DNA from: Rhodanobacteraceae bacterium
Lineage (GTDB): Bacteria > Pseudomonadota > Gammaproteobacteria > Xanthomonadales > Rhodanobacteraceae
Length of the DNA stretch: 36,895 nucleotides
Assembly (NCBI GenBank): GCA_003142815.1
Contig: PLNP01000009.1
Coordinates: 1 to 36,895, forward strand
Direction of reading: 5' to 3'
The notes below the pieces were generated by a model. That model was not told where the DNA came from, did not search any database, and worked only from the letters and a program-made list of their open reading frames with translations. A program made the translations under genes and the position numbers. Shown in pieces: positions 1 through 36,895 of this stretch. Every line of letters starts with the position of its first letter. Within the stretch, counting starts at the first letter, position 1.

Positions 1-112
1 TCTGCAGGGCCCCCGCCTTGAGTAGCGCCTCTTGGCGGCGGAACTCGCTGATGCCATCCGCCGTGGCAGCGTGGTCGTCTGGAATGAGTGAATCGAGCGG
101 TTTTTCAGACAT
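1..112 (-). CDS. N-terminus of a PAS-domain sensor protein (partial, runs off left edge)
   Basis: An open frame reads leftwards from an ATG at 112 to the window edge, giving 37 residues that begin MSEKPLDSLIPDD and end with EALLKAGALQ. The phrase LLKAGALQ is, from memory of the family, the linker just before the PAS domain of many proteobacterial hybrid histidine kinases and diguanylate cyclases (usually followed by an FNSANFSSIATD-type segment). The output domain lies outside the window, so kinase or cyclase cannot be decided. There is no signal peptide in the visible part. No strong ribosome binding site is visible before the ATG. The longer plus-strand frame over the same bases has no recognisable content. 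Confidence 0.6.
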   Translation of the reverse strand, partial: MSEKPLDSLIPDDHAATADGISEFRRQEALLKAGALQ

Positions 113-440
113 GGACTGACCCGCTTATCGACGGCACATTAAGACCGACGGCTTTCCGAAGTGGTGTAACCCAAATCTGCCTGGGCAATGCCTGGGTACA
201 TACAAGGAATTACATAATCTCCAACACTATCACACTAAAAATGGCAGTTCGCCACAGAGCACCCTTCTGCCTCCGGGAGAGGGGCTGGGGTGATGGCTTC
301 TGTGTGCTGTAACCGAATGTTTTCGAAGATCTTCGCGATCAACGGCGTCCATTGTCGTCCACGCGTGAAAACGGCTAGGCTTGCGCACACCCCAGCGGGT
401 GTTCGACGCCTCCTTTAAACGTGCTGCACCTCGCAGTTGA
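113..440. other. intergenic stretch without a supported gene
   Basis: About 330 bases between the PAS-sensor start and the kinase remnant. It is more AT-rich than the rest (around 190-250) and should hold the leftward promoter of the sensor gene. I see no RNA gene, no convincing hairpin terminator and no plausible protein. The short open frames here give unrecognisable sequences. Confidence 0.5.
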
Positions 441-736
441 ATTCGCCCGATCCGTCATGCGCGCAGCACGGTCGCAGTCGAGATCACCCATCATGACGAG
501 TGCGTGGATGTTGCAATCCGCGATGACAGCGGCGGTTTTGACCCGGAGCAATTGCCGCGCATGGGGGAGCGTTTTCACCGGCCACTGGGCGGTGTCGGCA
601 CGGGCAGCGGTCTTGGCCTCTCGATCGCGCGTGCAGTCGCGCGCTGCACCACGGCGAAATCCTGCTGGGACGATCCGCCGGCGGCGCCGAGGTCGTGCTG
701 CGTCTGCCGCGCCTGCAATCCGGCGTGGCGCAATGA
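441..736 (+). pseudogene. sensor histidine kinase remnant (C-terminal HATPase part, frameshifted)
   Basis: The frame after a stop at 438-440 reads a histidine-kinase ATPase domain: RHARSTVAVEITHHDECVDVAI, then RDDSGGFDPEQLPRMGERF (G1/F-box region), then GTGSGLGLSIARAV (G2 box). Near 645 the frame shifts. The remaining 3' end is intact in another frame and reads RALHHGEILLGRSAGGAEV...LPRLQSGVAQ, ending at TGA 734-736, a typical kinase C-terminus. The phosphoacceptor domain, sensor part and start are missing, so only about 100 residues of a gene of 400 or more survive. It is a QseC/PmrB-like kinase by its G-box wording. It is convergent with ubiD. A sequencing error could explain the frameshift but not the missing N-terminus. 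Confidence 0.7.
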
Positions 737-749
737 TGTTGCTCTGTGG

Positions 750-2228
750 TCAGGCTGACGCCGCGCGCGACAGCTGCGACCACAACGCATCCACGCGCTT
801 CTCGACCGCGGCATCCAGCACGATCGGCTTGCTCCACGTGCGCGTGGTCTCGCCCGGCCACTTGTTGGTCGCGTCGATGCCGAGCTTGGAGCCGAGGCCC
901 GCGACGGGGCTGGCAAAATCCAGATAGTCGATCGGCGTGTTTTCGATGATCACGCTGTCGCGCGCCGGGTCGACGCGGGTGGCCACCGCCCAGATCACCT
1001 GCGACCAGTCGCGGACATCGATGTCGTCATCGGTGACGATCACGAACTTGGTATAGGTGAACTGGCGCAGATACGACCACACGCCCATCATGATCCGGCG
1101 TGCGTGGCCGGCGTACTGCTTGCGGATGCTAACCACCGCGATGCGGTACGAGCATGCTTCCGGCGGAAGATAAAAATCCACGATCTCCGGAAATACCTTT
1201 TGCAGGATCGGCACGAAAATGTCGTTCAGCGCTGCTGCCAGCACCGAAGGTTCGTCGTGCGGTGCGCGGCCCATGTAGCTGCCGTGGTAGATCGCATCCT
1301 GACGCAGGCGCATGCGCTCGATCGTCAGCACCGGGAAATGGCCTTGCGCGTTGTAGTAGCCGGTGTGATCGCCAAACGGCCCTTCCAGTGCCGTATCGCC
1401 GGGGTGGATGAAGCCTTCGAGCAGGATTTCCGCGCCCGCTGGTGCATCGAGGCCGGTCAGCGCGCTCGGCCACACGCGCGTGCGCTGACCGCGCAGCAGA
1501 CCGGCGAATTCGTATTCCGACAAGGTATCGGGCACCGGTGCGACCGCGGCCAGCATCGTCGCCGGATCGGCGCCGATCGCGACCAGCACCGGGAAGGGTT
1601 GGTCCGGATGCGCCGCCTTCCAGTCGGCGTAGTCGAGCGCGCCGCCGCGGTGCGGCAGCCAGCGCATGATCACGCGATTCTTTCCGAGCACCTGCATGCG
1701 GTAGATCGCCACGTTCTGGCGCGGTTGGCGCGTGCCGCGCGTCACCACCAGGCCGAAGGTGATCAGCTTGCCGACGTCCTCCGGCCAGCAGCGTTGGATC
1801 GGCAGTCGCGCAAGATCGATATCGTCGCCGTGCGCGGTTTCGTATTCGAATGCCGCCTCACGCACGCGCTGCGGCGCGACGTGCGCGAGCTGCGCCAGTT
1901 CCGGCCAGGTCGCCAGCGCTTCGCGCAGGGTCGAAGGCCAGCGCGGCTCCTTGATCGCCGCGAGCAGCTGGCCCAGTTCGCGCAGACTCGCCAGCGGCCG
2001 TCCGGCCAGCGCCAGCTCGACGCGTCGGCGCTGGCCGAACAGGTTGCCGAGCAGCGCGTGCCGCGCACCGACCGGATGTTCCATCAGCAACGCCGGCCCG
2101 CCTGCGCGCAACGCGCGCAGGCACAGCGACGTCGACTCAAGCTCAGGGTCGACCGGCGCGGCGATGCGCAGCAGTTGTCGGTCGCGTTCCAGTTGCGCGA
2201 GAAAACTGCGAAGGTCGTGAAAGCTCAC
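750..2228 (-). CDS. ubiD: 4-hydroxy-3-polyprenylbenzoate decarboxylase, UbiD family
   Basis: UbiD removes the carboxyl group from 4-hydroxy-3-polyprenylbenzoate in ubiquinone synthesis, using the prenylated FMN made by UbiX. The product is 492 residues, close to the E. coli enzyme (497). The start GTG at 2228 gives [22 protein letters not shown], which matches the family's usual N-terminus; the open frame continues upstream but without family likeness. Family landmarks are [14 protein letters not shown] and MRWLPHRGG (cofactor and metal region), [12 protein letters not shown] with the catalytic acid, and the C-terminal DATNKWPGE. The start overlaps the stop of the upstream dehydrogenase-like gene by four bases (GTGA), so translation is probably coupled. 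The protein is expected in the cytoplasm as part of the ubiquinone assembly machinery. Confidence 0.93.
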
Positions 2229-3004
2229 GGTGGTGCCTCGGGCAGGTTGGGAATGGCCAGGCTGCCGTCTGCGTCGGCCTCGGTCAGGAGTTTGCGGTGG
2301 ATCAGGCCCAGCGAGTCCACCAGCCGCGCGCGTGCCTCGGCGGCGAAGGGGTTTTCCTGCTGGATCGCGGCAAACAGGTGCCCGGCATCGCCACGTACTG
2401 CCGCCAGCATGTGCTGCAGGCACTGGAACGACGGCGGCGCCATCGTCATGGCATCGTCCACGCCCATATCAACCAGACCCTTGGCAATGAAGAACGCCAG
2501 CGCATGGGTGCTTGCCATGGCGCGGTCATGGGCTACCGGATCCTGCTCGATGACCTCGCAGCCGAGTTCGGCAAACAGCTGGCGCGTGCGCCCGGCGGCA
2601 TGCGGATGCCGCGCGCTGGCGCAGACCACCACGCGCAGCGGGCGCTCGCCACGGGTCAGGCTGAGCGGGCCGAACAGGGGATGCGTGCCGGCATGCGGAA
2701 TGGCCGCGCCCAGGTGTTCGTCCATCAGCGCGCACGGATGCAGCTTGACGCTGCCCACGTCGATGACCGTCTGCCCGGCATGCAGGTGCGGGCGCAGCGC
2801 CTGCAGTGCCGCGCACAGGTCCGGTACCGGCATCGCCAGCACGATCCACTGCGCGCCCTGCACAACCTCGGCCAACGATGCGGCAGCGCGTTCGGGCGGC
2901 ACGATGGCGCGGGGGTCATAGGCGCGCACGCTGCGTCCGGCCTGGACGAGCAGGTCGGCGAAGGCGCGGCCGAAGCGGCCGTAGCCGAGAATCGCGAACA
3001 ACAT
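2225..3004 (-). CDS. prephenate dehydrogenase-like NAD(P)-dependent enzyme
   Basis: The 259-residue product starts [19 protein letters not shown], a Rossmann dinucleotide-binding motif (GxGxxG). It contains VIDVGSVK and [10 protein letters not shown], the counterpart of the HPMFGP segment of TyrA-type prephenate/arogenate dehydrogenases, and a helical C-terminal domain with [13 protein letters not shown]. This fits a monofunctional TyrA-like enzyme making the tyrosine precursor, but substrate is not shown by sequence alone. The ATG at 3004 is preceded by AAGGGA; the open frame continues upstream without likeness. It overlaps ubiD by four bases, so the two are co-transcribed. A short decarboxylase remnant lies directly upstream in another frame. 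Alternative: an arogenate dehydrogenase or a related dehydrogenase with another substrate. Confidence 0.8.
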
Positions 3005-3049
3005 GGGAGGTTCCCTTGGGGCGGAGTGGCGGGTGGTGACCGGTACGGC

Positions 3050-3239
3050 ATGCGCGTGCGGTGGCGATCGCCGGTGGATCCTCCGGATGGAAATTACGCC
3101 GCCAGTACACGTGGTCGCGCAGGGACTCCACCAGCAGCTTTTCCAGCAGGGTGTCGTTCTCGCCACAGGGGCCGAGGAAACACGCATCCAGCACGTGGTC
3201 GCGCGGCTCCGGCGCCGGCATCGGCATCGCGGCGCTCAT
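3050..3239 (-). pseudogene. N-terminal fragment of a pyridoxal-phosphate-dependent decarboxylase
   Basis: From an ATG at 3239 the frame reads CFLGPCGENDTLLEKLLVES followed by LRDHVYWRRNFHPEDPPA. From memory of the family this is the N-terminal segment of group II decarboxylases (glutamate/tyrosine type, PF00282) of the 'FLGPxAEN...YWRRNxxPxDP' kind. After about 55 residues the likeness stops and the frame runs meaninglessly into the start of the dehydrogenase gene, so at least 400 residues are missing. It is therefore a truncated relic. It could be a small expressed leftover peptide, but nothing supports that. A weak ANR-like box lies about 110 bases upstream. Confidence 0.5.
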
Positions 3240-3350
3240 GCCGTCCACCCGTGCGCTCGGTCCGACGCGCACCCGGGGCCGCACAACTGCATCTCGCGTT
3301 GGGTTCGATGGTTCATGGCGCGAGTGTGAATCGACCGCGCTGTGCGGGCC

Positions 3351-3364
3351 TTGATTCAGGTCAG
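3351..3364. promoter_or_regulatory. weak ANR/FNR-like box
   Basis: TTGATTCAGGTCAG. The left half site TTGAT is perfect and the right half GTCAG matches three of five bases of ATCAA. It lies upstream of the decarboxylase remnant and downstream of the fnr gene. It is much weaker than the box before hemN. Confidence 0.25.
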
Positions 3365-3427
3365 GAAGCGCCGTTGGAGGACATGCCTGACGAGGCAGCG
3401 TTCGAACTGCGCAGGGCGGGTGGCGGG

Positions 3428-3474
3428 TCAGGCTCCTACAGCGCCTGTGGCTCGTGCAGGAGCGGTGCAGCCGC
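3428..3474. repeat. REP-like repeat pair
   Basis: The segment reads GGCTCCTACAGCGCC then GTGCAGGAGCGGTGCAGCCG, two head-to-head copies of the GTAGGAGCGG(C)TGCAGCCGCGA repeat seen in several other places in this window. It lies just after the fnr stop codon. Confidence 0.6.
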
Positions 3475-3503
3475 GACAGCGCGCGGGGCGTTGGGGAATA
3501 CGG

Positions 3504-4265
3504 TCAACGATGCAGCAGGTTCTTGGCGATATCCCTGAGCGCCGCGGCATCGGTGATCGTGACCTCGCGGCCATCGACCTCGAGCAGGCCGCCGTCCTGG
3601 AAACGGCGCAGCACGCGGCTGACCGTTTCCGAGGCGAGGCCGAGATAGTTCGCGATATCGCTGCGCGACATCGAAAGGTGCAGTGACTGCCCAGAAAAGC
3701 CGCGCGCCGCGTAGCGGGCGGATAGATCCAGCACGAACCCGGCGAGGCGCTCGTCGGCCGACGATTCCTGGTTGCGCAGCGAGGCGTCACCGATATCTTT
3801 GCTGAGCCGGCGGAACAGTTCCTTTTGCACTTGCGGGATGCGCATAGCCAGAGTTGCCAGCGCCGGGAACAAGAAGCGGCAGACCTCGACAGTGTCGAGC
3901 GCGACCGCATCGCAGGGGTAGATTTCCGGATGGATCGCGTTCAGACCGACCAGCTCGCCGGGCAGGTAGAAACCGAGAATGAGCTCGCGTCCTTCCATGT
4001 CGACCAGGCGCGTCTTCACCGTGCCCGAACGCACCGCGAAGATCGCACCGAAGCGGTCGCCGGTACGGAAGATCGATTCACCAGCGCGGTACGAACCGAC
4101 GTGTTCGACCAGGCAATGCAGTTCACTGAGTCCGATCTTGTCGACGCCGCGGCCGACGCAGACCGCGCCGAACGCGCAGGTTGAGCAGAACTTGTACTCG
4201 TCGCCATCGTCGGCGATCGGGTTATGCGGCGTGACCCGGCCGTTTCTTGTTTCGTCGTGGCCCAT
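3504..4265 (-). CDS. fnr: FNR/ANR-type oxygen-sensing transcription regulator
   Basis: CRP/FNR-family regulator that carries an oxygen-labile [4Fe-4S] cluster and activates anaerobic genes. With the ATG at 4265 the product has 253 residues (E. coli FNR 250). Cluster ligands are visible: C27, C30 and C36 in FCSTCAFGAVC (C-x2-C-x5-C) and C118 in IYPCDAV, the same pattern as E. coli C20, C23, C29 and C122. A cyclic-nucleotide-binding-type beta roll follows, with SGTVKTRLVD and GFYLPGELVG. The C-terminal helix-turn-helix contains SETVSRVLRRF, the E..SR recognition helix that reads TTGAT half sites. The open frame extends to a TTG at 4283, but GGAGG at 4277-4281 fits the ATG at 4265. It lies 27 bases after hemN, so the two form an operon behind the ANR box at 5730, which suggests autoregulation. 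Confidence 0.93.
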   Translation of the reverse strand: MGHDETRNGRVTPHNPIADDGDEYKFCSTCAFGAVCVGRGVDKIGLSELHCLVEHVGSYRAGESIFRTGDRFGAIFAVRSGTVKTRLVDMEGRELILGFYLPGELVGLNAIHPEIYPCDAVALDTVEVCRFLFPALATLAMRIPQVQKELFRRLSKDIGDASLRNQESSADERLAGFVLDLSARYAARGFSGQSLHLSMSRSDIANYLGLASETVSRVLRRFQDGGLLEVDGREVTITDAAALRDIAKNLLHR

Positions 4266-4292
4266 GCAACACCCATCCTCCAACTCGCGCCC

Positions 4293-5693
4293 TCACACCG
4301 CGCGCGAGTAGCGGATGTCGGGGCTGTCCACGTAGACATCGAAACACTGGGCGATGTTGCGCAGCAGGAATTGGCCACGCGCGGTCACCGTGATCCGCTC
4401 CGGCGCACACGTGACCAGGCCATCGGCCACTAGCGGCTTCAGGCGATCCAGCGAACGCCGGAAATACAGGCGGAAGTCTACTAGATAACGCGCCTCGAAT
4501 GCGGCAATGTCGAGCGTGCCGGCGCACATCAGACGCTGGATCAGGTCGGCGCGCACGAGATCGTCGTCGCCGAGCCAGAGGCCGCGCGCGACCGCCAGGC
4601 GGCCGTTGTCGAGCGCGGCGTAGTAGCCGGCCAGATCCTTCGCGTTCTGGCTGAAGCTCGCGCCGATGTGGCTGATCGCGCTCATGCCGAAGCCAATCAG
4701 ATCGCAGGCCGCGTGCGTCGAATAGCCCTGGAAATTGCGCTGCAGCGTGCCGGCCGCGGCGGTCAGCGCGAGATCGTCGCCGGGCAGCGCAAAATGGTCG
4801 ACGCCGATATGGATGTAGCCAGCCGCGGCCAGCATCTCGACGGTCTGCTGCAACAGGGTGAGGCGTGTTGTCGCATCGGGCAGTTCGTACTTGTCGATCT
4901 GCCGCTGCGCGCTGAAGCGCTCGGGCAGGTGCGCATAGCCGTACGTGGCGATGCGATCGGGCCGCAGTGCGATCACCTGCTCCAGCGTGCGCGCGAACGA
5001 GGCCGGTGTCTGCCGCGGCAGGCCGTAGATCAGATCGAGGTTGATCGAGCGCACGCCGCCGCTGCGCGCACCGTCCATGACCGCGCGCGTCTGTTCGACG
5101 CTCTGGATGCGGTTGACTGCCTGCTGCACGGCTGGGTCGAAATCCTGCACGCCGATCGAGACGCGATTGATGCCGGCTTCGGCGATGCCGCGCGCGTAGT
5201 CCTCGTCGCAGAAGCGCGGATCGAGTTCGATGCCGAACTCGCGGTCGGCACGCTGGCTGAACGAGAAATGCCGGCCGAGCGATTCGATCAGTTCGAGCAA
5301 TTGATCGGCATCGAGGAAGTTCGGTGTGCCGCCGCCGAAATGCAGTTGCGCCAAGCGGCGATCGCGGTCGAAGCGCGTGGCGATCAGTTCGATCTCGCGG
5401 TACAGACGGGTCAGGTAGGTTGCCGCCTTGCCGCGATCGCGCGTGATGATGCGCGCGCAGCCGCAGTAGAAGCACGGCGACAGGCAGAACGGGATGTGCA
5501 GGTACGCGGACAGGTCGCGCGGGATCGGATCGCCGTTGGAGACCCGGATCGCGCGGTGCAGGTCGGCTTCGACGAAGCCGTCGCGAAAATGCGGAGCGGT
5601 CGGATACGAGGTGTAGCGCGGCGCATTGACGTCGTACTTCGCGACGAGCTCGCGGTCGAACAACGGGGCGATCGGAATCGGGTTGGCGTTCAT
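4293..5693 (-). CDS. hemN: oxygen-independent coproporphyrinogen III dehydrogenase
   Basis: HemN is a radical-SAM enzyme that oxidatively decarboxylates coproporphyrinogen III to protoporphyrinogen IX without oxygen, in haem synthesis. The product is 466 residues (E. coli 457). The N-terminal KYDVNAPRYTSYPTAPHF is typical for true HemN. The cluster motif is C70-x3-C74-x2-C77 in PFCLSPCFYCGC, with the following cysteine (C79) that marks real HemN as opposed to HemW. LHFGGGTPNFL binds SAM, and INRVSIGVQDF is also conserved. The C-terminal HemN domain contains RDL-like YSTHAACDLIGFGMSAIS. The ATG at 5693 was chosen; longer frames upstream have no likeness. A near-perfect ANR box lies 37 bases before the start, and fnr follows in the same operon. 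Confidence 0.95.
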   Translation of the reverse strand: MNANPIPIAPLFDRELVAKYDVNAPRYTSYPTAPHFRDGFVEADLHRAIRVSNGDPIPRDLSAYLHIPFCLSPCFYCGCARIITRDRGKAATYLTRLYREIELIATRFDRDRRLAQLHFGGGTPNFLDADQLLELIESLGRHFSFSQRADREFGIELDPRFCDEDYARGIAEAGINRVSIGVQDFDPAVQQAVNRIQSVEQTRAVMDGARSGGVRSINLDLIYGLPRQTPASFARTLEQVIALRPDRIATYGYAHLPERFSAQRQIDKYELPDATTRLTLLQQTVEMLAAAGYIHIGVDHFALPGDDLALTAAAGTLQRNFQGYSTHAACDLIGFGMSAISHIGASFSQNAKDLAGYYAALDNGRLAVARGLWLGDDDLVRADLIQRLMCAGTLDIAAFEARYLVDFRLYFRRSLDRLKPLVADGLVTCAPERITVTARGQFLLRNIAQCFDVYVDSPDIRYSRAV

Positions 5694-5729
5694 GCCGCCG
5701 ACAATAGGGTGTGCGTGCGGGTGAGTGCC

Positions 5730-5743
5730 TTGATCCGGGTCAA
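5730..5743 (-). promoter_or_regulatory. ANR/FNR box upstream of hemN-fnr
   Basis: TTGATCCGGGTCAA matches the consensus TTGAT-N4-ATCAA at nine of ten positions and is itself a perfect palindrome. It lies 37-50 bases upstream of the hemN ATG, as expected for oxygen-regulated activation. Confidence 0.75.
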
Positions 5744-6063
5744 GACCCTGCGCGACGCGTCGCTTACGCTCGCGTTCCGGATCGCGATTTGTTTCGCAAT
5801 GGCACACGCGTGGCTGGCTGATGGGACAGGGCCATTGTGTCGCGGCGGTCGACGCGACCAACGTGCTGGTCGGCACCTCGGCCCTTGACGGTCGCGATCC
5901 GGCGAGCACGCCCGGGTGCCGACATCGCGCCAGGCAGATGCAAGCAAACCCGCAGCTGCGCCTGCGCGTCGGCAATCCCGACGAAATCGCCCCCCGTTTC
6001 GGCAGGAGTCGGTACCGCGTGAACGCAGCGCGGTCTGCGTAAAGTTCGGGTCGCAACGACGAT

Positions 6064-6350
6064 GGGCCTTTGTAGGAGCACCTAAAGAGGGTGCAAGCGG
6101 CGCAGCCGCGATCGCAAAGTCGCATCGGAGGCCGCGGGCATCCTGGCGCCACGGTCGCGCTTGCAGCGCTTGCACCCTCTTTAGGTGCTCCTACAAAGAG
6201 CGCAGCGCATCCGCCTGTAAGGCGCAGCCGCGACAAGACTCTGGTACCACTACACAGGTCCCGATTGCAGCGCTCCTACAGAATAAACAAGAGCCCACTT
6301 TGCCGTTGTAGGAGCACCGGAAAAAGGTGCAAGCGGCGTAGCCGCGACGC
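6064..6350. repeat. REP-like repeat cluster with a 31-bp perfect inverted repeat
   Basis: This fills most of the 676-base gap between ackA and hemN. A 31-base arm at 6069-6099 (TTTGTAGGAGCACCTAAAGA and on) is repeated exactly in inverted orientation at 6167-6197. Further partial units follow: GGCGCAGCCGCGACAAG near 6221-6237, GCAGCGCTCCTACAGAA near 6266-6282, and GTTGTAGGAGCACCGG...GCGGCGTAGCCGCGACGCTCC at 6305-6352. Apart from the ANR box, the part of the gap from 5744 to 6060 shows no gene I can support. Confidence 0.8.
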
Positions 6351-6369
6351 TCCACGCCCGATCACGCGC

Positions 6370-7539
6370 TCATTTTGCGAGTAACGCCCGTGTCGCGCGC
6401 GCGAGCACGAGTTCCTCGTCGGTCGGGATCACGAGGACGTCGACGTTCGACGCTGCCGTGCCGACCCGCGTCGCATTCGTTGCGTTCGCGTCGGGGTCAA
6501 TGTCGACGCCAAGCCAGCGGCAGCGCGCAGCGATGCGTGTGCGCATCGATACCGAATGCTCGCCGATGCCGCCGGTGAACACGAGCACGTCGAGGCCCTC
6601 GATCGCCGCTGCCATGCCGGCGATCTCGGCCGCGGCACGGTACGCGAACAGGTCCAGTGCCTCGGCCGCATGCGGATCGTCGCTGACTTCGAGTACGCGC
6701 ATGTCGTCGCTGATGCCGGACACACCGAGCAATCCCGATCGATGATTGAGCAGCTCGCCGACTTCGCTCACCGACATGCCTTTGTGCTGCTGCAGATAGA
6801 GCAGCACCCCCGGATCGATGCGACCGCTGCGCTTGCCCATCACGAGTCCGTCGATGACGCTGAAGCCCATGCTGGTCGCGACGCTGCGCCGTTCGCGCAT
6901 CGCGCACAGACTGGCGCCCTGGCCCAGATGCGCGACGATGACGCGGCCGTCTGCACGTGCGCCGGCGATCCCCGGCAGCACATCGGCGATGTATTCGTAG
7001 GAAAGCCCATGGAAGCCGTAGCGCACGATGCCTTCGTCGGTCAGCGCGCGCGGCAGCGCGAACAGCCGCGCGAGGCGCGGTTGCTTGGCGTGGAACGCGG
7101 TGTCGAAGCAGGCGACCTGGGGCAGGCTCGGCCAGCGCGCCGTGACCGCGCGCACCGCGGCGAGGCCGCGTGGCTGATGGTCCGGCGCGAGCGGGATCAG
7201 GCGTTCGAGGCTCGCGATCGTCGCCTCGTCGATGCGTTCCGGCGCGACATGCTCGGCGCCGCCATGCACGATGCGATGGCCGACCGCGCGCAGCGCGACA
7301 TCCGCAAGGCGGTCGCCGAGCAGATCGATCAGCCAGGTGATCGCTTCGGCGTGTCCGCCAGCTGCGGGCGGCTCAGCGCCAGCCACCGTATCGGCGAGTG
7401 CGCCGCGTGCGCCAAAGTGCGCGTGCGTGCCGATCGATTCGATCTGACCACGCAGGCGCGGCGCGAGGTCGGCCGCGTCGTAGATCGCGAACTTGATGCT
7501 CGACGAGCCGACGTTGACGGCAAGGATCGCTTCGCTCAT
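6370..7539 (-). CDS. ackA: acetate kinase
   Basis: Converts acetyl phosphate and ADP to acetate and ATP. It is 389 residues long (the family is usually about 400). The N-terminus AILAVNVGSSSIKFAIYD is the first phosphate-binding motif of the acetate/butyrate kinase family. RIVHGG, VACFDTAFH, RYGFHGLSYEY, VIVAHLGQGASLCA and VFTGGIGEHS follow in the expected order. The wording FDTAFH and RYGFHG fits acetate kinase better than butyrate kinase. The ATG at 7539 overlaps the stop of the upstream phosphotransacylase by four bases (ATGA), so the two are translationally coupled and form the phosphate acyltransferase-kinase pathway. The long open frame upstream is a shadow of that gene. Confidence 0.92.
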   Translation of the reverse strand: MSEAILAVNVGSSSIKFAIYDAADLAPRLRGQIESIGTHAHFGARGALADTVAGAEPPAAGGHAEAITWLIDLLGDRLADVALRAVGHRIVHGGAEHVAPERIDEATIASLERLIPLAPDHQPRGLAAVRAVTARWPSLPQVACFDTAFHAKQPRLARLFALPRALTDEGIVRYGFHGLSYEYIADVLPGIAGARADGRVIVAHLGQGASLCAMRERRSVATSMGFSVIDGLVMGKRSGRIDPGVLLYLQQHKGMSVSEVGELLNHRSGLLGVSGISDDMRVLEVSDDPHAAEALDLFAYRAAAEIAGMAAAIEGLDVLVFTGGIGEHSVSMRTRIAARCRWLGVDIDPDANATNATRVGTAASNVDVLVIPTDEELVLARATRALLAK

Positions 7540-8861
7540 GGCGCCGCCTCGTGACGGTGCGCGAACAGCTGCGCGAGCGCGGCCGAGGCGAGCCGCGATG
7601 GCATACCGTCCGCGCGGCTGGTCAGCATGATCGGCACGCGCGCGCCGAGCACGATACCGGCCGCGAGCGCGCCGGACAGATAGACGAGCTGCTTGACCAG
7701 CATGTTGCCCGACTCGAGATCCGGTACGACCAGGATGTCGGCATCGCCGGCCACCGCCGAGGTGAGCGACTTGGACTGCGCGGCGAGGCGCGACACCGCG
7801 TTGTCGAACGCGAGCGGGCCGTCGACGCGCGCGCCGGTGATCTGACCGCGGTCGAGCATCTTGCACAGCGCGGCCGCGTCGATCGTCGAGGGGATCTTCG
7901 GATTCACGGTCTCGACCGCCGACACGATCGCGACATTCGGCAGTGCTATGCCGAGCGCGTGGGCGAGATCGATCGCGTTCTGCACGATGTCACGCTTGTC
8001 GGTGAGCGTCGGCGCGATATTGATCGCGGCATCGGTGATGAACAGCGGCTTCGGATACGTGGGCACGTCGAGCGCGAACACGTGGCTCATGCGCCGCTCG
8101 GTGCGCAGGCCCGAGGCGCGGTCGACGACGGCCTCCATGAGTTCGTCGCTGTGCAGCGCGCCCTTCATCAGCGCCTGCACCTTGCCGGCGCGCGCCAACT
8201 CGACCGCCTTTGCCGCCGCCGCGTGACTATGCGGCGCGTCGACGAGCTCGATGCCATCGAGCGCGCAGCCGGCGGCCTCGGCGGCGCGGCGGATCTTCGC
8301 GAGCGGCCCGACCAGGATCGGCCGGATCAGCCGTTCGCGCGCAGCCTCGAGCGCACCGGTCAAGGACAGCTCGTCGCAGGGATGCACGACCGCGGTGGTG
8401 ATCGGTGTGAACGCGCTGGCTGCCTGGATGAGCTGGCGGTAGCGCAGGCCCGCTTCGTGCGTCTCGACTGCGGCCGTTGCCGTGTTCTCTGCGTGCGCTG
8501 CGTGCGCTGGCGCGGCGACGCGCAGCTCGCCCTCAGCGACGATCCCGCCGACCTGATTCGTGCAGGTGCATCGCAGGGTCAGTATGCGGTTGGAAGTGTC
8601 GCTGGCGAGTACGAGGATGCGCGCCGTCAGTCTGTCGCCGACGCCGATCGCCGCGCGGAACTGCAACGATTGTTCGAGCACGCGCAGACTTGGGACGAGC
8701 TCGCCGGCTGCGGACGCGACCAGCGACGTGGTCCAGAAACTGCGCGCATCGCCGGCCAGGCGCTCGAACAGAGCAAGATCGGCCGGCCGCAGCGTCCGCG
8801 CGAGTTCGGCATGGTCGCCCACCGCAATGTCGTCGAAGGTCCGGCTCAGGGTCGATTGCAT
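7536..8861 (-). CDS. MaoC-like/phosphate acetyltransferase fusion protein
   Basis: The product has 441 residues. The C-terminal two thirds (from about residue 135) is a phosphate acetyl/butyryltransferase (PTA_PTB family): ALMKGALHSDELM, THVFALDVPTYPKPLFITDAAINI-type text and the C-terminal PDLESGNMLVKQLVYLSGALAAGIVLGARVPIMLTSRAD. The N-terminal part (about residues 1-115) resembles a MaoC hot-dog domain: FDDIAVGDHAELARTLRPAD, then SLRVLEQSLQFRAAIGVGDRL. This is the architecture annotated elsewhere as bifunctional enoyl-CoA hydratase/phosphate acetyltransferase. Here the MaoC catalytic Asp/His segment (GDxNPxHxD) is replaced by AGDARSFWTTS, so hydratase activity looks lost. The ATG at 8861 has GGAG six bases before it; an ATG at 8873 is possible. 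ackA follows with a four-base overlap. An ANR-like box lies upstream. Confidence 0.85.
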   Translation of the reverse strand: MQSTLSRTFDDIAVGDHAELARTLRPADLALFERLAGDARSFWTTSLVASAAGELVPSLRVLEQSLQFRAAIGVGDRLTARILVLASDTSNRILTLRCTCTNQVGGIVAEGELRVAAPAHAAHAENTATAAVETHEAGLRYRQLIQAASAFTPITTAVVHPCDELSLTGALEAARERLIRPILVGPLAKIRRAAEAAGCALDGIELVDAPHSHAAAAKAVELARAGKVQALMKGALHSDELMEAVVDRASGLRTERRMSHVFALDVPTYPKPLFITDAAINIAPTLTDKRDIVQNAIDLAHALGIALPNVAIVSAVETVNPKIPSTIDAAALCKMLDRGQITGARVDGPLAFDNAVSRLAAQSKSLTSAVAGDADILVVPDLESGNMLVKQLVYLSGALAAGIVLGARVPIMLTSRADGMPSRLASAALAQLFAHRHEAAP

Positions 8862-8986
8862 GACTTGCTCCATAGCGCGCGCCGGTGCGACGCGCGCGCC
8901 CAGTGTAGGCAAACCCCGTGCGGCGCGTCATGCGAGCGGTCGCGCAGGCGATTTCAGGCCGGCCACGCGGTTACCACCAGGCGAGG

Positions 8987-9000
8987 TTGATCAGCATCAC
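8987..9000 (-). promoter_or_regulatory. ANR/FNR-like box upstream of the acetate operon
   Basis: TTGATCAGCATCAC fits TTGAT-N4-ATCAA at nine of ten positions. It lies about 126-139 bases before the ATG of the phosphotransacylase gene, consistent with oxygen control of acetate production. It is further from the start than usual, so a long leader or chance are both possible. Confidence 0.45.
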
Positions 9001-9246
9001 GCCGCCGATGACCGGGCGTGCACAGGCGAGCCCGCCGACTGTCGCGGCGATGCGTGTGGCCCCCCGCGCAATTGCGAGGACCATCGCCTTCGGCGATGTT
9101 CGCTCTGGCATCCTGCCTTCGCGGTGTTCGTCTCATCCTGAGACTCACCCCTCGCTGCGCTCGGGGCCAGCCTGCGGCTGTCCAAAATCGCTCCCGGCGA
9201 TTTTGTGAACCCGCTCAGGGGCTCAATTCCTCTGTTCGACAAAGAC
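9001..9246. repeat. intergenic stretch with hairpin repeat
   Basis: Between the acetate operon and tmRNA. It contains an exact stem AAAATCGC (9184-9191), loop TCCCG, GCGATTTT (9197-9204), embedded in a 'TCATCCTGAG...CCGCTCAGGGGCTC' segment of the kind that occurs as dispersed intergenic repeats in related genomes. No supported gene. Confidence 0.4.
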
Positions 9247-9285
9247 AAAAGCAAACGGCCACCGCAAGGGTGGCCGTTTGCTTTT
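9247..9285 (-). terminator. strong hairpin terminator of tmRNA
   Basis: A perfect 17-base stem: AAAAGCAAACGGCCACC (9247-9263), loop GCAAG, GGTGGCCGTTTGCTTTT (9269-9285). It lies directly after the tmRNA CCA end when read leftwards, and the descending arm ends in T-rich sequence. It could work in both directions. Confidence 0.8.
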
Positions 9286-9288
9286 GCT

Positions 9289-9642
9289 TGGTGGAGGCGG
9301 CGGGAATTGAACCCGCGTCCGAAGGCACTCCGCGCCCGGCGCTACATGCTTAGCTCTCCGTTTGATCTCATCCTGCGGCAACACGGCGAGCAAAGCGCAC
9401 CGCAGGACCAGCCTCTTGGTTTTAGCTTGTCGCCGAAAGGCGCCGGCAACTAGCGATCCCGTGATAATGACCCTACATCCACGAGCACAGGCACAAGTGG
9501 GTTCGGGGCTAGGCCTTAAGCGGCCAGAGCGTAGACGTTATCGTTCGCGTCTAGGTTTTTTGCCACCGGATTAACGAGGAAGATGACGCCCTCGGCATGC
9601 TCCAAACTACTTCGCGTCCCCCGTCGAATCCAGATCGCCCCC
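9289..9642 (-). ncRNA. ssrA: transfer-messenger RNA (tmRNA)
   Basis: tmRNA rescues stalled ribosomes together with SmpB. The 354-base RNA begins GGGGGCGAUCUGGAUUCGAC at 9642 and ends with GGUUCAAUUCCCGCCGCCUC then CACCA at 9289. The 5' GGGGGCG pairs with the 3' CGCCUCC to form the acceptor stem, and the T-arm GGUUCAAUUCC is intact. The tag frame on the RNA is GCG AAC GAU AAC GUC UAC GCU CUG GCC GCU UAA, at 9548 down to 9516, encoding ANDNVYALAA. The end LAA is the usual protease signal. The partner gene smpB lies 1.1 kb away at 10713-11201. Confidence 0.95.
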
Positions 9643-9651
9643 GGGAACGCA

Positions 9652-9678
9652 TGAATAGTGGCGGCTACGGGCCGGCAA
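9652..9678 (-). promoter_or_regulatory. possible tmRNA promoter
   Basis: Reading leftwards, TTGCCG (9678-9673), 15 bases, TATTCA (9657-9652), then nine bases to the tmRNA 5' G at 9642. The -10 position fits but the spacer is short. Confidence 0.35.
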
Positions 9679-9730
9679 ATCAAGGCCGAGCTGCTAGGAT
9701 GCGCGGTTTTCGTTCATCGACGGACGCATC

Positions 9731-10567
9731 ATGGGCAACATCGTCTGGCTCGCCTCGTATCCGAAATCCGGCAACACCTGGTTGCGCGCGTTTCTCGCGA
9801 ACCTCGTCGCGAATCGCGCCGAGCCGGTGGCGCTGAACGATCTGCCGCGCTATGCGGAAGACGAGGCGAACCCCGACCTGTTCGGCGCGTTGGCCGGTCG
9901 GCCGAGCAGCGAACTCGGTATCGACGAGATCGCCGCGCTGCGCCCGCAGGTGCACGCGGCGATCGCGCAGCGTGCGCGGGGCACGTGTTTCGTGAAGACG
10001 CACAACATGGCCGGCAGTTTCGACGGTCATCCGCTGCACAACTGGGACGTGACCGCCGGCGCGATCTGCGTCGTGCGCAATCCGCTCGATGTCGCGGTCA
10101 GCATGACCCACCACTTCGGCATCGACCTGGACGAGGCGATCGAGCGACTTGGCGATGAGAACGTCGCGACCTTGAACGATGCGCAGTTCGTGACCCAGAT
10201 TCTCGGCTCGTGGTCGCTGCATGTGAAGAGCTGGGCCGATATCGACAATGAGCGTTTCCTGGTGCTGCGCTATGAGGATCTGATCGGGAAGCCGGCGAAG
10301 CCATTCGCGAAAGTCGCGAAACTTGTCGGACTCGGTCAGGACCGTGCCCGCATCGAGCGCGCGATCCGGCATGCAGGATTCCAGAGTCTCGCATCGATGG
10401 AGAAGAAGCACGGCTTCATCGAGGCGTCCGACAAGGGCGCGCGCTTTTTCCGCAAGGGCAGGATCAACGAATGGCGCAAGGCGCTGAGCCGCGAGCAGGT
10501 GCAACGCGTCGTCGCTGCGCATCGCGAGCAGATGCAGCGCTTCGGCTACGTGCCGGCGGGGTATTGA
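9731..10567 (+). CDS. sulfotransferase domain protein
   Basis: A 278-residue protein of the PAPS-dependent sulfotransferase family (PF00685). The 5'-phosphosulfate-binding loop is LASYPKSGNTWLRAFLAN (residues about 7-24). The 3'-phosphate-binding segment is VVRNPLDVAVSMTHHFGI (about 116-133), with the conserved Arg and Ser. The C-terminal part has FFRKGRINEWRKALSREQ, the family's G-x-x-x-x-W-x motif. Length is typical of a complete small cytosolic enzyme with no signal peptide. The acceptor (lipid, sugar or small molecule) cannot be told. It stands alone between tmRNA and smpB, divergent from the former, and is not part of an obvious operon. Confidence 0.85.
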   Translation: MGNIVWLASYPKSGNTWLRAFLANLVANRAEPVALNDLPRYAEDEANPDLFGALAGRPSSELGIDEIAALRPQVHAAIAQRARGTCFVKTHNMAGSFDGHPLHNWDVTAGAICVVRNPLDVAVSMTHHFGIDLDEAIERLGDENVATLNDAQFVTQILGSWSLHVKSWADIDNERFLVLRYEDLIGKPAKPFAKVAKLVGLGQDRARIERAIRHAGFQSLASMEKKHGFIEASDKGARFFRKGRINEWRKALSREQVQRVVAAHREQMQRFGYVPAGY

Positions 10568-10598
10568 GAGAAGCGCGACGTCGGACCGTTCGTGCTGA

Positions 10599-10709
10599 TC
10601 CTTCGACAAGCTCAGGACAGGGTACGCCTTCGGCGTATCGAAGCACGAACAGATCGCGGCGCGGAAGATTGCGAGGTTCGCCCTTCGATACCTCAGGGCG
10701 AACGGCAGG
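10599..10709. repeat. dispersed 'TTCGATACCTCAGG' repeat, copy 1
   Basis: CCTTCGACAAGCTCAGGACA near 10600, TATCGAAGCACGAAC near 10637, and GCCCTTCGATACCTCAGGGC near 10680 form head-to-head copies of a short repeat. Related copies lie at 13011-13180 and 16222-16345. All sit between genes. Confidence 0.6.
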
Positions 10710-10712
10710 TTG

Positions 10713-11201
10713 TTAGGCAGCGCGGTTCTTCGAGCGCATTACGCGTTGCTTCTCGCGATTCCAGTCGCGTTCCTTTTCGGCGTCGCGCTTGTCGTGTTCC
10801 TGCTTGCCGCGGGCGACGCCGAGGTCGATCTTTACCCGGTTGCTTTTCCAATAGAGCGCGAGCGGAATCAGCGTGTAGCCTTTGCGTTCGATCGCGCCGA
10901 TCAGCTTGTCGATCTCCGCGCGATGCAGCAGCAGCTTGCGGGTGCGGCGATCGTCGGCAATCACATGCGTCGAGGCCGATATCAACGGTACGATCGACGC
11001 GCCGAACAGGAAGATCTCGCTATTCTTGACGATCGCGTACGCGTCGCCCAGATTGATGCGGCCGGCGCGAAGGCTTTTCACTTCCCAGCCTTCCAGTGCG
11101 ATGCCGGCTTCGTAGTGCTCGTCGATGTGGTACTCGTGGCGCGCGCGCTTGTTCAGCGCGATTGTGCTGTCGGTTTTGCCCTTGGTCTTCTGTTTGGTCA
11201 T
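10713..11201 (-). CDS. smpB: SsrA-binding protein SmpB
   Basis: SmpB binds tmRNA and carries it to stalled ribosomes for trans-translation. The product is 162 residues (E. coli 160). Family signatures are [53 protein letters not shown] and [20 protein letters not shown], with the usual basic tail [20 protein letters not shown]. The ATG at 11201 gives MTKQKTKGK; a second ATG at 11207 (two residues longer) is possible. It is divergent from ratA, with only about 30 bases between the starts, so their promoters overlap. ssrA lies nearby at 9289-9642. Confidence 0.96.
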
Positions 11202-11231
11202 GTCCATTACAATCGGCAAAAGCAATCAACG

Positions 11232-11666
11232 ATGATCCAGATCCGTCGCCACGCACTCGTCCGCCACACGCCCGAGCAGATGTTCGACCTCGTCAATGAT
11301 GTCGAAGCATACCCGACGCGCTTTACGTGGTGCGCCGCAGCCCGCGTGCTCGAGCACACCGGCGATGCGGCGTTGACCGTAAAGCTCGACCTGCGCTTCG
11401 CCGGGTTTACCCAGAGTTTCACGACACGCAACACCTTGCAGCGACCGCAACGCCTGAATTTGCATCTGGTCGACGGTCCGCTGCGCGCGCTCGAAGGCGA
11501 GTGGACGTTCGATGCGCTTGGCGAGGACGGTTGCAAGATCGCACTCGCGCTCGATTTCGACTATATGGGCGGACTCGGTGGGACCGCGTTGCGATTCGGC
11601 TTCCAGGCCATTGCGAACCGCATGGTCGACGATTTCTGCCGCGTGGCTTCAACCGTGTATGGCTGA
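11232..11666 (+). CDS. ratA: RatA/Coq10-like START-domain protein
   Basis: A 144-residue protein of the polyketide-cyclase/START fold. Family signatures: EQMFDLVNDVEAYPTRFTWC, DLRFAGFTQSFTTRNTL, LVDGPLRALEGEWTFDALGE, and the C-terminal FQAIANRMVDDFCRVASTVYG. In E. coli the orthologue (YfjG/RatA) was described as a factor that binds 50S subunits and hinders their association. The same fold as Coq10 has led to an alternative role in ubiquinone binding or transport. It overlaps ratB by eight bases and is divergent from smpB, the conserved smpB/ratA-ratB arrangement of gammaproteobacteria. No strong ribosome binding site precedes the ATG at 11232. Confidence 0.9.
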   Translation: MIQIRRHALVRHTPEQMFDLVNDVEAYPTRFTWCAAARVLEHTGDAALTVKLDLRFAGFTQSFTTRNTLQRPQRLNLHLVDGPLRALEGEWTFDALGEDGCKIALALDFDYMGGLGGTALRFGFQAIANRMVDDFCRVASTVYG

Positions 11667-11982
11667 GCCGGCGCGCGTGGAGACGATCTCGGTCGAAGTC
11701 GCTTATGCGGAGCCTGGGCGACAATTCCTGCGCCGGCTCGCTCTGGATGTGCCGGCGACGGTGGCCGATGCAATCAACGCAGCGGGCGTTGAGCGTGAAT
11801 TCGGGATCGAGGCCAGCCTGCTTGCGGTCGGCATCTGGTCTAAACCTGCAGCGCGCGATGCGCTCCTGCGTGATGGCGATCGCGTCGAACTCTACCGGCC
11901 ACTCAAGGCCGACCCGAAAGACGCGCGGCGGCGGCGCGCGGATCGCGCCTCAGGCAAACGGGCTCGCGACGGTCAGCCCTGA
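11659..11982 (+). CDS. ratB: RnfH/RatB family protein (UPF0125)
   Basis: A 107-residue protein of the RnfH family with a ubiquitin-like beta-grasp fold. Visible are ETISVEVAYAEPGRQFLRRL, DVPATVADAINAAG, VGIWSKPAARDALLRDGDRV and ELYRPLKADPKDARRRRAD, all in the family order. The function is unknown; RnfH is named after rnf operons and RatB after its pairing with RatA. The ATG at 11659 overlaps the end of ratA by eight bases, so expression is coupled. It ends inside the 3' end of convergent bamE (ten-base overlap). Confidence 0.9.
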   Translation: MAEPARVETISVEVAYAEPGRQFLRRLALDVPATVADAINAAGVEREFGIEASLLAVGIWSKPAARDALLRDGDRVELYRPLKADPKDARRRRADRASGKRARDGQP

Positions 11983-12386
11983 CCGCCCGGTTTCTTCTTC
12001 TTGTCTTCTTCCGGGCGCTTTTCGTCCGGATACTGGCGCTTGTACTTGCGCGCATCCTTGATCATCTGGTCAGGATCTTCGGGGAAGTAGTCGCCGTCAA
12101 TCTTGACCAGTGCGTCGTCCTTGAAAGACAGGACCAGATCCTTCGAGGCCATCTTGTTGCGGCCGCGGCGGATCGTCGAAACGTAATCCCAGCGATTCTG
12201 GTCGAATGGGCTGGTCAGCGCCGGCGAGCCCATGATCAACAGAACCTGGCGCTTGCTCATGCCCGGTTTCAGCGCGTCCACGGTCGATTTGTCGAACAGG
12301 TTACCCTGCTGCGTATCGACCTTGTAGATGAGGCTGCAACCGGTGAGCGGAACGAGGGCAAGAAAGGCGAGCCAGCGAAGACGCAT
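11973..12386 (-). CDS. bamE: outer membrane protein assembly factor BamE (SmpA)
   Basis: BamE is a lipoprotein of the BAM complex that inserts beta-barrel proteins into the outer membrane. The 137-residue product starts MRLRWLAFLALVPLTGCSLI, with lipobox LTGC (lipidated C17). The mature domain has KVDTQQGNLFDKSTVDALKP, GMSKRQVLLIMGSPALTSPF and DQNRWDYVSTIRRG, all characteristic of SmpA/OmlA. The tail is charged (KRPEEDKKKKPGGQG). The ATG at 12386 was preferred to a TTG at 12401, because it gives a normal signal peptide. It is divergent from fur with about 90 bases between, and convergent with ratB, overlapping ten bases. Confidence 0.95.
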   Translation of the reverse strand: MRLRWLAFLALVPLTGCSLIYKVDTQQGNLFDKSTVDALKPGMSKRQVLLIMGSPALTSPFDQNRWDYVSTIRRGRNKMASKDLVLSFKDDALVKIDGDYFPEDPDQMIKDARKYKRQYPDEKRPEEDKKKKPGGQG

Positions 12387-12475
12387 GCGCGAGGGATCCA
12401 AGGGTGCGAAAGGCCGCGATGATACACTAGAGCCCTGAATTGCAAGGTTACGTCGCCAGGGAGGGGAATCGGAGG

Positions 12476-12889
12476 ATGAACGTGGAGTCGACTGAACTAC
12501 GCAAGGCCGGCCTCAAGGTGACCCACCCGCGGATGCGGATCTTGGAGATCCTCGACAGCCACGACGGCAAGCATTTCACCGCCGAGGACATCTACCGCGA
12601 GCTGCTCGACAAGCACGACGACATCGGGCTCGCCACCGTCTACCGCGTGCTGACCCAGTTCGAAGCTGCCGGCATGGTGCTCAAGCACAATTTCGAGGGC
12701 GGCCAGGCCGTCTACGAACTCGACCGCGGCAAGCACCACGACCACATGGTCGACGTCGAGAGCGGCAAGGTCATCGAATTCTCCAGCGAGGAGATCGAGC
12801 GCCTGCAGCACGTGATCGCGGCGAAGCATGGGTATGTGATCGAGGATCACAGCCTGGTTTTGTATGTGAGGCCGGTGAAGAAGCGGTAG
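12476..12889 (+). CDS. fur: ferric uptake regulator
   Basis: Fur is the iron-dependent repressor of iron uptake genes. The product is about 137 residues. The N-terminal winged helix contains LRKAGLKVTHPRMRILEIL and IGLATVYRVLTQFEAAGMV. The metal-binding part contains HHDHMVDVESGKVIEF and the C-terminal HSLVLYVRPVKKR. The Cys pair CxxC seen in E. coli Fur is replaced (DVES), as in Pseudomonas and Xanthomonas Fur. The ATG at 12476 has GAGGGG nine bases before it. A GTG at 12482 with GGAGG six bases upstream would give a start matching the MESHDLRK-like N-terminus of relatives better, so the true start may be two codons later. It is divergent from bamE, an order conserved in related genomes. Confidence 0.95.
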   Translation: MNVESTELRKAGLKVTHPRMRILEILDSHDGKHFTAEDIYRELLDKHDDIGLATVYRVLTQFEAAGMVLKHNFEGGQAVYELDRGKHHDHMVDVESGKVIEFSSEEIERLQHVIAAKHGYVIEDHSLVLYVRPVKKR

Positions 12890-12933
12890 GCTAAATCATT
12901 GAAGACTTGGGCGATCTCGGTCTGGTTGCGCAG

Positions 12934-13180
12934 GAGCTGGATCCCGGCTTTTGCCGGATGACGAGCTGAACTGCTCGGGTGTTGCGAAAATATCTTGCGA
13001 CAACTTCCCATCCGTTCGTGCTGAGGTATCGAAGTACGGACGGCGCGATGTCCGTTCACTGTTACTCGCGCCATCCTGGCGCTCGCCCTTCGGGCCGGCT
13101 TCGCCGTTCGCGTGCGCTCCTGCGCACGTCGCCGATACCTCAGGGCCTGCCCCGGACCTGATCCGGGGGCGAACGGAATT
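12934..13180. repeat. dispersed repeats between fur and recN
   Basis: The gap of 301 bases holds no gene I can support. It contains CTGGATCCCGGCTTTTGCCG at 12938-12957, a common intergenic repeat type, and CCGTTCGTGCTGAGGTATCG near 13013 facing CGATACCTCAGGGCC near 13132 and a CGGACCTGATCCGGGGGCGA segment near 13151. The latter is shared, inverted, with 16222-16285. Confidence 0.65.
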
Positions 13181-13190
13181 GGAATGTCTC

Positions 13191-14867
13191 TCAGCCCACA
13201 GCCCCAGCCTTCGCTAGCATCTGCTTCGCATGCGCCAGCGTCTCGCGGGTGATCTCGATGCCGCCGAGCATGCGCGCGACTTCTTCGCGGCGTGCAGTTC
13301 CGTCCAGTGATTCGATGCGTGTATCGGTGCGGTCCCCGTCGGTGGACTTACTTACGCGAAGATGACGATGGCCCTGACTCGCGACCTGCGGCAGATGCGT
13401 CACGCAGAGCACCTGGCAACGCTCACCGAGGCGGCGCAGTTTCTGGCCGACGACTTCGGCGACCGCGCCGCCGATGCCGGAGTCGACCTCGTCGAAGACC
13501 ATCGTGCCGACTGCATCGAGGCCGAGCGCGGCGACTTCGATCGCAAGGCTGATGCGCGACAGTTCGCCGCCCGAGGCGACCTTGCGCAGCGCGCGGGGCG
13601 GCTGGCCCGGATTCGTGCTGACCAGGAATTCGCAGCGCTCGGCGCCTTGCGGATCGGGTTCGTCGCCGGCCTGCGCTTCCAGTTGCACCTCGAAGCGGCC
13701 GCCGCGCATGCCGAGTTCGGCCATCAGCGCGCTGACGGATTCGCCAAGCCTGCTCGCCGCGTCTGCGCGTTTCTTGCCGAGCTTCTTCGCGGCCGTCGCA
13801 TACGCGCCCGCTAGGCGCTGCTGCTCGCCCTGGAGGGTCGTGATGCTCGCACCGGCGCCGCGCCGGCTTTCGAGTTCCGTGCGCAGTTCGTCGGCGTGCG
13901 CCTTGAGCTCGGGCATGCGCACGCGATGCTTGCGCGAGAGTTCATGGAGTTTGCCGAGCTGCGCCTCGCTGTCGGCGAGGCGTTCCGGGTCGAGGTCGAG
14001 GCTGGACTGGTAACGCGCCAGCGCGTCGCTGGCTTCGGCGAGCTGGATCTGCGCCGCATCCACCAGCTCGCCGAGCGGGCCGAGTCGCGCATCGAGCTTC
14101 GTCAGGTGCGCGATTTCCGACTGCGCGCGTGCGATCACGCACAGCAGCGCGAATTCGTTGTCGCCATCGAGTCGCTCGGCGAGTGTCGCGCAGCCCTGCA
14201 ACAGCTGGCCGGAATTGGCGAGGCGGCGGTGCTGTTCTTCCAGCGCGGCCAAGTCATCGGGTGCCAGCGCGTGGCGATCGAGTTCGTCGACCTGATGGGT
14301 CAACCATTCGATGCGTTCGGCATGATCGGCGCCGCGCGTGAGTTCGGCGATGCGCGCGGCGGTTTCGCGCCAGGCCTTGGCGAAGCGCGTGACCTCGACG
14401 AGTTCGGCGGCGTGCTCGCCGAACGCATCGAGCAGGGCGAGTTGTTGCGTGCGTTCGAGCAGCGCCTGGTGTTCGTGCTGGCCGTGGATTTCGATCAGGC
14501 CCGCGGCCAGCGTCTTCAGCTGGGTCAGGGTGACCGGGCGGCCGTTGATCCATGCGCGCGAGCTGCCTTCGCTGCGGATCACGCGGCGCAGCTGGCAGGC
14601 GCCGTCCTCGTCGAGATCCTCGGCGATCAGCCAGTCGTGCAAATCCGCATGCGCAGACAGATCGAACGCGGCGGCGAGCTCGGCGCGTTCGCAGCCGTGA
14701 CGCACCATCGTCGCCTCGGCGCGGTCGCCGGACAGCAGCAGCAGGGCATCGACCAGCAGCGATTTGCCGGCGCCGGTTTCGCCGGTGACCACGGTCATGC
14801 CCGGTCCGAACGCGATTTCGGCTTGGCCAACGATCGCGAAATCCTTGACGTAGAGACTTTCCAGCAT
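13191..14867 (-). CDS. recN: DNA repair protein RecN
   Basis: RecN is an SMC-like ATPase that acts early in double-strand-break repair. The 558-residue product begins MLESLYVKDFAIVGQAEIAF, with Walker A GETGAGKS at about residues 30-37. LIEIHGQHEHQALL is the family's Q-loop region. A long coiled-coil part rich in Ala, Glu, Leu and Arg follows. The C-terminal lobe has VASGGELSRISLAIEV (signature), MVFDEVDSGIGG (Walker B) and VLCVTHLPQVASQGHRHLRV. The ATG at 14867 matches the usual N-terminus; a GTG at 14885 is less likely. No clear LexA box is visible upstream. It is divergent from hrcA, and the space between holds the CIRCE-like element. Confidence 0.96.
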   Translation of the reverse strand: MLESLYVKDFAIVGQAEIAFGPGMTVVTGETGAGKSLLVDALLLLSGDRAEATMVRHGCERAELAAAFDLSAHADLHDWLIAEDLDEDGACQLRRVIRSEGSSRAWINGRPVTLTQLKTLAAGLIEIHGQHEHQALLERTQQLALLDAFGEHAAELVEVTRFAKAWRETAARIAELTRGADHAERIEWLTHQVDELDRHALAPDDLAALEEQHRRLANSGQLLQGCATLAERLDGDNEFALLCVIARAQSEIAHLTKLDARLGPLGELVDAAQIQLAEASDALARYQSSLDLDPERLADSEAQLGKLHELSRKHRVRMPELKAHADELRTELESRRGAGASITTLQGEQQRLAGAYATAAKKLGKKRADAASRLGESVSALMAELGMRGGRFEVQLEAQAGDEPDPQGAERCEFLVSTNPGQPPRALRKVASGGELSRISLAIEVAALGLDAVGTMVFDEVDSGIGGAVAEVVGQKLRRLGERCQVLCVTHLPQVASQGHRHLRVSKSTDGDRTDTRIESLDGTARREEVARMLGGIEITRETLAHAKQMLAKAGAVG

Positions 14868-14892
14868 TGCGGCACGACTCTCCACTAGTGAT

Positions 14893-14919
14893 CAGGCACT
14901 CAAATCGTTTGAGTGCCCT
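14893..14919. promoter_or_regulatory. CIRCE-like HrcA operator
   Basis: GCACTC (14896-14901), nine bases AAATCGTTT, GAGTGC (14911-14916). Core sequence and nine-base spacing match CIRCE (TTAGCACTC-N9-GAGTGCTAA); the outer bases differ (CAG and CCT). The arms extend inwards to a perfect 10-base stem. It lies 26 bases before recN and 220 bases before hrcA. Confidence 0.55.
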
Positions 14920-14961
14920 CTGTTTTCCCTCCCTTACGCCGGCGGGGGAGGGAAAGGGGGG

Positions 14962-15001
14962 ATTGATTCGGTCGCTGAATCTGGATTCGTTCCGAATCAA
15001 T
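14962..15001. repeat. nested inverted repeat in the recN-hrcA gap
   Basis: ATTGATTCGG (14962-14971) and CCGAATCAAT (14992-15001) are exact inverted copies. Between them GAATC-TG-GATTC (14977-14988) forms a second inner palindrome. It may form a cruciform or bind a dimeric regulator; no known operator is recognised. Confidence 0.5.
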
Positions 15002-15048
15002 AGAGCCGCGGAACGCTAGCATGCGCGCGCGTGGCGGCCAAGGCGTCC

Positions 15049-15077
15049 ATTGAATTCGCGCCGGTCCGACCCTATTG
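15049..15077 (+). promoter_or_regulatory. possible sigma-32 promoter for hrcA
   Basis: ATTGAA (15049-15054), 14 bases, ACCCTATTG. The consensus is CTTGAA-N13-15-CCCCATNT. It lies about 60 bases upstream of the hrcA ATG. The -10 half is only a partial match. Confidence 0.4.
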
Positions 15078-15139
15078 ATCGCGGGGGGCGTGCTTGTTAG
15101 CGTCCACGCTTGCTGGCGCCGTAGCGCCCACGGATCTCG

Positions 15140-16195
15140 ATGACTATTTCTTCACAGCATCCGCTCGATGCGCGCGCCCGCCAATTGCTGCGCACGCTGA
15201 TCGCGCGCTACATCGCGGAGGGCCAGCCGATTGGCTCGCGCACGCTGGCGAAAGCGTCGGGGTTGGACGTGAGTCCGGCGACGATCCGCAACATCATGTC
15301 CGACCTGGAAGAGTTCGGCCTGGTTGCCGCACCGCACATCTCGGCCGGGCGTGTGCCGACTTCGCAGGGGTACCGCGTTTTCGTCGACAGCCTGATCGAG
15401 ATGCAGCCGCTCGGCGAACCGGAGCTTGAGCAGTTGCGCCGCGAGCTGCCGACCGACGCGTCGACGCCGGATTTGCTCGGCAGCGCGACCTCGCTGTTGT
15501 CGGAAATGACCCGCTTTGTTGGCGTGGTCAGTATGCCGAACCGCGAGGAGTTTCCGTTCCGCCATATCGATTTCCTGTCGCTCGACGGCAGTCGCGTATT
15601 GGTCATTCTCGTTTTCACCGACGGCCAGGTGCAGAACCGCGTGATCGCGACCCAGCGCATCTATGGCGCCGGCGAGCTGGAGCAAATCGCCAACTATCTG
15701 AACGCGCATTTTGGCGGCCTGCGCATCGATGAAATCCGGGTGCGCCTGCTGCGCGAAATGCAGGAGGAAGGCGCGCGCCTGAACACGCTGCTCACGGCCG
15801 CGATCGAGGTCGCGCAAGCCGCGTTCCAGGGCAGCGCCGGCAGCGACATGCTGGTCGCCGGCCAAACCAATCTGATGGGCAAGCAGGACGGTTCCGGCGT
15901 GGATCGCCTGCGCGAACTGTTCGAGGCGTTCCAGCGCAAGCGCGATCTGTTGCAACTGCTCGAACGCTGTTCGCATGCCGAGGGCGTGCGCCTGTTCATC
16001 GGCGACGAATCGGGCTTTGCGGCGCTGGACACCTACAGTCTGGTCACGGCGCCTTACGGCGTTGGCGGGCGCGTGCTCGGTGTGCTCGGCGTGATCGGAC
16101 CGACCCGAATGGCCTACGAACGGGTTATCCCAGTCGTGCAGGCGACCGCACAGATTATCTCAGGTGCCTTGAAGCGGGCCCAGCCGACCCTATAA
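15140..16195 (+). CDS. hrcA: heat-inducible transcription repressor HrcA
   Basis: HrcA represses chaperone operons by binding CIRCE and needs GroE to fold. The product is 351 residues, a usual length. The N-terminal winged helix contains LLRTLIARYIAEGQPIGSRT, LDVSPATIRNIMSDLEE and FGLVAAPHISAGRVPTSQGY, all characteristic. Central and C-terminal parts contain GLRIDEIRVRLLREM, FIGDESGF and GVLGVIGPTRMAYERVIPVV. The ATG at 15140 follows a CGGATCTCG stretch without a strong binding site. It heads the hrcA-grpE-dnaK-dnaJ block. Its own candidate operator lies upstream at 14893, which suggests autoregulation. Confidence 0.96.
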   Translation: MTISSQHPLDARARQLLRTLIARYIAEGQPIGSRTLAKASGLDVSPATIRNIMSDLEEFGLVAAPHISAGRVPTSQGYRVFVDSLIEMQPLGEPELEQLRRELPTDASTPDLLGSATSLLSEMTRFVGVVSMPNREEFPFRHIDFLSLDGSRVLVILVFTDGQVQNRVIATQRIYGAGELEQIANYLNAHFGGLRIDEIRVRLLREMQEEGARLNTLLTAAIEVAQAAFQGSAGSDMLVAGQTNLMGKQDGSGVDRLRELFEAFQRKRDLLQLLERCSHAEGVRLFIGDESGFAALDTYSLVTAPYGVGGRVLGVLGVIGPTRMAYERVIPVVQATAQIISGALKRAQPTL

Positions 16196-16219
16196 ACCGG
16201 GCCGGGCGGATTGGAACCG

Positions 16220-16345
16220 GTCTGAAGTACCGTTCGCCCCCGGATCAGGTCCGGGGCAGGCTCTGAGGTATCGAAGGGCGAATACTCGCGGTCTCAAGAT
16301 TCGTAATCTCATTCATGTTTCGATACTCAGCACGAACGGCTTGGA
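16220..16345. repeat. dispersed 'TTCGATACCTCAGG' repeat, copy 3
   Basis: ACCGTTCGCCCCCGGATCAG near 16228, then CTCTGAGGTATCGAAGGGCG, then CATGTTTCGATACTCAGCAC and GAACGG. It is the inverted counterpart of the unit at 13132-13180 and fills most of the gap between hrcA and grpE. Confidence 0.65.
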
Positions 16346-16464
16346 TGTTTTTGAGACAGCATCAGGTCAGCATTGCGTCCTGCGACCGCTCGCCGACCAC
16401 ATTGGTGAAACACGATAAAAGCCCCGCCATCCGGCGGATAGCATGGTTTTGATGCGGAGGAGCG

Positions 16465-17001
16465 ATGGAAAATACCGATCCCAGAGCGGCAGACTCGAAA
16501 ACGGCGCAGCAGCCTGGCGATGTCGCCGAGGCAGCCGACAGCGAGCTCGAAACCCTATCGCGCCAACTGGCTGAGTTCGAAGCGAAGCTCGCCGAGATGC
16601 GCGACACCGTGTTGCGCGAGCGCGCCGAACTCGACAACCAGCGCAAACGTCTGCAGCGCGATCTGGAGCAGGCGCGCCGTTTCGCCAACGAGAAACTGCT
16701 GGCCGACCTGTTGCCGGTGCTCGACAATCTGGAGCGCGGCCTGGCGGCGGAAGGCAGCGACTATTCGGCGCTGCGCGGCGGCGTCGAACTGACCCAGCGC
16801 GAGCTGATCCGCGTCGCCGACGCGGGCGGTTTGAAGGCCGTCGGCGAAGTCGGCGAGTCGTTTGATCCGGAACGTCACCAGGCGATGAGCATGGTCGAGA
16901 GCGCCGAGCACGCGTCGGGCAGCGTCGTTGCGGTCATGCAGAAAGGCTACGTGTTGAACGATCGCCTGCTGCGTCCGGCGCTGGTGACCGTCGCCAAATA
17001 G
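16465..17001 (+). CDS. grpE: nucleotide exchange factor GrpE
   Basis: GrpE releases ADP from DnaK. The 178-residue product has an acidic N-terminus, then a long helix ([61 protein letters not shown]). The C-terminal beta domain contains [40 protein letters not shown] and PALVTVAK, the family signature. The ATG at 16465 has GGAGG eight bases upstream, a strong ribosome binding site. dnaK follows after 116 bases with its own sigma-32-like promoter. Confidence 0.96.
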
Positions 17002-17032
17002 ACGGTTCACCAGCAAATGGGTCGCCCGAACG

Positions 17033-17060
17033 CTTGAAACACCGGCGCCGGCCCCCAGAT
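17033..17060 (+). promoter_or_regulatory. sigma-32 (heat-shock) promoter of dnaK
   Basis: CTTGAA (17033-17038), 14 bases, CCCCAGAT (17053-17060). The -35 half is a perfect match and the -10 half nearly matches CCCCATNT, with correct spacing. It lies 57 bases upstream of the dnaK ATG. Confidence 0.75.
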
Positions 17061-17117
17061 TTCGCGACAGTCACGGCCAACGAGGCCGAAACAAATTCAG
17101 AGCCGGAGAGTACAGAA

Positions 17118-19040
17118 ATGGGCAAGATCATCGGTATCGACCTCGGTACGACCAACTCGTGCGTGGCGATCATGGAAGGCAACACGGCACGCGTGATCGA
17201 GAATTCCGAGGGCGATCGCACAACGCCGTCGGTGGTCGCGTTCAAGGACAACGAAGTCGTGGTTGGCACGACCGCCAAACGCCAGGCGGTCACCAATCCG
17301 AAGAACACATTCTACGCGGTGAAGCGCCTGATCGGCCGCAAGTTCACCGACGCGGAAGTGCAGAAAGACATCGACATGGTGCCGTACAAGATCGTCGCGC
17401 ACGATAACGGCGATGCTTGGGTCGCGACTGCCGATGGCAAGGCCATGCCGCCACCGGAAGTCTCGGCGAAGGTGCTGATGAAGATGAAGAAGACCGCCGA
17501 GGACTTCCTCGGCGAACCGGTGACCGAGGCGGTCATCACGGTGCCCGCTTACTTCAACGACTCGCAGCGCCAGGCGACCAAGGACGCCGGCCGCATCGCG
17601 GGCCTCGAGGTCAAGCGCATCATCAACGAGCCGACCGCGGCTGCGCTCGCGTACGGGCTCGACAAGAAGGGTGTCGATCGCAAGATCGCGGTCTACGATC
17701 TCGGCGGCGGCACGTTCGACGTCTCGATCATCGAGATCGCCGAAGTCGACGGCGAAAAACAGTTCGAGGTGCTGGCGACGAACGGCGACACGTTCCTCGG
17801 CGGCGAGGACTTCGATAAGCGCGTCATCGACTATCTCGTCGAGGAATTCAAGAAGGACCAGGGTGTCGACCTGAAGAACGATCCGCTCGCGCTGCAGCGC
17901 CTGAAGGACGCCGCCGAGCGCGCCAAGATCGAGCTTTCCACTGCGCACCAGACCGAGGTGAACCTGCCGTACATCACCGCGGATGCGTCGGGCCCGAAGC
18001 ATCTCAACATCAAGCTGACCCGCGCCAAGCTCGAAGCGCTGGTCGACGACCTGATCAAGAAGACGATCGACCCGTGCCGCACCGCGCTCAACGATGCGGG
18101 CCTGAAGATTGCCGATGTCAGCGACGTGATTCTTGTCGGTGGTCAGACGCGCATGCCGAAGGTGCAGGAAGCGGTCAAGAATTTCTTCGGCAAGGAGCCG
18201 CGCAAAGACGTCAACCCGGACGAGGCCGTCGCGGTCGGCGCGGCGATCCAGGGCGGCGTGCTCGGCGGCACGGTCAAGGATGTGCTGCTGCTCGATGTGA
18301 CCCCGCTGTCGCTTGGTATCGAAACGCTCGGTGGTGTTTTCACGAAACTCATCGAGAAGAACACGACGATCCCGACCAAGGCGTCGCAGGTGTTCTCGAC
18401 CGCCGAGGACAACCAGAGCGCGGTCACCGTGCACGTGCTGCAGGGCGAGCGCGAGCAGGCGCGCTACAACAAATCGCTGGCGAAGTTCGACCTCGCCGGC
18501 ATCCAGCCTGCGGCGCGCGGCATGCCGCAGGTCGAGGTCACGTTCGACATCGATGCGAACGGCATCCTGCACGTCGGCGCGAAGGACAAGACGACCGGCA
18601 AGGAACAGCGCATCGAGATCAAGGCGGGCTCGGGCCTGTCCGAGGACGAAATCCAGCGCATGGTCCGCGACGCCGAAACCAACAAGGAAGAGGACAAGAA
18701 GTTCCACGAGCTGATCGGCGCGCGCAACAAGGCCGACCAGCTGGTCCATGCGACGCGCGCCGCGATCAAGGAGCACGGCGGCAAGGTGCCGGGCGACATC
18801 GGCCGTATCGAGGAAGCGCTGGCCGATCTCGAAAAGGTCATGAAGGGCGACGACCAGGCGCAGATTGAAACGCGCACGACAAAGCTCGAGGAAGTTGCGC
18901 AATCGCTGCACGCGGCCGCCGCGGCGGCGCCACCGGCAGGTCACGCCGAGGATGCGCAGGCGAACGCCGGCGGCTCGGCCAAGAGCGACGATGTCGTCGA
19001 CGCCGAGTTCACCGAGGTCAAGGACGACGGCAAGTCGTGA
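17118..19040 (+). CDS. dnaK: molecular chaperone DnaK (Hsp70)
   Basis: The main Hsp70 chaperone, working with DnaJ and GrpE in the cytoplasm. The product has 640 residues (E. coli 638). Starting at ATG 17118, the phosphate-1 motif is [50 protein letters not shown] (phosphate 2) and [15 protein letters not shown] follow. The linker [17 protein letters not shown] leads to the substrate-binding domain. The C-terminal tail ends [16 protein letters not shown], a variant of the EEVKD-type end. GGAG lies upstream of the ATG. The open frame begins further upstream but that part covers the promoter. A sigma-32-like promoter precedes it. A long antisense open frame over this gene is a codon-bias shadow. 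Confidence 0.98.
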
Positions 19041-19064
19041 GCCCAGGGGCACGTCGCGTTTAAG

Positions 19065-19097
19065 CCCTTCTCCCTTCGGCGACCGAAGGGAGAAGGG
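19065..19097 (+). terminator. hairpin after dnaK
   Basis: CCCTTCTCCCTTCGG (19065-19079), loop CGA, CCGAAGGGAGAAGGG (19083-19097): a perfect 15-base stem 24 bases after the dnaK stop. No T-tract follows, so it may act as a processing or attenuating hairpin that gives dnaJ less message than dnaK. Confidence 0.5.
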
Positions 19098-19131
19098 AAT
19101 GCGAACGGATCTGCATCGGACGATTTGAAAA

Positions 19132-19447
19132 ATGGACAAGGGGCGGTTCGAAGAGTTCAGCGATGGCGTGATCGCAGTGATCATCACGATCATGGTGCTG
19201 GAGATAAGGGCACCACATGCGCCCACTCTCGCCGCACTTTGCGAAGGGTGGCCGGTGTTCCTGAGCTACCTGCTGAGCTTCAGGGCGATGGGCCGCGCCG
19301 CAAAAAGGAAAATTTTCGATCGTGTTGTACGCGCTGGCGATTCCGCTGGCATTCCTCAATTCGTGGATCGGCTGCGTGTTCTACGTGGCGGTAGCAATGA
19401 TCTGGTTCGTGCCTGATCGACGCATGGAGAAGACCGTCACCCTATGA
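19132..19447 (+). pseudogene. TMEM175/DUF1211-family membrane protein, internally deleted
   Basis: The N-terminus MDKGRFEEFSDGVIAVIITI followed by MVLEIRAPH is the first transmembrane helix and FSD motif of bacterial TMEM175 potassium channels. It continues to FLSYLLSF (start of helix 2). About 100 residues expected next are missing. After a frame change the last helix is recognisable: VLYALAIPLAFLNSWIGCVF, then [19 protein letters not shown], ending at TGA 19445-19447. An internal deletion of roughly 300 bases with frame loss explains this. The gene sits between dnaK and dnaJ, normally adjacent, and its stop overlaps the dnaJ ATG. It looks like an inserted and then decayed gene. Confidence 0.75.
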
Positions 19448-20574
19448 TGAGCAAGCGCTGTTATTACGAAGTGCTCGGCGTTGCGCGTAGCGCGAACAAC
19501 GACGAACTCAAGAAATCGTTTCGTCGCCTGGCGATGAAATGCCATCCGGACCGCTGTCCGGACGACCCGGCCGCGCAGGACAAATTCAAGGAGGCCAAGG
19601 AGGCCTACGAGATTCTTTCCGACCAGCGCAAGCGCTCGATGTATGACCAGCACGGCCACGCCGCGTTCGAGCACGGCGGCGGCAACGGGACGGGTGGTTT
19701 CAACGGCGATGTCGGCGATATTTTTGGCGATATCTTCTCGGATATTTTCGGTGGCATGGGCGGTGGTCGCGCCCGTGCGCGCCGTGGCTCGGATCTGCGT
19801 TATCTGATCGAACTCGATCTCGAGGAAGCCGTATTCGGCATCGAGAGACAGATCGAAGTGCCGACCCTGGTCGAATGCGGCTCGTGCGGCGGCAGTGGCT
19901 CGCAAGGCGGCAAGACGTCCACTTGCGCGACCTGCCACGGACACGGTCGCGTGCGCATGCAGAATGGCATTTTCTCGATCCAGCAGGCGTGTCCGCATTG
20001 CGCCGGCACCGGCAAGGTCATCGCCAATCCGTGCCGCGAATGTAGCGGCGAAGGACGCGTGCACGACGAGCGCACGCTGTCGGTGAAGATCCCGGCCGGC
20101 GTCGACTCCGGCGATCGCATTCGTTTGACCGGCCAGGGCGAAGCCGGCCCCGGCGGAACCGCGCCCGGCGATCTTTACGTGGAAGTGCGCGTGCGCGAGC
20201 ATGCCATTTTCCAGCGCGACGGCGACGACCTGCACTGCGAGATTCCGATCCGGTTCGGTCAGGCCGCGCTCGGCGCCGACCTCAAGGTGCCGACCCTGGA
20301 TGGCGAGGCGCACATCACGATGCCGCCGGAAACCCAGACCGGCAAGTTGTTCCGGCTGCGTGGCAAGGGCGTCAAGTCCGTGCGCAGTGGCCGCACCGGC
20401 GACCTGCTGTGTCGCATCGTGATCGAGACACCGATCCGCCTCACCACCGAACAGCGCGACTTGCTGCACCAGTTCGACGCGACGTTCAGCGGTGAAGGCG
20501 CCGCCGCGCATTCGCCGCGCAACACGTCCTGGCTCGACGGCGTGAAGCGGTTCTGGGATCGCGTCACCGCGTAA
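19444..20574 (+). CDS. dnaJ: chaperone protein DnaJ
   Basis: Hsp40 co-chaperone that delivers substrates to DnaK and triggers its ATPase. The 376-residue product is a complete type I DnaJ. The J domain has [20 protein letters not shown] and [10 protein letters not shown] with the HPD triad. A Gly/Phe-rich stretch follows ([20 protein letters not shown]). The zinc region holds four CxxCxGxG-type modules: [24 protein letters not shown] and CRECSGEG. The C-terminal substrate-binding domain contains [20 protein letters not shown]. Two ATG codons in a row (19444, 19447) can serve as start; GGAGAAG lies upstream. It overlaps the stop of the decayed TMEM175 gene by four bases. Confidence 0.97.
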
Positions 20575-20662
20575 TCGAGCTGCACGGATTTTTCTTTCCG
20601 CGACTCGAAAACAGCGGGCCCGGACCCGCTACTATCGAACTCCGTTCCCGCGGAGCATCGCG

Positions 20663-21490
20663 ATGCGTCCATCGATTCTCGTTGCAGTTCACGGTGCCGC
20701 CGGCCGCATGGGCCAGGCGATCCTGCGCACGCTGATCGGGCGCGAAGATATCGAGCTGGTCGCTGCGCTGGTGCGATCCGGATCTGACCTCAGTGGCCGG
20801 CTGCTCGCTGCGACACTCGGCGCGCGCGCTCCGGCGATCGCTTACACATCCTCGTTGCGCGCCGACCTCATGCCGGCCGTATTGATCGACTTCAGCGTAG
20901 CCGCCGCGTTCGATCGGGCGCTCGCCTGCGCAGTGGACCGCAAGATGGCGTTTGTCAGCGGCACGACCGGGCTCACGGCGAAGCAGCGCGCTGCGCTCGA
21001 CAGCGCGGCGGCTTCGATAGCGGTCTTGTGGAGCGCGAATTTCAGCCTCGGGGTCGCGTTGCTTGCGCGTCTTGTCGCCGAGGCCGCGCGTTCGCTTCCG
21101 GACTGGGATTGCGAGATCGTCGAGGCGCACCACAACCGCAAGCAGGACGCGCCTTCCGGCACTGCGCTCGCGCTCGGACGTGAAGTCGCGTCGGCACGCG
21201 ATCAGGATTTCGATGCCGTCGCAAAATTTTCGCATGTTGGCGTGAACGCGCCGCGCGCTCCCGACAGCATCGGTTTTTCGGTCACCCGCGCAGGTGACAT
21301 CGTCGGCGAACACACGGTGATGTTCGCGACGCAGGGCGAACGCATCGAACTTGTCCACCGCGTAACCGATCGCGACATCTTCGCGCGCGGCGCGGTCGCA
21401 GCCGCGCACTGGATCGCCGCCCGGCCGCCAGGAAAGTATGCGCTGGCCGATGTGCTGGCCGGCGATCCCAGCCAGGTCAGCGACGCGTAG
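20663..21490 (+). CDS. dapB: 4-hydroxy-tetrahydrodipicolinate reductase
   Basis: DapB reduces hydroxy-tetrahydrodipicolinate in lysine and diaminopimelate synthesis. The 275-residue product (E. coli 273) begins with the dinucleotide-binding motif VAVHGAAGRMGQAILRTL. VLIDFSVAAAF and FVSGTTGL are the cofactor-loop regions. The signature CEIVEAHHNRKQDAPSGTAL carries the catalytic His pair and Lys. VGVNAPRAPDSIGFSVTRAGD, EHTVMFATQGERIELVH and DRDIFARGAVAAAHWI follow. The ATG at 20663 has GGAG seven bases upstream. It follows dnaJ after 88 bases, as in related genomes. Confidence 0.97.
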   Translation: MRPSILVAVHGAAGRMGQAILRTLIGREDIELVAALVRSGSDLSGRLLAATLGARAPAIAYTSSLRADLMPAVLIDFSVAAAFDRALACAVDRKMAFVSGTTGLTAKQRAALDSAAASIAVLWSANFSLGVALLARLVAEAARSLPDWDCEIVEAHHNRKQDAPSGTALALGREVASARDQDFDAVAKFSHVGVNAPRAPDSIGFSVTRAGDIVGEHTVMFATQGERIELVHRVTDRDIFARGAVAAAHWIAARPPGKYALADVLAGDPSQVSDA

Positions 21491-21530
21491 ACGCTCGCCG
21501 CGGGGCCGCATCTAGACACGGACGGCGCCC

Positions 21531-21555
21531 AAAAAAAGGGGCGCTTGCGCGCCCC
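21531..21555 (-). terminator. intrinsic terminator downstream of pstS
   Basis: Read leftwards: GGGGCGC, loop GCAA, GCGCCCC, then seven T. On the plus strand this is AAAAAAA (21531-21537), GGGGCGC, TTGC, GCGCCCC (21549-21555). It lies 200 bases after the pstS stop. The stretch 21556-21754 between shows no gene and would be a long 3' untranslated region. Confidence 0.7.
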
Positions 21556-21754
21556 AAGGAGAGTGAACTGAATGTTCTGATACAGGCTTGGAAATAAATC
21601 AGCGAGTTGCTTGGGCGTTGTCAGTCGAGATATTGGTTCGCGCGGAGGTCCTTCATTCTGCTCGCTATCTGTGGACCGTGCTGTTATCGAGGTCGAATCG
21701 GCTGTAGCGCGCCCAACCAGGCAGGATTCAGTGACGTATGACCCCTGCAATCAA

Positions 21755-22777
21755 TCAGCCTTTGAAGTCGGTCTTCCAGTAGTTCTCGATGCGGTCAACC
21801 AGAGGTTTCGGCAGCGGTACGTAGTCGAGCGACTCCGCTTGCTGCTGACCATGCTCGAACGACCACTTGAAGAACTCGAAGGTAGCCTTGGCGTGCTCAG
21901 CGTTCCTTGCCGTCTTGTAAAGAATCGCCCACGTCGTCGCGGTAATCGGCCATGCGTCCGGGCCCGGAGCATTGGTCATGATCAGGTTGAAATCTTTGGC
22001 GCTCTGCCAGTCTGCGGTCGCGGCGGCAGCGGCGAAGGCGGCGGCGGTCGGGCGCAGGAATTTACCGGCCGCGTTCTGCATCTGCGTATAGGTCATCTTG
22101 TTCTGCAGCGCATACGCATATTCGACGTAGCCGATCGCGTTCTTGGTCTGGTTGACGAACGCCGAAACGCCCTCGTTACCTTTGCCGCCGATTCCAACTG
22201 GCCACGGCACAGACGTGCCGAAGCTGACCTTTTCCTTCCACTGTGGATTGATCTTGGCCAGATAGTTGCTGAAATTGTAGGTCGTGCCTGAGCCGTCGGA
22301 ACGATGCACAACCGTGATCATCGCGTCTGGCAGCGTGATGCCGGGGTTGATCTGGACGATCGCCGCGTCATTCCACTTGGTTACTTTGCCGAGAAAGATG
22401 TCGCCCAGTAGCGGGCCGGTCAACTTCAACTCGCCCGGCTTGACACCCTCTACGTGGACGACCGGAACGATGCCGCCGATCACGACGGGGAATTGGCCCA
22501 AACCGGCCTTGTTCAAGTCATCTTCGCTGAGCGGCGCATCCGAGGCACCGAAATCGACGGTTGCCGCCTTGATCTGCGCGATGCCGCCGCCCGATCCGAT
22601 CGACTGATAGTTGATGCGGTTTCCGGTCTTCGCCGCGTAGGTAGCTGACCATTTGGACAGAACCGGGTACACGAACGTCGAACCGGCGCCCGTGATATCG
22701 ACCGCGTGGGCTGAGGTCGCGCCGATCAGACTCGCTAAGACCAATCCAGCGAGTAGCGCTTTCGCCGCATTGAACAT
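21755..22777 (-). CDS. pstS: phosphate-binding periplasmic protein PstS
   Basis: PstS is the periplasmic phosphate-binding part of the Pst ABC transporter. The 340-residue product has a signal peptide ending SAHA (about residue 25) before VDITGAGSTFVYPVLSKW. Phosphate ligands are in the GAGSTF, IGSGGGIAQI, DFGASDAPL and RSDGSGTTYNF segments, all as in E. coli PstS. Later landmarks: VPWPVGIGGKGNEGVSAFV, IGYVEYAYALQNKMTY, DAWPITATTWAILYK and LDYVPLPKPLV. AAGGGGG precedes the ATG at 22777; the longer frame adds a non-family leader. pstC, pstA and pstB do not follow, since dapB ends just downstream on the other strand. A TATAAA at 22813-22818 may be the -10; no convincing Pho box precedes it directly. 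Confidence 0.96.
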   Translation of the reverse strand: MFNAAKALLAGLVLASLIGATSAHAVDITGAGSTFVYPVLSKWSATYAAKTGNRINYQSIGSGGGIAQIKAATVDFGASDAPLSEDDLNKAGLGQFPVVIGGIVPVVHVEGVKPGELKLTGPLLGDIFLGKVTKWNDAAIVQINPGITLPDAMITVVHRSDGSGTTYNFSNYLAKINPQWKEKVSFGTSVPWPVGIGGKGNEGVSAFVNQTKNAIGYVEYAYALQNKMTYTQMQNAAGKFLRPTAAAFAAAAATADWQSAKDFNLIMTNAPGPDAWPITATTWAILYKTARNAEHAKATFEFFKWSFEHGQQQAESLDYVPLPKPLVDRIENYWKTDFKG

Positions 22778-22986
22778 GTTGCCCCCTTGTGCAGGCGGAA
22801 TGCCTGTCACCTTTTATAGACCCGACAAGTTACAGAACGATGGACCATATGTTACGACCTGATTTGCGCCATACCTCAGCCAGCGAAAACGGGAACGTCG
22901 CGTAGTTTGCGCTCCGGCCATGCCGGACACCGAGCGACGGCGACGAGCAAGCGCGGCACCAGGGCGACGAGTCGGAAACGCCGATT

Positions 22987-23006
22987 GTCCCCACCAGGGG
23001 ATTGAT
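22987..23006. repeat. 20-bp insertion E in the transposase
   Basis: Read with the transposase: ATCAATCCCCTGGTGGGGAC, between CGATTT and AATCGGCG, splitting the codons for RF-NRRF. The inner palindrome is TCCCC-TGGT-GGGGA. Confidence 0.8.
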
Positions 23007-23114
23007 AAATCGCCAAGCCGCTTCAGCGAGATAGCGATGAGCGTACTTGAAGAACTTGAAGGCGTGGTACGTGCCATCGAGCGCGCGCTTGACGTTGCTG
23101 AGCACGATGTTGAT

Positions 23115-23134
23115 GTCAATCCCCTTCATGGGAC
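23115..23134. repeat. 20-bp insertion D in the transposase
   Basis: Plus strand GTCAATCCCCTTCATGGGAC. Opposite in orientation to copies A, B and E. It splits the codons for GARWV-N-IVLSNVK, where removal of 20 bases restores the frame. Confidence 0.8.
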
Positions 23135-23367
23135 CCAGCGAGCGCCGTCGGCTCCCGTGGCCTGGCGACCGCCGCCGGCATCGATCACGGTGTGCGCATG
23201 ATCGAGCGGAACCACGGCACGGAAGGCGCCGAGACCGTCGCTGAAGACCTCCGCTTGCGGGTGCAGGCGTCGCTGCGCCCACTCGGTCAGGGCGTGCAGC
23301 GTGAAGGCGGCGACCGGCTCGATGACCGCACACCCGGGACGACCGGCGTCGTCCGTTTCCACCGCGA

Positions 23368-23387
23368 TCCCAAGAAGGGGACTGATG
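23368..23387. repeat. 20-bp insertion A in the transposase
   Basis: Plus strand TCCCAAGAAGGGGACTGATG. It lies between the codons for SENKRPFM and IAVETDDAG. The exact ends are ambiguous by a few bases. Confidence 0.8.
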
Positions 23388-23457
23388 TCATGAACGGCCG
23401 CTTGTTCTCCGAACCGCGGCCGGCCTTGCCGCCGTTGCATTCGCCGCCCAGATACGT

Positions 23458-23477
23458 GTCCCAAAAAGGGGACTGAT
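23458..23477. repeat. 20-bp insertion B in the transposase
   Basis: Plus strand GTCCCAAAAAGGGGACTGAT. It splits VQIDD from TYLGGECNGG. In the transposase sense it is flanked by GAC on both sides, so a 17-base unit with a 3-base duplication is equally possible. Confidence 0.85.
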
Positions 23478-23612
23478 GTCGTCGATCTGGACGAAGCCGG
23501 TCAATTGGCGCGCTGTTTCACGCATCGTCATCGCCTGCATGATCTTGTGCTTCAAGCGCCACGCCGTGCGCGAATGCACGCCCAGATGCCGCGACAATTC
23601 GAGCCCAGAGAC

Positions 23613-23632
23613 ATCAGTCCCCTTCTTGGGAC
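23613..23632. repeat. 20-bp insertion C in the transposase
   Basis: Plus strand ATCAGTCCCCTTCTTGGGAC, opposite in orientation to copies A, B and E. It splits LTHTKTNV from SGLELSRHLG. In the transposase sense it is flanked by GTC on both sides. Confidence 0.85.
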
Positions 23633-24084
23633 GTTGGTTTTGGTGTGGGTGAGCACATACAGGGCGAGAAACCAGATCGTCAACGGCAAGCGGCTGTGTT
23701 CAAACAACGTGCCGATCGCAGACTGGTTTGATGCCGGCAGGCGCAGCACTGCCACAGCCATTCCTCGGCGCGCTGGAATCGGCTGTAGACCGTGGCCGCG
23801 CAGCGCGGACAGACGAAACCGCTCGGCCAGCGTGCCCGCAACAGCGCCTTCTCGCACGCCGCTTCCGTGCCGTACTGCTTCAAGAACGCCGGCAACGACG
23901 ACCGCAGGAAGTCCCCGTGGGACAGGCCGGGCTGAAACTGCACACGATTCGTCGCCATGATCCAAGTCTCCTGCGGATGCGTGGAGACGCAAAATGCTCG
24001 CCTGCTGTCTCATTCTTCGCGATGCTGGCTGAGATACGGCGCAAATCAGGTGTTACGAAGCGCAACACGCGCGACGCCCATGAA

Positions 24085-24102
24085 CTGTCACACGACCGTA
24101 AA
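24085..24102 (+). promoter_or_regulatory. possible Pho box upstream of the porin
   Basis: CTGTCAC-ACGA-CCGTAAA: two seven-base half sites at 11-base spacing, resembling the PhoB consensus CTGTCAT-N4-CTGTCAT, with two to three mismatches in the second half. Before the IS landed, this site would have lain in the shared promoter region of pstS and the porin. Confidence 0.35.
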
Positions 24103-24208
24103 ACTTGTGCCGCATCCTGCGCTGCGTTCGCCACGGTTTAACTTTACTTTTACGCCGTCGTTGGGCTGTTGCGCTGCGAAAGCAATCTTTGATCCGGAGA
24201 TATCTGTC

Positions 24209-25528
24209 ATGCATTCAAAACTCATTGCGGTATCAGTGATGACCGCGCTCGGCGCAACCAGCTTAGGTGCGCATGCGGACGCCCTGAGCGATATCTTCAC
24301 CCAAGGCCATGTTGATGGCGAACTGCGAAGCTACTATTTCAGTCGTCTGTACGACACCGATACGGTGCCCGATGCCAATGCATTTTCCGCCGCTGCGCTC
24401 ATCAATGCGCGAAGCGGGACGTTCGGCGGAGGCTTCAGCCTCAATGGATCGTTCCTGACCGCAAACTCGCTGGGTACCCAGTCTTCGATCACATCGCATG
24501 TGGACACGACCTTGATGGGCCCCAGCAATTCGGTCAGCGCGCTCGGTCAGGCCAATCTGCAATACCAGAACAGCTGGGCGCTGGTCCGCGGCGGCTACCA
24601 ATATCTGAACACGCCATGGATGGGCATGAGCGACTCGCGGGTCTTGCCTGCTTCGTACAACGCGCTATCGGCCGATTTCAAACCTCTGAAAGGTTGGGAC
24701 ATCTACGCGATACGCAGCTTCGACTGGAAAAGCCGGACTTCGAACGGAGACTATTCGACCAATCTCTACTACCCATCAACGTTCGACGGTGACTCCATAT
24801 ACGGTGGCGTCGCTGCGCTGCCGGTGACTGCTCCTCAAGCCAATGGCGCCTTGGCGCTCGGCTCGACATACCAGCAAGGCGGCTTCAAGGGCCAAGCCTG
24901 GTACTACGACTTCCTTCGCTTCGCCAAGATGGGCTATGTCGATGGCAGTTACACTTGGAAAACCGGGACCGGTTTCGATCCATTTATTGCGGCCCAGTAT
25001 GTCCATGAATCGGGCGGTTCGGACAACACCTTTGTTCTGACGAACTCAAAATTGTTCGGAGTTGGCGGGACCTCCGTGCACAACCGGACTTGGGGGGTGG
25101 ACGGAGGCTTCGGATTTCCTAACGGCCGTTTCGACATCGGCTACAACAAGATCGCGGAACAGAGCGGTGCAGTCGGCGATGGCGCTTTGATCTCGCCATA
25201 TACCGCCGGTTATGCGACTGACCCTCTGTATACGACTTCGATGATCCGTGGCTTGGTGGAACAGGGTCCTGGTCACGCGTGGAGGGCCAAGCTCAGCTAT
25301 AGCTTCCTGCAGGGAAAGTTGTTGGTTGCGACCTCGTACGCGAAATATACAACCTTGTTGCGTGGCAACAGCGACAACATCTATTTCGATGTCACTTATT
25401 CGCTTGACAATTACCTGAAGGGCTTGTCATTGCGCGATCGCTGGGAGCGATCGAGCGGTGGTACCGGTTTGAACCCGGGCAACGAGGCCTTCACGTACAA
25501 CCGTGTGATGATCTCCTACAAATTTTGA
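24209..25528 (+). CDS. OprD-family outer membrane porin
   Basis: A 439-residue outer-membrane beta-barrel protein. The signal peptide MHSKLIAVSVMTALGATSLG ends at AHA (about residue 23). The mature protein begins DALSDIFTQGHVDGELRSYY, then FSRLYDTD, the first strand of OprD-type porins. FGGGFSLNGSFLTANSLGTQ, SALGQANLQYQNSWALVRGG and WRAKLSYSFLQGKLLVATSY alternate as barrel strands. The protein ends MISYKF with the C-terminal Phe that the BAM complex recognises. GGAGA lies about nine bases before the ATG at 24209; the longer open frame upstream crosses the IS end. OprD porins import basic amino acids or organic acids; the substrate here is unknown. Its position opposite pstS and a possible Pho box suggest phosphate-limited expression. 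Confidence 0.85.
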   Translation: MHSKLIAVSVMTALGATSLGAHADALSDIFTQGHVDGELRSYYFSRLYDTDTVPDANAFSAAALINARSGTFGGGFSLNGSFLTANSLGTQSSITSHVDTTLMGPSNSVSALGQANLQYQNSWALVRGGYQYLNTPWMGMSDSRVLPASYNALSADFKPLKGWDIYAIRSFDWKSRTSNGDYSTNLYYPSTFDGDSIYGGVAALPVTAPQANGALALGSTYQQGGFKGQAWYYDFLRFAKMGYVDGSYTWKTGTGFDPFIAAQYVHESGGSDNTFVLTNSKLFGVGGTSVHNRTWGVDGGFGFPNGRFDIGYNKIAEQSGAVGDGALISPYTAGYATDPLYTTSMIRGLVEQGPGHAWRAKLSYSFLQGKLLVATSYAKYTTLLRGNSDNIYFDVTYSLDNYLKGLSLRDRWERSSGGTGLNPGNEAFTYNRVMISYKF

Positions 25529-25602
25529 CAGGGAGGGAATACGGGGTTTGACGGGAGGTTGCCTCGCGAGGAGTTTCGTTGCACTCGGCAGAAAAAATGC
25601 AG

Positions 25603-25628
25603 CGACGGCCGCGACGCCGTCGTTTTTT
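25603..25628 (+). terminator. intrinsic terminator after the porin
   Basis: CGACGGC (25603-25609), loop CGCGAC, GCCGTCG (25616-25622), followed by six T. The stem extends outward as AAAAAATGCAG opposite TTTTTTGC, so it may also end nth transcripts from the other side. Confidence 0.8.
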
Positions 25629-25729
25629 GCTGCATTGGATTTCTCGAGGTAGGCGAAAAGCTGCAGCAAAGATCAGCACGACGTCGTTACGTGCGCACAG
25701 CGCGCTCTGGCGGTGCGTCGTTTTCTGGT

Positions 25730-26368
25730 TCATGGCATGACCGTTTTTTGACGATACGCGCACAAGTCGTTGATCGCGCAGCGCGGGCACTCGGGCTTGC
25801 GCGCCTTGCAGACGTAACGCCCATGCAGGATCAGCCAGTGATGCGCGTCCTTGCGGAACTCGGTCGGCACGACCTTGTTCAACTTCTCCTCGACGATGCG
25901 CACGTTCTTGCCAGGCGCGAGTCCGCTGCGATTGGCGACACGGAAGATGTGCGTGTCGACCGCGATTGTCGGTTCGCCGAACGCGGTGTTCAGCACGACA
26001 TTCGCGGTCTTGCTGCCGACGCCGGGCAGCGCTTCGAGCGCCTCGCGCGCGTGCGGCACCTCGCTGCCGTGGCGGTCGACCAGGATGCGGCAGGTCGCGA
26101 GGATGTTCTTCGCCTTCGCATTGTAGAGCCCGATCGTGCTGATGTATCGCTTCAATCCTTCCTCACCGAGGTGGAGGATCGCCGGTGGCGTGTTCGCGAT
26201 CGGGAACAACTTTTTCGTCGCCTTGTTGACGCCTACATCGGTCGCCTGCGCGGACAGGATCACCGCGATCAGCAGCTCGAACGGCGTGGTGTAATCCAGC
26301 TCCGTCGTCGGATGCGGATTCAGTTCGCGCAGGCGGCGGAATAGTTCGACAATCTTCTCGCGCTTCAT
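25730..26368 (-). CDS. nth: endonuclease III
   Basis: Nth is a base-excision-repair glycosylase/AP lyase that removes oxidised pyrimidines. The 212-residue product (E. coli 211) starts [40 protein letters not shown] is conserved. The helix-hairpin-helix [18 protein letters not shown] carries the catalytic Lys, and [15 protein letters not shown] the catalytic Asp. The [4Fe-4S] cluster ligands are C-x6-C-x2-C-x5-C in [17 protein letters not shown]. The ATG at 26368 overlaps the stop of rnfB by four bases, so it is the last gene of the metG-rnfB-nth operon. Confidence 0.97.
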
Positions 26369-27066
26369 CGGATCGACGGATCCTTCGCGTTCGCTTGGCG
26401 CCGCGCTTTGCCGCGTGCGATAGCTTCCAGTACCGCGGCGCGGCTGATCGGTCGTGCGTCGCGTCCGCCTGCCTCTGTGGGAGCGGCTGCAGCCGCGATG
26501 CTCCTGATTTCACCGGAAACCATCGCGGCTTCCGCCGCTCCTACGAAACTCGGCTGCGGCTGACGCGCGCATGAAAAACGCGTATTGCGTTCGTCGAATC
26601 GCGCTCGCGCTCGCGCGGCACCCTCAAGAACCGCTTTGCGCGAAAGTGGCCTGTCTGCGGTCGGCGATAATGCGATGCAGTCGACCGGACACGGCGGCAG
26701 GCAGAGTCCGCAGCCGGTGCATTCGGCCGCGATGATCGTATGCATGCGCTTCGCCGCGCCAACGATCGCATCCACCGGGCAGGCCTGGATGCACTTCGTG
26801 CAGCCGATGCAGACGTCCTCGTCGATGAACGCGACGACCGGCGCTTCCTCGAGACCGTGCGCCGGATCAAGCGGCTTTGGCTCGCGTCGGAGCAACTGCG
26901 CGAGTGCGGCCACGCCATCGGCACCACCCGGTGGGCATTGGTTGATATCGGCGAGATCGCCCGTGATCGCTTCGGCGTAGGCGCGGCAGGTCGGATAGCC
27001 GCAGCGCGTACATTGCGTCTGCGGCAGAGCTGCGTCGATACGATCAATCAAGGGTGCCGATGGCAT
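26365..27066 (-). CDS. rnfB: RnfB-like iron-sulfur (ferredoxin) protein
   Basis: A 233-residue soluble protein resembling subunit B of the Rnf electron-transport complex without its membrane anchor. The N-terminal cluster domain has [19 protein letters not shown] and NQCPPGG (the 4Fe-4S domain of RnfB). Two ferredoxin-type motifs follow: [16 protein letters not shown] and [16 protein letters not shown]. No other rnf genes are present in the window; such stand-alone forms next to nth and metG occur in related bacteria, and the partner is not known. The C-terminal tail carries 25 residues encoded by a REP repeat doublet (26476-26547), reading [20 protein letters not shown]. The gene starts 33 bases after metG and overlaps nth by four bases. 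Confidence 0.88.
26476..26547. repeat. REP-like doublet inside rnfB
   Basis: TGTGGGAGCGGCTGCAGCCG then CGATG (26476-26500) and, inverted, CATCGCGGCTTCCGCCGCTC then CTACGAA (26521-26547), 20 bases apart. Same repeat family as 3428-3474 and 6064-6350. It lies in the coding sequence without breaking the frame. Confidence 0.8.
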
Positions 27067-27099
27067 GGCTGCGATCGATCCGGTACGGTCGTGACCGGT

Positions 27100-29253
27100 T
27101 CATTTCACAGCCATACCCGCTCTGACACCCGTGTCGGCATCGAGCAGGAACAGGTCCGCACCGCCGCCGCCAGCCGACAGGATCATTCCCTCCGAGAGGC
27201 CGAAACGCATCTTGCGCGGGGCGAGGTTCGCAATGAAGACGACATGACGGCCAACGAGCCTCTCCGGTTCGCCGTAGGCGGCGCGGATGCCGGAGAAGAT
27301 CTGCCGCGTGCCGAGGTCGCCGGCATCGAGCTCGAAGCGCAGCAGTTTGTCGGAGCCGTCGACAAACTCGCAGGCGAGCACCTTGCCGATACGCAGGTCG
27401 AGTTTGGCGAAGTCGTCGATCGAGATCGTGGCTGCGGGCGGCGAACCCAATGCTTTCGCAGGAGCGGCGATAGCCGCGCCAGGAGCGATTGATTCAATGA
27501 AGGGTGTCGTCGCGGCTGGCGCCGCTCCTACAGAGGCTTCGTTTGCGGACTTCAGCGATTCCTTGGAGGCTTCGATCATGGCTTCGATGTACTTTGGGTC
27601 GATGCGGGTGGTCAGTGGCGTGAATGCGTTCAGGTGCGCGCCGAGGATTGGCGTTGCCGCGGCGTCAAAACGTGTCCAGTCTTCACCGAGAAACTTTCGC
27701 GCGCGCCGCGCGATCGTCGGCACGACCGGGCTCAGCCAGATCGACAATAGCCGGAAGTAGTTGAGCGCGAGCGTGCAGACGACATCCAATTCGGCGCGTT
27801 TGGTTTCATCTTTCGCAAGCAGCCACGGCGCCTTGTCGGCGACATACGCATTCGCCTCGTCCGCAATCTCGATGATCAGACGCACCGCCGCGGCGTAGTC
27901 GCGCGCTTCATATAGCGAGGAACAGGCACACAGTTTCTGCGCAGCGGCATCATAGCGTTCGCGGTCAGCGGCAGGCAGTGCATCGGCCAGCTTGCCGCCG
28001 AAGAACTTGTGCACAAAACCGGCGCAGCGGCTCGCGATGTTGACCCACTTGCCGACCAGGTGCGAGTTGACGCGCTCTTCGAAACCCTTGAGGTCGAGAT
28101 CGAGGTCGGTCAGCGTCGGCCCGAGTAGGGTCGCGAAGTAATAGCGCAGCCAGTCTGCATCGAGGTGGTCGAGGTAGGTGCGTGCGTTGACGAAAGTGCC
28201 GCGTGACTTCGACATCTTCGCGCCGTCGACGGTCAGGAAGCCGTGCACATTCACCGCGGTCGGCGCACGCAGGCCTGCCCCGTGCAGCATCGCCGGCCAG
28301 AACAGTGTGTGGAAATACACGATGTCCTTGCCGATGAAATGCACCATCTCGGTGCCGGATTTCGCGGCGTCCTCGCGCTCGACGAAATCCGCGAAACGGA
28401 TCGGACAGTCCGGATGCTTCGCATTATGCGCATCGCAATACTCGCGGAACGTGGCGAGATAGCCGACCGGCGCGTCGACCCAGACGTAGAAATATTTACC
28501 GGGTTCGCCGGGAATTTCGAAACCGAAATACGGCGCGTCGCGCGAGACGTCCCAACTGCGCAGGCCGTCGGTGAACCATTCCTGCAGCTTGTTGACGACC
28601 TCGCCCTGCAGGCCGCCGGCGCCACGACGCTCGGTCAGCCAATCCTTCAGCATTGCCTCGAAGTCGGCGAGCTTGACGAAGAAATGCAGTGATTCCTTCT
28701 CGATCGGTGCTGCACCCGAGACCACCGAGTACGGATTGATCAAGTCGGTCGGGTTGTAGGTCTTGCCACAGACCTCGCAGGCATCGCCGTACTGGTCCTT
28801 GCTGTGGCAGTTCGGGCATTCGCCCTTGATGAAGCGATCCGGCAGGAACATCGCCTTGACCGGATCGTAGAATTGCTTGACCGGCCGCGATTCGGTATGG
28901 CCGCCGGCTTTCAGCGCATTCCAGATGCGCGCGGTGAGCTCGCGGTTGGCATCGCTGTCGGTCGTCGAGTAGTGGTCGTACTCGACGCCGAAATCACGCA
29001 GGTCCGCGGTGTGCTCGTTCCAGACGCGTGCGATCAGCGCATGCGGCGTGATGCCTTCGAGTTCCGCGCGCAACATGATCGAGCTGCCGTGCGCGTCATC
29101 GGCGCAGACATAGTGGACCGTGTGTCCTGCCATGCGCATGGCGCGCACCCAGATGTCGGACTGCACATGCTCGACGATATGGCCGAGATGGATGCGGCCA
29201 TTCGCGTAGGGGAGGGCCGAAGTGGCGAGGATGTTGCGTTTCGGCGCATTCAT
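27100..29253 (-). CDS. metG: methionyl-tRNA synthetase
   Basis: Charges tRNA(Met) with methionine. The product has 717 residues (E. coli 677). The ATG at 29253 gives MNAPKRNILATSALPYANG, which aligns with the family start; an ATG at 29274 would add seven residues. The HIGH motif is HLGH, the zinc knuckle CPNCHSKDQYGDACEVCG, and KMSKS is perfect (DGAKMSKSRGTF). The anticodon-binding helical domain follows, then a C-terminal tRNA-binding OB domain (DDFAKLDLRIGKVLACEFVD to DADTGVRAGMAVK). The linker between these two domains contains a REP doublet (27458-27533) read as SVGAAPAATTPFIESIAPGA, which accounts for part of the extra length. First gene of the metG-rnfB-nth operon. Confidence 0.97.
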   Translation of the reverse strand: MNAPKRNILATSALPYANGRIHLGHIVEHVQSDIWVRAMRMAGHTVHYVCADDAHGSSIMLRAELEGITPHALIARVWNEHTADLRDFGVEYDHYSTTDSDANRELTARIWNALKAGGHTESRPVKQFYDPVKAMFLPDRFIKGECPNCHSKDQYGDACEVCGKTYNPTDLINPYSVVSGAAPIEKESLHFFVKLADFEAMLKDWLTERRGAGGLQGEVVNKLQEWFTDGLRSWDVSRDAPYFGFEIPGEPGKYFYVWVDAPVGYLATFREYCDAHNAKHPDCPIRFADFVEREDAAKSGTEMVHFIGKDIVYFHTLFWPAMLHGAGLRAPTAVNVHGFLTVDGAKMSKSRGTFVNARTYLDHLDADWLRYYFATLLGPTLTDLDLDLKGFEERVNSHLVGKWVNIASRCAGFVHKFFGGKLADALPAADRERYDAAAQKLCACSSLYEARDYAAAVRLIIEIADEANAYVADKAPWLLAKDETKRAELDVVCTLALNYFRLLSIWLSPVVPTIARRARKFLGEDWTRFDAAATPILGAHLNAFTPLTTRIDPKYIEAMIEASKESLKSANEASVGAAPAATTPFIESIAPGAAIAAPAKALGSPPAATISIDDFAKLDLRIGKVLACEFVDGSDKLLRFELDAGDLGTRQIFSGIRAAYGEPERLVGRHVVFIANLAPRKMRFGLSEGMILSAGGGGADLFLLDADTGVRAGMAVK
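27458..27533. repeat. REP-like doublet inside metG
   Basis: GCAGGAGCGGCGATAGCCGC then GCC (27458-27480) and, inverted, CGTCGCGGCTGGCGCCGCTC then CTACAG (27508-27533), 27 bases apart. Same family, orientation and reading frame as the doublet in rnfB. Confidence 0.8.
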
Positions 29254-29307
29254 GCGTCGCGGGTTCCGCTTCATTGCAAAGCGGAATTATCGCATGGGTA
29301 CGTTCAG

Positions 29308-29330
29308 TGGGAGGGGCTTCAGTCCCGGCG
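29308..29330. repeat. short intergenic repeat before metG
   Basis: GGGAGGGGCTTCAGTCCCGG, a palindrome-like motif (GGGGCTTCAGTCCC) of the dispersed type seen in related genomes. The rest of 29254-29516 shows no gene. Confidence 0.35.
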
Positions 29331-29516
29331 CTTTGCCGATTCGCGAAGGAGCATCGCGGGTGACGCCGCTCTGAGAGTGCCCCGCGAACCGGAACTCAAG
29401 AAGCGCGTTTGCGAAGGATGAATCGGTTGCTGCCCATGCAAAAGTGCCCCTTCCACCCTGCCGGGCAGGTGAACTCGCGCCATGGATAGCAGTGCTACCG
29501 AAGACTTCCCTTTTTT

Positions 29517-29966
29517 CTACGGCGACTTGCGCTCCCACACCTGCGAACGGCCTAGCAACGCGAAGCCGATGTAGCCGTGCACGTCGAGCTTCTGGCCGTT
29601 ATCGGCGACGGTGAGTTTCACCTTGTAGATCTTGCCGGTCTTGGGATCGAGGATCTTGCCGCCGTCCCACACGTCGCCATCCTTGCTCACGCCCCACAGG
29701 ATGGTCATGCCCTCGACCGGTTGATCCTTGCGTTCGCCCTCGCACTTCTTGCAGAGCGGATGCGGACCCTGATCGGACTGCAGCACCTGCAACACCTTGC
29801 CCTGCAACTTGCCGTTATCCTCGGTGATCTGCACGATCGATTTCGGCTTGTGGGTGGTATCGTCGATCGTCGTCCAGGTGCCGACCGGGGTGAGATCGGC
29901 AGCCAGCGCGGGCGCGCCGAACACAAGCGCGAGCGCGAACAGGGCGGGTTGGCAGCGTTGCAGCAT
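29517..29966 (-). CDS. DUF2147 family exported protein
   Basis: A 149-residue secreted protein. The signal peptide MLQRCQPALFALALVFGAPA ends at LAA, before DLTPVGTWTTIDDTTHKPKS. The body has IVQITEDNGKLQGKVLQVLQ, GMTILWGVSKDGDVWDGGKI and LDPKTGKIYKVKLTVADNGQ, the standard DUF2147 pattern, ending LDVHGYIGFALLGRSQVWER. CKKC (two Cys) may form a disulfide. The family's function is unknown. Structures show a lipocalin-like small barrel (family knowledge). GGAG lies upstream of the ATG at 29966; the longer frame upstream is not supported. It is divergent from mrp, with about 117 bases between the starts. Confidence 0.88.
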   Translation of the reverse strand: MLQRCQPALFALALVFGAPALAADLTPVGTWTTIDDTTHKPKSIVQITEDNGKLQGKVLQVLQSDQGPHPLCKKCEGERKDQPVEGMTILWGVSKDGDVWDGGKILDPKTGKIYKVKLTVADNGQKLDVHGYIGFALLGRSQVWERKSP

Positions 29967-30083
29967 GACGCGTACTCCTGATCCGATGGTGACGTCCGAC
30001 AACTTGCCGGTACCGCGTGAAGACGTCAAGGCGCGCCGCAGCGGAGGCACTGGCATAATGCACCCCCGTATTTCTTGATTCCG

Positions 30084-31178
30084 ATGATGACCGAACTCCT
30101 GGAAACGCGGGTCAGGCAGATCCTGGCCGGTGTCGCCGATCCGCATAGCGGCGTCGATATTGTCAGCAGCGGCGCGTTGCGTGGCGTGGGGGTGTCCGGC
30201 GCTGATGTTTCCGTTGACATCCTGCTGGGTTATCCCGCGCTATCCGCGCAGGTGGCAATCGCCGACACGATCAAGCGCGCGCTCGAAGCCGATCCGGCGA
30301 TCGCGCACGCTGCGGTCAGTGTCGCCTGCCGCGTGTTTGCACACGGCGTGCAGCAGGGATTGACGCCGCTGCCCGGCGTCAAGAACGTGATTGCGATCGC
30401 GTCCGGCAAAGGCGGCGTCGGCAAATCGACAGTTGCGGCAAATCTCGCCCTCGCGCTGAAGGCCGAGGGCGCCAGCGTCGGCGTGCTCGATGCGGATATC
30501 TACGGTCCGAGCCAGGTGCGCATGCTTGGACTGACAGGCAAGCCGGACACGAAAGACGGCAAGCGCATCGAGCCGAAGATCAGCCACGGCATCCAGGCGA
30601 TGTCGATCGGCCTGATGATCGAGGAAGACACCGCGATGATCTGGCGTGGCCCGATGGCGACGCAGGCGTTGCAGCAGATGCTCGGCGACACCAACTGGTC
30701 CGATCTCGATTACCTGATCATCGACCTGCCGCCCGGCACCGGCGACATCCAGTTGACGCTATGCCAGAAGATTCCGGTATCCGGCGCGATCATCGTGACC
30801 ACGCCGCAGGATATCGCGCTGCTCGACGCGAGGAAGGCGCTGAAGATGTTCGAGAAGGTCAACGTGCCGGTGCTCGGCATCGTCGAGAACATGGCGACCC
30901 ACATCTGCTCGAAGTGCGGCTACGAGGAGCACATCTTCGGCGAAGGCGGCGGCGCGCGCATGGCCGCGCAGTACGACGTGCCGCTGCTGGGTTCGCTTCC
31001 TCTCGACATCCGCATCCGCGAGCAAGCCGACGGCGGCACGCCGACTGTGGCCGCAATGCCGGATTCCGACATCGCCGCGCGCTATCGGGAGATCGCGCGC
31101 AACGCGGCCGCGCGGCTGGCGCTGCGCGCGCGCAACAAGGCGATCTCGTTTCCGAAGATCGTCGTGCAGAATACGTGA
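30084..31178 (+). CDS. mrp: Mrp/ApbC iron-sulfur cluster carrier ATPase
   Basis: A P-loop ATPase that carries iron-sulfur clusters to target proteins. The 364-residue product has an N-terminal MIP18/DUF59 domain (about residues 5-85). Then comes the deviant Walker A GKGGVGKSTVAANLALAL, VLDADIYGPSQVRMLGL, LIIDLPPGTGDIQLTLCQ and VTTPQDIALLDARKALKMF. The cluster-binding pair is CSKC in MATHICSKCGYEEHIFGEGG. Length and order match E. coli Mrp (369). Two ATG codons (30084, 30087) can start it; no strong ribosome binding site is visible. dcd follows after about 108 bases. Confidence 0.95.
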   Translation: MMTELLETRVRQILAGVADPHSGVDIVSSGALRGVGVSGADVSVDILLGYPALSAQVAIADTIKRALEADPAIAHAAVSVACRVFAHGVQQGLTPLPGVKNVIAIASGKGGVGKSTVAANLALALKAEGASVGVLDADIYGPSQVRMLGLTGKPDTKDGKRIEPKISHGIQAMSIGLMIEEDTAMIWRGPMATQALQQMLGDTNWSDLDYLIIDLPPGTGDIQLTLCQKIPVSGAIIVTTPQDIALLDARKALKMFEKVNVPVLGIVENMATHICSKCGYEEHIFGEGGGARMAAQYDVPLLGSLPLDIRIREQADGGTPTVAAMPDSDIAARYREIARNAAARLALRARNKAISFPKIVVQNT

Positions 31179-31183
31179 GGAGC

Positions 31184-31285
31184 CGGGATTCTGGATTCGA
31201 TATTCGGGATGTAAGCCATGCCCGGACTCGCCCGCGATCCTGTCCCGAAAGCACATCCAGAATTTCCAATATCGAATCCCGTTCC
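31184..31285. repeat. imperfect inverted repeat between mrp and dcd
   Basis: GGGATTCTGGATTCGATATT near 31186 is matched, inverted, by AATATCGAATCCCG near 31269-31282 and by CATCCAGAATT. It is of the common 'GGGATTCGGGATTC' intergenic repeat type. Confidence 0.55.
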
Positions 31286-31286
31286 C

Positions 31287-31853
<567 letters not shown>

Positions 31854-31972
31854 GAATCGGTACGGAATGCCGCTGCGCCTGGTATGAACGGTGGCCAACG
31901 CGCTGCATGCCGGTTCAACGCGCTGGTGGTAACCTCAACGTTTCCACGAGCAGCACTGGAGCAAGCGCAACC

Positions 31973-32419
31973 ATGCGGAGTTTTTCGATCAACACATCCT
32001 GGAGACTCATCGCGCTCGCGCTTGCGGCTGTGCTGCTCGTCGCCTGCGGGGGCGGCCGCACCAAACCCGATACGGTCAAGTCTGCGGATAATCCGGCGGC
32101 TTTCGACGTGACCCTGATTGCCGACAAGGACAATCAGTTCGACTACGACGGTGCGCCGCTGACGGAAGAGGATCTGAAAAGCGCGCTGCGTTATCGCCAG
32201 GAACAATCGCTGCCGATGACGAGCGTTCTCCTGAAGCGGGGCGAAAAGGAGAAGATCAAGAAGGAGCACATCATCGCGCTGGCTCGAGTCGCCTACCAAA
32301 TGCACTTCAAGGCGTATATGCAAGAAAAGGACGGCCAGATTTCGGAAATCCTGGCGCAAGCCAAGGAACCGGCGGCCCCCCAAACCCCTGAACACAAACG
32401 TCATGCGGAGAAGCAATGA
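31973..32419 (+). CDS. small lipoprotein with an ExbD-like domain
   Basis: A 148-residue predicted lipoprotein. The signal peptide MRSFSINTSWRLIALALAAV ends at lipobox LVAC (lipidated Cys about residue 25), then GGGRTKPDTVKS. The body FDVTLIADKDNQFDYDGAPL, TEEDLKSALRYRQEQSLPM and TSVLLKRGEKEKIKKEHIIA resembles the periplasmic domain of ExbD/TolR (beta strand, 'dG.xlt.eeL', then 'vliradk...'), though without a membrane anchor of that type. The next gene encodes a related domain and overlaps by four bases (ATGA). I do not recognise a specific function. It would sit in the outer or inner membrane facing the periplasm. Confidence 0.7.
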   Translation: MRSFSINTSWRLIALALAAVLLVACGGGRTKPDTVKSADNPAAFDVTLIADKDNQFDYDGAPLTEEDLKSALRYRQEQSLPMTSVLLKRGEKEKIKKEHIIALARVAYQMHFKAYMQEKDGQISEILAQAKEPAAPQTPEHKRHAEKQ

Positions 32420-32829
32420 AGAATTTGATACGCGGCGCGGTACTCGCGCTTGGCCTCGCAACGATGACCGGCGCATTCGCGCGTTCGGACGTACGTGACG
32501 GCAATGCGATGGTCACGCCCGCGAAGGGTGGCAGGTATTCGATCGACGGCTCGACGATGGGCAAGGCCGAGTTGTTCGGCTACATCAGCGACCTCAAGGA
32601 TCGCGAGCATCTGACCGGCGTCGCGCTGAAGCGCGGCGGCAATGCCGATCAGCGCAAGGTGATCGGCTCGATCGCGAAGACGCTTGAGTTGAAGGCTTTC
32701 GAGCAGGACGGCGGCGACCTCAAGCCGATCGACCTGCCGGCGGCGGCCCCGACCCCGTCACCTCCGCCGATCGACAACAAGCCGGCGACTGCTGCTCCTG
32801 TGGCGGGTTCGACGCCACCAGCGAACTGA
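32416..32829 (+). CDS. small exported protein, paralogue of its upstream neighbour
   Basis: A 137-residue protein. The signal peptide MKNLIRGAVLALGLATMTGA is followed by FARSDVRD. The body GGRYSIDGSTMGKAELFGYI, SDLKDREHLTGVALKRGGNA and DQRKVIGSIAKTLELKAFEQ aligns with the preceding protein (NQFDYDGAPLTEEDLKSAL... VLLKRGEKEKIKKEHIIALAR). So the two appear to be tandem paralogues with the same ExbD-like fold. The tail is rich in Pro and Ala (PAAAPTPSPPPIDNKPATAA), perhaps a periplasmic spacer. It lacks a lipobox Cys. Its ATG overlaps the stop of the upstream gene, so translation is coupled. Function unknown. Confidence 0.7.
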   Translation: MKNLIRGAVLALGLATMTGAFARSDVRDGNAMVTPAKGGRYSIDGSTMGKAELFGYISDLKDREHLTGVALKRGGNADQRKVIGSIAKTLELKAFEQDGGDLKPIDLPAAAPTPSPPPIDNKPATAAPVAGSTPPAN

Positions 32830-32992
32830 TCCGCCATCACGCCGCCCGTGCGTCAACCTCGACGCGCGGCCTTGATGCTTGCGGGCCACTGCGTTCGGGT
32901 TCGGCGCGCCGCGTTGGCGAGCGCTCACGATGTCGCCGCTGTTCTTCCCGCGAATTCATTCCCCATATCGCCCGATATCGCCCGACGTGTTG

Positions 32993-33691
32993 ATGCCCAA
33001 TCGATTTTTCCGACACTTTTCACGCTTCGCCATCGTTTTCGTGATCACGGCGTGCCCGCTGCATGCGCTCGCGGCCAATCCGCTCACGCTGATCAGTGAA
33101 ACCTATTCACATTGGAAGGATCGCCTGTTCGGTGGCGGCCATGCGACACCCACCGAGATTGATGCGCCCGCGCACGGCCCGATCACGATGCAGCCGGGAC
33201 ATCCACAACGCCTGGCCATCGACGCGAACGCTCCCGAGCGCGATTTCGCGAAAGGCAGGAGCCATTACCGGGTGATCGAGCTGACACAACCGCTCGAACA
33301 TGCGGCCGTGCGCGTGCAGATCGTCGCCCAGCACAAGCACGAAGGCCACGGCCACGAAGTCTTCAAACCGCTGCTGTATGGTTTGGGCGACGGCGACAAC
33401 GCGCGCGATCCGGTCGAAGTGAAACCGCTGCACGTGGACATCCGGCCGTTCCGGCGCACGCGTCTGCTCGGCTGCGTGACGCTGGAGAACGTGCAGCGCA
33501 TCGCGGTCGCGACCGCGGCGGATGCAGTTGGAAAATCCTATGAATCGGATGTCCGCGACGCGGTGAAAGCGCCGACCCCCGGCGGCTTCTACTACACCAC
33601 CGACGCCGTGAAGGTGATGCTGCCTTATGCGGCGACGGGTGTCTTGATCCTCCAGATCACCAAGGAAGACGCAGCCGGCAAGGGCTGCTGA
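32993..33691 (+). CDS. exported hypothetical protein (weakly MalM-like)
   Basis: A 232-residue protein with an N-terminal signal peptide (MPNRFFRHFSRFAIVFVITA to ALAAN). The mature part contains FAKGRSHYRVIELTQPLEHA, VRVQIVAQHKHEGHGHEVFK and PLLYGLGDGDN. A C-terminal part GGFYYTTDAVKVMLPYAATG and VLILQITKED follows. This has a distant look of MalM-type periplasmic beta-sandwich proteins ('F..G.S.....LP', 'P.s..G.l.l'), but that is only an impression. The ATG at 32993 was chosen because it gives a clean signal peptide; the frame is open from 32879. It precedes the M14 peptidase on the same strand by 75 bases. The stretch 32830-32992 shows no other gene. Confidence 0.6.
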   Translation: MPNRFFRHFSRFAIVFVITACPLHALAANPLTLISETYSHWKDRLFGGGHATPTEIDAPAHGPITMQPGHPQRLAIDANAPERDFAKGRSHYRVIELTQPLEHAAVRVQIVAQHKHEGHGHEVFKPLLYGLGDGDNARDPVEVKPLHVDIRPFRRTRLLGCVTLENVQRIAVATAADAVGKSYESDVRDAVKAPTPGGFYYTTDAVKVMLPYAATGVLILQITKEDAAGKGC

Positions 33692-33766
33692 CTTCCGGCA
33701 CAGGCTGGCGCAAGCCTGATTCTGGCAAAGTCCGGCACAGGGCGTTCATTTCGGGGAAACCACTTC

Positions 33767-36574
33767 ATGCACTCGCGCATCTTGCTGGCGCTGGCAGTCC
33801 TGCTTGGCCCGGTCGCGCTCGCCGCCGCTGCGGAAACGTCGACGGGGTACGCGCGCGATCCCGCGCAGGCGATCGATCAGGGCTATACCGACAAGATTCG
33901 CGAATACACGACCGATCCGTCGTTCAACTCGCCATTGGCCGACTACCTGCCCGCATCGCCGACCGTGCCGACGCCACAGAAGGTGCTCGGCTATATCGCG
34001 GGTGCGCCGGACGTCCTGCCGTACTCGGCCGACGTGTACCGCTACTTTCGCGAGCTTGCCAAGGCCAGTCCACGCGTCAAGGTGTTTTCGATCGGCAGGA
34101 CCGAGGAAGGCCGCGAGATGATCGCGGTCGCGGTCGCGGACGAAACATTGCTCGCCGATATCGACGCGAACAATGCACGTCTGGCGAAGCTTGCCGATCC
34201 GCGTCGCATCGGGATGAACGACGCCAGCGCCGACCAGCTGGTCGCGCAGTCGACGCCGGTCTACTACATTACCGGCACGATCCACTCGACCGAAACGGGC
34301 GCGCCGACCGCGTTGATGGAACTCGCCTACCGGCTCGCCGTGGACGATGCGCCCTACATCCGCAACATCCGTTCGCGCGTGATCACCCTGATCACACCGA
34401 TCGTCGAAGTCGATGGCCGCGACCGCATGGTCGACCTCTACAACTGGCATCGCGCGCATCTGGGCCAGCAGTATCCGCCGCTGATGTATTGGGGTCATTA
34501 CGTCGCCCACGACAACAACCGCGACGCGATGGGGTTGACCCTGAATCTCACCCGCAACGTGCTCGAGACCTATGTCGGCTGGCACGCGCAGGTACTGCAC
34601 GATCTGCACGAATCGGTGCCGTTTCTCTATGACAACACGATCGGCGATGGTCCGTATAACGCATGGATCGATCCGATCCTGACCGGCGAATGGCAGCAAC
34701 TCGGCTGGAACAACGTGCAGGAGCTGACCCGGTTCGGTATGCCCGGCGTGTTCACCCACGGCAACTTCGACACCTGGAGCCCGGGCTACCTGATGTTCAT
34801 CGCCGCGATGCACAACGGCATCAGCCGTTTGTACGAGACCTTTGGCAACGGCGGCGCCGACACCGAGAAGCGCATCCTCGATCCCGACGAATACCAGCGC
34901 ACCTGGTACAGGCCCAACCCGCCGCTGCCCGAGGTGCTGTGGTCGCAGCGCAACAACAATAATTACGAGCAGTCTGGCCTGCTCACCGCGCTGAATTACT
35001 TCGCCGACAACTCGCAATTGTTCCTCAAGAATTTCTATCTGAAGAGCAAACGCTCGATCGAAAAACCGCAGGAAGCGGGGCCTGCGGCTTACGTGTTTCC
35101 GGTCGACGACAAGCACCGCGGCGCCCAGGCCCAGCTGTTGCGTCTGCTGCAGCGCCAGCATGCCGAGATCAGCCGCACCAGCGCACCGATGACGGTTGCG
35201 GTGCCGGTGGAAAAGAAGAAGGACGCCGACAAGACCGACAAGACGGACACGGCTGACACGGCGGAGACGGCGGAGACGGCAGACAAGGCGCCCAAGACCC
35301 AGCCACGGACTTTCGTCGCGGGCAGTTATGTCGTGCGCATGGATCAACCCTATTCGCGCATCGCCGACACCTTGCTCGATCGCCAGTACTGGTCGCCGAA
35401 GGATCCGCAGCAGCATCCCTACGACGACACCGGTTGGTCGATGGGCGATCTGTTCGGTGTCGAAGTCGTGCGGGTGACCGACGCGACCGTCCTCAAGACA
35501 CCGATGGCGGCGGTCGGCGAGACGATCGCGGTTCCGCAGGGGCTGCCCGGTATCGACGTCACTGCATCGAAGCTGCCGCGCATCGCGCTGATGCATACCT
35601 GGCTCGACACCCAGACCGAAGGCTGGTGGCGCATGGCGCTGGATCAACTTGGCGTAAAGTACGACTACATCAGCACCCAGGATGTTGCGCGTATCCGCGA
35701 ACTGCGCGGCAAATACGACGTGATCCTATTCGGCCCGGTCGGCGGCGCGAGTACACAGATGATCGTCGACGGCCTGCCGATGTGGGGCAATCCGATGCCG
35801 TGGAAGACGACCAAGCTCACCCCCAACCTCGGCAAGATTGACTCCACCGACGACATCCGCCCCGGCCTCGGCGCCGACGGTGTCGCACACCTCAAGCAAT
35901 TCGTGCGCGCGGGAGGACTGCTGGTCACCTCGGAGGACAGCGCGCAATTCGCGATCGACATCGGCCTCGCACCCGGCGTTTTCGCCACCCCGCGAACCAA
36001 GCTGAAGGTGGTCGGCAGCGTGCTTCGCGCCGAAGTCGCCGACCGTGCCAGCCCGATCGCCGCGGGCTACGGCGATAGCGTGGCGCTGTACAGCGCGCGC
36101 GGCCAGTCGTTCAAGGTATCCAGCCTCGTCACCGGCGACGACCATCTGCCGAACGCCAAGGACTTTCAGCGTCCGACCGGACGCGGCGGCCCCGACGATG
36201 CGGACATTCCCGAAGGCCGCGCCTTTGCCGAACCGCCGCCGCTGCCCAAAGCGAAGCCGTGGCAGGCGTTGCCGCTCAACGCTGAGCAGATGCGCAACAA
36301 CCCGTTCGTTATCCCTGCGGATCAACGCCCGCAAGTCATCGTGCGCTATGCCGACGCCAAGCATCTGCTGATCTCGGGTCTGCTCGACGGCGGTACCGAA
36401 ATGGCTGAGCGCGCCGCCGTCGTGAACGCGCGCTACGGCAAAGGCCACGTGCTGCTGTTCGCGAACAACCCGGTCTGGCGCGGCGAAACCATCGGCAGCT
36501 ATCCGCTGCTGTTCAACGCGATCATCCACTTCAACCAGCTCGACGCAGCGCCTGCGAAAACTGCCGGCCATTGA
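33767..36574 (+). CDS. large secreted M14-family zinc metallocarboxypeptidase
   Basis: A 935-residue exported peptidase. The signal peptide MHSRILLALAVLLGPVALAA ends near AAAE. The M14 zinc site is H-S-T-E in ITGTIHSTETGAPTALMELA (H and E as zinc ligands), after FSIGRTEEGREMIAVAV. ITPIVEVDGRDRMVDLYNWH and HAQVLHDLHESVPFLYDNTI (third His) follow. Residues about 487-515 are a low-complexity linker of Lys, Thr, Ala, Asp and Glu, coded by imperfect 9-base repeats (ACGGCGGAG and similar). The C-terminal half has a class I glutamine-amidotransferase-like look (YDVILFGPVGG, LKQFVRAGGLLVTSEDSAQF). Such long M14 proteins occur in Xanthomonadales and are probably periplasmic or extracellular. The exact substrate is unknown. 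GGGGAAACC precedes the ATG at 33767. Confidence 0.85.
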   Translation: MHSRILLALAVLLGPVALAAAAETSTGYARDPAQAIDQGYTDKIREYTTDPSFNSPLADYLPASPTVPTPQKVLGYIAGAPDVLPYSADVYRYFRELAKASPRVKVFSIGRTEEGREMIAVAVADETLLADIDANNARLAKLADPRRIGMNDASADQLVAQSTPVYYITGTIHSTETGAPTALMELAYRLAVDDAPYIRNIRSRVITLITPIVEVDGRDRMVDLYNWHRAHLGQQYPPLMYWGHYVAHDNNRDAMGLTLNLTRNVLETYVGWHAQVLHDLHESVPFLYDNTIGDGPYNAWIDPILTGEWQQLGWNNVQELTRFGMPGVFTHGNFDTWSPGYLMFIAAMHNGISRLYETFGNGGADTEKRILDPDEYQRTWYRPNPPLPEVLWSQRNNNNYEQSGLLTALNYFADNSQLFLKNFYLKSKRSIEKPQEAGPAAYVFPVDDKHRGAQAQLLRLLQRQHAEISRTSAPMTVAVPVEKKKDADKTDKTDTADTAETAETADKAPKTQPRTFVAGSYVVRMDQPYSRIADTLLDRQYWSPKDPQQHPYDDTGWSMGDLFGVEVVRVTDATVLKTPMAAVGETIAVPQGLPGIDVTASKLPRIALMHTWLDTQTEGWWRMALDQLGVKYDYISTQDVARIRELRGKYDVILFGPVGGASTQMIVDGLPMWGNPMPWKTTKLTPNLGKIDSTDDIRPGLGADGVAHLKQFVRAGGLLVTSEDSAQFAIDIGLAPGVFATPRTKLKVVGSVLRAEVADRASPIAAGYGDSVALYSARGQSFKVSSLVTGDDHLPNAKDFQRPTGRGGPDDADIPEGRAFAEPPPLPKAKPWQALPLNAEQMRNNPFVIPADQRPQVIVRYADAKHLLISGLLDGGTEMAERAAVVNARYGKGHVLLFANNPVWRGETIGSYPLLFNAIIHFNQLDAAPAKTAGH

Positions 36575-36658
36575 GCGTCGTGTCCGTTTCCGGATCGGGC
36601 CGGGTTACCGCGGATGCTATTGATATATCTACAACGTTCAATACGTAAAGCCCATTAG

Positions 36659-36749
36659 GCCCAACGCTTGAGCTAAGCGGCCGCTGCCGCGAAGAGTTGG
36701 AGTTTACCGTAGCCCATCCGCAGCGGTCCGCTTGAGCGAATAGTTAGCC
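36659..36749 (-). other. integron attC-like recombination site
   Basis: One end reads GCCCAACGCTTGAGCTAAGC (36659 on), the other CCGCTTGAGCGAATAGTTAG ending near 36749. The complement gives an R' end GTTGGGC (fits GTTRRRY) with CTCAAGC before it, and an R'' end GGCTAAC with TATTCGCTCAAGC after it. The two arms pair as AAGCGG-CCGCTGC and AAGCGGACCGCTGC, leaving an unpaired base as in known attC stems. The middle (about 36690-36720) is a variable loop. The site reads on the minus strand. R'' matches its consensus at six of seven positions. No integrase is in the window. Confidence 0.65.
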
Positions 36750-36759
36750 GCTACTATAA

Positions 36760-36895
36760 GCGTGCAACCACAACCAAGAAAGCAGCGAACGTGACGCAGG
36801 CCTGCGTGCGGGACTGAGTACGACCGAGCGCGATCGGCTCAAGGCCTTGGAACGCGAGAACCGCGAGTTGCGCCAGGCCAACGAGATCCTGCGCA
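36760..36895 (+). pseudogene. fragment of an IS3-family transposase OrfA (runs off right edge)
   Basis: The frame after TAA at 36757-36759 reads [20 protein letters not shown] then [16 protein letters not shown] up to the window end. This is the leucine-zipper end of IS3-family OrfA (usually followed by KASAYFAQAELDR). The helix-turn-helix N-terminus that should precede it is absent: 5' of about 36785 the frame has no ATG and no family likeness. So this is at least a 5'-truncated copy; its 3' part lies outside the window. It sits about ten bases past the attC-like site. Confidence 0.75.

Follow-up and report, generated by a model that had tools for sequence, protein, structure and literature searches.

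A REP-like hairpin micro-element concentrated in transposase genes of a Rhodanobacteraceae genome

A transposase gene of the IS1595 type in a Rhodanobacteraceae bacterium is interrupted by five insertions of exactly 20 nt, and related 20-mers occur elsewhere in the same genome. These inserts represent a real, well-defined, and unusual REP-like micro-element that is concentrated in transposase genes in this genome. The chances are about even that they belong to a family of hairpins moved as single-stranded DNA by an enzyme of the Y1/HUH type, with a short subtype that lands in insertion sequence (IS) genes.

The interrupted IS1595 transposase gene

The window, i.e. the whole analysed stretch of 36,895 nucleotides, contains an IS1595-type insertion sequence of 1193 bp (22858-24050), which was recognized from its terminal inverted repeats, from PF12762 matches in the pieces of its gene, and from its relatives. 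The terminal inverted repeats have a length of 28 nt and are 93% complementary. The element is bordered by a perfect 8-bp target-site duplication with the same letters, TGTTACGA, on the left (22850-22857) and on the right (24051-24058). Its transposase gene (22876-23958, minus strand) falls into six pieces, with the five 20-nt inserts and one other small frameshift. Neighbours of the insertion sequence are a phosphate-binding-protein-like gene (PF12849) and a porin-like gene, which span 21755-22810 and 24209-25528; the neighbour without a Pfam match looks like an outer-membrane porin by appearance.

Three of the inserts, A (22987-23006; ATCAATCCCCTGGTGGGGAC), C (23367-23386; ATCAGTCCCCTTCTTGGGAT), and D (23458-23477; ATCAGTCCCCTTTTTGGGAC), are oriented along the minus strand, and the other two, B (23115-23134; GTCAATCCCCTTCATGGGAC) and E (23613-23632; ATCAGTCCCCTTCTTGGGAC), along the plus strand. 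Inserts C, D, and E belong to subtype V1 and insert B to subtype V2, and insert E is identical to the consensus given in a preliminary description of this DNA. Matches to this consensus with up to three mismatches are found at five places in the window, all of them within the transposase gene, with none expected from 100 dinucleotide shuffles.

The inserts were also recovered by a frame-aware protein-to-DNA alignment against IS1595 proteins, for which a script blind to the motif was used. With the intact relative L085 as reference, this alignment revealed five nucleotide insertions, each of exactly 20, after residues 101, 145, 169, 249, and 284. Apart from these, there is a small frameshift close to residue 73, and close to residue 19 the gene is extended in frame by 24 nt. 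Seven IS1595 relatives are devoid of the five inserts. In six of them (L078, L084, L085, L086, L087, and L088) the whole frame is open, and in L082, also insert-free, the frame is read to the end with one stop. The observation of five extra 20-base segments in one transposase, three in one orientation and two in the other, is thereby confirmed. The preliminary description had regarded these copies as an inserted micro-palindrome and had named intact relatives with the 20-mers as normal coding sequence as evidence that would speak against this; the insert-free state of all seven relatives agrees with its view.

Short and long-tail copies in this and other genomes

Searched for over all 57 contigs (3.22 Mb) with up to three mismatches and a reversed control, the short 20-mer was found at 12 places, of which five are in the window and seven elsewhere in the genome, compared with none in the control. 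The earlier statement that the 20-mer has no other copy in 37 kb holds for the window, and the seven further copies lie in the rest of the genome. The copy at C19:199856 adjoins a PF12762 match, and those at C13:26519, C25:31617, C57:21, and C57:216 lie inside stretches that align with IS1595 proteins; the short C13 and C19 pieces alone have no Pfam match. Two further copies are located in an IS30-type gene (C25:32698) and an IS3-type gene (C25:8934), which were named via annotated relatives and have partial Pfam support. According to contexts read by eye, all 12 short copies lie in transposase genes or their relics, and these represent seven IS copies from IS1595, IS3, and IS30 if C57:21 and C57:216 are treated as one. 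Under an assumed IS share of 10% of the genome, the chance of finding seven out of seven in IS is 1e-7. The genome search that had been recommended for the 20-mer bears out the concentration in IS DNA, with 12 of 12 copies distributed over three families.

The IS1595 host of the copy at C57:21 has lost an internal part, and the copy lies where the two sides of the deletion meet, which would fit recombination between two copies. The end of contig C25 (L010, C25:29600-34308) and the start of contig C57 (L011) have the same 22 bases beside a 20-mer copy. Probably these contigs are neighbours, and in the IS1595 relic obtained by joining them an internal segment is missing at the place where the insert lies.

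Read with the tail first, the short copies form the variants NTCAG-TCCC.. (C, D, E, the IS3 copy, and C57:21), GTCAA-TCCC.. (B, C25:31617, and C57:216), and NNCCA-TCCC.. (C13, C19, and the IS30 copy), with copy A being intermediate among them. With copy E, C25:31617, and the IS30 copy as the reference strings V1, V2, and V3, respectively, there is one difference in B, C, D, and C57:216, there are two in the IS3 copy, C57:21, and C13, three in C19, and four in A. The short hairpins fold weakly, with energies of -4.5 to -8.9 kcal/mol (RNA parameters).

The preliminary description overlooked a long-tail subtype, one copy of which is in frame in the same gene. This copy (23900-23923, plus strand; GACCGCAGGAAGTCCCCGTGGGAC) is the in-frame extension in the early part of the transposase gene, where the long-tail form reads GACCGCAGGAA-GTCCC..GGGAC, and similar copies occur in the IS1595 5' fragments L020-L023. 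Two further IS1595 relics (C27:24018 and C25:34038) contain a long-tail insert of 26 nt, both at one codon junction. The short and the long-tail subtypes have the hairpin in common and are provisionally treated here as one family.

For the long-tail subtype, 41 genomes were searched with a 17-nt core, up to two mismatches, and a reversed control. There were 31 matches in the source genome (control 0), 41 in the relative G017 (control 1), and at most two in each of the other 39. As judged by eye, seven of the 31 copies in the source genome are in transposase genes, one is in a YD-repeat-like gene, 22 are in palindrome loops, and the copy at C34:29949 is unassigned. The palindromes that host the 22 copies are of the CTCCC..GGGAG type and are taken to be intergenic; both arms are unchanged in 17 of the 22. 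An IS256-type (Mutator) transposase at C12:34335 (L149, about 1036) includes a 27-nt copy in frame, with IY before it and TTNAIES after it, and at C5:58281 (L146, about 782) a YD-repeat type gene is interrupted by a 26-nt copy after a TAC codon. Short copies are more confined to transposase genes than long ones, with Fisher p = 3e-6 by copy and p = 2.7e-4 when short copies are counted once per IS copy, the copies being non-independent in both comparisons. In G017, nine long-tail copies were read in context, and all of them sit in loops of CCTCCCC..GGGGAGG-type palindromes, some with changed arms. That genome has the long-tail hairpin GACCGAAGGRAGTCCCC in high copy number (41 matches, e.g. in L114, L120, and L129).

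Beyond the source genome, the short form is rare. An exact search with the first two variants in 84,980 genomes, among which the source and near records are possibly absent, returned one locus, which belongs to Lysobacterales bacterium 63-13 (L041, 6262-6300). It consists of a tandem head-to-tail pair of 20-mers with a 20-nt period, around which no IS was discerned by eye. Among 398 sampled genomes of the order, the tailed pattern (one mismatch) was present in four, source included, with no other genome having more than one match, and the bare hairpin (exact) was present in ten, with only the source genome exceeding three matches. Context reading revealed no IS around the short copies of strain 63-13 (G282) and of G278, G021, and G014, the last being a weak one. 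The IS-borne short subtype has so far been seen in one genome.

In viral contigs, the two motif patterns matched nine and eight loci, which, judged from short contexts, are taken mostly for chance. A whole long-tail hairpin with GTCCCC..GGGGAC is present on the minus strand of a metagenomic viral contig (L158, near 6512). In a plasmid collection, 20 of 44 nt were matched in each of two records. A literature text search with four motif strings of the element found no paper, and word searches for hairpin elements concentrated in transposase genes surfaced no report at the level of search results.

Junctions, tags, and likeness to REP elements

Insert A lies between the codons for F and N (..AWRF/NRRF..), and this junction is common to the IS1595 copies of the window, C19, and C13; L085 has no insert there. 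In C19 and C13 the junction is exact, reading TTT-20 nt-AAC, with no target duplication, and at the junctions other than site A, one to three bases are assignable to either host or insert. Compared with L085, the C13 piece has 86% identity after the insert (36 residues) and 62% before it (29 residues), and the C19 piece has 53% after the insert (32 residues). For this common junction, repeated hits are favoured over the retention of an old insert. A target duplication of 2-3 nt is conceivable at D and E and is ruled out at site A by the exact junctions in C19 and C13. Insertion at codon boundaries, suggested by the position of A, B, D, and E between codons, was dropped, as only site A is exact once ambiguous bases are allowed; a codon-phase rule cannot be claimed because most junction phases are ambiguous. 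With a conservative reading of host residues, there is no need to assume a rotated element, in which the insert would be one frame of a sequence with a 20-nt period. A preference for hairpin loops within the IS was rejected, the target sites not being in predicted loops (mean percentile 0.57 for 10 sites).

As the tag, we took the 4 nt that precede the TCCC stem on its 5' side. These are TCAG, TCAA, or NCCA in the short copies and mostly GAAG in the long copies. The base just outside the 5' end of the insert was then tested for complementarity to tag base 4. It is complementary in 12 of 12 short copies, compared with three of 12 for the base one position further out and four of 12 on the other side; these are not 12 independent observations because copies within a subtype are related by descent and some flank bases are ambiguous. 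Complementarity is also present in five of six long copies, the miss having an altered stem start, and in 17 of the 22 long copies in palindrome loops. In our own reading of the same copies, the second base of the supposed cut dinucleotide does not obey the guide rule. The complementarity between tag and flank may be regarded as support, not as proof, for a single-strand mechanism like that of REP or IS200/IS605 elements. In a relative's palindrome with a similar hairpin (L166 of G333, near 1501), GTAG immediately precedes TCCCC; this hints at an origin of the GAAG tag from a GTAG-tagged REP.

REP elements are common bacterial repeats. As far as described in the accessible parts of PMC8266576, TnpA-REP cuts at a dinucleotide that the GTAG tag helps to select, which was demonstrated with changed tags for a REP of Marinomonas; by our reading of this account, the dinucleotide's first base depends on tag base 4. 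The same change of the cut site failed for REPs of E. coli and Stenotrophomonas (PMC8266576, same parts).

The element described here fits the REP architecture: it is a short palindrome in the range of 20-40 nt with an unpaired terminal tag, it occurs in many copies (12 of 20 nt and 31 of about 24-27 nt), and there are several variants per genome. The tag beside the stem with its guide-like rule also has a counterpart in REPs as portrayed in the sections of PMC8266576 at hand. However, the element departs from the described REP superfamilies in two defining traits, namely the tag, which is neither GTAG nor CGTC, and the RAYT with the identical repeat on its sides, as in a REPtron, of which none was found. 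The short subtype departs in a third, since REPs are mostly extragenic and 12 of 12 short copies are within transposase genes or relics. Intragenic REPs are known from the available text of PMC3733652, where many of them are reported in DNA synthesis and repair genes, at times two per gene, and two Xanthomonas species have copies in recB at nearly matching positions. That text stresses DNA synthesis and repair genes, whereas the short subtype occupies transposase genes; as for links between CGTC repeats and other transposase genes, the text notes no more than a few, which it regards as fortuitous.

Of the likeness to REP/RAYT systems that had been proposed for the 20-mers, the architecture stands, i.e. 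a hairpin with a tag, no duplication at exact junctions, and complementarity between tag and flank, and a RAYT that owns the element is not supported. The recommended search for a RAYT (Y1) gene in the source genome gave five Y1 matches at four loci, four of them above the cut-off, and two of them within reading frames that are open for 426 and 268 codons and look like RAYTs. The element is absent from the flanks of the Y1 genes at all four loci (L054, L055, L057, and L058), each of which has its own repeat family (GGGGTCAGAG.., GGGTCAGAGAACATATCC.., GTAGGCCGG.., and GTAGGGTGGGC..). In G017, the single Y1 match is below the family cut-off, and its flanking repeats differ from the element. No enzyme belonging to the element was found among the Y1 genes examined in these two genomes.

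In the single-strand transposition of the IS200/IS605 family, insertion takes place without duplication, which is also the case at the exact site A junctions. Hairpins are a further likeness, and for IS608 a guide tetranucleotide 5' of the palindrome selects the cut site (PMC8266576). In contrast, the element described here is a single 20-nt hairpin with neither left and right ends nor a gene. Rickettsia palindromic elements resemble it as palindromes within coding genes, as outlined in the accessible text of PMC3733652, and one long-tail copy is in frame. They differ in that the 20-mers shift the frame and have transposase genes as hosts.

Possible origins and meaning of the inserts

In the reading as a mobile single-stranded hairpin family, the element consists of a 5' tail ending in the 4-nt tag and a short hairpin with a TCCC..GGGA core, the short form measuring 20 nt and the long-tail form about 24-27 nt. 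Movement as single-stranded DNA, cut and joined in trans by a Y1/HUH-type enzyme similar to TnpA-REP or to those of IS200/IS605, is the most likely course. The tag would act as a guide that pairs with the base beside the cut and helps to choose the site, and the element would be joined in without target duplication. The short subtype, with its at least three tail variants, which may have spread in separate waves, went into IS genes, five times into one IS1595 copy, whose transposase is thereby disrupted. The hits in IS genes may be due to IS DNA being single-stranded while moving or to bursts within an IS-dense region. It is possible but doubtful that a guide-tagged micro-element preferentially enters transposase genes, as a parasite of insertion sequences or as a defence against them. 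In this reading, short targets would be picked by the tag, and the five hits in one IS1595 copy together with the common codon junction in unlike IS1595 copies would reflect real targeting of mobile DNA, perhaps because moving IS DNA becomes single-stranded. The few short copies of other genomes, around which no IS was seen, speak against IS targeting as an inherent property of the element.

The bias could also reflect survivorship instead of targeting, if insertion occurred anywhere and selection purged the copies in host genes but spared the ones in IS relics. Every host of a short copy is an IS gene or relic and mostly degraded, long-tail copies are found outside IS, and no IS was seen around short copies of other genomes. 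However, in this genome intergenic DNA, where survival would be expected, is free of short copies as well, with 12 of 12 in IS and the long subtype mostly in palindrome loops. Moreover, the window IS has five inserts but one other frameshift and a perfect target-site duplication, so that the inserts seem to arise faster than ordinary decay, and survivorship appears rather unlikely. A host process that disarms transposases by writing a fixed 20-nt hairpin into their genes would account for the presence of every short copy (12 of 12) in a transposase gene from one of three IS families, with five in one gene, and for the one codon junction hit in three unlike IS1595 copies. We know of no dedicated host system of this kind. 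Considering that the long-tail subtype is mostly outside genes and also present in a YD-repeat gene, and that none of the other genomes among the 398 of the order has more than one match to the tailed pattern, such a process is quite unlikely.

Short palindromic scars with no clear function are left behind by transposons, and the 20-mers look like such footprints, as if a larger transposon had visited the IS genes and been excised. Yet their tails and stems are conserved variants and not variable scars, a tandem pair exists in strain 63-13, and long-tail relatives occupy palindrome loops, all of which makes an origin by excision very unlikely. In yeast mitochondria, where short bypassing elements (byps) are scattered in coding genes, and in gene 60 of phage T4, inserts are skipped by the ribosome. 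Programmed bypassing of the 20-mers, by which the transposase would still be made, had been considered a weak alternative on the grounds that two of the copies were flanked by the same codon on both sides. The same triplet at both ends is found in D, E, and C57:21, and matching take-off and landing codons are, by our own reading, absent in A, B, C, C13, C19, and the IS3 and IS30 copies. The pieces of the gene are otherwise open apart from one frameshift, which would suit bypassing, but this additional frameshift itself and the presence of inserts in both orientations argue against it, and skipping is highly improbable here. An artefact of assembly or sequencing might be suspected in an assembly of 57 contigs with a contig break at one copy (end of C25 and start of C57). 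The copies, however, differ in sequence at equal length, are spread over five contigs, have homologues in other genomes, and show sharp junctions against relatives, which renders an artefact extremely improbable.

The dissemination of REPs is called poorly understood in the available part of PMC8266576. The 12 countable insertions reported here lie in genes with known relatives and thus permit a direct reading of insertion rules, i.e. of length, absence of duplication, and pairing between tag and flank. The short subtype is biased toward IS genes and seems to be related, in an unusual form, to the REP repeats already known. If its concentration in transposase genes reflected targeting, one mobile DNA would be silencing others.
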